Source: an uncultured Bacteroidales bacterium
GTDB taxonomy: Bacteria > Bacteroidota > Bacteroidia > Bacteroidales > FEN-979
Assembly (NCBI GenBank): GCA_903925275.1
Contig: CAIYES010000535.1
Coordinates: 1-43,764 of the forward strand
Length of the DNA: 43,764 nucleotides
Direction: 5' to 3'
The position numbers and the translations under genes were made by a program. Shown one piece after another: positions 1 to 43,764 of the stretch. Positions within the stretch are counted from its first letter, which is position 1; each line of letters starts with the position of its first letter. Under the pieces are notes generated by a model. That model made no database searches and was not told where the DNA came from. It saw only the letters and a list, made by a program, of their open reading frames with translations.

Positions 1-610
1 AGAGACTATTGAGCGCCGTGAGAGCACAGCAACGAAGGGCGCACACCCTTTAAACTGGGCTCGTAACTGTTGCAATGATGATAGATTTTAAATTGAGTGT
101 TTACAAACAAGCATTAAACAAACAATTGAAACTGGCCTATCGGTATCGGCTATCAGGAGCAGGTGCCAAACCACCCTGCGGTGCTTCCCGACAATGCGGG
201 AGGTATTGAGCAGACAGGGAGCAAGGGAGGACTTGAGCCTCTCAGGTGAGTACACAGGAGCTGAACGAAAGTAAACCGTCGAAGAAGTGTCGAAAACTGA
301 TATAAACAATGACTATAACTGCGTCTTAATTGTGGCAAAGGAAAAGTACAGCGAATACCTGAACAGTCAGCTGTACAGTCATTCGTCATATAGGCGGCAG
401 GAACTGTGTACAGGCGTTGCAACGGAACACGGGAAGCAACCTTGCAATGGAAATTGAAAAGATACAAGCGATGAACTCGTGAGGTCAAAAGTAGAGAAGT
501 GCAAGGTTGTGGCGGATGAAGCCGTAGTAGTGATGACATCCATGGAAACATGGAAAGAGCGAAGGGCTTCACATAACAGGTTTTAGAATGTATAACAACT
601 GAAAAGCAGA

Positions 611-1858
611 ATGATTTTCGAGCTAAAACCAAAATCAATAGGGATAACCAAAGATCAGGTATGGTCTGCGTGGAAACGTATCAAACAGGGCGGAAAAGGC
701 GTTGGTGTTGACAACGTCACAATCGAAATGATTGAGCAGAATCCACGCAAATACCTGTACCCGGTGTGGAACCGGATGGCCAGCGGGAGCTATATACCAC
801 CCGCTGTACGTGAAGTGTCCATACCGAAACCCAATGGGAAAGAACGCTTGCTTGGAATACCTACGATGTGCGATCGGGTAGCCCAGGAGGTGATAAGGGC
901 GGAACTGGAACAAGAACTGGAACCACACTTTCACCCGAGTTCATATGGCTATCGTCCCGGCAAGAGTGCGCATCAGGCATTGAATGCCTGTGCAAAGAAC
1001 TGCTGGGAGAGATGGTACGTTGTGGACTTAGACATACAAGGGTTCTTTGACAACATTGACCATGCAAAGATGATGGCGATGCTGCGCAAATACACAACGA
1101 AGAGGCATGTTTTACTGTATTGTGAGCGATGGTTAAAAGCTCCGGTTTTAAGAATTGACGGAGTAACGAACACCGACCGCAACAAGGGAACGCCACAGGG
1201 AGGAGTTATCAGTCCCTTGTTGGCCAACCTATATCTGCATGAAGTGTTCGATAGCTGGATGCAGCAAAACCATTCAATCATGGTATTTGAAAGATATGCT
1301 GATGATATTGTGATACATACCCGCAGTATTGAACAATCGGAGTTTATTTTGGACAAGTTACGGGTCCGGCTGTGGCTTTACGATCTGAAGTTAAATGAAG
1401 AAAAGACACGGGTCGTATATTGTTATCGGACGGCTCGGCGCTACAAAGCACCCAAAGACATACCTGTGAGCTTCGACTTTTTAGGGTTCACATTCAAGCC
1501 ACGTCGCTGCCAACGCGACGATGGGCAATTGTTTTGGGGCTTTCGTCCGGCTGTGAGTGTTAAGAATCTGAAACGCATGAATGCAGAATTGTTAACGATG
1601 CATAGATGGGTGAGGATGACAATTACAGAAGTTGCAACTAAAATAGCTTCGAAAGTCAGGGGCTGGATCAGGTACTATGGCCACACCCGTAAATCAGGCT
1701 TAACCCCATTGTTTGAAAGGATAAATGAGCGTTTAGCCAAATGGGTCCGGAACAAGTATAAAATTATAAGCTGGCCGAAATGCTTTGCATGGATTAGACG
1801 GGTAAGTAAATCATATCCTACGATGTTTGTACATTGGGAATATGGCTGGTTACCATAA
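611..1858 (+). CDS. ltrA: Group II intron reverse transcriptase/maturase
   Basis: The 415-residue protein reverse-transcribes the intron RNA during retrohoming and acts as its maturase during splicing. The N-terminal half carries reverse transcriptase blocks, including IPKPNGKERLLGIP, the block with SYGYRPG, the TPQGGVISPLLANLYL block and the catalytic YADD at residues 229-232. A group II maturase (GIIM) region follows at about residues 290-400, with the typical GWIRYYG stretch. No HNH endonuclease domain follows the maturase part, so this is an endonuclease-minus protein, which would be expected to use nicked or single-stranded targets such as replication forks. It is carried in domain IV of the intron and should be expressed from the host transcript or from the intron itself. 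Confidence 0.95.
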   Translation: MIFELKPKSIGITKDQVWSAWKRIKQGGKGVGVDNVTIEMIEQNPRKYLYPVWNRMASGSYIPPAVREVSIPKPNGKERLLGIPTMCDRVAQEVIRAELEQELEPHFHPSSYGYRPGKSAHQALNACAKNCWERWYVVDLDIQGFFDNIDHAKMMAMLRKYTTKRHVLLYCERWLKAPVLRIDGVTNTDRNKGTPQGGVISPLLANLYLHEVFDSWMQQNHSIMVFERYADDIVIHTRSIEQSEFILDKLRVRLWLYDLKLNEEKTRVVYCYRTARRYKAPKDIPVSFDFLGFTFKPRRCQRDDGQLFWGFRPAVSVKNLKRMNAELLTMHRWVRMTITEVATKIASKVRGWIRYYGHTRKSGLTPLFERINERLAKWVRNKYKIISWPKCFAWIRRVSKSYPTMFVHWEYGWLP

Positions 1859-1870
1859 GATTGTTATGAA

Positions 1871-1943
1871 GAGCCGTATGATGGGAGACTATCAAGTACG
1901 GTTCTGTGAGAGGCTGGGGCTGAAATGCCCCGGCCTACTCGAC
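1871..1943 (+). ncRNA. Group II intron domains V and VI
   Basis: Domain V occupies 1871-1904 and has the canonical 34-nt length. It starts with GAGCCGTA, carries the AGC catalytic triad at positions 2-4 of the hairpin, has a GAGA tetraloop, and closes with TACGGTTC. Domain VI follows as a GC-rich hairpin (GGGGC paired with GCCCC) with outer GAG/CTC pairing and a bulged adenosine at 1937 that fits the branch point. Both are intact, so the intron may still be able to splice. Confidence 0.85.
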
Positions 1944-1995
1944 AATTCATTTTATTTACTTGAAACATCCGGGCTAAATCCATCATAATAGCCGG

Positions 1996-2023
1996 TTGAT
2001 CACCCCAAAGAGTTGTATTTTTA
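1996..2023 (+). promoter_or_regulatory. Candidate promoter of the TonB receptor gene
   Basis: TTG at 1996 and TATTTTTA at 2016-2023 are 20 nt apart, which fits the Bacteroidota -33/-7 arrangement. The -7 box has one mismatch from TAnnTTTG. The site lies entirely downstream of the intron end at 1943, so the intron would not necessarily disrupt transcription. Confidence 0.35.
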
Positions 2024-2039
2024 CAGAAAAGAGGTGACT

Positions 2040-2066
2040 ATGCCTTCCATGTCACGCAATGTATGA
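2040..2066 (+). other. Possible 8-codon leader ORF coupled to the TonB receptor gene
   Basis: A purine-rich GAGGTGA lies just upstream of an ATG at 2040. It opens an ORF reading MPSMSRNV whose TGA stop (2064-2066) overlaps the ATG of the receptor gene (2063-2065) as ATGA. The receptor start itself has no ribosome-binding site of its own other than this one. The arrangement suggests translational coupling, though the small ORF may simply be chance. Confidence 0.35.
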
Positions 2067-4405
2067 GAACCCTGCTGATCATTTTTTGCTCAATCCTTCT
2101 TCCGGCGGTGCTTCAATCGCAAACCATCACACAAACGATCCGCGGAAGGGTGATCGATGCAGATACCAGAATGGGACTCCCCGGGGCCAATGTGATCCTT
2201 CTAAATTCTCAACCCCTTGTAGGAACGACCACCGATGTGAGTGGAAATTTCGAGCTCAGGAAGGTGCCTGTAGGGCGAAAATCAATTCAGGTCAGTTACA
2301 TTGGCTATAAACAGGTGGTGAGACCGGAAATCCTTGTCAGCTCAGGGAAAGAGACGATCCTGGCTTTCGAACTTGAGGAGGAGGTGGTACAGGCTACCGA
2401 GGTGGAGGTCAAAGCCTCGGTCGACAAAGACAGGCCGGTCAATGTCATGGCCATGATCAGCGCCCGCTCCTTTTCGGTGGAGGAGAGCCGTCGCTATGCG
2501 GGATCGGTTGACGACCCCATGCGTGCCGTAGCCAACTTTGCCGGTGTAGCAGGGAATCCCGAGGTAGGTTCCAACGAAATTATCATCCGCGGTAATTCAC
2601 CGAAAGGCTTACTCTGGCGGGTGGATGGCATCGATATACCCAACCCCAACCACTTTGCTTATGTGGGCACATCGGGAGGCGGATTTACCATGTTCAGCAG
2701 CCAGGTGCTGAGCAACTCTGATTTCTATACGGCAGCCTTTCCGGCCGAATATGGCAATGCCCTTTCAGGGGTGTTTGACATGCGTTTCCGCAATGGGAAC
2801 AATGCACGGTATGAATTTGCCGTTCAGCTCGGATTGCAGGGTTTGGATGTTTCTGCCGAAGGCCCTTTTATCCGGGAAAAACCCGCTTCCTTCCTGTTTA
2901 ACTACCGTTATTCCATTTTGGCATTTCTGCAGTTTATCGATCCCGGGATGAAAAACCGGATCCCGTCTTTCCAGGATATTTCGTTTAAAATCAATCTGCC
3001 GGATAAAAAAGCCGGTACCTTTTCGATCATCGGAATCGGCGGCGGCTCGCACATAAAATCGGTTCCCATAAAAGATTCAACCCAGTGGAAAACCCTTGAA
3101 AACCGGTCACAATCGACACTCGATAACTACATGGGGGCGCTGGCACTTGTGCACCAGATCAACCTTTCCAGGAAAACCTATCTCCGATCATTCATTTCAG
3201 GAACCTACAACTATATCTTTTCTGAAAACGGGTACCTGTCGTCTTCCTACGTGGTTCAGCCACAGGAAGACGTCAGGCAGGAAAATTTCCGTGTTACCTT
3301 CAGCACCCTGCTTAACCACAAATTCGGGCGAAAGCACACCAACCGCAGCGGAATCAGCTTTTCCCGTCTTTTCTATGATATCAGCATCAAAATGGTTAAT
3401 CCATTTACGGGCATCTTTTCGCAGGTTAACAATGGCAATGGAAACAGCGACCTGCTCCAGGCATTCAGTGAATCGAAGATCGATTTTACAAACAGTTTTT
3501 CTGTCAATGCAGGACTGCATGTTCAATATTTCATGCTGAACGGACATTATGCCATCGAACCCCGGATGGCTCTGCGCTGGCAGGTTACCCCGAATCATGC
3601 CTTAAGCTTTGGATGCGGGAAACATTCACAGGCGGAAGATGTGGGCGTTTATCTTGCAGAGATTCCCGTTGGTCCTGACCAGGTAGTTCAGCCGAACAGA
3701 GCGCTTGATTTCAGCCGTTCATACCATGTTGTGCTGGGTTACGATTTCCTGATCCGTCCCGACCTGCGGCTCAAGGCGGAAGGCTATTACCAGTACCTTT
3801 ATGATATTCCCGTCATGCCCGGCAGTTACTACTCCCTGATCAACAGCAACGGGGGCTATTACAATGATACCCTTGTGAATAAGGGTACCGGGCGGAATAC
3901 AGGGATTGACCTTACGCTTGAGAAATTTCTCACCCGGCAATACTATTACCTGTTTACGGTATCGCTTTTCGATTCTAAATACAAAGCAGGTGACGGGATT
4001 TTAAGGAACACCCGGTTTAACTCAAATTTTGTGGTCAACATCCTCGGCGGGAAGGAATGGACCATCCGGAAGAAAAATATTCTTGGAGCCAACCTGAAGA
4101 TATCTTTCACCGGCGGGGAGTTTTATGTCCCCATCGACCTTGAAGAATCAAAACTCCAGCACCGTGAAGTTCTGGATGATGCACAGGCGTATGTCCCCCG
4201 GCTTCCCGACTTCTGTTATGTCGACCTGACCCTGACCTACCGCACCAACCATAACAAATACTCCGGCATCTGGGCGGTTCAGATTAAAAACCTCCTTAAC
4301 CAGAAGCCTGCGACAGGCTATATTTACAATGATTTCAGCCAAACGGCCGAGAAAATTGTATCCATCGGGATTCTGCCGCTGATCAGCTATAAAGTTGAGT
4401 TTTAA
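2063..4405 (+). CDS. TonB-dependent receptor with CarboxypepD_reg-like domain
   Basis: This is an outer-membrane beta-barrel receptor for TonB-driven import of an unidentified ligand. The 780-residue protein begins with a signal peptide (about residues 1-20, ending in LQSQ). A carboxypeptidase-regulatory-like beta-sandwich follows at about 26-110, containing GRVIDADTRMGLPGANV. The plug domain is at about 135-240, with the IIIRGNSPKGLLWRVDGI stretch. The rest is the barrel, ending in a terminal aromatic residue (KVEF), as is usual for outer-membrane barrels. There is no adjacent SusD-like gene, so it is not an obvious SusC of a glycan-uptake pair. The length is short to normal for the family. 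The ligand cannot be inferred from the neighbours. Confidence 0.93.
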   Translation: MRTLLIIFCSILLPAVLQSQTITQTIRGRVIDADTRMGLPGANVILLNSQPLVGTTTDVSGNFELRKVPVGRKSIQVSYIGYKQVVRPEILVSSGKETILAFELEEEVVQATEVEVKASVDKDRPVNVMAMISARSFSVEESRRYAGSVDDPMRAVANFAGVAGNPEVGSNEIIIRGNSPKGLLWRVDGIDIPNPNHFAYVGTSGGGFTMFSSQVLSNSDFYTAAFPAEYGNALSGVFDMRFRNGNNARYEFAVQLGLQGLDVSAEGPFIREKPASFLFNYRYSILAFLQFIDPGMKNRIPSFQDISFKINLPDKKAGTFSIIGIGGGSHIKSVPIKDSTQWKTLENRSQSTLDNYMGALALVHQINLSRKTYLRSFISGTYNYIFSENGYLSSSYVVQPQEDVRQENFRVTFSTLLNHKFGRKHTNRSGISFSRLFYDISIKMVNPFTGIFSQVNNGNGNSDLLQAFSESKIDFTNSFSVNAGLHVQYFMLNGHYAIEPRMALRWQVTPNHALSFGCGKHSQAEDVGVYLAEIPVGPDQVVQPNRALDFSRSYHVVLGYDFLIRPDLRLKAEGYYQYLYDIPVMPGSYYSLINSNGGYYNDTLVNKGTGRNTGIDLTLEKFLTRQYYYLFTVSLFDSKYKAGDGILRNTRFNSNFVVNILGGKEWTIRKKNILGANLKISFTGGEFYVPIDLEESKLQHREVLDDAQAYVPRLPDFCYVDLTLTYRTNHNKYSGIWAVQIKNLLNQKPATGYIYNDFSQTAEKIVSIGILPLISYKVEF

Positions 4406-4491
4406 TTCCTGGCGTGGCAGACCCCGAAAGGTTGATCGAACAATCCGGGTTATGCATTATCTTTGCCGGCAGGTTTATCAAAATGACAATT

Positions 4492-5919
4492 ATGAAAATC
4501 CTGCTGACAGGCGCCACCGGTTATATTGCCAAAAGATTGTTGCCGGTTTTATTGGAAAACGGCCATGAAGTGGTATGTTGTGTCAGGGATATCAACCGGT
4601 TCGATGCAGCCCGGTTCAACAGCAAAAGGTTAAGCGTGGTTGAAATTGATTTTTTAAAGGTTGATGAACTGACCAGGATACCCTCCGACATTGAGGTTGC
4701 CTTTTATCTGATACATTCCATGGCAACCCCACATGGTAAATTTGAAGAACTGGAGGCAATTGCGGCAGAAAACTTTAAAAAACGGCTTGAACAGACACAG
4801 GTAAGGCAGGTCATTTACCTGAGCGGGATCGTTAACGAAAAAGAGCTTTCCAAACATCTATCTTCCCGCAAAAATGTCGAAGATATTCTGGCCTCAGAGC
4901 ATTATTTCTTAACTACGCTTCGTGCGGGGATCATTGTCGGATCGGGCAGTGCTTCCTTTGAAATTATCCGCGACCTGGTCGAAAAATTACCGGTGATGAT
5001 CGCCCCCCGCTGGATGAATACAAAATGCCAGCCCATAGCCATCCGCAATGTGGTGATGTTTTTATCGGGCGTTATGATGAAACCCGAAACCTATAACAAA
5101 AGTTTTGATATCGGTGGTCCTGATGTGCTTACCTATAAGGAAATGCTCCTGCGATTCGCCAGAATCCGCGGATTAAAGCGTTACGTTGGCATTATTCCGG
5201 TTATGACCCCCAGGCTCTCTTCATACTGGTTGTTCTTTGTAACCTCTGTTTCCTATTCACTCGCCAAGCATTTGGTTAACAGCATGAAAGTAGAGGTGGT
5301 ATGCAAGGACAATATCCTGGAAATGATGCTGAACATCAACCCGATTACCTATGACAAAGCCATTGAGCTGGCCTTTGATAAAATTGAACAGCACCAGGTT
5401 CTTTCAAGCTGGAAAGATGCATTGACCAGCCAGAGGCTCACACAAGGGTTGTCGCAGTTTATTGAAGTGCCTGTTTATGGATGTTATAAAGACATCAAAA
5501 CGCGGAAAGTGGCAGATACGGACGGGTCACTGGAAAAAATCTGGTCGATCGGCGGCGAGAACGGGTGGTATTTTGCCGATCTGCTGTGGAATATCCGGGG
5601 GTTTATGGACAGATTGGTGGGCGGTGTGGGCAGCCGCAGGGGAAGAACCAGCCAGGGGGAAATTGCAGCCGGTGATGCCCTCGATTTGTGGCGGGTGATC
5701 CTGGCGGATAAGGAGGAAAAACGGTTGCTGCTGTATGCCGAAATGAAACTTCCCGGAGAGGCCTGGCTGGAATTCCACATCGACAAGGGCAACATCCTGC
5801 ACCAAACGGCAACCTTCAGGCCACACGGAATATGGGGAAGGTTGTACTGGTATTCTGTTCTACCCTTTCATTTCCTGATTTTCAGGGGCATGATTAATAA
5901 TATTGCAGGAAAAAAATAA
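4492..5919 (+). CDS. Atypical SDR / NAD(P)-binding protein with DUF2867 domain
   Basis: The N-terminal half (about residues 1-290) is a Rossmann-type NAD(P)-binding domain of the extended or atypical short-chain dehydrogenase group, with the dinucleotide-binding motif TGATGYIAKRL at residues 6-16. The C-terminal part (about 305-470) matches the DUF2867 family, which commonly follows such a domain in Bacteroidota. I chose the ATG at 4492 because it places the glycine motif at the usual distance from the N-terminus; an ATG at 4483 and one at 4414 are in frame upstream. The canonical SDR YxxxK pair is not evident, so catalysis is uncertain and nucleotide binding is the safest claim. It follows the TonB receptor gene closely on the same strand. 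Confidence 0.85.
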   Translation: MKILLTGATGYIAKRLLPVLLENGHEVVCCVRDINRFDAARFNSKRLSVVEIDFLKVDELTRIPSDIEVAFYLIHSMATPHGKFEELEAIAAENFKKRLEQTQVRQVIYLSGIVNEKELSKHLSSRKNVEDILASEHYFLTTLRAGIIVGSGSASFEIIRDLVEKLPVMIAPRWMNTKCQPIAIRNVVMFLSGVMMKPETYNKSFDIGGPDVLTYKEMLLRFARIRGLKRYVGIIPVMTPRLSSYWLFFVTSVSYSLAKHLVNSMKVEVVCKDNILEMMLNINPITYDKAIELAFDKIEQHQVLSSWKDALTSQRLTQGLSQFIEVPVYGCYKDIKTRKVADTDGSLEKIWSIGGENGWYFADLLWNIRGFMDRLVGGVGSRRGRTSQGEIAAGDALDLWRVILADKEEKRLLLYAEMKLPGEAWLEFHIDKGNILHQTATFRPHGIWGRLYWYSVLPFHFLIFRGMINNIAGKK

Positions 5920-6017
5920 CGAACCCTGTTACACCTCACACATAACGGGGCGGCAAACCGGAACGGGATTAAGAGTCTGTTTAAATTTCTTATTTAGTTA
6001 TATTTCTGTGTGAAACC

Positions 6018-6142
6018 TGTGCCGTAGGCACAAAATATTGGTAGAATCCGAATGTTTTGTGTGCTATTTCGTCCCGTACGGGACGAAATAATGCATTTAT
6101 CCCTGTTTTTCTACCCATATAAAATCCTTAACGGGATTTATA
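6018..6142. repeat. Intergenic cluster of palindromes
   Basis: The 278-bp gap between the DUF2867 and DUF1697 genes holds three palindromes in a row. TGTGCC-gta-GGCACA is at 6018-6032. A perfect 26-bp palindrome lies at 6065-6090, with core TCCCGTACGGGA. An AAATCC/GGATTT hairpin lies near 6122-6140. The set resembles interspersed REP-like sequences seen between genes in Bacteroidota. No gene is visible here. Confidence 0.6.
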
Positions 6143-6197
6143 AACAACTTTAAACAGGCAAAATTATCCCTGAAAAATTGATTGAAACACAGCTATT

Positions 6198-6737
6198 ATG
6201 AATACTTACATAGCCCTTTTACGCGGCATCAATGTTAGCGGACATAAAATGATCAAAATGGATGATTTGAAACAGGTACTTGGTGAATTGAATTTCACAG
6301 GTCTCAGAACGTACATCCAGAGCGGAAACATCCTTTTCGAAAGTAAAAACAAGGGACCTGCCGACCTTGCAGCGGACATTGCAGAGAAGATACTTCAACG
6401 CTACGGATTTGAGGTTCCGGTCGTTATCCGCACCCTGGAAGAGCTGGAATCCATTCGCAAAAGCAACCCTTTTCTAAACCAGGGGAATGAAGATACGGAT
6501 AAAATGCATGTGACCTTTTTATCGGAAAAACCTGACTCAACCGGCGAAAATCAAATCAGGGAGCAAAGGTTTTTGCCCGATGAATTTGTATTAATGGGAA
6601 AAGAGGTTTATCTTTACTGTCCTGATGGCTATGGACGTACAAAACTAACCAACCAGTTTTTTGAAAGCAGGTTAAAAGTGGTGGCAACAACAAGGAACTG
6701 GAAGACTGTAGAAAAACTCATAGCGCTTGGAGCATGA
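6198..6737 (+). CDS. DUF1697 family protein
   Basis: The 179-residue protein is a full-length DUF1697 member. It starts with the family signature YIALLRGINVSGHKMIKM and continues with TYIQSGNILFES at about residues 36-50, then a C-terminal region ending in TTRNWKTVEKL. No signal peptide or membrane segment is present, so it should be cytoplasmic. The biochemical role of the family is not established. It stands alone between a palindrome cluster and the C25 peptidase gene, and the short spacing to the latter (29 nt) allows co-transcription. Confidence 0.9.
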   Translation: MNTYIALLRGINVSGHKMIKMDDLKQVLGELNFTGLRTYIQSGNILFESKNKGPADLAADIAEKILQRYGFEVPVVIRTLEELESIRKSNPFLNQGNEDTDKMHVTFLSEKPDSTGENQIREQRFLPDEFVLMGKEVYLYCPDGYGRTKLTNQFFESRLKVVATTRNWKTVEKLIALGA

Positions 6738-6766
6738 CCAAATACTAATTATAGAGTTATAACATC

Positions 6767-8845
6767 ATGAAAATTAAAATGTTATCAATCCTTCTGGTTT
6801 TTCAGGCACATTTGCTGTCGGCCGGGATTGTTGAAAAAACATTTTTCTTCAACAATTATAAAATTGAATCCGATGGCATATATCAAACCGTGAATTTCGG
6901 AAACACCATCCTTTCAGGGATTCCCGGCGAACCACTGTTGCCCTGGTGTCAAATCGTGCTGATGCTTCCGCCCGGAGAGGCTGCCCGGTCACTGGAGGTG
7001 GTTGAAGAGGAGGAAACTGTTATTCCCGGGCAATTCCTGATCTATCCAAAGCAAGATGTCAGGCCAATATCCAAGGGAAAATCAGGTGAATTTATCCTGA
7101 ACGACGAGGTATACCGGCACAAAGGGGCTTATCCGGTTCGGGCATCAGGTCAATTGCTGACGCAGTACCTGAATGGTTATGCCTTCGCACTTTCTGCCAT
7201 TACACCGGTAAGATATAATCCGGGGATGAGGCAATTATCCTATTTCAGAAAGGTTACCGTACGGATAACAACGCAGTCGGATGGAAAATCAGAGGATGCA
7301 TTGAAAAATTTTTCCATGGCGGAAAATTGTATCAGCAGCGTGAAATCCTTTGCCATGAATCCCGAGATGATGAATCTGTATCCGAAAAAATATGTGCCCA
7401 CCTCAAATTACGATTACCTGATCATTTCACCGGCTAGCTTTAAAAACGAATTCCAGCCTTTGATCACTATGTACAGCAATAAGGGAATAAGTGCAAGGGT
7501 TGTCACCATCGACAGCATCATATCTGTCATGTCAGGTTATGACCTCCAGGAAAAGATGAGGAATTTCATCAAAACGCAGCGTACAAATCATCAGATTCAA
7601 TATGTGCTGCTGGCTGGTAATCCGCCGCTTGTTCCCTGCCGTGGATTTTATTGCCATGTGCATTCGGGCGGATCTATTTATGAAGACTATAATATTCCTG
7701 CCGATCTTTATTTCTCCGGCCTTGACGGGAACTATGACCTTAACGGAAATCATGTCTATGGTGAGGAAGCCGACGACGATGACCTGTTGCCTGATATCGC
7801 TGTAGGCCGTTTCACGGTGAATGATACTGCTGAGCTTCACCGGATGATCCATAAAACGGTTTATTATCAAACCAACCCGGTATTGGGCGAGATGAACAAA
7901 CCTTTGCTGGCGGGTGAATTTTTATATTCAGCTCCGATGACTTTTGGCGGCAGCTTCATGAACCTGCTTATCAACAACCGCAGCGATAACGGGTATTTTA
8001 CATATGGAATTCCTTCGGCAGCAAATGTCATTGAAAAATTATACGATACCTTGATCTCCCCACCTTCGAATGTTTGGTCGTGGAGCGCGGCCATGCTGCT
8101 GGCCAGCATCAACCGGGGAAAATCGTTTATCCATCATCTCGGACATGCAAATTCCGTTTATATGATGCGATTTTCAATGTCGTCAATCACCAATGCAAAT
8201 TTTTCAGGGATCAATGGAATCATCCACAATTACCAACTGTTATATACGCAGGGTTGCGATTGCGGCGCTTTTGATGTCAGCGGCGGATGCATTGCGGCAA
8301 AAGCAGTTTCGATCAGTAATTTTCTTGCTGCCGGCATTTGTAACTCCAGGTACGGATGGTTTGATGAAGGAACGACCGAGGGACCATCCGAGCACCTTCA
8401 GCGGGAATTCGTCAGCGCTTTATACGACCCGATCCTGCCCGAAAAACACATGGGCACGGCACACATGATATCTAAAATAAAAACAGCCGTATGGGTAGGA
8501 CTTCCGGCAGAATTCGAACCCGGAGCACAACGCTGGTGCCATTATGATTGCAATTTATTCGGAGACCCGGCCATGGAAATATGGACAGCGGAACCTACGA
8601 CATTTTCGGATATCAGCTGGACCGGAAACATTGATTCAAACTGGAACAATCCTGGCAACTGGAGCACCTCAGTTGTCCCTACCACATTGAATGACATTAC
8701 CATTTCAGGTGCAGCTCACTATCCGGTTATTACTACCGGCAACACAACCTTTTGTCACAACCTTACCATCCTGAGCGGGGGAAATCTGACCATCAACCCC
8801 GGTAAATCAATGATTGTTTACGGAACGGTAACCCTTTCTCCTTAA
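6767..8845 (+). CDS. Secreted C25 (gingipain-like) cysteine peptidase
   Basis: The 692-residue protein has a signal peptide (about residues 1-19), an N-terminal propeptide-like region to about residue 210, and a C25 caspase-like catalytic domain at about 213-600. The likely catalytic histidine is His460 in HHLGHAN. The likely nucleophile is Cys497 in GCDCGAF, which follows the C-x-x-G-x-F pattern of gingipains. The last 75 residues form a WTGNIDSNWNNPGNW-type beta domain typical of Bacteroidota surface proteins. The protein then stops without a recognisable T9SS C-terminal sorting domain, which is odd for a secreted C25 enzyme. It is too short to be PorU, the C25 sortase of T9SS. The following gene begins with the same kind of tryptophan-rich domain, suggesting the two products act together at the surface. 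Confidence 0.85.
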   Translation: MKIKMLSILLVFQAHLLSAGIVEKTFFFNNYKIESDGIYQTVNFGNTILSGIPGEPLLPWCQIVLMLPPGEAARSLEVVEEEETVIPGQFLIYPKQDVRPISKGKSGEFILNDEVYRHKGAYPVRASGQLLTQYLNGYAFALSAITPVRYNPGMRQLSYFRKVTVRITTQSDGKSEDALKNFSMAENCISSVKSFAMNPEMMNLYPKKYVPTSNYDYLIISPASFKNEFQPLITMYSNKGISARVVTIDSIISVMSGYDLQEKMRNFIKTQRTNHQIQYVLLAGNPPLVPCRGFYCHVHSGGSIYEDYNIPADLYFSGLDGNYDLNGNHVYGEEADDDDLLPDIAVGRFTVNDTAELHRMIHKTVYYQTNPVLGEMNKPLLAGEFLYSAPMTFGGSFMNLLINNRSDNGYFTYGIPSAANVIEKLYDTLISPPSNVWSWSAAMLLASINRGKSFIHHLGHANSVYMMRFSMSSITNANFSGINGIIHNYQLLYTQGCDCGAFDVSGGCIAAKAVSISNFLAAGICNSRYGWFDEGTTEGPSEHLQREFVSALYDPILPEKHMGTAHMISKIKTAVWVGLPAEFEPGAQRWCHYDCNLFGDPAMEIWTAEPTTFSDISWTGNIDSNWNNPGNWSTSVVPTTLNDITISGAAHYPVITTGNTTFCHNLTILSGGNLTINPGKSMIVYGTVTLSP

Positions 8846-8916
8846 TGCAGCGTGTTTACCCAGTAGTTTTCTTTGGTTGCGCCATATTCCTTTTCGAAGC
8901 CTGTAAAAAGCAACGG

Positions 8917-8933
8917 GAACGATAAATTCGTTC
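8917..8933 (+). terminator. Weak hairpin after the C25 peptidase gene
   Basis: GAACGA-TAAAT-TCGTTC forms a perfect 6-bp stem with a 5-nt loop about 70 nt after the peptidase stop codon. No U-rich tail follows directly, so termination here is only possible. The rest of 8846-9000 shows nothing else recognisable. Confidence 0.3.
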
Positions 8934-8964
8934 TATTCCCGGAGCTGCCTTTTCAAAATTTCAC

Positions 8965-8996
8965 TTGACTTTTTAAAATTTTTTTACTATCTTTTG
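8965..8996 (+). promoter_or_regulatory. Candidate promoter of the large repeat protein gene
   Basis: TTGAC at 8965 and TATCTTTTG at 8988-8996 are spaced 23 nt apart. The -7 box is one base longer than the TAnnTTTG consensus. An unusually good Shine-Dalgarno sequence (AAGGAGG, 9018-9024) follows and fixes the start codon at 9029. Confidence 0.4.
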
Positions 8997-9028
8997 CCTC
9001 GAATTTGTTTCGGAAGAAAGGAGGCTAT

Positions 9029-12000
9029 ATGATCAACTATTTATCCGGAATCAATATCCTGATGGTTCTTTTATGCCTGAATGCAGAACTCCGGGCTGCC
9101 ACATACAGAGATTTCAAGACCAAAACAAGTGGTAATTGGAACGCAACCTCAACATGGCAATGGTACAATGGCTCTTCCTGGGCCGATGCCACCTGGACCC
9201 CCACTTCCGCCGATGAGAATATCACGATACAGGCAGGGCATGCAGTTACAATTACGGCTTCAGTTACAGTTGATCAGGTGGATGTAAAAGCAAACCTGAC
9301 ATTAAATGCCGGTGTTATTCTTACGATCAACAATGGTTCATCGACGGATTTCTCCATTTCTAATTCTGCCTATTTTTATGTTTATGGTACAATTATCAAC
9401 GAGGGGTCTTTCATAAAATCCTCCGGAGTTATTCATTATTATGATAACGCTACATATAAACATGCTCAAAACAGCGGAACCATTGAAGACGCGATCTGGG
9501 AAGCGAATTCCACCTGTGAAATAACCGGAGTTACAACCACAAAGCCCTCAAATCTCGATCAGTCATTCGGTAATTTTACATGGAACTGTTCACTTCAGAC
9601 AACAATTGAGAATTTCGGGAATGCATTAAGCACTGTAAATGGAAATTTCAGTTTATTGAGCACAGGATCAGGTGGAATTCAGATTTCACAAAGTGCAGTG
9701 CTGACAATTAAAGGTGACTATTATCAATCCGGTGGTAATTTTTATCTTACCATTGAGTCGAGCGATAATACCATCATCGTTGAAGGAAATTTTTATTTGC
9801 TCGCTGGCAATCTTTCAAATCCGGGAGGCAACGGTGCCCATTGCGGGTTGATCTTTACGAAATCCGGGACACAGACGTATGTCAAAACGCTGCCTCCAAC
9901 CGCTCAGTTTTACGGAGAAATCAACATTAAAGTTGAAAATGGTGCAATTTTGGATATGTCGGATGATATCATCGATGGAAGTACAGGAACGTTCACCCTT
10001 GAAAGCGGCGCTGGTTTGAAAACAATGGATCCCAATGGCATCACATCAAGCGGAGCCAGTGGCTGCATTCAGGTATATGGCGCACGGTCTTATGCCCAGG
10101 GAGCGTTTTACACTTTTTATGCCAACGGCAACCAATCAACAGGTAATGGATTTTCAACAACATTGACCGGAACATTGACGGTAGGATCCACGAGCAATGC
10201 AACAAACCTGTCGATAACAAACGGCTCTGTTGCAGTTAACAACAAACTGACCCTTATGAGCAACTCCTCTGCAAACAGTTCAGTTTCGGGTACTGTTTCG
10301 TATGGTTCCGGGGGAACGCTTGAATACATTGGTGGTATCGGTCAAACTGCCACTTCAGCAGAATGGCCATCATCCGGCGGACCTCCAAATGTCATCATAA
10401 ATAATTCAAACGGGGTTTCACTTCCTTCCGGTTTCGGCAGAACAATTACCGGTACCTTGTACCTGACCAGTGGCGCTTTTTCAATGGGTTCAAACTTGCT
10501 GACCTTAAATAATGGTGCGATCAATAAAACTTCTGGCAGTCTGACCGGAGGCAGCACCTCCTCCTTGACCTTCAGCGGAGCCGGAAGCACAAGCTTGCCC
10601 GGTGTCTTGAACGGATTGAGCAAACTCACCCTGAACCGTTCCTCATCAACGATTACCATTTCCGGCAATACCCAGGTTATCGACACCCTGATCCTGACCA
10701 ACGGATCGTTTGCACTGAGCGGCGGTGCTATTTCGTATGGCACAAACGGAACGCTTAAGTACAACGGCAGCACTACCCAGACAACTGCCAATGCTGAGTT
10801 TCCCGCTTCAGGCGGCCCCAAAAACTTATTTATTAAAAACACGTCGGGCGTAATATTGCATGCGGGACGATCGCTGGATGGAACACTTTTTTTGAACAGC
10901 GGTGCATTTTCAATCGGTACTGCCAACACCCTGACCCTGAACAAGGATATTAGCATCGTTTCCGGTAGCCTGACTGGTGGTTCATCATCGAACATCACCA
11001 TTGGAGAATATCCTTCAGCTTTAACATTGCCTTCCATTGCCAATGGCCTGAATAACCTGACCGTAAACCGAACATCGGGAGTTAACCTGGGAGCCAGCCT
11101 GACGCTGGGAGGAACATTGTCCCTTACGGCAGGTCCCTTATCGATCGGGTCAACAACATTGACACTCAACGGACTGCTGATAAAATCCACGGGTAGTCTT
11201 ACCGGTGGGCTCAATTCCAACATTATAGCCGGAGGAACGGGTGTCGTAGCGTTGGACCTTCCGCAGGTTTCGCTGAACAACCTGACACTGAACCGGTCAT
11301 CCGGCGGGATCCGTCAGATCGGGAATATCACTGTTAACGGAACAATGACAATGACCAGCGGATCATTAAACAACAATGGCTGGACCTTCCAGTACGGATC
11401 GGGCGGAACACTCAAGTACAACGGCACTTTTTCACAAACAACCACCAGCAATGAGTTCCCGGTTTCTTCCGGACCGTTTAACCTGTACATCGATAACGCA
11501 ATTGCTGTCGGATTGCATGCAGACCGAACAGTTGGCGGAACGCTAACCTTAAACACCGGGCAATTTTCGATAGGTGCACATACACTTACCCTTAACGGAG
11601 GAATCACCCAAAATCCAGATGCATCTTTATCGGGAGGAGGTTTTTCAAATATCATCTTCGGGGAAAATATTTCAGGTACAAACCTGCCTGCGGTACAATT
11701 AAATGACCTGACGATCCATAGGTCAGCAGGCATAGGACTCAGCGGGAATGTTACGACCGAGGGAAATCTTTCCCTTGAGTCGGGCAGTTTAGCAATTGGT
11801 TCAACAACGCTCACAGTCAATGGCCCGATTTCTCAATCGGGTGGCTCCCTTTCCGGTGGATCTGGCTCAAACATAATTTTCGGCGGGACCGGAGATGCAG
11901 CCAGTTTGGAGGCGATAAATCTCAATACACTTACGCTGAACCGAGCATCAGGGCTAGATCTTGCAGATTCGGTTACCGTTTACGGGCAGTTCATACTGAT

Positions 12001-13030
12001 GAATGGACAAATCCGCAGGCACAACTACAAATTGTACGGACCCTCAGCCATGTTGCGATACAATTATTTCTCAACACAATCCACCTCCGAAGAGGAATTT
12101 CCCGATACTGGCGGGCCGCTCAGCATCATGATCGAAATGGTTAGCAATTCCGACAGGATGAACCTGCATGGCAACAAAACCGTAAGGGGAGATCTCGTAT
12201 TAAACAGGGGTATCTTTTCCATTGGTGCGCATACCCTCACCCTGAATGGATTGATTATGCCCGGGTTGGGGTCACTCGCAGGCGGGCTGACCTCAAATCT
12301 TGTTTTCGACGGTTCTGCGGGAGGAACAAACCTTCCCGGAATAAAATTGAATAATCTTACCATCAACAGGGCAACAGGGATTGTAATGAGCGGAGATGTT
12401 TCAGTTTTTGGAACCCTGGACCTGAACTCAGGCACATTTTCGGTGAATTCATATACCCTGGAACTGAACGGGGGTCCCATCAGTGGTACCTTGTCAAACC
12501 TGCAAACCACCATGAACTCAGGACTGTATTTTGGCGGAAATGCAACAGGAATATCCATCCCATCGGTGGTTTTACAACTTGGGAAACTAAAGGTTGCAAA
12601 TCCCAATGGTGTTGAAATGACCACAAATTTATCGGTTACAATTTCTGTTATAGATTCGAACTACCTGATATGCGGGGATAAATCTATCATCGGTCCGGGA
12701 ATGTTCATGATGGCATCCAATTCAAAGCTTGCCGTAGGACATCACTTGGGGGTGATGGGAAGCATTTCACTAGGCGGACCCAAAATGATCAGTCCGGAAA
12801 CTGATTTCGAGTTTAATGGTACGGTCGATCAGCATACAAATTTCTTACCCACCATGACGCCATGGACCATCCGTAACCTGATCATTAACAATTCGAACGA
12901 TGCAGTTGTGACGCTTACTGAGAACATGACCTTTACCGGAGATGTCGAAGTTATGACGCAATCAAACCTGAAAATAGATTCGTCCATTCAATGTGAAGTT
13001 CAGGGAGATGTAGTTATTCATGCGGACTAA
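9029..13030 (+). CDS. Giant secreted repeat protein, probable beta-solenoid surface protein
   Basis: The ATG at 9029 is preceded by a strong AAGGAGG, so the protein has 1333 residues. It begins with a signal peptide (about residues 1-24, ending in AELRAA). An N-terminal SGNWNATSTWQW-type domain of about 75 residues follows. The rest is dominated by Gly/Ser/Thr/Asn-rich repeats of the form GTLxLxSGxFSIGxxTLTLNG, SGSLTGGSxSN and LNNLTLNRSSG. Larger units, each opening with YGxxGTLKYNG, start at 10301, 10736, 11393 and 12035 (145, 219 and 214 residues apart). The fourth opening is degenerate (YGPSAMLRYN). The pattern fits a right-handed beta-helix adhesin or surface-layer protein. No T9SS sorting domain is visible at the C-terminus, which ends in GDVVIHAD. 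The long minus-strand open frames opposite this gene are products of its repetitive codon use. Confidence 0.8.
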   Translation: MINYLSGINILMVLLCLNAELRAATYRDFKTKTSGNWNATSTWQWYNGSSWADATWTPTSADENITIQAGHAVTITASVTVDQVDVKANLTLNAGVILTINNGSSTDFSISNSAYFYVYGTIINEGSFIKSSGVIHYYDNATYKHAQNSGTIEDAIWEANSTCEITGVTTTKPSNLDQSFGNFTWNCSLQTTIENFGNALSTVNGNFSLLSTGSGGIQISQSAVLTIKGDYYQSGGNFYLTIESSDNTIIVEGNFYLLAGNLSNPGGNGAHCGLIFTKSGTQTYVKTLPPTAQFYGEINIKVENGAILDMSDDIIDGSTGTFTLESGAGLKTMDPNGITSSGASGCIQVYGARSYAQGAFYTFYANGNQSTGNGFSTTLTGTLTVGSTSNATNLSITNGSVAVNNKLTLMSNSSANSSVSGTVSYGSGGTLEYIGGIGQTATSAEWPSSGGPPNVIINNSNGVSLPSGFGRTITGTLYLTSGAFSMGSNLLTLNNGAINKTSGSLTGGSTSSLTFSGAGSTSLPGVLNGLSKLTLNRSSSTITISGNTQVIDTLILTNGSFALSGGAISYGTNGTLKYNGSTTQTTANAEFPASGGPKNLFIKNTSGVILHAGRSLDGTLFLNSGAFSIGTANTLTLNKDISIVSGSLTGGSSSNITIGEYPSALTLPSIANGLNNLTVNRTSGVNLGASLTLGGTLSLTAGPLSIGSTTLTLNGLLIKSTGSLTGGLNSNIIAGGTGVVALDLPQVSLNNLTLNRSSGGIRQIGNITVNGTMTMTSGSLNNNGWTFQYGSGGTLKYNGTFSQTTTSNEFPVSSGPFNLYIDNAIAVGLHADRTVGGTLTLNTGQFSIGAHTLTLNGGITQNPDASLSGGGFSNIIFGENISGTNLPAVQLNDLTIHRSAGIGLSGNVTTEGNLSLESGSLAIGSTTLTVNGPISQSGGSLSGGSGSNIIFGGTGDAASLEAINLNTLTLNRASGLDLADSVTVYGQFILMNGQIRRHNYKLYGPSAMLRYNYFSTQSTSEEEFPDTGGPLSIMIEMVSNSDRMNLHGNKTVRGDLVLNRGIFSIGAHTLTLNGLIMPGLGSLAGGLTSNLVFDGSAGGTNLPGIKLNNLTINRATGIVMSGDVSVFGTLDLNSGTFSVNSYTLELNGGPISGTLSNLQTTMNSGLYFGGNATGISIPSVVLQLGKLKVANPNGVEMTTNLSVTISVIDSNYLICGDKSIIGPGMFMMASNSKLAVGHHLGVMGSISLGGPKMISPETDFEFNGTVDQHTNFLPTMTPWTIRNLIINNSNDAVVTLTENMTFTGDVEVMTQSNLKIDSSIQCEVQGDVVIHAD

Positions 13031-13096
13031 TATCCAAGCTCAGAATTTGATCTTTAAAACACCCCTTATTTCCTAGAGTTACACTTTTCAAAATCG

Positions 13097-13104
13097 TATT
13101 TTTG
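13097..13104 (+). promoter_or_regulatory. -7 promoter element before the DUF2339 gene
   Basis: TATTTTTG matches the Bacteroidota -7 consensus TAnnTTTG exactly. It would give a leader of about 130 nt that contains the heptad array at 13165-13220. Confidence 0.5.
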
Positions 13105-13164
13105 GCGCATTAACGAAAAACCCGGAATTTTTGTGAAATTTGTCGCGTTAAGCTTTAAGTTAAA

Positions 13165-13220
13165 TTAAGTGTTAAGTGTTAAGTGTTAAGTGTTAAGTGT
13201 TAAGTGTTAAGTGTTAAGTG
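13165..13220 (+). repeat. Eight tandem TTAAGTG heptads
   Basis: Eight perfect copies of TTAAGTG run from 13165 to 13220, ending 21 bp before the start codon of the DUF2339 gene. A degenerate stretch of similar composition precedes them from about 13148. Perfect identity of all copies suggests recent slippage, so copy number may vary between cells. Confidence 0.95.
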
Positions 13221-13241
13221 TTACAGTTTTAGAGATACACC

Positions 13242-15653
13242 ATGGATGAAAACACCGAATTGGTCGCGCATCTGCTAAACAGGTTGGACGACCTCATAAA
13301 AAGACAGGAATCTGTGCAAAAAGATATCGCAGATTTAAGAGCAGAGATAGCTGGACTTAAGGAGTCTTCCCTGGTAGCAAAAACCGCTCCTGAACCAGTT
13401 TCACCATCTGCAAAACCAGCGGAGGAACCGGAAATTATCACTGCCAGCCAACTTAACAGTGATTCACAGAGCGATCGAAACACCGCTTCGCAATATCGGG
13501 AAGAGCCGGTAACTGAACACCACAAGCCGGTTGATGTTACTCCCGGAGTTATCAAGAAGGAAAAGACCAAGTCAAACCTTGAAAAATTCATCGGTGAAAA
13601 CCTGATCAACAAAATTGGGATCGCCGTCACTATCATCGGCGTTGGCATAGGTGCAAAGTATGCCATCGACCATGAGTTGATCAGTCCACTGACCAGAATC
13701 ATCTTAGGCTATCTGGTTGGGCTTGGTTTGCTGGGATTTGCCTTCAGACTGAAAAAACAGTACGAAAATTTCAGCGCCGTACTGCTGAGCGGCTCCATGG
13801 CCATCGTCTACTTTATCACCTTTGCGGCATATAGCTTTTTTGGTCTGATTACACTGGTTCCTGCATTCGCGCTGATGGTCATCTTCACCATTTTTACGGT
13901 CGGAGCAGCGATAACTTACAACAAGCAGGTGGTTGCACTCATCGGTCTGGTGGGTGCCTATGCAGTTCCCTTTTTATTGGATAGTGGTTCGGGCAAGGTT
14001 GCAATCCTGTTCAGTTATATGGCGGTTATTAACATCGGTATCCTTGCAATTTCCTTTCAGAAATATTGGAAATCGCTGTATTACTCCTCGTTTGTCCTTA
14101 CCTGGCTCATTTTTTATTTATGGTATATCCCAAAGTATCAGCCAGCTGAACACTTCGGATTAGCGTTGACATTCGTTTCTGTTTTCTTTGCAACGTTTTA
14201 CCTGATTTTTCTTGCCTATAAGCTGCTTAAAAAAGAAAAATTCGAATCGGAAGATATATTGCTTCTCCTTGCAAATTCTGCCATTTTCTTCGGGCTGGGA
14301 TATGCAATACTGAACTCCGATCACACCGGAAAAGAGTTCCTGGGATGTTTTTCCCTTGGCAATGCACTGATTCATTTCGCAGTAGCCGTTGCGATATGGC
14401 TGCAGAAAACTGCTGACCGCAACCTGTTCTGGTTTGTTATCGGACTGGCAGTCGTGTTCTTCACGATAGCGATACCTGTTCAGCTTGATGGCCACTGGGT
14501 GACCTTGCTTTGGGCCGGTGAAGTAGCCGTGCTTTTTTGGATCGGCAGAACAAAAAATGCCGCTACCTATGAATGGCTGTCATACCCGCTTATGTTTCTG
14601 GTCTTCCTGAGCATTCTCCATGACTGGACCACCGTTTACAGCACGTATGATCCACAGATACCTGCAACACGGATTATCACCTTCTTTAACATGAATTTTC
14701 TGACCTCTCTGGTTGTTATCGCATCCTTCGGATTCATCACCTATCTTCACATACAGAAAAAGTATTTATCCCCCCTGGATACCCGTAAATTCCCGGTAAA
14801 GATCATGAATTACGCCATCCCTTCACTTTTTATGATCGTTCTCTTCTTTTCATTCATCATGGAAATATCGACTTTCTGGAACCAGATGTACATCGATTCT
14901 ATGGTTGCGAAAAACCAGGACCTGACGGTTCCGCAGCATTTCCAGGATGAAAATATCCTCAGATACAGTACGATTTCAATCATTAATTATTCGCTGTTGT
15001 TTTTATCCATCCTATCCTTCGTGAATATCCTGAAACTGAAGGGCAGCCTGCTGGGGATTATCAACCTTGGATTTAATACGATTGCACTGTGTGTGTTCCT
15101 TACACTTGGGCTCTATACGCTCGGCGAACTGCGTGAAAGCTACCTGAGTCAGACACTTTCTGAATTTTATTACAGGGGTGGCTTTACCATCGGAATAAGG
15201 TATATTTCATTTGCTTTTGCCGGATTGATTGTATTTGCCATTTATAAATATGTCCGGTGGTCTTTGCTTCCGGCAGATTTGAAAATGGAATTTGATTTAC
15301 TCCTGCACATCACCATTTTAACCATTGCCAGCAACGAACTCCTTAACTGGATGGATTTGTATGAACCGGGTCAATCATATAAACTCGGCTTATCCATTCT
15401 TTTTGGAATCTATGCGTTACTTCTGGTAGCATTGGGAATCGGGAAAAAGAAAGTCCATTTACGAATCGCAGCCATTGTACTTTTCGCCGGAACGCTGATT
15501 AAACTTTTCTTCTACGATATTTCCTATCTCAATACCATCTCAAAAACCATTGTGTTTGTCTCCCTGGGGGTACTTCTCCTGATTATTTCATTCCTCTACA
15601 ATAAATACAGGAAACTGATCTTTGATGATGCTGAAGAAAAACATGACGGGTGA
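13242..15653 (+). CDS. DUF2339 multi-pass membrane protein
   Basis: The 803-residue protein has an N-terminal coiled coil (about residues 1-45, rich in Leu, Lys and Glu), then a charged Pro/Glu-rich linker to about residue 110. The sequence FIGENLINKIGIAVTIIGVGIGAKYAID leads into a very long series of hydrophobic segments, some twenty or more, reaching to about residue 790. This order is typical of the DUF2339 family, whose function is not known. The tail is short and charged. The gene appears to be transcribed alone, with its leader holding the heptad array, which could affect expression if its copy number changes. Confidence 0.85.
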   Translation: MDENTELVAHLLNRLDDLIKRQESVQKDIADLRAEIAGLKESSLVAKTAPEPVSPSAKPAEEPEIITASQLNSDSQSDRNTASQYREEPVTEHHKPVDVTPGVIKKEKTKSNLEKFIGENLINKIGIAVTIIGVGIGAKYAIDHELISPLTRIILGYLVGLGLLGFAFRLKKQYENFSAVLLSGSMAIVYFITFAAYSFFGLITLVPAFALMVIFTIFTVGAAITYNKQVVALIGLVGAYAVPFLLDSGSGKVAILFSYMAVINIGILAISFQKYWKSLYYSSFVLTWLIFYLWYIPKYQPAEHFGLALTFVSVFFATFYLIFLAYKLLKKEKFESEDILLLLANSAIFFGLGYAILNSDHTGKEFLGCFSLGNALIHFAVAVAIWLQKTADRNLFWFVIGLAVVFFTIAIPVQLDGHWVTLLWAGEVAVLFWIGRTKNAATYEWLSYPLMFLVFLSILHDWTTVYSTYDPQIPATRIITFFNMNFLTSLVVIASFGFITYLHIQKKYLSPLDTRKFPVKIMNYAIPSLFMIVLFFSFIMEISTFWNQMYIDSMVAKNQDLTVPQHFQDENILRYSTISIINYSLLFLSILSFVNILKLKGSLLGIINLGFNTIALCVFLTLGLYTLGELRESYLSQTLSEFYYRGGFTIGIRYISFAFAGLIVFAIYKYVRWSLLPADLKMEFDLLLHITILTIASNELLNWMDLYEPGQSYKLGLSILFGIYALLLVALGIGKKKVHLRIAAIVLFAGTLIKLFFYDISYLNTISKTIVFVSLGVLLLIISFLYNKYRKLIFDDAEEKHDG

Positions 15654-15762
15654 GGGGTGTCAGATTTAACGGATATGAATTTTTTTATAGTGGAATTATG
15701 TCAACTGAAAAATAACTGGTAACTTTGTTCAGCTTTGCATGGGTATGGCATTAAATGGTGAC

Positions 15763-15770
15763 TACCTTTG
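15763..15770 (+). promoter_or_regulatory. -7 promoter element of the small basic protein gene
   Basis: TACCTTTG is an exact match to TAnnTTTG and lies 60 nt before the ATG at 15830. TTTG at 15734-15737 may be the -33 element, with spacing slightly longer than usual. Confidence 0.6.
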
Positions 15771-15829
15771 CAAGATCCCCGACGATGGCAATCAAATAAA
15801 TTTAACATAAACAATCAAAATTCTAAGTT

Positions 15830-15934
15830 ATGTCAAAAGGAAAAGACGCAAAAAAAGATGTAAAAAAAGCTCCTACCAAAACATTGAAAGAAAAGCGGTT
15901 GGAAAAAATTGAAAAGAAGGCGAAAAAGAGTTAG
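15830..15934 (+). CDS. 34-residue lysine-rich protein
   Basis: An ATG at 15830 opens a 34-codon frame ending at TAG 15932-15934. The product starts MSKGKDAKKDVKKAP and continues as a charged, Lys/Glu-alternating, probably helical tail. About 40 percent of residues are lysine. It has its own consensus -7 promoter element and a leader of about 55 nt. The biased composition is compatible with nucleic-acid or ribosome binding, but no function is known to me. Its stop codon lies only 7 nt from the convergent fucosidase stop, with no terminator visible between them. Confidence 0.7.
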   Translation: MSKGKDAKKDVKKAPTKTLKEKRLEKIEKKAKKS

Positions 15935-15941
15935 AAGTCTG

Positions 15942-17402
15942 TCATTTTTTTTCTGATGGAGCTTTATAGAGCCCGAAGAGAGTAATCTCCGGGACATTTC
16001 GCGTGGAAATGATCCGGAGCCTGACCTTATCTGACCATACAGGGTCGAAGCGCAGGAGTCGTTTGTACCCGATGGTTGTTCCATGAATGATTTCGTGCCA
16101 TGCATTGCCGTTCCAGGTTTCTATGGCAAATGATTCGACCTTTTGCCCGTTCCGGAAGTTTTCCTGCAGCATGACCCGGTCGAAGATAATGGTTTTTGAA
16201 AAATCCAGCAGGATGATGGAATCGGTTTTAACAATGTTTGCCTTTTTTGCCAGGTTGTTTGTAAATGTGGCATCGAGAACTGACCTCATTTTTTTCAGAG
16301 AGGCCACATCGTTCGCGTGAATACGTCCCCGCTCATCGGGAGGCAGGTTTAGCAGCAGGACCGAATTCCTGCCAACAGAACTATACCAGATATCCATTAG
16401 CGTTTCAGGGCTCTTAACCAATGAGTCCTGGTCACAGTGATAGAACCAACCCGGACGGATAGAGACGTCAACTTCGGCGGGATACCAGATCAGTCCATGG
16501 GCTTGCAGCACCTTTTCCCGGCTTCCAAGATCCTGATCCGTCTTATCGCCGGGAGGCATAAAAACGCCTTCTTTCATCTTCATCTCACGCGAACTGACCA
16601 CAATTTCATCGAGGGTGGACTTATCAACGGGCACAACACTCCATTCTGTTTCACGGCCATAACCCGATTCGGTGCCTACCCAGCGGACATCGGGACCCAT
16701 AATGGCGATCACGGCCTGTGGCTGCAAGGTACGGATCAGTTTGTAATAGCTCAGCCAGTCGTAAACCTGTCGTTTACCGTTGGGGCCTTCCCCACAGGCG
16801 CCGTCGAACCATACCTCATCCACTGGGCCATACAGGGTAAGCAGTTCCGTGAGTTGATTTCTGAAATGAACGTTGTATTCATCAGTGCCATACAAAGGCG
16901 AGTTAATATCCCATGGAGACAAATAAATGCCAAGCTTCATCCTGTGTTTTTTACAGGCGGTAGCCACTTCGGCGATAACATCACCTTTGCCGCCTTTCCA
17001 GGGGGAGTTTTTAACCGTGTAATCCGTGAATTTACTTGGCCAGAGGCAGAAACCATCGTGATGTTTGGCAACCATGATGAGCAGTTTTGCACCTGCCATC
17101 TTTGCGGTCTTCACCCACTGTTCGGCATCCAGTTCCGACGGATTGAACAGGGCAGGAGCAGTTCCTTTCATTCCCCATTCCCGGTTTGTGAAGGTATTCA
17201 TCCCGAAATGAATAAATACGGTGAATTCCAGTTCCTGCCAGGAGGCTTGTCGTTCAGAGGGAGAAACATTGGCCGCTTTTTTCAGGATATCCTGCGGATT
17301 GTCGCCGGGATTGATCCGCACCACGTTGCTGCTGCGGAATTCCTGTGAATAAAGGAACCCCGGAATCATCAGCAAAAACAACAACGACAGACAGTTTTTC
17401 AT
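15942..17402 (-). CDS. GH29 alpha-L-fucosidase, secreted
   Basis: The enzyme releases L-fucose from glycans such as host or algal glycoconjugates. The 486-residue protein has a signal peptide (about residues 1-19, cleaved near YSQ) and so acts in the periplasm or outside the cell. The catalytic (beta/alpha)8 domain spans about 45-370, with FIHFG at 63-67, KHHDGF at 113-118 and the nucleophile Asp200 in VWFDG. The C-terminal 100 residues look like a small beta-sandwich (F5/8 type C-like, with VESFAIETWNGNAWHEI). The short catalytic domain and context resemble the alpha-1,3/4-specific GH29-B group, although specificity is inference. No SusCD pair or other glycosidase is adjacent. Confidence 0.93.
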   Translation of the reverse strand: MKNCLSLLFLLMIPGFLYSQEFRSSNVVRINPGDNPQDILKKAANVSPSERQASWQELEFTVFIHFGMNTFTNREWGMKGTAPALFNPSELDAEQWVKTAKMAGAKLLIMVAKHHDGFCLWPSKFTDYTVKNSPWKGGKGDVIAEVATACKKHRMKLGIYLSPWDINSPLYGTDEYNVHFRNQLTELLTLYGPVDEVWFDGACGEGPNGKRQVYDWLSYYKLIRTLQPQAVIAIMGPDVRWVGTESGYGRETEWSVVPVDKSTLDEIVVSSREMKMKEGVFMPPGDKTDQDLGSREKVLQAHGLIWYPAEVDVSIRPGWFYHCDQDSLVKSPETLMDIWYSSVGRNSVLLLNLPPDERGRIHANDVASLKKMRSVLDATFTNNLAKKANIVKTDSIILLDFSKTIIFDRVMLQENFRNGQKVESFAIETWNGNAWHEIIHGTTIGYKRLLRFDPVWSDKVRLRIISTRNVPEITLFGLYKAPSEKK

Positions 17403-17422
17403 ATTGTTTCCGGTCTTCTCAG

Positions 17423-17430
17423 CAAAAATA
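17423..17430 (-). promoter_or_regulatory. -7 promoter element of the fucosidase gene
   Basis: On the minus strand this reads TATTTTTG, an exact TAnnTTTG match, 20 nt upstream of the fucosidase ATG. It lies back to back with the nuoA promoter. Confidence 0.5.
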
Positions 17431-17490
17431 GCAAAATTGCGGTCAACTGATTTCTTTGTGAAGATTTTAACGCTGATTGAAAAAAAACAA

Positions 17491-17498
17491 TACCTTTG
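17491..17498 (+). promoter_or_regulatory. -7 promoter element of the nuo operon
   Basis: TACCTTTG matches TAnnTTTG exactly and lies 19 nt before the nuoA start codon, giving a leader of only about 12 nt. It is the only clear promoter seen for the fourteen nuo genes. Confidence 0.65.
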
Positions 17499-17517
17499 TA
17501 AAGAATAATTCTAAATA

Positions 17518-17901
17518 ATGGACAGAACCTTCATTCCTTCCGACTATATCCCGGTGCTTGTTCAGTCGGTAGTTGCCTTGGGCTTTGTGGCGGTCACCAT
17601 GCTTGCAACCCACTACATCGGTGGGAAGCGGAAGAAATTTCACACCATTCGCAAGGACCAGAATTTTGAATGTGGCATAGAGGTAAAGGGAAATGCACGC
17701 TTTCCTTTCTCCGTTAAGTATTTCCTGATAGCCATCCTCTTTGTGCTTTTCGACGTGGAGATCATCTTCTTCTATCCATGGGCAATCAATTTTAAAGAGT
17801 TTGGCTGGGATGGATTCTGGGAGATGCTGTTGTTTTTGGGTTTCCTTTTGTTCGGGTTCTATTATATCATCAGCAAAGGTGCTTTGAACTGGGAAGATTA
17901 A
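17518..17901 (+). CDS. nuoA: NADH-quinone oxidoreductase subunit A
   Basis: NuoA is a small membrane subunit of respiratory complex I at the junction between the hydrophilic and membrane arms. The 127-residue protein has three hydrophobic segments at about residues 14-34, 65-85 and 95-118. It carries the conserved loop ECGIEVKGNARFPFSVKYFLIAILFVLFDVEIIFFYPWA in pieces typical of the family. It is the first gene of the operon, and nuoB follows after 15 nt. Confidence 0.97.
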   Translation: MDRTFIPSDYIPVLVQSVVALGFVAVTMLATHYIGGKRKKFHTIRKDQNFECGIEVKGNARFPFSVKYFLIAILFVLFDVEIIFFYPWAINFKEFGWDGFWEMLLFLGFLLFGFYYIISKGALNWED

Positions 17902-17916
17902 GAAGATTTTTATAAA

Positions 17917-18474
17917 ATGGACACCACCATACCAACCTATAACAAAGCCGATCCCCCCGACGGATACACCGCTCCGGGTATCTTTGCTACCACCTTCGAC
18001 AAGGTAGTTGGCCTGGCACGGAAAAATTCCATCTGGCCATTGCCTTTTGCCACGTCGTGTTGCGGCATTGAGTTTATGGCCACGATGGGAGCGCATTACG
18101 ACCTTGGACGGTTCGGTGCCGAGCGGTTGAGTTTCAGCCCGCGGCAGGCCGACCTTTTGATGGTGATGGGAACGATTGCAAAAAAGATGGCACCGGTAAT
18201 CCAGCAAGTTTATATCCAGATGGCCGAACCACGTTGGGTGCTGGCGGTGGGAGCCTGTGCATCAAGCGGAGGCATCTTTGACACGTACAGCGTGTTGCAG
18301 GGTATCGACCGCGTGGTGCCGGTTGATGTGTATGTGCCGGGATGTCCGCCACGACCTGAGCAGATCATTGATGGTTTCATGAAAGTGCAGGAACTCGTGG
18401 GAAAAGAATCACTGAGGCGACGCTACTCTGCAGCATACAAAGAGTTGCTGGCGAGTTATGGGATTTTAGTGTAG
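17917..18474 (+). CDS. nuoB: NADH-quinone oxidoreductase subunit B
   Basis: NuoB carries the terminal iron-sulfur cluster N2, which passes electrons to quinone. The 185-residue protein has all four expected cluster ligands: the tandem Cys48-Cys49 (TSCCGIEF), Cys114 (GACASSGG) and Cys143 (PGCPPRPE). It is a soluble peripheral subunit on the cytoplasmic side. The length is normal. A 58-nt gap to nuoC holds an octad repeat array. Confidence 0.97.
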   Translation: MDTTIPTYNKADPPDGYTAPGIFATTFDKVVGLARKNSIWPLPFATSCCGIEFMATMGAHYDLGRFGAERLSFSPRQADLLMVMGTIAKKMAPVIQQVYIQMAEPRWVLAVGACASSGGIFDTYSVLQGIDRVVPVDVYVPGCPPRPEQIIDGFMKVQELVGKESLRRRYSAAYKELLASYGILV

Positions 18475-18514
18475 GAAATGGTGAAATGGTGAAATGTTGA
18501 GATGGTGAAATGTT
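18475..18514 (+). repeat. Five tandem octads of the GAAATGGT type at nuoB/nuoC
   Basis: The units read GAAATGGT, GAAATGGT, GAAATGTT, GAGATGGT and GAAATGTT, and a sixth degenerate unit follows to 18522. The array begins immediately at the nuoB stop codon and fills most of the gap to nuoC. A related array, in the opposite orientation, lies at 40051-40082. Confidence 0.85.
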
Positions 18515-18532
18515 GAAAATTTGCAGAGAGAG

Positions 18533-19027
18533 ATGGAGAATGCGTTAATTATCGATAAACTGTACAAGGCATTTGGCCGGGATATCCTTAAAATGGATAC
18601 GGATTCAGATATCCTTACAGTGATGGTTTCGCATCCGGTGATCCATGAGGTGATTCGTTTTCTGAAGGAAAATGAGGAAATGAATTTCACCTTTCTGACC
18701 GATTTATGCGGCATCCACCATCCCGACCGGGGATTGCCTTTGGGGGTGGTGTATCACCTGCACAACCTTACGGAAAACATACGGATTCGCATCAAAACCT
18801 TTGTTACTGTTGCCGATCCGACAGTTTTAACCATTACCAATCTTTTTTCCGCTGCCAACTGGATGGAGCGTGAAACCTACGATTTTTACGGGATAATTTT
18901 TCAGGGACATCCCAACCTGAAACGCATTTTGAATGTAGAATACATGGATTTTTTCCCCATGCGGAAAGAATATCCGCTGGAAGATCCGACACGGGAAGAT
19001 AAGGATGATCGCTTTTTTGGAAGATAA
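18533..19027 (+). CDS. nuoC: NADH-quinone oxidoreductase subunit C
   Basis: NuoC is the 30-kDa-type peripheral subunit of complex I and packs against NuoD. The protein has 164 residues from the ATG at 18533, which is preceded by a purine-rich AGAGAGAG. A TTG at 18521 is in frame but less likely. The family signature around ERETYDFYGIIFQGHPNLKRIL is present at about residues 110-131. The C-terminus ends EDPTREDKDDRFFGR. NuoC is a separate protein here, not fused to NuoD as in enterobacteria. Confidence 0.95.
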   Translation: MENALIIDKLYKAFGRDILKMDTDSDILTVMVSHPVIHEVIRFLKENEEMNFTFLTDLCGIHHPDRGLPLGVVYHLHNLTENIRIRIKTFVTVADPTVLTITNLFSAANWMERETYDFYGIIFQGHPNLKRILNVEYMDFFPMRKEYPLEDPTREDKDDRFFGR

Positions 19028-19030
19028 GCA

Positions 19031-19140
19031 GAGCCGCATCGCAATGCGGCTCCAAGGAAAGAGCCGCATCGCAATGCGGCTCCAAGGAAAAAGCCGCATC
19101 GCGATGCGGCTCCTGCCATGGAAGCGCATCGCGATATGCC
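19031..19140 (+). repeat. Tandem 30-bp palindromic repeats at nuoC/nuoD
   Basis: Three 30-bp units start at 19031, 19061 and 19091, and a fourth degenerate unit starts at 19121. Each contains GAGCCGCAT and its inverted partner ATGCGGCTC around a CGCA or CGCG centre, followed by a TCCAAGGAAA-type linker. Each unit can form a stable 9-bp hairpin in the mRNA. The array fills most of the 133-nt gap between nuoC and nuoD. Confidence 0.95.
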
Positions 19141-19160
19141 CCATCAGATAGAATTTATAA

Positions 19161-20336
19161 ATGACCGACGAAAAACAATATACCACCCTTAACCTTGGCC
19201 CCACCCATCCGGCCACGCACGGAATTTTCCAGAACGTGCTGACCATGGATGGGGAACAGATCATTGATGCCGAACAAACCATCGGATACATCCACCGTGC
19301 TTTTGAAAAAATAGCCGAACACAAGCCGTATTACCAGATAACCCCGCTCACCGACCGACTGAATTATTGTTCATCGCCAATCAACAACATTGGCTGGCAT
19401 ATGACGGTCGAAAAGCTGCTCGGGGTAAAAACATCCAAACGCATTGATTATTTGCGTATCATCCTCATGGAACTGGCACGCATTACCGACCATCTTGTTT
19501 GTAACAGTGTAGTCGGTGTCGACAGTGGTGCCCTCACCGGGTTTATCTATGTTTTCCAGGAACGGGAGCAGGTATATGAAATTTATGAAGAGGTCTCCGG
19601 TGCCCGCCTGACCACAAATATGGGTCGCATCGGTGGCTTTGAACGTGATCTCTCGCTTAAAGCTGTCAAAAAGATCAGAGATTTTTTAGATCATCTTCCA
19701 AAGGTTCTTCATGAATTTGAAAAACTATTGACGCGTAACCGCATTTTCATGGACCGTACCATTGGTGTCGGTCCCATCACCGCAGAACGGGCACTTAACT
19801 ATGGATTTACCGGTCCGAACCTGCGGGCGGCCGGTGTTGATTATGACGTTCGGGTGATGACACCTTACAGCAGTTACGATGATTTTGATTTTATCATCCC
19901 TTTGGGCAGCCAGGGCGATACCTACGACCGGTTTTGTGTCCGGCAGCAGGAGGTGTGGGAAAGTGTCAAGCTGGTCCGCAATGCATTGGAAAACCTTCCT
20001 GAAGGCGATTTTCACATGGATGTCCCACAGTTTTATCTGCCTCCGAAACAGGATGTCTATTCAAAAATGGAGGCATTGATCTGGCATTTTAAAATTGTGA
20101 TGGGCGAAATTGCCGTCCCCGCAGGCGAAGTATATCATTCTGTGGAGGGTGGCAATGGTGAGTTGGGCTTTTACCTGGTGAGTGATGGAGGAAGAACACC
20201 ATTCAGGTTGCATTTTCGCAGACCCGGGTTTATCTATTACCAGGCCTATCCGGAAATGATCCGCGGGGGTGTGTTATCCGATGCCATCCTCACGATGAGC
20301 AGTATGAATGTAATTGCCGGGGAATTGGATGCGTGA
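19161..20336 (+). CDS. nuoD: NADH-quinone oxidoreductase subunit D
   Basis: NuoD is the 49-kDa-type subunit that forms, with NuoB, the quinone reduction site. The 391-residue protein is full length for a separate NuoD. It has the N-terminal LNLGPTHPATHGIFQNVL signature at residues 10-27, GYIHRAFEKIAE at about 42-53, and the C-terminal SVEGGNGELGFYLVSDG region. The gene is flanked on both sides by palindromic repeat arrays, which is unusual within a nuo operon. Confidence 0.97.
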   Translation: MTDEKQYTTLNLGPTHPATHGIFQNVLTMDGEQIIDAEQTIGYIHRAFEKIAEHKPYYQITPLTDRLNYCSSPINNIGWHMTVEKLLGVKTSKRIDYLRIILMELARITDHLVCNSVVGVDSGALTGFIYVFQEREQVYEIYEEVSGARLTTNMGRIGGFERDLSLKAVKKIRDFLDHLPKVLHEFEKLLTRNRIFMDRTIGVGPITAERALNYGFTGPNLRAAGVDYDVRVMTPYSSYDDFDFIIPLGSQGDTYDRFCVRQQEVWESVKLVRNALENLPEGDFHMDVPQFYLPPKQDVYSKMEALIWHFKIVMGEIAVPAGEVYHSVEGGNGELGFYLVSDGGRTPFRLHFRRPGFIYYQAYPEMIRGGVLSDAILTMSSMNVIAGELDA

Positions 20337-20358
20337 ATTATGACAACGTTATTTCCCG

Positions 20359-20412
20359 TAGAGACGCGGCACGCCGCGTCTTTGTAAACAGAGACGCGGC
20401 ATGCCGCGTCTC
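20359..20412 (+). repeat. Two 30-bp-spaced GC-rich palindromes at nuoD/nuoE
   Basis: Two near-identical palindromes built on AGACGCGGC/GCCGCGTCT start at 20361 and 20391, exactly 30 bp apart, separated by TTTGTAAACA. The centre is AC in one and AT in the other. They resemble the widespread GTAGAGACGC-type REP palindromes. The gap of 104 nt between nuoD and nuoE holds nothing else. Confidence 0.9.
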
Positions 20413-20440
20413 CACGACAGAATAATTTGACAATCAAAAA

Positions 20441-21028
20441 ATGAACCATACCAACAACCTAATAAATCATCCCCTGTTCCTGAAAGAAGGGAAAAAGGTC
20501 GCATTTACGTCTGAAGTGCTGAACAAGGTGCACAGTCTGATGGAACGTTATCCTGCAGATCAGCAGAAATCGGCATTGTTGCCGGTTTTACATATTGCGC
20601 AGGAGGAGTTTGGTGGTTATCTTTCAGTGGATGTCATGGATTATGTGGCAGCATTGCTCGGTATTCAACCCATAGAAGTGTATGAAGTTGCCACATTCTA
20701 TTCAATGTTTTATCTTGAAAAAACGGGTACTTATGTGATAGAAGTCTGCCGGACTGGCCCCTGTGCTATTTCAGGAGGTGAAATGATTATGGAACACCTC
20801 CTGGAAGTGTTGAAAATTAAACCGGGAGAAACGACCCCGGATGGGATGTTTACGCTGAAAGAGGTCGAATGCCTGGGCTCATGCGGCACTGGTCCTGTGA
20901 TGCAGGTAAACACCAGATATTTTGAGCACCTTACACCTGGTAAAGTCGATAAAATTCTTGCGGAGATGAGAGAATATGCAAACAACGATAAACCCGACGA
21001 CTCAACATGGGTGGAAAAATTCTGTTAG
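20441..21028 (+). CDS. nuoE: NADH-quinone oxidoreductase subunit E
   Basis: NuoE is the 24-kDa-type subunit of the NADH-oxidising module and holds a [2Fe-2S] cluster. The 195-residue protein has the four ligands Cys103 and Cys108 (EVCRTGPCAI) and Cys144 and Cys148 (ECLGSCGTGP). A helical N-terminal domain contains QQKSALLPVLHIAQEEFGG. The last 22 nt overlap the start of nuoF, which implies translational coupling. Confidence 0.97.
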   Translation: MNHTNNLINHPLFLKEGKKVAFTSEVLNKVHSLMERYPADQQKSALLPVLHIAQEEFGGYLSVDVMDYVAALLGIQPIEVYEVATFYSMFYLEKTGTYVIEVCRTGPCAISGGEMIMEHLLEVLKIKPGETTPDGMFTLKEVECLGSCGTGPVMQVNTRYFEHLTPGKVDKILAEMREYANNDKPDDSTWVEKFC

Positions 21029-22338
21029 CCAACATTGATGTTCCGGGTATCCGGGGCTATGACGTGTACCGCAGCAACGGTGGTTATACCTCCGTGGAAA
21101 AAGCGTTGCGGGAGATGACGCAGGCCCAGGTTACTGCAGAAGTAAACAAGTCGGGTTTGCGGGGCAGGGGAGGAGCAGGATTCCCGACAGGGCTGAAGTG
21201 GAGTTTTCTTGATCGCAAATCAGACAAACCGCGGTATCTCGTGTGCAATGCTGACGAAAGCGAGCCGGGCACCTTCAAAGACCGTTACCTCATGCATCAT
21301 CTGCCTCATCGGCTCATCGAGGGGCTAATCATATCCAGTTTCGCCCTGGGGGTAAAAACCTGTTACATCTATATCCGGGGGGAATTCAAATACCTTGTCG
21401 GAATTCTTGAAAAAGCCATCAAAGAAGCTCATCTGCATGGCTTTTTGGGGGAACGCATTTTGGGAACCGATTTCTCCCTGAATATTTATGTCCATCCCGG
21501 CGCCGGCGCTTACATTTGCGGCGAAGAGACAGCACTGCTTGAATCGCTCGAAGGAAAACGTGGAAACCCCCGGATCAAGCCACCATTTCCGGCCTTCAAA
21601 GGTTTATATGGCTGCCCTACCGTGGTTAACAATGTCGAAACCCTGGCGGCTGTCGGTCCGATTATCAGCATGGGGGGCGAAGCTTATGCCATGATCGGGA
21701 AGGGCAAGAGTACCGGTACAAAGCTCATCTCGGCTTGTGGAAACATCAAGAATCCGGGGGTATATGAAATTGAGATGGGACTTCCGGTGGAGGATTTTAT
21801 TTATTCCCCCGAATACTGTGGCGGCATTGCCAATGATAAATATTTAAAGGCTGTAATCCCCGGAGGTTCTTCCGTTCCGATCCTTCCTGCTGATCTGATC
21901 CTGAGTACTGCCAAAGGGGAAAAGCGGCTGATGACCTACGAATCGCTTGCTGATGGTGACTTTGAAAGTGGTACCATGCTTGGTTCGGGAGGCTTTATTG
22001 TATACGACGAAGATGCCTGCATTGTGCGCAACACCTGGAATCTGACCCGATTTTACCGGCATGAATCCTGCGGTCAGTGTTCACCTTGCCGCGAAGGAAC
22101 CGGATGGATGGAGAAGGTTTTATACCGCATTGAGCACAGACAGGGCAAAATGTCTGACATCGATCTGCTTGTACGTGTGGCAAAAAACATTGAAGGCAAT
22201 ACGATCTGCCCGCTTGGTGATGCAGCAGCATGGCCGGTTGCCAGTGCCATCCGTCACTTCCGGGTTGAATTTGAAGAGCATGTGCTTCACCCTGCAGCGA
22301 TGTTGGAGAAGGAGCGTCACCTGAAATTGAAGTATTGA
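21007..22338 (+). CDS. nuoF: NADH-quinone oxidoreductase subunit F
   Basis: NuoF binds NADH, FMN and a [4Fe-4S] cluster and is the entry point for electrons. The 443-residue protein has the glycine-rich GRGGAGFPTG at residues 53-62, the NADESEPGTFKDRYLM stretch at about 80-96, and cluster ligands Cys355, Cys358, Cys361 and Cys401 (SCGQCSPC and ICPLGD). It overlaps nuoE by 22 nt. Presence of NuoE, NuoF and NuoG shows that this complex I is a true NADH dehydrogenase, unlike the eleven-subunit forms found in some Bacteroidota. Confidence 0.97.
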   Translation: MGGKILLANIDVPGIRGYDVYRSNGGYTSVEKALREMTQAQVTAEVNKSGLRGRGGAGFPTGLKWSFLDRKSDKPRYLVCNADESEPGTFKDRYLMHHLPHRLIEGLIISSFALGVKTCYIYIRGEFKYLVGILEKAIKEAHLHGFLGERILGTDFSLNIYVHPGAGAYICGEETALLESLEGKRGNPRIKPPFPAFKGLYGCPTVVNNVETLAAVGPIISMGGEAYAMIGKGKSTGTKLISACGNIKNPGVYEIEMGLPVEDFIYSPEYCGGIANDKYLKAVIPGGSSVPILPADLILSTAKGEKRLMTYESLADGDFESGTMLGSGGFIVYDEDACIVRNTWNLTRFYRHESCGQCSPCREGTGWMEKVLYRIEHRQGKMSDIDLLVRVAKNIEGNTICPLGDAAAWPVASAIRHFRVEFEEHVLHPAAMLEKERHLKLKY

Positions 22339-22362
22339 TTTTTGTACGTTGCATCTGGACTT

Positions 22363-23331
22363 ATGTTAAAAGTTACCATAGATAACATCTCAATCGAAGT
22401 TGAAGAAGGCACCACCATCCTCAATGCAGCCCGCATGATAGGCGGGAAGGTTGTACCACCGGCCATGTGCTACTATTCCAAACTGAAGGGATCCGGCGGA
22501 AAATGCAGAACCTGCCTTGTGAAGGTTTCGCACTCATCTGCAAAAGACCCCCGCCCCATGGGCAAATTGGTTGCTTCGTGCAGTACACCGGTTCAGGATG
22601 GCATGGTCGTGCAGAACCTCACATCTCCCGAAGTCATCGAAACAAGAAAAGGTATTGTCGAATTCCTCCTCCTCAACCATCCGCTCGATTGCCCGGTATG
22701 CGATCAGGCCGGGGAATGTGATCTCCAGGATCTCAGCTTTGGATTTGGCATGGAAGAGACTGCTACCGAAGAAGAACGCCGTGAATTCCCGATGATCGAT
22801 ATCGGCGAGAAGATCAAGTTGCACATGAACCGCTGCATCCTATGCTACCGTTGTGTTTATACGGCCGATCAGCTTACGGAGAAACGGTTGCATGGCGTCC
22901 TCTACCGTGGTGATGTTTCGGAGATCGGTACATTTATTCAGCATGCCGTGACGAACGATTTTTCGGGCAACATGATTGATGTTTGCCCGGTGGGAGCATT
23001 AACCGACAAAACATTCCGCTTTAAAAGCCGTGTGTGGTTCCTCAATCCAATGAATGCTCACCGCGATTGCCCTGCATGTTCGGGAAAGGTGACAGCCTGG
23101 ATGTTCGGTAACGAGATATATCGCATCACCGGCCGCAAAGACCGGTATGGCGAATTGGAGGAGTTTATCTGCAATGAATGCCGGTTTGAAAAGAAAGATA
23201 TCAACGATTGGGTGATCGAAGGCCCGCGGCATATCAGGCGACAATCGGTCATTTCGGCCAATCACTATGAAGAGATGAAGAAACAGTCGTTGATAGACCC
23301 GATTGCAGGAACGATGGAATCATTGACATAA
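22363..23331 (+). CDS. nuoG: NADH-quinone oxidoreductase subunit G, short form
   Basis: NuoG links NuoF to the rest of the iron-sulfur chain. From the ATG at 22363 the protein has 322 residues. It has a [2Fe-2S] ferredoxin domain (Cys36, Cys48, Cys51, Cys73) and a His106/Cys110/Cys113/Cys119 [4Fe-4S] site. A further [4Fe-4S] site uses Cys158, Cys161, Cys164 and Cys208. Two extra pairs, CPAC and CNEC, lie near the C-terminus. The large molybdopterin-oxidoreductase-like domain present in the roughly 800-900-residue NuoG of many bacteria is missing, and no fragment of it follows. Since the frame ends cleanly before nuoH, this is a short form, not a truncation by mutation. A TTG at 22342 is in frame upstream but unlikely as start. 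Confidence 0.93.
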   Translation: MLKVTIDNISIEVEEGTTILNAARMIGGKVVPPAMCYYSKLKGSGGKCRTCLVKVSHSSAKDPRPMGKLVASCSTPVQDGMVVQNLTSPEVIETRKGIVEFLLLNHPLDCPVCDQAGECDLQDLSFGFGMEETATEEERREFPMIDIGEKIKLHMNRCILCYRCVYTADQLTEKRLHGVLYRGDVSEIGTFIQHAVTNDFSGNMIDVCPVGALTDKTFRFKSRVWFLNPMNAHRDCPACSGKVTAWMFGNEIYRITGRKDRYGELEEFICNECRFEKKDINDWVIEGPRHIRRQSVISANHYEEMKKQSLIDPIAGTMESLT

Positions 23332-23433
23332 ATCAAGATTCAAAATTTAAGTTATTTTAGCAACACCAATTGTTTTAAATTTTATAGTGTAGCGTAGAGT
23401 TTTACAAGTTGCAAATTGCATTTTTTCAAGTAA

Positions 23434-24456
23434 ATGATAACACAAATCATATATAAAACCCTTCTGGCCAGCTTCATCCTTGTAATGAGCCTCCTCGTTG
23501 CCATGTATTCCACCCTCATCGAGCGGAAAGTGGCAGGCTGGTTTCAGGATCGCCATGGCCCAAACCGGGCAGGTCCGTGGGGGTTGTTGCAACCATTAGC
23601 CGATGGAGTCAAACTCTTTTTCAAAGAGGAGTTTATGCCCAATTCAGCCGACAAGTTCCTTTACATCCTAGGCCCTTCGCTCACCATGTTCATTGCCCTG
23701 CTAACCAGTGCAGTGATCCCATGGGGCCCTGACCTCGTGATCAACGGACAAACCTATTCCCTGCAGATGGCCGACATCAACATCGGGATCCTGTACATCT
23801 TTGCAATCGTCTCCATCGGCGTTTATGGCATCATGATCGGCGGATGGGCATCCAACAACAAATACGCTTTGCTTGGCGCTGTAAGAGCTTCATCGCAAAT
23901 GATCAGCTACGAGCTGGCCATGAGTTTATCCATCATTACCATCGTGATGATGACCGGCTCGCTCAGCATGCGCGACATCGTGGCACAGCAACAGGGATTT
24001 CATTGGAACATTTTATATCAGCCCTTGGGATTTCTGATCTTCCTGATTTGTGCTTTTGCCGAAACCAACCGCTCTCCTTTCGATTTGCCTGAGTGCGAAA
24101 CAGAACTCGTGGGAGGTTATCATACCGAATACAGCAGCATGAAACTTGGGTTTTACCTCTTTGCAGAGTATATCAACATGTTTATTTCAGGAGCGGTGAT
24201 GGCAACGCTTTTTCTCGGTGGTTATCATTTCCCCGGTCTCGATAAGCTGGGGCTTTCACCCAATGTTTTTGCCTTCGTGAGCTTCATCGTACTCTTCACC
24301 AAAATTACCTTTTTTGGCTTCATCTACATGTGGATACGTTGGACGCTTCCCCGTTTCCGCTATGACCAGCTGATGAAACTGGGATGGAAATCGCTGATAC
24401 CGCTGGCCATTTTAAATGTAGTGATAACCGGAGTGGTCATATTGCTGAACCAATGA
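23434..24456 (+). CDS. nuoH: NADH-quinone oxidoreductase subunit H
   Basis: NuoH is the membrane subunit that forms the base of the quinone tunnel. The 340-residue protein has about eight hydrophobic segments and the conserved RHGPNRAGPWGLLQPLADG loop at about residues 39-57. The ETNRSPFDLPECETELVGGYHTEYS motif in pieces at about 210-233 is diagnostic. The preceding 102-nt gap after nuoG is AT-rich and shows no repeat or hairpin. Confidence 0.97.
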   Translation: MITQIIYKTLLASFILVMSLLVAMYSTLIERKVAGWFQDRHGPNRAGPWGLLQPLADGVKLFFKEEFMPNSADKFLYILGPSLTMFIALLTSAVIPWGPDLVINGQTYSLQMADINIGILYIFAIVSIGVYGIMIGGWASNNKYALLGAVRASSQMISYELAMSLSIITIVMMTGSLSMRDIVAQQQGFHWNILYQPLGFLIFLICAFAETNRSPFDLPECETELVGGYHTEYSSMKLGFYLFAEYINMFISGAVMATLFLGGYHFPGLDKLGLSPNVFAFVSFIVLFTKITFFGFIYMWIRWTLPRFRYDQLMKLGWKSLIPLAILNVVITGVVILLNQ

Positions 24457-24467
24457 ATGTATAGAAA

Positions 24468-25043
24468 ATGAAACATCTGACCAGCAGATCCAAAATAGTT
24501 TCCAACAAAAAAATGACTTTTTGGGAGCGAATCTATTTCCCGGCAATCCTGGGCGGAATGTGGATTACCTTTGGACACCTGTTCAGAAAAAAGACCACGA
24601 TACAATATCCTGAGGTAAACCGTGAATTCTCGGACATTTACCGTGGAAAGCATGTTTTGAAACGTGATGACGAAGGGCGTGAACGCTGCACTTCCTGCGG
24701 TTTGTGTGCCGTAGCCTGTCCGGCCGAAGCCATCACCATGGTGAGCGCTGAACGCAAACCAGGTGAAGAGCATCTTTACCGCGAGGAAAAATATGCCGCC
24801 ATTTATGAGATTAACATGCTCCGATGCATTTTCTGTGGTGATTGCGAGGAAGCCTGCCCGAAAGAGGCCATCTTCCTGACCAAAGAAATCGTGCATTCTG
24901 AATACCAGCGCGATAAATTAATCTATGGCAAAAATGAATTGCTAGAGCCGGTTGATCCTGCAAAACGGATAGATGTCTCAAAAAGGCAAACACCGGAAGT
25001 GCTGGAATTTAAAAAGAACAAAAGATATAAACATAACAGGTAA
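24468..25043 (+). CDS. nuoI: NADH-quinone oxidoreductase subunit I
   Basis: NuoI is the TYKY-type ferredoxin subunit carrying two [4Fe-4S] clusters (N6a and N6b). The 191-residue protein has the ligands Cys74, Cys77, Cys80, Cys84 and Cys120, Cys123, Cys126, Cys130 in two CxxCxxCxxxC motifs, the last cysteine of each set serving the other cluster. It is soluble and attached to the membrane arm. The gene lies 11 nt after nuoH. Confidence 0.97.
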   Translation: MKHLTSRSKIVSNKKMTFWERIYFPAILGGMWITFGHLFRKKTTIQYPEVNREFSDIYRGKHVLKRDDEGRERCTSCGLCAVACPAEAITMVSAERKPGEEHLYREEKYAAIYEINMLRCIFCGDCEEACPKEAIFLTKEIVHSEYQRDKLIYGKNELLEPVDPAKRIDVSKRQTPEVLEFKKNKRYKHNR

Positions 25044-25071
25044 TATTAAGTTAGCATACAAACTACAACCC

Positions 25072-25572
25072 ATGTTTTCGCACTACATCTTCTATTTCCT
25101 CAGCATCATGGCGCTCTTTTCGGCGGTTATGATGCTGGTGTCGAAAAAACCGATCCATTCGGTACTGTTTTTGACGCTGACCTTTTTTGCCATTGCCGGC
25201 CATTATGTGCTGCTGAATGCGCAATTCCTGGCTGTTGTCCATGTCATCGTTTATGCCGGTGCCATCATGGTGCTGTTCCTTTTTACCGTGATGCTGCTGA
25301 ACCTCAACAACGACGAACGTTCGCCGAAGCCCATCTGGGTCAAAGTCATTGCATTTTTGGCCGGATGCATGCTATTGCTAACACTGATCGGTGTTTTTCG
25401 CGGATATGATATCCAATCAGCCCATGATCCCATGACAACGCAAATCGGATTGGTAAAGAGCCTGGGCAGGATACTCTATCACGATTATCTCATCCCGTTT
25501 GAGTTGTCGTCGGTTTTGTTCCTCACAGCCATGGTCGGGGCGGTTTTACTGGGGAAGAAGGAGCAGATTTAA
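25072..25572 (+). CDS. nuoJ: NADH-quinone oxidoreductase subunit J
   Basis: NuoJ is a small membrane subunit of the proton-pumping arm. I place the start at ATG 25072, giving MFSHYIFYFLSIMALFSAVMM and 166 residues; an upstream in-frame start at 24973 lies within nuoI and is unlikely. Five hydrophobic segments are visible. The VIVYAGAIMVLFLFTVMLLNL stretch in the third segment is characteristic, with a pi-bulge region. The stop codon is followed within 5 nt by a long heptad array, which separates nuoJ from nuoK. Confidence 0.95.
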   Translation: MFSHYIFYFLSIMALFSAVMMLVSKKPIHSVLFLTLTFFAIAGHYVLLNAQFLAVVHVIVYAGAIMVLFLFTVMLLNLNNDERSPKPIWVKVIAFLAGCMLLLTLIGVFRGYDIQSAHDPMTTQIGLVKSLGRILYHDYLIPFELSSVLFLTAMVGAVLLGKKEQI

Positions 25573-25576
25573 AAAT

Positions 25577-25772
25577 GAATATCGAACACTGAATATCGAA
25601 CACTGAATATCGAACACTGAATATCGAACACTGAATATTGAATGCTGAATATTGAATGCTGAATATTGAATATCGAACACTGAACACTGAATATCGAATG
25701 CTGAATATTGAATATCGAACACTGAACACTGAATATCGAATACTGAATATTGAATGATGAATATCGAATGAT
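25577..25772 (+). repeat. Left heptad array: 28 GAANNNN units
   Basis: The 196 bp divide exactly into 28 units of 7 bp, each starting GAA. Common forms are GAATATC, GAACACT, GAATATT and GAATGCT. The first eight heptads are four copies of GAATATC-GAACACT; later units are mixed. The last unit, GAATGAT, contains the start codon of the four-helix-bundle gene. The units are reverse complements of those in the right array at 26142-26288. Confidence 0.97.
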
Positions 25773-26145
25773 GGACGAAGAAAAAAAATTTGACCTGGAA
25801 GACCGGCTTATTAAATTCGCCGTTATGGTAGCCAATTTAACTGAAACATTGCCGGAAACGATGTTTGGACGATATATCAGTGGCCAGATAGTCCGGTCAG
25901 GCTGTTCACCAGCTTTGAATTACGGAGAAGCGCAAAGCGCTGAGTCCCTGAATGATTTTATTCATAAAATGAAGATTTGCCTGAAGGAATTAAGGGAAAC
26001 CCTGGTATCATTAAAGATTATACAACTAAAATTATTGAGTACCAGAGCAGACCTGTTGTCTACAGCCCTGCAAGAGTGTAATGAATTGATTTCAATATTT
26101 GTTAAAAGCATACAAACTTCCGAAAAAAGGAAGCTAACCAAATAA
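25768..26145 (+). CDS. Four-helix-bundle protein (S23/IVS family)
   Basis: The protein has 125 residues from ATG 25768 (124 from the ATG at 25771) and matches the four-helix-bundle family first known from ORFs in 23S rRNA intervening sequences. Signature stretches are FDLEDRLIKFA near the N-terminus, GQIVRSGCSPALNYGEAQSAES in the middle, and KMKICLKELRETL followed by LQECNELISIFVKSI. All helices look intact, so it is probably functional. The family also includes the accessory protein Avd of diversity-generating retroelements, but no such element is visible here. Its biochemical role is unknown. It has no ribosome-binding site other than the purine-rich repeat, and it must share the nuo transcript unless a promoter hides in the array. 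Confidence 0.9.
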   Translation: MMDEEKKFDLEDRLIKFAVMVANLTETLPETMFGRYISGQIVRSGCSPALNYGEAQSAESLNDFIHKMKICLKELRETLVSLKIIQLKLLSTRADLLSTALQECNELISIFVKSIQTSEKRKLTK

Positions 26146-26288
26146 TTCGATATTCCTTATTCGGTGTTCGATATTTAGTGTTCGATATTCGATATTTAGT
26201 GTTCGATATTCAATATTTAGTGTTCGATATTCAATATTCAGTATTCGATATTCGATATTCGATATTCAGTGTTCGATATTCTATATTC
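26142..26288 (+). repeat. Right heptad array: 21 NNNNTTC units, inverted relative to left array
   Basis: The 147 bp divide into 21 units of 7 bp ending in TTC or, in three cases, TTT. Common forms are GATATTC, AGTGTTC and AATATTC, the reverse complements of GAATATC, GAACACT and GAATATT. The first unit, ATAATTC, contains the stop codon of the four-helix-bundle gene. The array ends 16 nt before nuoK. Confidence 0.97.
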
Positions 26289-26304
26289 ATAAAACGTATA
26301 GTAA

Positions 26305-26622
26305 ATGATCACCTTAACAGCAATTCCGGTCCACTACTACCTCTTATTCTGCTCGATACTGTTCTGCATTGGGGTCATCGGGGTGCTGATTAAAAGGAAT
26401 GCCTTGTTAATCCTCATGTCTATTGAACTGATGATCAACTCGATCAACCTTTTGCTGGCAGCATTTTCAGCCTATTCCAACGATCCGGCGGGACAGATCT
26501 TTGTGTTTTTCATCATGGTGGTAGCCGCCGCAGAAGTGGCCATCGGACTGGCGATTGTGGTGCTGATATACAGGACGACACATTCGATTGATATAAACGT
26601 ATTGAATAAATTGAAATGGTAG
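26305..26622 (+). CDS. nuoK: NADH-quinone oxidoreductase subunit K
   Basis: NuoK is a small, three-helix membrane subunit of complex I. The 105-residue protein has hydrophobic segments at about residues 8-25, 31-52 and 64-86. It keeps the conserved acidic residue of the second helix (LMSIELMINSINLLL) and a second in the third (AAAEVAIGLAIVV), both used in proton transfer. It begins just after the right heptad array and overlaps nuoL by 7 nt. Confidence 0.96.
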   Translation: MITLTAIPVHYYLLFCSILFCIGVIGVLIKRNALLILMSIELMINSINLLLAAFSAYSNDPAGQIFVFFIMVVAAAEVAIGLAIVVLIYRTTHSIDINVLNKLKW

Positions 26623-28511
26623 TTCTCATTCCTCTTTTTCCTATTCTGGGATTTCTTATCCTTGGGCTGGGCTTCCGGACAATTCCCAAAAAATGGACTG
26701 CCTTCATCGGTCCGGGAATGATCTTACTCTCCTTTGTGTTATCTGTTATTATCTTTTTAAACATCCGCCATTCCGTTGTTTCGCTGCCGATCAATTTATT
26801 TCCCTGGATTCACATTGGCCCCCTCAACATTCCCTTCGCTTTCCTCATCGATCCGCTCTCCAGTCTGATGATGCTTATTGTCACCGGGGTCGGCTTCATC
26901 ATCCACGTTTATTCTGTCGGGTATATGAAAGAAGACCCGGGTTTCAACCGGTTTTTTGCCTTTATGAACCTCTTTGTTTTTTCGATGCTGTTGCTTGTGA
27001 TGGGCGCAAATTATCCCATCATGTTCATCGGGTGGGAGGGAGTGGGATTGTGTTCTTACCTGCTCATCGGGTTCTGGTTCAAAAACCAGGAATTCAACAA
27101 CGCAGCCAAAAAAGCCTTTATCATGAACCGCATTGGCGACCTGGGATTTCTCATGGGCATGTTCCTGATCTTTACTACATTCCATAGCCTTAATTTCCTG
27201 GATGTCTTTGAGCAGGCCAAAGGAATGACATCCGGAGATTCAAATCTGGTCGCCATTACCTTGCTTTTGTTTATTGGCGCCGTTGGAAAAAGTGCACAGA
27301 TACCCCTTTTTACCTGGTTGCCTGATGCAATGGCCGGGCCAACGCCGGTTTCAGCGCTGATCCATGCCGCCACCATGGTCACGGCGGGAGTTTATATGGT
27401 GGCACGATCAAATATTTTATATGTCTTGTCACCCGCCACCATGGCCATCATGGGACTCACGGGATTGGCCACTGCGCTGTTTGCCGCCTCCATTGCCATT
27501 TTCCAGAACGACATCAAAAAAATTCTGGCCTATTCCACCATCAGCCAGCTCGGCTATATGTTCGTCGGCTTAAGTATGGGTGCCTTCTCCGGCGCCATGT
27601 TTCATCTCACAACCCATGCCTTTTTCAAAGCCTTGCTATTCCTCGCCGCGGGAAGCGTGATCCATGCCCTGGGTGGAGAACAGGATATCCGGAAAATGGG
27701 TGGTTTGAAAAATGCAATGCCAAAAACCTTCTGGACTTTTCTCATCGCCACCGCGGCCATTGCCGGGATCCCGCCATTGTCGGGATTCTTTTCGAAAGAT
27801 GAAATTCTGGCCAAGACCTTTGAATTCTCTTCCGGGATATGGTTTATCGCATTGATCGGCTCCCTGATGACTGCTTTTTATATGTTCCGCATGCTGTATC
27901 TGACATTTTTCAAAGATTTCCGGGGAACAGAGGAACAAAAACACCATATCCATGAGTCCCCTGCAGTCATGGTCATTCCCCTGATACTGTTGGCACTTCT
28001 GTCGGTATTTGGCGGCTTCATAAATATTCCGTCGGTATTTGGCGGGAATACCGGTCTTTCAAATTTCCTTGCACCTGTCTTTGCCGGTTCAAATGCCGTG
28101 ATGGAGCATGAAACACCCCTTTCGCACGGCACCGAATGGCTGCTGATGGGCGTTACCCTGGCCGGGGTGCTGGCCATGGTGTTCTGGACATACCATCGCT
28201 ATATTACCCGGCAGCATGGCTTATCTCCGGATGATGCCCGGCGGTCACTCCCTGTACGGCTGATTTCGCATAAATATTATGTTGATGAACTTTACCGGGC
28301 GATTGTTGTAAAACCAATCCTGTGGTTGTCGCAAATGCTTCATGAGATCGTTGAACTACGCATTATCGACCGCTTCATGAATGGCCTGGGCACCATGGTT
28401 GTTTGGACAGGCAACACCATCCGGTATGTTCAAACCGGCAATGTTGGTTTTTATATGTTTATAATGATTTTAGGGATCATGCTGATCCTGTTTTTTAATA
28501 TCCTGATCTGA
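26616..28511 (+). CDS. nuoL: NADH-quinone oxidoreductase subunit L
   Basis: NuoL is the distal antiporter-like proton-pumping subunit, with a long lateral helix at its C-terminus. The 631-residue length is typical. The GWEGVGLCSYLLIGFW stretch at about residues 139-154 carries the key glutamate, and QIPLFTWLPDAMAGPTPVSALIHAATMV in pieces carries the conserved lysine and histidine region. About sixteen hydrophobic segments are present. The start overlaps nuoK, and nuoM follows after 3 nt. Confidence 0.97.
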   Translation: MVVLIPLFPILGFLILGLGFRTIPKKWTAFIGPGMILLSFVLSVIIFLNIRHSVVSLPINLFPWIHIGPLNIPFAFLIDPLSSLMMLIVTGVGFIIHVYSVGYMKEDPGFNRFFAFMNLFVFSMLLLVMGANYPIMFIGWEGVGLCSYLLIGFWFKNQEFNNAAKKAFIMNRIGDLGFLMGMFLIFTTFHSLNFLDVFEQAKGMTSGDSNLVAITLLLFIGAVGKSAQIPLFTWLPDAMAGPTPVSALIHAATMVTAGVYMVARSNILYVLSPATMAIMGLTGLATALFAASIAIFQNDIKKILAYSTISQLGYMFVGLSMGAFSGAMFHLTTHAFFKALLFLAAGSVIHALGGEQDIRKMGGLKNAMPKTFWTFLIATAAIAGIPPLSGFFSKDEILAKTFEFSSGIWFIALIGSLMTAFYMFRMLYLTFFKDFRGTEEQKHHIHESPAVMVIPLILLALLSVFGGFINIPSVFGGNTGLSNFLAPVFAGSNAVMEHETPLSHGTEWLLMGVTLAGVLAMVFWTYHRYITRQHGLSPDDARRSLPVRLISHKYYVDELYRAIVVKPILWLSQMLHEIVELRIIDRFMNGLGTMVVWTGNTIRYVQTGNVGFYMFIMILGIMLILFFNILI

Positions 28512-28514
28512 CCG

Positions 28515-29963
28515 ATGCTGACGATAATACTTATTTTACTGCCCCTGGCACTTTCGCTGATTACCTTGTCGCTGAAAAAGGAAAAGGAGATCAGGTATTT
28601 CGTATTGACCGGCGCGCTCATCGAATTTGGCCTGGCTGTGGCAGCTTTCGTCCAGTATAAAACCTCGTGCCATTGCCAGTTGCTGTTCAGGGCCGACTGG
28701 CTTGCTTCCATGGGGGTAAGCCTGAAATTCGGCATGGATGGCATCAGTATGTTGCTGGTAATGCTCACCACATTCCTGCTGCCGGTTATTATCATGGCCT
28801 CATTCAGCCATTCCTACGAGCGGCCTTCAGCCTTTTACAGCCTGATCCTGTTGATGGAGATGGCGCTGGTTGGGGTTTTTACCGCCTTTGACGGGCTGAT
28901 GTTTTACATTTTCTGGGAAATGGCGCTGATTCCCGCCTACTTTATCTGTGCCGTGTGGGGAGGCAACGACCGGATACGGATCACCTTAAAATTTTTCATT
29001 TATACCTTCACGGGAAGCCTGTTCATGCTTGGAGCCTTGATTTACCTTTATTCCAGGACACCCATGCCGCACTCCTTCGATTTTCAGTGGCTCTATTTAG
29101 TTGCATTGACGCCAACTGAACAATTATGGATATTTCTGGCCTTTTTCCTGGCATTCGCCGTAAAAATCCCAATTTTCCCGTTTCATACTTGGCAACCCGA
29201 CACCTATGCCGAAGCGCCAGCAGCAGGAAGCATGCTGCTGGCCGGAATTATGTTAAAAATGGGAATTTACGGTATGATCCGATGGATGATCCCCATTTGC
29301 CATCAGGCATTGCAACAGTGGGGAACTTTCGCCATGATCCTGGCCGTGACAGGAATTGTTTATGCTTCGCTCATTGCCATCAGGCAAAAAGACATGAAGC
29401 GATTGGTCGCCTACTCCTCCATTGCCCATGTAGGACTGATTGCTGCAGGAGTATTTGCCCTCACCATCCATTCCATGCAGGGCGCCATGATCCAGATGAT
29501 CTCTCATGGGATCAACATCGTGGGGCTTTTTCTGGTGATCGATCTGATTGAACAAAGGACTAAAACCCGCAACATCGCCGATTTGGGCGGGATTGCCCTG
29601 AAGGCACCCCGGCTTGCTGTTTTTTTTATGGTCATTTTGCTTGGAAGCATTGCATTGCCGCTTACCAATGGCTTCGTTGGCGAATTCCTGCTGCTCCTTG
29701 GGATTTTCGAACACTCGGTGGTCTTCTCTGCCATCGGCGGATTGACCATTATCTTCAGTGCAGTTTATATGTTGTGGATGTACCAGCGGACGATGCTTGG
29801 GACGACAAATCAGCTCACCGGACAAATCGCTGATCTGACCTGGACCGAAATGGCCACCCTAATTCCATTGGTGATCATGATCTTCTGGATCGGACTTTTC
29901 CCCGGGCTTTTCCTGGATGTGGCGTTGCCCGATGTGTTGCAAATATTAAATTTCGCTAAGTAA
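28515..29963 (+). CDS. nuoM: NADH-quinone oxidoreductase subunit M
   Basis: NuoM is the second antiporter-like proton-pumping subunit. The 482-residue protein has about fourteen hydrophobic segments. It has FYIFWEMALIPAYFICAVWGG with the key glutamate at about residue 136, and KIPIFPFHTWQPDTYAEAP with the following lysine region. The gene lies 3 nt after nuoL. The 59-nt gap to nuoN is AT-rich without a hairpin. Confidence 0.97.
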   Translation: MLTIILILLPLALSLITLSLKKEKEIRYFVLTGALIEFGLAVAAFVQYKTSCHCQLLFRADWLASMGVSLKFGMDGISMLLVMLTTFLLPVIIMASFSHSYERPSAFYSLILLMEMALVGVFTAFDGLMFYIFWEMALIPAYFICAVWGGNDRIRITLKFFIYTFTGSLFMLGALIYLYSRTPMPHSFDFQWLYLVALTPTEQLWIFLAFFLAFAVKIPIFPFHTWQPDTYAEAPAAGSMLLAGIMLKMGIYGMIRWMIPICHQALQQWGTFAMILAVTGIVYASLIAIRQKDMKRLVAYSSIAHVGLIAAGVFALTIHSMQGAMIQMISHGINIVGLFLVIDLIEQRTKTRNIADLGGIALKAPRLAVFFMVILLGSIALPLTNGFVGEFLLLLGIFEHSVVFSAIGGLTIIFSAVYMLWMYQRTMLGTTNQLTGQIADLTWTEMATLIPLVIMIFWIGLFPGLFLDVALPDVLQILNFAK

Positions 29964-30022
29964 AGGCAAAAATATAAACATAAAACCTGAGTCCATTTCT
30001 TTTGTAATTCTTTCATTTTCCA

Positions 30023-31399
30023 ATGACAACAATCATCTCCATAACAGTCCTCGGTGTACTGATCCTCTTCCTGGGAATTCTGAAGAAGCAAAAATGGCTG
30101 TTACCGGTGATCCTGGCAGGCCTGGTCGTCTCCATGGCGCTGACCATCATGGATTGGAACACCTTCAGATCCTACAACAACGGGATGCTGATCGTCGACA
30201 ATGTTTCCGTAGCCTTCAGCACCGTGCTTATTTTCTCCACTTTCCTGATTTTTTCACTGGCTGCCCAATATTACAGGGGGGTACAACGTCCGCTCGATGA
30301 TATCTACGGGGTGATGATCTTTGCCCTGGTGGGTGCCGTAATGATGACTTCCTATGGCAACCTGATCATGCTTTTCCTTGGGATCGAGACCCTGTCCATC
30401 GCTCTTTATGTGCTGGCCGGAAGTCATAAGGAGGCGATCACCTCGAACGAGGCTACCCTGAAATATTTCCTGCTCGGGTCTTTCCTGTCGGGGTTTCTGC
30501 TGTTTGGCATTGCGCTGATCTATGGTTCAACCGGTTCATTCGACCTGCAAAAAATATCGCTGTTTGTAGCTTCGTGTTCCGGAACCTATCCACCCATGTT
30601 CCTGGCCGGTCTCTTCCTGCTCATCATCGGGCTGGCCTTTAAAATTGCCATCGTTCCCTTTCATTTCTGGGCTCCCGACGTTTATGAAGGAACGCCCACG
30701 CTGCTGACCGCTTTTATGGCTACCGTCGTAAAAACCGCATCCATCGTGGCCATGTTTCGTTTTTTCACCCATACGTTCTTAGGCATTCATGGTGTTTGGG
30801 AAACTACCATTTGGGTAATGGCCGCCTTCACCATTCTACTGGGCAATCTCACAGGAGTGTATCAGCCCAACCTCAAGCGCATGCTGGCCTATTCAAGCAT
30901 CAGCCATTCGGGATATATGCTGCTGGCCGTTGTTGCATTCAGCCCCATGTCCAACAACGCCCTGCTACTTTATACAATTTCCTATTCCATTGCCACCATT
31001 ACAGCGTTCGGCATTCTGATCCTTATCCGAGAAGCTCACGGGAACGACTTTTTCACTTCGATGAACGGCATGGCAAAATCCAATCCGCTGGAGGCCTTCT
31101 GCCTTACGGTTGCAATGTTATCCCTCACAGGGATACCGCCCCTGGCCGGGTTTATGGCAAAATATTACCTGTTTACCACCGCACTGGAAAAAGGGCTTGT
31201 TTGGTTGGTCATCGTGGCCATAACGGGGTCGGCTGTAAGCGTGGTCTATTATTTCAAGCCCATTGTGGCCATGTACCTGAAAGATCCGACCGGGGTTCAA
31301 CTGAAGGTGGAAACCCCGTATAAAATTCATCTTCTCTTTATGACCCTGATGGTGATCATCATCGGCATATTGCCGTTTTTCCTGATTGGACTATTGTAG
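30023..31399 (+). CDS. nuoN: NADH-quinone oxidoreductase subunit N
   Basis: NuoN is the third antiporter-like subunit and the last gene of the operon. The 458-residue protein has about fourteen hydrophobic segments. The family sequences GIETLSIALYVLAGS and FKIAIVPFHFWAPDVYEGTPT are present, as is LKRMLAYSSISHSGYMLL. All fourteen nuo genes are therefore present and none shows a frameshift. A hairpin follows the stop codon. Confidence 0.96.
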   Translation: MTTIISITVLGVLILFLGILKKQKWLLPVILAGLVVSMALTIMDWNTFRSYNNGMLIVDNVSVAFSTVLIFSTFLIFSLAAQYYRGVQRPLDDIYGVMIFALVGAVMMTSYGNLIMLFLGIETLSIALYVLAGSHKEAITSNEATLKYFLLGSFLSGFLLFGIALIYGSTGSFDLQKISLFVASCSGTYPPMFLAGLFLLIIGLAFKIAIVPFHFWAPDVYEGTPTLLTAFMATVVKTASIVAMFRFFTHTFLGIHGVWETTIWVMAAFTILLGNLTGVYQPNLKRMLAYSSISHSGYMLLAVVAFSPMSNNALLLYTISYSIATITAFGILILIREAHGNDFFTSMNGMAKSNPLEAFCLTVAMLSLTGIPPLAGFMAKYYLFTTALEKGLVWLVIVAITGSAVSVVYYFKPIVAMYLKDPTGVQLKVETPYKIHLLFMTLMVIIIGILPFFLIGLL

Positions 31400-31405
31400 C
31401 ATGAA

Positions 31406-31431
31406 GGCTGTTTTTAAGCCGATAAACAGCC
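31406..31431 (+). terminator. Hairpin after nuoN
   Basis: GGCTGTTT and AAACAGCC form a perfect 8-bp stem with a 10-nt loop, 6 nt after the nuoN stop codon. The following bases are only weakly T-rich. It lies between convergent genes, so it may help end the nuo transcript. Confidence 0.5.
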
Positions 31432-31448
31432 ATCGCATCTGATCTTCC

Positions 31449-32021
31449 TTAAAGAACCTTTCCTTTCTTTTGGTTTATCCACTCCGCCCATATTATCCAC
31501 AAAATAAGGATAACCAGGTAGAACATTCCCCGCAGCGCCGTGTCATGCGCAAGGTGCCACCATGCCGGTTTGCTGATTGAAACCAACGAAAGGAGTACAA
31601 TCCTCAGAACATTGGTAAAATGGATGATCACCCCGCCCAATGGAATATACCATAGCTTACGTTTCCATATCCCGGGATAAATCAATACCAGAAGGAGAAA
31701 CTGGAGTATCTGTTTATCGCCGGCACAACTTCTGTTTATGCTTATCCAGCTTCCGTTGTCAAAGACCATTGTTTGTTCCGATATCCGGAAAGAAATATTC
31801 AGGATATGCCTGTCAACCCATGTGCTTTGACTAAAAATCCATCCCGACATCACCTGTTGCAATTCATCCATCCATGGTTTTATGGGCCAGAAAAACAGGC
31901 TGTTTGCCCAAAACCGGTAGGCATAGTGGATAGACAGTGTAATTACTGCAAACCAAAAAACTTCACGAATTTGCCGGTAACGGGAATCTCTGAAAAAGGT
32001 CTTTATTCTACGAAAAAACAT
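31449..32021 (-). CDS. Exosortase/archaeosortase family transpeptidase
   Basis: Exosortases are multi-pass membrane cysteine transpeptidases that process and anchor C-terminal sorting tags. The 190-residue protein has about five hydrophobic segments and the full catalytic triad. The cysteine is Cys99 in NRSCAGDKQILQF, the arginine is Arg140 in HFTNVLRIVLLS, and the histidine is His159 in WHLAHDTALRG. Its size fits the small Bacteroidota exosortases such as XrtF. No exosortase-associated partner gene and no obvious tagged substrate lie next to it. The gene runs towards nuoN and is followed upstream by the ferritin gene on the same strand. Confidence 0.88.
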   Translation of the reverse strand: MFFRRIKTFFRDSRYRQIREVFWFAVITLSIHYAYRFWANSLFFWPIKPWMDELQQVMSGWIFSQSTWVDRHILNISFRISEQTMVFDNGSWISINRSCAGDKQILQFLLLVLIYPGIWKRKLWYIPLGGVIIHFTNVLRIVLLSLVSISKPAWWHLAHDTALRGMFYLVILILWIIWAEWINQKKGKVL

Positions 32022-32103
32022 AGCAGTTTATAATAAAAGACTCTTTTTCGAGTCACAGAGTCTCTTACGCATGCATATAAGAATCGGCCTGTTTGCCGGT
32101 TGG

Positions 32104-32565
32104 TTAAAGGAACTTTTTAATTTCAGCCGCGTGCTCTTTCTCCTCTTCAATGATTTGTTGTACCAGGCGTTTTGAATCGCTGCGGGTATATTTCAGTAAT
32201 TCGGTGTAAAAAGCCACGCTGTCATTTTCAAAAGTATATGCAATTTCAAGTCCCTCTTTTGGGGTTTTGAGGGTCTTTGCCAGCGTTTTTCCGGAGTCTG
32301 GCTTCCCAAAGATGTGCGATTCGGCCAGGTGGTTGATGTAATCGGTTGCATCCTGGGCGCCAAAGTCGAAACTTTCGGCATCAAACTTTTCGGCCAGCTT
32401 CTGGAAAATAGAGATGTGCAGGATCTCTTTCTCTGCCAGATCGATAAATAATCCCTTGATGTCGTTGCTTTCTTTGATCATTTCAGCAGCGGCTGTGTAA
32501 AACTCATTGCCGTTTTCTTCAATTCTGACGGCAATTTCAACGATTTCTTGTCCCGAATAATACAT
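32104..32565 (-). CDS. Rubrerythrin-like ferritin-family protein
   Basis: The 153-residue protein is a four-helix diiron protein of the rubrerythrin/ferritin-like group. The expected metal ligands are visible as EENGNEFY (residues 16-23), EKEILH (45-50), FENDSVAFY (112-120) and EEEKEH (140-145). There is no rubredoxin-type CxxC domain, so it is not a full rubrerythrin. A role in iron handling or peroxide defence is likely but not proven. It has its own -7 promoter element and may be co-transcribed with the exosortase gene, 82 nt downstream. Confidence 0.88.
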   Translation of the reverse strand: MYYSGQEIVEIAVRIEENGNEFYTAAAEMIKESNDIKGLFIDLAEKEILHISIFQKLAEKFDAESFDFGAQDATDYINHLAESHIFGKPDSGKTLAKTLKTPKEGLEIAYTFENDSVAFYTELLKYTRSDSKRLVQQIIEEEKEHAAEIKKFL

Positions 32566-32585
32566 GGTTGTTCAAATTTGTTCAG

Positions 32586-32593
32586 CAAAAGTA
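32586..32593 (-). promoter_or_regulatory. -7 promoter element of the ferritin-like gene
   Basis: On the minus strand this reads TACTTTTG, an exact TAnnTTTG match, about 20 nt before the ATG. It lies back to back with the promoter of the divergent gene at 32697. Confidence 0.55.
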
Positions 32594-32629
32594 AAAAAAT
32601 CGGATGAAGGCATGGATATAATATTCAAT

Positions 32630-32637
32630 TATCTTTG
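32630..32637 (+). promoter_or_regulatory. -7 promoter element of the transglutaminase-like gene
   Basis: TATCTTTG matches TAnnTTTG exactly and lies 60 nt before the ATG at 32697. Confidence 0.55.
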
Positions 32638-32654
32638 CAGCCCGCTTCTGAAAA

Positions 32655-32683
32655 CCCCGATGCGGGGTACGACCCGTCAGGGT
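32655..32683 (+). repeat. Two adjacent small hairpins in the leader
   Basis: CCCCG-ATG-CGGGG (32655-32667) and ACCC-gtca-GGGT (32672-32683) lie between the promoter and the start codon. The combination looks like a common Bacteroidota interspersed sequence, but I cannot confirm that from one copy. Confidence 0.45.
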
Positions 32684-32696
32684 TAAAAGCCTGGAT

Positions 32697-34421
32697 ATGG
32701 ACAAGAAAACACTCGAAAAATATAGTTCTGCCTTCACCCTGAGCGACATGGAAATATTCATCTTCCCTGATCTGCTTTACGCCCTGGTGCTGGCCAACAT
32801 CATGTCACCCGAAATCTGGAAATGGCGATCCGACCCCTGGTTTGCTGGTATCACAAAAATGGGAACGCTGAAAAAAATCCATCGGGTGAAACAATATGTG
32901 ATGGATCATTACAATTTTAACCTCGACCTTGAAACCTGGGGATTAACCGACAAACAAACAGAGATCAACCGCTTCAGCGACTTTGTCGATTTCGACATGC
33001 TTTCAAGTTCCAACGCCCTCTTTGGGTATGAAGGCGACAAATATTACTTTGACATGGACATCCGCCGCCATTTCGGATTGGATAAATTCGATTCCGACAT
33101 TATCCCATACTGGAAAACAGAAACGGTGGAGGCCATGAATGCCTTTCGCTTTAAACCAAATCATGAAGCTGGTGCCGGAGAATGTGTTTCGTTGGCTTGT
33201 TTGTATGCTGCCGCCCTTTTTATCGTGGCGGAAATCCCGCTTGAGAAAATTTTCCTGATGGGAACGCCGCTTCATTCGCAAAATTTTGTGATGGTTGATG
33301 AAGGCGTGCTTACCAACAACCGCCGCATCGTTACCAAATCCATGTGGTACAATGGTACTGAGCTATCGGCCCTTGCCCGCCGGGCCCTGGAACACGAGCA
33401 GGTGACTTATGTAGCGCACAATTCCGGATGGATTCATTCAATGTACCCCGAAGCCACAATTGATCACGGAGCATATAACGCATTCAGAGATAAACTCTCA
33501 AAATTTCTTGTATCTCAGGTTGATTTCGAGATATTTATGAATTTTCTGCGCGACTATAGCCGTCACCAGAAACTTTTTCAGCTTTGCTTCCAATGCCATG
33601 GGTGCGATCGCTACATCCAACTCGAAAAAGCTTTTGGATACGAACATGGCAGTAAGAATCGCCTTGGCGATAAAACCGGACGTAAACTTTATTGTGAAAT
33701 GGACGAAGAGGATCTTTATCTGCAGCCCATCGATCACCGGTTCAGAATTTATCATGAAGATGAACTCTTCGACCTGAAGCCTTACCAGGAGTTTATCGAA
33801 GCCCTGAAACAAAACTTCCCCGGACTCGGGAATCATCCTGAATTTTTCACCGACCTGAAGAAATTTATACACACGGTTCCGCGCCTGCCATCCACCAAAA
33901 AAGAGTTCACAGGCTCCCATACCATTAAAATTACCCCCGACCAAACCCGCGAAGAGATCATCCAATATCTCTCTTCCATTCGAAATCAAAAATCTGAAAT
34001 AGAGCATCAGGTTTCCACAACCATATCTACATTCTTCGTCGTCGACCTCGCTTTCTACGCCGGTCGCTACATGGATTCATGCGATTGGAAACCCTTTTTT
34101 AAGGCTGCATTTGAACGCAATCCGGTCTCCATCGAATACTTCCGCGAAAAGGAACTGCAGGATGTGGCTGGTCAGTTGCAATCATGGCCAAAAGAATCCA
34201 TTTACGATGGCAACCGGCTCGCACTTCCCGATGAGGTGGTCAATTACCAGCGCGGCGATGGCATCGAGATGGCCATACTTTTAGTCAATGTTGCAAGGTC
34301 GCGGCATATAAAAACCACCATTGAACAGCATACAGGACATATATTCGTAAAAGTTCCCGGACAAAAGTTTGATTTCACCACCGCCAAAAATCTTGCACTC
34401 CCATCCGTTCCAACTGATTAA
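32697..34421 (+). CDS. Unrecognised protein with transglutaminase-like core
   Basis: I do not recognise this 574-residue protein by name. It has no signal peptide and no membrane segment. Around residues 155-200 the pattern AGAGECVSLACLYAAALFIV followed by TPLHSQNFVMVD resembles the cysteine and histidine of a transglutaminase/protease core, with Cys163 and His193 as candidate catalytic residues. A further cysteine cluster, CFQCHGC, lies at about residues 297-303. A C-terminal region with GDGIEMAILLVNVARSR is reminiscent of a second papain-like motif but lacks the cysteine. It sits alone between the ferritin-like gene and glyS. Enzyme activity and substrate are unknown. Confidence 0.75.
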   Translation: MDKKTLEKYSSAFTLSDMEIFIFPDLLYALVLANIMSPEIWKWRSDPWFAGITKMGTLKKIHRVKQYVMDHYNFNLDLETWGLTDKQTEINRFSDFVDFDMLSSSNALFGYEGDKYYFDMDIRRHFGLDKFDSDIIPYWKTETVEAMNAFRFKPNHEAGAGECVSLACLYAAALFIVAEIPLEKIFLMGTPLHSQNFVMVDEGVLTNNRRIVTKSMWYNGTELSALARRALEHEQVTYVAHNSGWIHSMYPEATIDHGAYNAFRDKLSKFLVSQVDFEIFMNFLRDYSRHQKLFQLCFQCHGCDRYIQLEKAFGYEHGSKNRLGDKTGRKLYCEMDEEDLYLQPIDHRFRIYHEDELFDLKPYQEFIEALKQNFPGLGNHPEFFTDLKKFIHTVPRLPSTKKEFTGSHTIKITPDQTREEIIQYLSSIRNQKSEIEHQVSTTISTFFVVDLAFYAGRYMDSCDWKPFFKAAFERNPVSIEYFREKELQDVAGQLQSWPKESIYDGNRLALPDEVVNYQRGDGIEMAILLVNVARSRHIKTTIEQHTGHIFVKVPGQKFDFTTAKNLALPSVPTD

Positions 34422-34433
34422 ATTCTATTTCCC

Positions 34434-34441
34434 TACCTTTG
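34434..34441 (+). promoter_or_regulatory. -7 promoter element of glyS
   Basis: TACCTTTG matches TAnnTTTG exactly and lies 22 nt before the glyS start codon. Confidence 0.6.
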
Positions 34442-34462
34442 TCACCTATAACATGATTATGT

Positions 34463-35989
34463 ATGGCCAACAACGAAGAGCTTTTTAAAAAAATAATTGC
34501 CCATGCCAAGGAATACGGTTTTGTATTTCCATCCAGTGAAATTTATGACGGACTCTCTGCCGTGTACGATTACGGCCCATTTGGCGTTGAACTCAAAAAT
34601 AACATTAAAGATTACTGGTGGAGGGCGATGACCCGGTTTCATGAAAACATCGTGGGACTCGATTGCGCCATTTTCATGCACCCGACAGTGTGGAAAGCGT
34701 CAGGCCATGTGGATGCCTTCAGCGACCCGATGATTGACAACAAGGATTCAAAAAAACGTTACCGGGCCGATGTGCTGGTCGAAGATCATCTTCAGAAGAT
34801 TGAAGATAAAATTCAGAAAGAAGTTGAAAAAGCACGCAGCCGCTTTGGCGAATCTTTTGATGAAAAAATGTACCGGGACACCAACCCCCGCGTAAAGGAA
34901 TACCAGGAAAAAATCGATGGCATCAAAACCCGGTTTTATGCCTCCCTGGGCAAGGACGATCTTGATGATATCAAACGGTTGATCGAAGAAGCAGGAATTG
35001 TATGCCCTGTAAGCGGAACTAAAAACTGGACAGAAGTGCGCCAGTTCAACCTGATGTTCTCTACCCGGATGGGGTCGGTGAACGATGATACTTCGGTGGT
35101 TTATCTCCGCCCGGAAACCGCCCAGGGAATCTTTGTCAACTTCCTGAATGTCCAGAAATCAGCCCGCATGAAGATCCCCTTTGGCATCGCCCAGATCGGG
35201 AAAGCCTTTCGCAACGAAATTGTGGCCCGGCAGTTTCTTTTCCGCATGCGCGAATTCGAACAGATGGAGATGCAATACTTCGTTAAACCAGGCGAGGAAC
35301 TCAAATGGTATGAATACTGGAAGGAAGAACGCATGAAATGGCATCTTTCACTTGGGCTTCCTGCCTCAAAGTATCGTTTCCACAACCATGAAAAGCTGGC
35401 TCATTATGCCAATGCCGCCGCCGATATCGAATTCGAATTCCCGATCGGGTTTAAGGAACTGGAAGGAATTCACAGCCGCACCGATTTTGATCTGAGCGCC
35501 CACCAGCAATTTTCGGGAAAGAAACTCCAGTATTTTGATACGGAAACCAATGAAAGCTATGTGCCGTATGTTGTTGAAACTTCCATCGGCCTCGACCGCA
35601 CCTTCCTGGCCATCCTGAGCCATGCATACCGCGAAGAAAAGCTCGAAGATGGCAGCGAACGTGTCGTTCTTGGAATCCCCGCAACACTTGCCCCCATCAA
35701 ACTGGCCGTTTTACCGTTGACCAAAAAGGACGGTTTACCCGAAAAAGGCCGCCAGATCATGGATGCCCTCAAGAACGATTTCCGTTGCTATTACGAAGAA
35801 AAAGACACCATCGGCCGCCGGTACCGCCGGATGGATGCCCTCGGGACACCTTTTTGCATAACAGTTGATCATCAAACCCTGGAGGATGATACCGTCACCA
35901 TCCGCGACCGCGACACCATGTTACAGGAACGAATTCAAAAAAGTGATATCCATGATATTGTGCAGGAAAAAATATCGCCGAAACGGTAA
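34463..35989 (+). CDS. glyS: Glycyl-tRNA synthetase, dimeric type
   Basis: This class II synthetase charges tRNA-Gly. At 508 residues it is the single-chain, homodimeric form found in Bacteroidota, archaea and eukaryotes, not the alpha2beta2 bacterial form. The N-terminal FVFPSSEIYDGLSAVYDYGPFGVELKNN is the family signature. Motif 2 is visible as FRNEIVARQFLFRMREFEQMEMQYF at about residues 250-275, and motif 3 as ETSIGLDRTFLAIL at about 373-386. The anticodon-binding domain fills about 400-505. The reading frame is complete. The symbol glyQS or glyS is used for this form. Confidence 0.97.
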   Translation: MANNEELFKKIIAHAKEYGFVFPSSEIYDGLSAVYDYGPFGVELKNNIKDYWWRAMTRFHENIVGLDCAIFMHPTVWKASGHVDAFSDPMIDNKDSKKRYRADVLVEDHLQKIEDKIQKEVEKARSRFGESFDEKMYRDTNPRVKEYQEKIDGIKTRFYASLGKDDLDDIKRLIEEAGIVCPVSGTKNWTEVRQFNLMFSTRMGSVNDDTSVVYLRPETAQGIFVNFLNVQKSARMKIPFGIAQIGKAFRNEIVARQFLFRMREFEQMEMQYFVKPGEELKWYEYWKEERMKWHLSLGLPASKYRFHNHEKLAHYANAAADIEFEFPIGFKELEGIHSRTDFDLSAHQQFSGKKLQYFDTETNESYVPYVVETSIGLDRTFLAILSHAYREEKLEDGSERVVLGIPATLAPIKLAVLPLTKKDGLPEKGRQIMDALKNDFRCYYEEKDTIGRRYRRMDALGTPFCITVDHQTLEDDTVTIRDRDTMLQERIQKSDIHDIVQEKISPKR

Positions 35990-36011
35990 GAATACCCTCC
36001 GGCAGCTTTAC

Positions 36012-37580
36012 ATGAGATGCAGGTTTGCCCTGCTGTTTCTGGCCATCTGGCTTTTATCATTTATCAGTGCCGGGGCCCAGACCATCTTTCAGACCTCCTT
36101 CTCCAACGGATTTTACCTCTGTGGCAACGATATCCAGCAGAAAAGCGGCTGGTATTACATCGGCGGAACAGCCAAAGATGCACTGTCATCAGGGTTTTTT
36201 CTGATGAAAACAGATAACTACGGTGACAGTGTCTGGACCAGAGAATTTAATGGCGCCCTCCCCCTTGAAGGAAAAAAAATCATCCTGCAGGATGATTTCA
36301 TCTATCTGGCAGGGAATTGCAATCCGAATATGGCTTCTTCACGGGGATTTATTGCGAAAGTCACCACGGGTGGCATCGTGCTGTGGAGCAAAACCTTCGG
36401 GTCGGCCGGACCTTGTGAAATCAACGATATCCTGCTCCGTGATGATACCACGCTGGTGCTGACCGGATCGGTCAGCGGGACAGGTGCTGGCGGGAAGGAT
36501 ATCCTGGTTGCGGTATTCGACACCTCGGGATCGTTCAGGTGGGCGAAGGCTTACGGTAAAACCGGAAACGAATCAGCGAGTGCGGTCGTTGCCGGATCTG
36601 CTACAGGTCTTTACCTGACCGGAAATACGGATTACAACGATCCCGAAGGCGATATTTTCATCATGGAACTTTCCGCAGACGGATCGGTGCAATGGTGCAA
36701 AACCTATGACATCCTGCACAATGGCTTCACCGGCCAGAATGCCTATGATCTGATAAGCAGTTCCGGAGGAAACCTTGTTGTAAGCGGGAATACGAAGGTG
36801 TATGAGTTCTCACCGACAGACCAGATCTGGAATCCCCTGGTCATCAAGACAAACGAGGCCGGCAATGTGGTTTATGCCAAAGAGTATGATCTGAACAGTG
36901 GAGGAGGGGCGGCTTACCAGATTATCGAGACCGGCGACGGAGAAATGGCCTTTACAGGTTTTATGCGCATCTCCTTCGGCCTGCTGGTGAAGACGGATCA
37001 GTTGGGTGCCACCTCCTGGTCAAAGGTTTACGGGTTTGACCCGTCGGGAATTGCCTACCTGAACCAGGCAAAGGCTTTTATACAGCATGGCAGCAGCTAT
37101 GTGATGACCGGATATATCGAAACCCAGGCAGATACAGCGCTCTATCTTGTCAAGGCCAACCAAATGGGAGTGTCGGGCTGCCAGGAATCCGAACCCGCAT
37201 CACATGCAGATCCAACCACAGAAAACCCTGCGGTCAGCGACCTTGTCCTGAATGTCACCCCCTTTGTCCCCGATATCAGCATTTTTCCGTTGACCTGCTT
37301 TTCCCCGACCCTTTCTGTGCATTCATATTGTGAAACTCCGACAGGAGATCCACAGCTTGAAGTGATGAAGGGCGTTTATCCTAACCCGGTAAAGGATTTC
37401 CTGCAGATAACAGGACTTTCCCAACCATCAGCGTATCGATTGTATGATATCCACGGCAACCTGGTCGGGTCGGGCCACGAAACCCGGATTGATTTCCGGC
37501 CATTCGGGGCAGGAATATATTTCCTTACCGCCTACGACCATGGCACATGCTATACCTGTAAAATTATCCGGCTTAACTGA
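36012..37580 (+). CDS. T9SS-sorted secreted protein with propeller-like repeats
   Basis: From the ATG at 36012 the protein has 522 residues; an open frame extends upstream into glyS but the signal peptide fixes this start. The signal peptide is about residues 1-24, ending AGAQ. The middle (about 25-390) repeats short units such as GFFLMKTDNYGDSVWTREF and DIFIMELSADGSVQWCKTY, spaced about 50-55 residues, which suggests a beta-propeller. The last 75 residues are a type A T9SS C-terminal sorting domain: GVYPNPVKDFLQI, then YRLYDIHGNLV, then GIYFLTAYD. It should be exported across the outer membrane by T9SS and attached or released. The ligand is unknown. It starts 22 nt after glyS. Confidence 0.88.
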   Translation: MRCRFALLFLAIWLLSFISAGAQTIFQTSFSNGFYLCGNDIQQKSGWYYIGGTAKDALSSGFFLMKTDNYGDSVWTREFNGALPLEGKKIILQDDFIYLAGNCNPNMASSRGFIAKVTTGGIVLWSKTFGSAGPCEINDILLRDDTTLVLTGSVSGTGAGGKDILVAVFDTSGSFRWAKAYGKTGNESASAVVAGSATGLYLTGNTDYNDPEGDIFIMELSADGSVQWCKTYDILHNGFTGQNAYDLISSSGGNLVVSGNTKVYEFSPTDQIWNPLVIKTNEAGNVVYAKEYDLNSGGGAAYQIIETGDGEMAFTGFMRISFGLLVKTDQLGATSWSKVYGFDPSGIAYLNQAKAFIQHGSSYVMTGYIETQADTALYLVKANQMGVSGCQESEPASHADPTTENPAVSDLVLNVTPFVPDISIFPLTCFSPTLSVHSYCETPTGDPQLEVMKGVYPNPVKDFLQITGLSQPSAYRLYDIHGNLVGSGHETRIDFRPFGAGIYFLTAYDHGTCYTCKIIRLN

Positions 37581-37654
37581 CCCTGCACTTTTATTTCATT
37601 GAATCCGGCCTGGAAAATTTCGCAGGTTTTTCTAACTTCAATCGAAGAAGTGTT

Positions 37655-37662
37655 TATTTTTG
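37655..37662 (+). promoter_or_regulatory. -7 promoter element of the DUF218 gene
   Basis: TATTTTTG matches TAnnTTTG exactly. It overlaps an in-frame TTG at 37660, so transcription would begin after that codon, which supports the ATG at 37684 as the true start. Confidence 0.5.
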
Positions 37663-37683
37663 AAAAAAATCCCGACCACAGGC

Positions 37684-38496
37684 ATGAAAAACGCTGCCAC
37701 CCGACATATCCTGAACCGCCTGAGGCGTATCCTGAAAGGCATATTGTTTTCGGCAGGTATCATTGCGATATTTCTGGTTTTGCTTGCATTTACCACAGTT
37801 CCTTTCTGGATCTGGTATGGGATGGGCGTGAAACATGCGGGGATAAAGCGCCCGCCCGGTTGCATCGTGTTGCTCGGCGGCGGCGGAATGCCCAGCGAAA
37901 GTGCTCTGATGCGGTTATGGTACACCGCGCAGGCAGGAAATTACTTCAACAAGGCCGACATCATCATTGCTCTCCCGGGCAATGCCAAAGATTCGCTGAG
38001 TTCCATCAACCTGATGAAAAAGGAGTTGATCCTTCACGGGATCAGCAAAGAAAGGATCTTCCTCGAAGATTCCGGCACAAATACGCGTGCGCAGGCTCTT
38101 CGTGTGCTAAAAATAATATCGAATATTGAACAACGAATATCGAATATCGAACGGAAAAATGTAAAACCTGATTCCGTTCAATATTCAATATTCAATATTC
38201 GAAATTCGCAATTCACTTCAATCCTTATCGTCACGTCCCCCGAGCACATGCTTCGCGCAGTGCTTACTTTTAAAAAGGCAGGGTTCATGAAAGTCGACGG
38301 GCTTCCGGCCTTTGAACAGGCCATTGCTGCCGATATCTCCTTCAATGCCCGTAAACTCGGAGGCCGGATTTTTATTCCCGATGTGGGGAACAGCATCATG
38401 CTGCGATACCAGTTCTGGACCCAGTTGCAGTACGAAATACTGATTTTGAGGGAATATTCGGCCCTGGCATACTATAAGCTATCAGGATGGATCTGA
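37684..38496 (+). CDS. YdcF/SanA-like DUF218 membrane protein with repeat-derived insertion
   Basis: The 270-residue protein has an N-terminal membrane anchor (about residues 18-45) and a DUF218 domain, a Rossmann-like fold linked to envelope functions in SanA. The domain begins with GCIVLLGGGG, and its conserved EDSGTNTRAQALRVLKI leads up to LIVTSPEHMLRAV. Between these two normally close motifs lie about 30 extra residues (starting SNIEQRISNIERKN and ending YSIFNIRNSQF). They are encoded by an inverted heptad repeat at 38114-38214. The frame stays open on both sides, so the protein may still fold with an extended loop. The exact enzymatic role of DUF218 proteins is not established. Confidence 0.82.
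   Translation: MKNAATRHILNRLRRILKGILFSAGIIAIFLVLLAFTTVPFWIWYGMGVKHAGIKRPPGCIVLLGGGGMPSESALMRLWYTAQAGNYFNKADIIIALPGNAKDSLSSINLMKKELILHGISKERIFLEDSGTNTRAQALRVLKIISNIEQRISNIERKNVKPDSVQYSIFNIRNSQFTSILIVTSPEHMLRAVLTFKKAGFMKVDGLPAFEQAIAADISFNARKLGGRIFIPDVGNSIMLRYQFWTQLQYEILILREYSALAYYKLSGWI
38114..38214 (+). repeat. Miniature inverted heptad element inside the DUF218 coding sequence
   Basis: Six heptads (TAATATC, GAATATT, GAACAAC, GAATATC, GAATATC, GAACGGA) at 38114-38155 are followed by 17 nt. Six inverted heptads (TCCGTTC, three AATATTC, GAAATTC, GCAATTC) follow at 38173-38214. The innermost pair, GAACGGA/TCCGTTC, is perfectly complementary. The units are of the same kind as those around the four-helix-bundle gene at 25577-26288. 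The element can form a hairpin of up to 42 bp in the mRNA. Confidence 0.92.
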
Positions 38497-38561
38497 AAAA
38501 AACTTAAAACGCTAAACCACCGATCATTTTTGCGACCCGTAAACGAGTCGCCTTGTCCACC

Positions 38562-39125
38562 TTAACGCTTGTTGAAAAAATTCATAGTCCTCTCCGTCCC
38601 AGTCAGCACGAAGCTTTTGATCAGTTCGACCGTTGTTTCGATCCGCGGGATCAGGATCTTTGTCTCATCTGAAGTCCACCGGCCCAGGACATAATCAACC
38701 TGGTATCCTTTGGCAAAATCGCTGCCGATTCCAATGCGAAGTCGTGCAAATTCATTGGTTTCAATGGTTTCAATGATGCTGATCAGGCCATTGTGTCCCC
38801 CGTCGCTACCCTTCGATTTCAGCCGCAGGGCCCCCAGCGGCAGCGCAAGATCGTCGACGATCACCAGGATATTTTCTTTGGCGATATCCTCTTTCTGCAT
38901 CCAGTATCGCACCGATTTCCCGCTAAGGTTCATATATGTGGTCGGCTTGATCACCACCAGGGTTCGTCCCTTCAGCGACATCCTGGCTACCGATGCAAGC
39001 CTTCCCACTTCAAACGTGGCTTTGAAGTTCAGCGCCAGAGCATCGGCAGCAATAAACCCGATATTATGGCGCGTATCGGCATATTCGTCGCCAATATTTC
39101 CCAAACCGACAATCAGGTATTTCAT
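38562..39125 (-). CDS. pth: Peptidyl-tRNA hydrolase
   Basis: The enzyme recycles tRNA by hydrolysing peptidyl-tRNA released from stalled ribosomes. The 187-residue protein has the N-terminal KYLIVGLGNIGDEYADTRHNIGF with catalytic His20. It also has Asn66 in YMNLSG, the VDDLALPLG stretch with Asp91/Asp92, and Asn112 in GGHNGL. All are expected for the family, and the length is normal. It lies downstream of rplY on the same strand, a common pairing, but a strong terminator and a 9-bp repeat array lie between them. It may therefore depend on readthrough or a promoter I do not see. Confidence 0.97.
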   Translation of the reverse strand: MKYLIVGLGNIGDEYADTRHNIGFIAADALALNFKATFEVGRLASVARMSLKGRTLVVIKPTTYMNLSGKSVRYWMQKEDIAKENILVIVDDLALPLGALRLKSKGSDGGHNGLISIIETIETNEFARLRIGIGSDFAKGYQVDYVLGRWTSDETKILIPRIETTVELIKSFVLTGTERTMNFFNKR

Positions 39126-39183
39126 GTTTACACGATTAAATAGAAAAAATCACAAAGTCACAACCTAACTCTCCTGCCTCCCT

Positions 39184-39261
39184 TGCATTATTTGCATTAT
39201 TTGCATTTCCTGCATTTCCTGCATTTCCTGCATTCCCTGCATTCCCTGCATTCCCTGCATT
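39184..39261. repeat. Tandem 9-bp array between rplY and pth
   Basis: Eight full units and a partial ninth of the form TGCATTNNN run from 39184 to 39261. There are two of TGCATTATT, three of TGCATTTCC and three of TGCATTCCC, ordered by type. The array directly abuts the T-run side of the rplY terminator. The ordered blocks show stepwise spread of each variant by slippage. Confidence 0.95.
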
Positions 39262-39300
39262 AAAAAAAAGAAGGTGTAAAGCTACCTCCTCTACACCTTC
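39262..39300 (-). terminator. Intrinsic terminator of rplY
   Basis: On the minus strand GAAGGTGTA (complement of 39292-39300) pairs with TACACCTTC (complement of 39270-39278). A run of eight T follows. It begins 26 nt after the rplY stop codon. Confidence 0.85.
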
Positions 39301-39326
39301 CTTGCAAAAATATTGATCTGAAAAGC

Positions 39327-39971
39327 TTACTTCTTTGGGGCTTCAGCTTTTTTGGCACCTTCGGCAGGGGCGGCGGCAGCAGTTGCAGCGGCAGCACCTT
39401 CAGCGCCGGGAACAACTTCTTCAACAACGGCACGTGCGGTACGCACACCAACAATAACGCTGCTGGCAGGATCTAAAAACGAAACGTTTTCGAATTTCAT
39501 ATCCGACACTTTCACAGAGTCACCGATTTCAAGTCCGTCGATCGAAACGGTAAGATCATCGGGCAGATCCTGAACCAAAGCTTTGATGATCAATTTGCGC
39601 ATTTTCTTGATCAGTCGGCCACCACGGAGAACGCCGGGGGCTGTACCGATAATTTTAATCGGAACGCCGATTGTAACTTGTTTTTCAGGGATGATCTGCA
39701 TAAAGTCAACATGCAGCATACGGTCGGTAACCGGATGGTACTGCACATCCTGCACGATCGTGCTGTATTCCTGACCGCCAACGTTCAGATTGAAGATGTA
39801 GGCTATTGGTGTATGCATGACTTTCATCAGCACTTTTTCCTCAGCCACGAAATGAATTTGTTCTTTACCGCCATACATCACGCAAGGCACTTTGAATTCC
39901 TTGCGGTGTTTTTTAGCATCTTTTTTCCCTACGTTCTCGCGAAGAGAACCGCTCAATGATACCGTTTTCAT
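39327..39971 (-). CDS. rplY: 50S ribosomal protein bL25, Ctc form
   Basis: bL25 binds 5S rRNA. The 214-residue protein is the long Ctc (general stress protein) form. The N-terminal 5S-binding domain is about residues 1-95 (RKEFKVPCVMYGG and VQYHPVTDRMLHVDFMQI), and a C-terminal beta domain follows to about 180. The tail is rich in Ala, Pro, Lys and Glu (EGAAAATAAAAPAEGAKKAEAPKK region), of low complexity and usual in this form. The gene has a -7 element 123 nt upstream, and its leader holds two octad arrays. It ends with a strong terminator. Confidence 0.96.
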   Translation of the reverse strand: MKTVSLSGSLRENVGKKDAKKHRKEFKVPCVMYGGKEQIHFVAEEKVLMKVMHTPIAYIFNLNVGGQEYSTIVQDVQYHPVTDRMLHVDFMQIIPEKQVTIGVPIKIIGTAPGVLRGGRLIKKMRKLIIKALVQDLPDDLTVSIDGLEIGDSVKVSDMKFENVSFLDPASSVIVGVRTARAVVEEVVPGAEGAAAATAAAAPAEGAKKAEAPKK

Positions 39972-40005
39972 AATGTTGATAATTTAGTTAGTTGGTTATT
40001 TTACT

Positions 40006-40045
40006 GGTGAAAAGGTAAACAAGTAAACTGGTAAACAGGTAAAAG
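40006..40045. repeat. Five GGTAAACA-type octads in the rplY leader
   Basis: The plus-strand units read GGTGAAAA, GGTAAACA, AGTAAACT, GGTAAACA and GGTAAAAG, each 8 bp. They lie 34 bp upstream of the rplY start codon. Confidence 0.85.
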
Positions 40046-40050
40046 GAAGT

Positions 40051-40082
40051 CACGATTTCACCATTTCACGATTTCACCATTT
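40051..40082. repeat. Four GTGAAATS-type octads in the rplY leader
   Basis: On the minus strand the units alternate ATGGTGAA and ATCGTGAA, an 8-bp period over about 32 bp. They are related to the GAAATGGT octads at 18475-18514 at nuoB/nuoC. Confidence 0.8.
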
Positions 40083-40093
40083 TTTTAAGCCTG

Positions 40094-40101
40094 CAAAGGT
40101 A
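40094..40101 (-). promoter_or_regulatory. -7 promoter element of rplY
   Basis: On the minus strand this reads TACCTTTG, an exact TAnnTTTG match. It lies in the gap after prs and would give a leader of about 115 nt containing both octad arrays. Confidence 0.55.
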
Positions 40102-40113
40102 GTAAAAATTCAT

Positions 40114-41046
40114 TTAGAATTTGAACAGGGAGGAGATCGATTCTCTTTTTTTGAGGCGGCGGATCACTTCGGCAAAGAGATCGGCGGTGCTAAGTACCTT
40201 GATTTTCGGGGTTTCAATGGTGATGGGGATTGTATCGGTTACGATAAGTTCAAGGAGTGCCGAATTCTCAATATTTTCCCTGGCATTGCCTGAAAGAAGC
40301 GGATGCGTAACCATTGCGCGTACAGAAGCGGCGCCCTGTTCCATGATGATCTCGGCAGCTTTACACAAGGTACCACCGGTATCAACGATGTCGTCGAGCA
40401 GCACAACATCCTTTCCTTTCACATCACCAACCAGCCTCATTTTTGCCACTTCATTGGGTTTTGACCGGTGTTTGTAGCAGATGACGAAATTGGTATGGAA
40501 GTACTTTGCATACGACCCGGCACGGCGGGTTCCGCCGGTATCGGGAGAGGCAAAAATCAGTTCAGGGAGGTGAAGGGTTTTAAGATATGGGATAAAGACC
40601 GATGAAGCATAAAGATGATCGACCGGGACATCGAAAAAACCCTGGATCTGATCAGCATGGAGATCTAGGGCAATGATTCGGTTAACACCGGCAGCAGAAA
40701 GAAGGTTGGCTACCAGTTTCGCTGCGATGGAAACCCGCGGTTTGTCTTTGCGGTCCTGACGGGCATAGCCGAAATATGGGATGACGGCCACAATGGTCTT
40801 TGCGGAGGCACGGCGGGCAGCGTCGATGAGCATCAGCAGTTCAAAAAGGTTATCTGACGGGGCATGGGTCGATTGGATCAGGAAGACATCGGTACCACGG
40901 ATATTTTCTTCAAAGGAGGGCTGAAATTCACCATCTGCAAACCTGACAACCGAAGATTTACCCGGGTCAGTACCATAACTTTGCGCAATTTTCTCACCCA
41001 GGTAGGCTGTCGCCGAACCCGAAAAGATGTTGATCTTTGCTGCCAT
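40114..41046 (-). CDS. prs: Ribose-phosphate pyrophosphokinase (PRPP synthetase)
   Basis: The enzyme makes PRPP from ribose 5-phosphate and ATP for nucleotide, histidine and tryptophan synthesis. The 310-residue protein is a class I enzyme. It has the flexible loop YARQDRKDKPRVSIAAK at about residues 94-110, His130 in the metal-binding DLHADQIQGFFD, and the PRPP-binding DDIVDTGGT at 218-226. It is complete and has its own -7 element. The gene order prs-rplY-pth on one strand is common in Bacteroidota. Confidence 0.98.
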   Translation of the reverse strand: MAAKINIFSGSATAYLGEKIAQSYGTDPGKSSVVRFADGEFQPSFEENIRGTDVFLIQSTHAPSDNLFELLMLIDAARRASAKTIVAVIPYFGYARQDRKDKPRVSIAAKLVANLLSAAGVNRIIALDLHADQIQGFFDVPVDHLYASSVFIPYLKTLHLPELIFASPDTGGTRRAGSYAKYFHTNFVICYKHRSKPNEVAKMRLVGDVKGKDVVLLDDIVDTGGTLCKAAEIIMEQGAASVRAMVTHPLLSGNARENIENSALLELIVTDTIPITIETPKIKVLSTADLFAEVIRRLKKRESISSLFKF

Positions 41047-41069
41047 GATGAGGGGGGGATTACTTTGCG

Positions 41070-41077
41070 CAAAGATA
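41070..41077 (-). promoter_or_regulatory. -7 promoter element of prs
   Basis: On the minus strand this reads TATCTTTG, an exact TAnnTTTG match, 24 nt before the prs start codon. Confidence 0.6.
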
Positions 41078-41166
41078 AACCATTAAATTCCGTGGTGCAA
41101 ATTAAAGTATCAACATAATAGACTTCATTCACGTTACATAATAGTTGCAGACTGAAAAAAAATTGG

Positions 41167-41174
41167 TACTTTTG
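41167..41174 (+). promoter_or_regulatory. -7 promoter element of the tRNA-Leu gene
   Basis: TACTTTTG matches TAnnTTTG exactly and lies 57 nt before the tRNA. Confidence 0.55.
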
Positions 41175-41230
41175 TACCCCTGTTTACCCGAACCCGAACC
41201 CTGTAAATTGCAGGATCGGAAGGAACAACT

Positions 41231-41317
41231 GCCCGGATGGCGGAATAGGTAGACGCGTTGGTCTCAAAAACCAATGAATGCAAGTTCGTGCCGGTTCGAT
41301 TCCGGCTCCGGGTACCA
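41231..41317 (+). tRNA. tRNA-Leu (anticodon CAA)
   Basis: The 87-nt gene has a 7-bp acceptor stem (GCCCGGA with TCCGGGT, one G-U pair) and an anticodon stem TTGGT/ACCAA. The loop CTCAAAA gives anticodon CAA, reading UUG codons. A long variable arm, as expected for leucine, precedes a T arm with GGTTCGATTCC. The CCA end is encoded. A terminator follows. tRNA-Leu genes are frequent integration sites for genomic islands, which is relevant to the genes beyond it. Confidence 0.95.
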
Positions 41318-41328
41318 AAACACCTCTA

Positions 41329-41360
41329 AAACCCACGCCAGTCGTGGGTTTTTCTTTTTT
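41329..41360 (+). terminator. Intrinsic terminator after tRNA-Leu
   Basis: AAACCCACG and CGTGGGTTT form a 9-bp stem with loop CCAGT, followed by TTTTTCTTTTTT. On the opposite strand the stem is followed by a shorter T-run, so it may also serve the AAA ATPase gene that converges on it. Confidence 0.85.
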
Positions 41361-41464
41361 GAGTACCCAAATGGGTACCCAAAAGATTTTTTTCACTTTC
41401 CCTGTAGTTAAATCTATAAAAATCAGCGTATTTTCTTCGTCTGAGAGATCATCACTTAAGTTGA

Positions 41465-42580
41465 TCATGTAAACCCAATCTTCCTGTTTTTTTGCACAGA
41501 ATAATCCTCATCGCCTAAATGGAATATTTCTGCCAAGGTCATAGGGTGATCTATCTTTGACAGATGGTCGATTCGTGCAGCAAGAAGCGAACTTTTTTCT
41601 GTTGATAAGGGTTTAAATTCATACCTGGCAATAATCCGGCCTTTACGCAGCAATGCTTTATCAAGGCGTGTGATATCGGTATTGAATGTACAAATAAGTT
41701 GCATGTGTAAGCAATCGGAAAGGAGCCCGTCTGACAGGTTCAACAAATTGGCCACGCTGAGATTTTCTCCATCATCCCTTGTTCTGAGGAGATTCTCTGC
41801 ATCTTCCAGGATCAGCACTGAATCCTTGTATCGCAACATAAAGGAAATGAAGTCGGGTGATGATATCCGCTGTGCTATTTCATAAGGAACAAAGATCAGT
41901 TGTTTATTAATGAGGGATGCAAGATACCGGAGGTAGGTAGTTTTACCAGTCCCCGGGATACCATGCAAAAGCACGACACCTTTGCCTTTTGGTTCGTTTA
42001 GACGTGATAATATAACTTTGTGTACAGGTTTCAGATCTTCGTTATAAAATCCTTCAAAGTCTATTTCTGGCAGTTCAAGGGAAATATTGGTCAAATTGGT
42101 GCCCTGAAGGCTATCGAAAGTTAGCAACCCAATGTGCGGCTGATCTCGCTTTTGGACTGTTTCCTCTAACATTCCACAAACCTCCCTTAATAAGACCTGT
42201 TCTGTTTCATAGGAAAAAAGTACTACGGCATGTGGGCTATGCTTATCCACACTGAAATCTACCATAAGATTTCTTGTTACCATGACCATTATATGGGATC
42301 CATGATATTTTTTTTCATTGGGAATATATTGCTGTGAATAAAAGCAATTTTCATCCCCTATTTTGAAATGGTTCCTGAAACTGGTCACTAAATCTCCGTC
42401 AGTTGTCAAATCAGAAATATTTCTCGATGAAGGATAGACTCTGTTCGCCAAAGTAAAAAACAGAGATGGATCTACAGGTGAAAAATAAGAATCCGACCGA
42501 TAATAAAATTCCGGCATAGTAGTAACATCATGCAGCGTAAACGGGGCACCTATGTTGTGCAGTTCCTTTGATTCTACCAT
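41465..42580 (-). CDS. AAA-family ATPase
   Basis: The 371-residue protein has an uncharacterised N-terminal region (about residues 1-185) and a single AAA+ module. Walker A is GIPGTGKTT at 207-215, Walker B is VLILEDAE at 255-262 with the catalytic pair Glu259/Asp260, and sensor 1 is Asn300 in CTFNTD. The LLRKGRI arginines at 312 and 315 are candidate arginine fingers. The module resembles BCS1/FtsH-like AAA proteins. There is no membrane segment. The product is probably a ring ATPase acting on an unknown substrate. It is the last gene of a minus-strand set with the TPR and WYL genes, 45 nt after the TPR gene. Confidence 0.88.
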   Translation of the reverse strand: MVESKELHNIGAPFTLHDVTTMPEFYYRSDSYFSPVDPSLFFTLANRVYPSSRNISDLTTDGDLVTSFRNHFKIGDENCFYSQQYIPNEKKYHGSHIMVMVTRNLMVDFSVDKHSPHAVVLFSYETEQVLLREVCGMLEETVQKRDQPHIGLLTFDSLQGTNLTNISLELPEIDFEGFYNEDLKPVHKVILSRLNEPKGKGVVLLHGIPGTGKTTYLRYLASLINKQLIFVPYEIAQRISSPDFISFMLRYKDSVLILEDAENLLRTRDDGENLSVANLLNLSDGLLSDCLHMQLICTFNTDITRLDKALLRKGRIIARYEFKPLSTEKSSLLAARIDHLSKIDHPMTLAEIFHLGDEDYSVQKNRKIGFT

Positions 42581-42625
42581 TGTGTTGAAATTATTGCATA
42601 AACAATAAATTGTTTTTCACTTCGA

Positions 42626-43417
42626 TCAGTTGGTTCGGTTTTCAAAAGTCTTGGCATTAGCCAACTCCATAAGTACAAATCCCAGGTTCTGTTCGTCTTC
42701 CCCGCCTGATTCATCAATTTCATTCTTCAGCATTCCTCCGCGATTAAGGTGTAGCAAAATCAAGGTGGAAATCAGTTCTGGAGATAGTGTGTTTTTTCTA
42801 ACCAGTTGTTCAGCCTTGGCATAAAACTCCAAAGCTCCAACACGGTCCCCTAAAATATTCAGACCCATGGCCTTTTCCAGCATCAAATTGCAATTTTCCG
42901 GATGAATTCTAAGACCTTCCTCAACCAGATCAAGCGATTCTTCATAACGTCCAAGCATATCCAGGTTACTTGAGACTAGTTTGATATACTCCGGGTTGAA
43001 GAGATCTGTTTGTCGCAATAGTTCAGCACAATGCAAGGCTTCTTCGTACCGATCCATGACATAAAGAGTCTCACTTTTATGTTTTAACGCTATCACATGA
43101 TTGGGATATAGGTCGAGAACCTTAATAAAATGCGTCAGGGCAGTTGAATAATCCTGAAGATTAAGGCATGCAATACCTGCTGAAAGATACCCGATGTGGT
43201 ACTCTGGTAATTGGCTGATACAGGCTTCCGAGTAGTTTTTTATAATATCCCATGAATGGTGATAGATAACGCTATTCAGAAAAACTTTCCATTCTTCCTT
43301 TGCCTGTTCAGTTTTTTTTTCATTGCACAAGCGAGAAACCTTCTCTTTGGTCATCTCGAACTGATAATTTAGGGGGGTTGTTTCCATTTCGCTTTGCTTT
43401 ATGGCACAAAGCAACAA
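42626..43417 (-). CDS. TPR repeat protein
   Basis: The 263-residue protein consists almost entirely of helical tetratricopeptide-type repeats. Clear units include YHIGYLSAGIACLNLQDYSTALTHFIKVLDLYPNH, in pieces, and the following EALHCAELLRQTDLFNPEYIKLV and EESLDLVEEGLRIHPENCNLMLEKAMGL. It has no signal peptide. The annotated start at 43417 may be replaced by the ATG at 43387. TPR proteins mediate protein-protein contacts, and the likely partner is the AAA ATPase encoded just downstream. Confidence 0.85.
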   Translation of the reverse strand: MLLCAIKQSEMETTPLNYQFEMTKEKVSRLCNEKKTEQAKEEWKVFLNSVIYHHSWDIIKNYSEACISQLPEYHIGYLSAGIACLNLQDYSTALTHFIKVLDLYPNHVIALKHKSETLYVMDRYEEALHCAELLRQTDLFNPEYIKLVSSNLDMLGRYEESLDLVEEGLRIHPENCNLMLEKAMGLNILGDRVGALEFYAKAEQLVRKNTLSPELISTLILLHLNRGGMLKNEIDESGGEDEQNLGFVLMELANAKTFENRTN

Positions 43418-43462
43418 CGTAATTGTGCACTATACCTGCACAAGCACATAAGGAATTCCTTA

Positions 43463-43764
43463 TTACCGATGATACTTGCCAACTGTTGTCTCGACCCGTA
43501 ATTCTATTTTTTTTCGGAAATCGGCTGGCTGAAGCACCTCAACATGCTCTCCAAAAGATAATAAGAGCTGTTCAAGTTCATGATTGGGAATTACCTTGAT
43601 AGAAATTACAAGTCCAGATTCATCCATGGACACTTTTTTCTGAGAACCGTGGAGAGGCTTTGTTAGAATATAGGGAGCCTGGGCTAGGCTAAAATGGAGA
43701 TCAATTTTGATGGGATTAGTCCCCTCGGGTCTAGATACGCCTATGATATCGTCAAAATAATCAT
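43463..43764 (-). CDS. WYL-domain protein, C-terminal part (gene runs off the window)
   Basis: The minus-strand frame enters from the window edge without a start codon and ends at TAA 43463-43465, leaving 99 residues. It begins DYFDDIIGVSRPEGTNP, a stretch found in WYL-domain proteins between the WYL domain and its C-terminal extension. It ends with RVETTVGKYHR. WYL proteins are usually ligand-responsive transcription regulators, often found in defence islands. The DNA-binding part would lie outside the window. It is upstream of and in the same orientation as the TPR and AAA genes and may regulate them. Confidence 0.75.
   Translation of the reverse strand, partial: DYFDDIIGVSRPEGTNPIKIDLHFSLAQAPYILTKPLHGSQKKVSMDESGLVISIKVIPNHELEQLLLSFGEHVEVLQPADFRKKIELRVETTVGKYHR

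Follow-up and report, generated by a model that had tools for sequence, protein, structure and literature searches.

The cassette between nuoJ and nuoK

The window, by which we mean the whole 43,764-nt stretch of DNA analysed, corresponds to contig C535 of the genome of an uncultured Bacteroidales bacterium (5.65 Mb in 574 contigs). Between nuoJ (25072–25572, + strand) and nuoK (26305–26622, + strand), both assigned by profile matches, it carries a gene for a four-helix-bundle (4HB) protein of 124 aa (25771–26145, + strand), which is bracketed by two tandem arrays of heptads. The left arm (25577–25769, + strand) is built of GAANNNN units and begins 4 bp after the nuoJ stop codon, and the right arm (26145–26288, - strand), with heptads inverted relative to the left arm, ends 16 bp before the nuoK start. 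Both arrays were detected by Tandem Repeats Finder. A run finder traced the left array over 25577–25786 with 29 GAA starts in 30 heptads, all in a single 7-bp phase counted from 25577 and the last of them falling beyond the ATG at 25771, while the right array displayed TTC in 18 of 21 heptads (26146–26292), the remaining units starting with TTT or similar when judged by eye. Left-arm variants included GAATATC, GAACACT, GAATATT and GAATGCT, giving a purine-rich gene strand, and GAATATC, GAACACT, GAATACT and GAATATT were common to both arms. The left array extends into the ATG and the TAA abuts the right array, as the initial annotation had described; its coordinates for the cassette (25577–26288) were right, and its count of 28 left and 21 right units in constant phase is correct within its definition of a unit. 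A TTG at 25750 opens a longer alternative frame of the 4HB gene.

That the two arrays are mutually inverted was borne out by the best ungapped pairing of the arms (25612–25758 with 26142–26288), which spans 147 nt with 82% complementarity, and by an arm alignment score of 81–82.5. Folding of the RNA from 25570 to 26304, a check that the initial annotation had proposed, yielded -270.4 kcal/mol compared to -144.7 kcal/mol (sd 4.8) for 20 shuffled sequences (z -26), and the cassette RNA is predicted to form a long stem.

The encoded protein belongs to TIGR02436 (68.1 bits, cut-off 24), and its only Pfam match was PF05635 (39.1 bits, cut-off 33.8), in agreement with the earlier assignment of a complete gene of the S23/IVS type, i.e. 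of the S23/IVP family. An AlphaFold2 model of the protein predicted four helices (pLDDT 94) in the S23 fold; the monomer alone was modelled, and the solved relatives are described as pentamers. The ten best structure matches in the PDB were chains of 2rld and 2gsc, the former also being the closest sequence match (E 5.4e-11), and the Avd protein of diversity-generating retroelements (DGRs) followed at rank 13 (4dwl, E 0.16, TM 0.73–0.82), with 8ube also among the matches. The cassette as an element is filed in no known family. It contains no IS200/IS605-like tyrosine (HuH) transposase, PF05635 being the sole Pfam match and the fold that of S23/Avd, and no reverse transcriptase adjoins it, its neighbours being NuoJ and NuoK. 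A search with Rfam found no rRNA anywhere in the window. The reverse transcriptase present in the window is that of a group II intron approximately 24 kb away (124–1943), where Rfam matches at 124–247 and 1869–1943 surround an RVT_1/GIIM ORF at 611–1858.

Inverted flanks of 4HB genes

The initial annotation had suggested that the 4HB genes of a genome should be compared with regard to their flanks. The set used here comprised 121 4HB loci, drawn from the matches listed for the same order and spread over 42 genomes, with loci near contig starts and many weaker matches left out; six of the reading frames contained an internal stop. After removal of seven loci at contig ends, 114 were usable (at least 150 bp on each side). 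The left flank was aligned with the reverse complement of the right flank, and a score of at least 16 was taken as a pass. Inverted flanks were found at 95 of the 114 loci, with units of 7–10 bp, compared to 14 loci with flanks in direct orientation, and 90 loci still passed when the arms were restricted to sequence outside the gene. Only 12 of 586 mismatched flank pairs and none of 137 control positions located 2 kb away reached the threshold, the latter ruling out chance low-complexity flanks. The remaining 19 loci lacked inverted flanks. Most units were 7 bp long and others were 8, 9 or 10 bp, which excludes the heptad as an essential feature. On the gene strand the left arm was purine-rich in 78 of 90 loci, purine-poor in seven and even in five.

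The source genome displayed ten TIGR02436 matches, of which eight were usable and seven had inverted flanks. The inversion that had been anticipated was present at nearly all of the usable genes, but the units were 7, 8 or 9 bp in length and not heptads alone. One locus failed the test (L017), two were dropped at contig ends (L012 and L018), and L011 had a weak inverted score (18) with a higher score in direct orientation (41).

A leader motif built around GATTAA stood no more than 110 nt from the start codon at 48 of the 114 loci, a figure that is optimistic since the pattern was composed after the leaders had been viewed, and at none of the 114 downstream flanks and 12 of 3762 control windows; the copy in the window lacks it. 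In this conserved leader, ACCTTTT is accompanied by the GATTAA core, which may sit in a small hairpin, and by an A-run right before the ATG. The leader was present in loci of differing unit families (e.g. L071, L133 and L173).

A wider scan, in which an alignment of three sequences was run against named genomes, was limited to the best 80 loci, of which three were dropped at contig ends. Among the 77 usable best-scoring loci, 31 passed the inverted-flank test (6 direct) compared to 5 of 129 control positions, and the passing records included Clostridia, Phyllobacterium, Pseudaminobacter, Desulfobacterales, Geobacter, Pirellulales and Candidatus Viridilinea. Since 46 of the 77 failed, the plan is frequent beyond the home group and yet far from universal.

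Nor is the plan exclusive to 4HB genes. GxxExxY genes, which form a further small family of no clear function, were assessed at 27 of 30 collected loci (L206–L235), one of which was dropped at a contig end, and 18 of the 26 usable loci had inverted flanks (6 direct), with less regular units. Similarly, a YicC-like gene on contig C10 of the source genome (L243, 3159–4467) lies between two nested mirrored arrays, with an AGGCAAT array, a T-run and a TTGCATTGT array on one side and the inverted copy on the other. In relatives, the position after yicC held different array families or none. These cases rule out 4HB genes as the sole passengers of mirrored arrays.

Coupling of the repeat unit to the protein subfamily

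The units differ between 4HB subfamilies, three of which carry GAATATC, AATGCAGAC and GACAAGT, respectively. When 85 intact 4HB proteins with arms were compared pairwise, the unit was shared by 24 of 26 pairs with at least 70% protein identity, by 32 of 91 pairs at 55–70%, by 13 of 435 at 45–55% and by 3 of 3018 at lower identity (Mantel r 0.47 between unit and protein; 0 of 5000 permutations). The relationship persisted among pairs without a homologous neighbour, where the corresponding numbers were 13 of 14, 23 of 75, 7 of 409 and, below 45% identity, 3 of 2983, and the unit would therefore appear to accompany the protein across unrelated sites. Inheritance of the site as the sole cause of shared units was rejected, as 51 of 76 unit-sharing pairs had no homologous neighbour common to both. 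The coupling links two questions, namely the role of the S23/IVP four-helix-bundle proteins, described as without known function (PMC4990558), and the way in which short tandem arrays spread among prokaryotic genomes, for which the accounts in PMC6749651 and PMC4679880 give no known mechanism.

Copies, gene-less arrays and their abundance

Two pairs of copies within the source genome were alike from array to array, the second as far as its contig reaches. The copies on C129 and C430 were 91.7% identical over 530 columns, with both limits of similarity inside the arrays. Those on C143 and C393 showed 87.6% identity across 573 columns, a stretch that opens near the left array and is cut off where contig C393 stops. 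In several cross-genome pairs at unrelated sites the similarity likewise stopped in the arrays; many other homologous pairs stopped at or inside the gene.

Arrays also occur without a gene. A hairpin of the cassette's own heptad family lies at 38116–38222 (no strand assigned), in frame within a DUF218 ORF (37681–38496). Across the 23 rows compared, the stretch between conserved anchors varied in length, which was a multiple of 3 in every row, and frequently carried arrays of other families. In 27 contig pieces (243 kb) picked irrespective of content, 27 arrays were found, 26 of which were similar to arm units from one or another 4HB locus; 20 resembled an arm unit of the source genome, compared to 16% for permuted units. 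Adjacent arrays in 34 source-genome pieces were convergent in 9 of 12 pairs, tandem in three and divergent in none, and the convergent neighbours included pairs of different families. In the source-genome pieces, arrays abutting a stop codon had the purine strand as sense in 22 of 26 cases, with neighbour strands taken from longest open frames rather than gene calls. Array pairs of the same family that enclosed a 4HB gene within 1 kb were inverted in 46 cases and direct in 5, as opposed to 23 inverted and 31 direct among same-family pairs not around a 4HB gene (gap below 3 kb).

The abundance of two array families was compared with the presence of the cognate gene in 19 genomes. G000, G005 and G004, the three genomes whose cognate gene is intact, ranked highest of the 19 for AATGCARRC triplets, with counts of 436, 235 and 32, respectively; five in which the cognate is broken or partial had 6–23 and the other eleven had 0–29, seven of them at 0 (p 0.0035, with kinship ignored and G000 and G005 close in the nuo tree). 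For GAAYAYY, the array family of the window, the tie was weak (p 0.06, kinship ignored), with 76, 42, 6 and 4 triplets in the four genomes where the gene is intact and 23 and 17 in G009 and G001, both without a close homologue. A simple tie of 4HB gene number to array density was unsupported. Among the matches listed, G059 had no 4HB match and no arrays in 158 kb sampled, G010 one match and no arrays in 75 kb, and G036 22 matches and 10 arrays in 108 kb; G019, however, had 22 matches and a single array in 154 kb.

The nuoJ–nuoK site in relatives

Comparison of this junction between related genomes had been proposed by the initial annotation, and the occupied, broken and gene-less states were all encountered. 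The junction was recovered from 17 of 19 genomes of the genus searched. An intact 4HB gene with arrays on both sides was present in four (the window copy, L082, L085 and L094), which means that every intact orthologue has arrays, and a broken copy or remnant in three (L087, L089 and L090). L081 held a GxxExxY gene, the match containing a stop, and L095 another insert. The remaining eight junctions were gene-less, some keeping a few heptads and one (L093) having another short array. In all, the 4HB copy was decayed or absent in 13 of the 17 genomes.

The nuo tree intermixes occupied, broken and empty states, with partly weak support, and is compatible with an old gain followed by repeated loss, without proving it. 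For the intact genes, dN/dS was 0.044–0.086 in three of six pairs, the other three being saturated, and the corresponding values for NuoK were 0.024–0.057 in all six pairs. These ratios indicate that the 4HB gene is under purifying selection where it is intact. Homologues of the window subfamily with at least 75% identity were found solely at nuoJ–nuoK in the 19 genomes, and no mobility of this subfamily was seen.

A candidate bipartite repeat element and its alternatives

The genome comparison shows a plan of array, gene and array, a coupling of unit and protein, copies that run from array to array and dispersed gene-less forms; it also shows, for a single family, the greatest array abundance where the gene is intact, a likeness of the arms within a locus and the presence, decay and absence of the nuoJ–nuoK copy. 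The best reading of these features is a REP/RAYT-like, bipartite element with a 4HB protein. Specifically, we put the probability at roughly 0.6 that the nuoJ–nuoK cassette represents, in full length, a selfish repeat element of bipartite make-up whose 4HB protein acts on the array unit.

The initial annotation had instead compared the cassette with the intervening sequences of 23S rRNA. The arms would then form a stem cut by RNase III, the insert would leave the transcript, and nuoA–J would be parted from nuoK–N. Such excision has been reported for S23-encoding 23S rRNA IVSs in Coxiella (PMC4990558), the long stem predicted for the cassette RNA (z -26) would suit it, and 46 of 90 elements point the same way as both neighbours, compared to 21 opposed to both. 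The arms themselves argue against it. Selection on RNA pairing should favour G.U over A.C mispairs, but the two types were nearly equal on the gene strand (141 and 146, respectively, over 90 loci), which makes RNA excision unlikely as the main function, excludes RNA pairing as the force that preserves the likeness of the arms and fits homogenisation at the DNA level. Consistent with such homogenisation, arms within a locus were more similar than orthologous same-side arms in 16 of 19 pairs, in which loci were reused. Furthermore, the strands of the neighbours, approximate since they derive from longest open frames rather than gene calls, were ++ in 46, -- in 21, +- in 19 and -+ in 4 cases relative to the 4HB gene, so that 44 of the 90 elements differ in direction from at least one neighbour and read-through from the neighbours is unnecessary, though the ++ class is the largest. 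Dispersed arrays without an inverted partner also occur, and an insert between genes leaves no gene product in need of rescue by excision. What remains of the IVS-like plan is thus the self-contained element, the S23 protein family and the complementary ends, while processing at the RNA level is not supported as the reason for the plan, and we regard an RNA element of this kind as improbable.

It is also conceivable that other machinery spreads the arrays and hairpins, and that the 4HB and GxxExxY genes enter or ride in the loops of convergent pairs on which they are inactive. Mirrored arrays around GxxExxY genes (18 of 26) and around a single yicC gene speak for such passengers, as do the convergence of neighbouring gene-less arrays in the source genome (9 of 12 pairs), also between families, the abundance of some families in genomes without a close cognate and the paucity of arrays in G019 despite its many 4HB genes. 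It agrees less well with inversion of same-family arrays being specific to 4HB surroundings (46:5 compared to 23:31 elsewhere) and with the tight coupling of unit and protein subfamily at unrelated sites, although the coupling is not decisive, as passengers travelling with their arms would produce it as well. Overall, we consider inactive passengers unlikely. A function for the host, with the arrays as regulatory or structural elements at 3' ends and the 4HB proteins as host binding proteins, would account for the strand preference of stop-abutting arrays (22 of 26), for convergent adjacent pairs and for the low dN/dS of the intact nuoJ–nuoK genes (0.044–0.086 in the three computable pairs of six). 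The array family after yicC nevertheless differs or is missing between genomes, and the nuoJ–nuoK copy has decayed or is absent in 13 of 17; we regard a host role as very improbable.

For the selfish bipartite element, we infer the biochemical steps as follows. The cassette is closed off on both sides by a short unit repeated in inverted arrays, and its single gene encodes an S23/Avd-type four-helix-bundle protein. This protein may bind its own unit, or a hairpin built from it, and may help DNA bearing the unit to be copied into further intergenic sites, possibly by host replication or repair enzymes or by a reverse transcriptase acting in trans, as for Avd in DGRs. The likeness of the arms would be maintained through hairpin-templated copying of DNA, and the within-locus similarity is consistent with this. 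The copy in the nuo operon looks like old cargo whose surviving gene is still under selection, and any cutting of the RNA stem would be incidental. Several observations count against a mobile element: the confinement of the window subfamily to nuoJ–nuoK, the mirrored arrays around genes other than 4HB genes, the 19 of 114 loci without inverted flanks, the many homologous pairs whose similarity ends at or inside the gene rather than in the arrays, the GAAYAYY arrays of G009 and G001 without a close homologue and the array-poor G019. No catalytic domain or excision product was found for the cassette, and no target-site duplication was noted at the gene-less sites, which were viewed by eye only.

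Among known systems, the cassette appears to work like REP/RAYT, which it resembles in layout, coupling and gene-less relatives, with an unrelated protein. In REP/RAYT and REPINs, as described in PMC2817692, a gene likewise lies between two inverted repeats that track its subfamily, and dispersed gene-less repeats occur with an abundance tied to the gene; of the two families compared here, one was most abundant where its gene is intact, with kinship ignored. RAYTs are, however, IS200/IS605-like tyrosine transposases flanked by single palindromes, whereas the cassette has tandem arrays and a four-helix bundle for which no nuclease site is known. The S23-encoding rRNA IVS of Coxiella shares with the cassette an S23-family ORF between stem-forming ends and a patchy presence (PMC4990558). 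The cassette differs in lying between protein genes, in having ends made of subfamily-specific arrays of 7–10 bp units, in its dispersed gene-less relatives and in arms without a sign of selection on RNA pairing. Avd of DGRs (PMC10053308; 4dwl and 8ube) has the same fold, but a DGR would have a reverse transcriptase beside it, unlike the cassette. Prokaryotic satellites and heptamer arrays are likewise dispersed and short, some being found in Bacteroidetes, and the descriptions in PMC6749651 and PMC4679880 mention neither a tie to 4HB genes nor an inverted plan. Searches of an open-licence library, viewed mostly as listings and passages, listed no paper that links 4HB genes with inverted tandem arrays.

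The gene-specific repeat words hint at an undescribed route for the spread of short repeats in bacterial genomes. It is tempting to propose a new class of bacterial mobile elements, bounded by inverted arrays of short tandem repeats and present in several phyla, in which each 4HB subfamily recognises its own 7–10 bp unit and spreads both cassettes and gene-less arrays, a generalisation to which we would give somewhat less than even odds. If it were true, the S23-encoding rRNA IVSs would be the rRNA-resident members of the class, and many of the bacterial satellites that lack an explanation would descend from it as non-autonomous forms. Genes for 23S_rRNA_IVP have been reported in cas loci (PMC3936711) or as CRISPR-associated (PMC10910872); arrays such as those of the cassette could be mistaken for CRISPRs, which, as a guess, may bear on those reports.

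Other repeats in the window

Further short arrays were observed elsewhere in the window. Those at 18475–18518 and 40050–40082 are composed of GAAATGGT / TCACCATT units, the former sitting between the genes for the 20-kDa and 30-kDa subunits of complex I; similar arrays at L242 (1225–1275) and L258 (15738–15772) gave no match above 0.3 to a 4HB arm. A TTAAGTG array (13165–13223) directly precedes a DUF2339 gene and a TGCATT nonamer array lies at 39183–39261, the units of both matching 4HB arms of other genomes. Finally, almost three copies of a 30-bp unit containing a palindrome were found between two complex I genes at 19030–19113.
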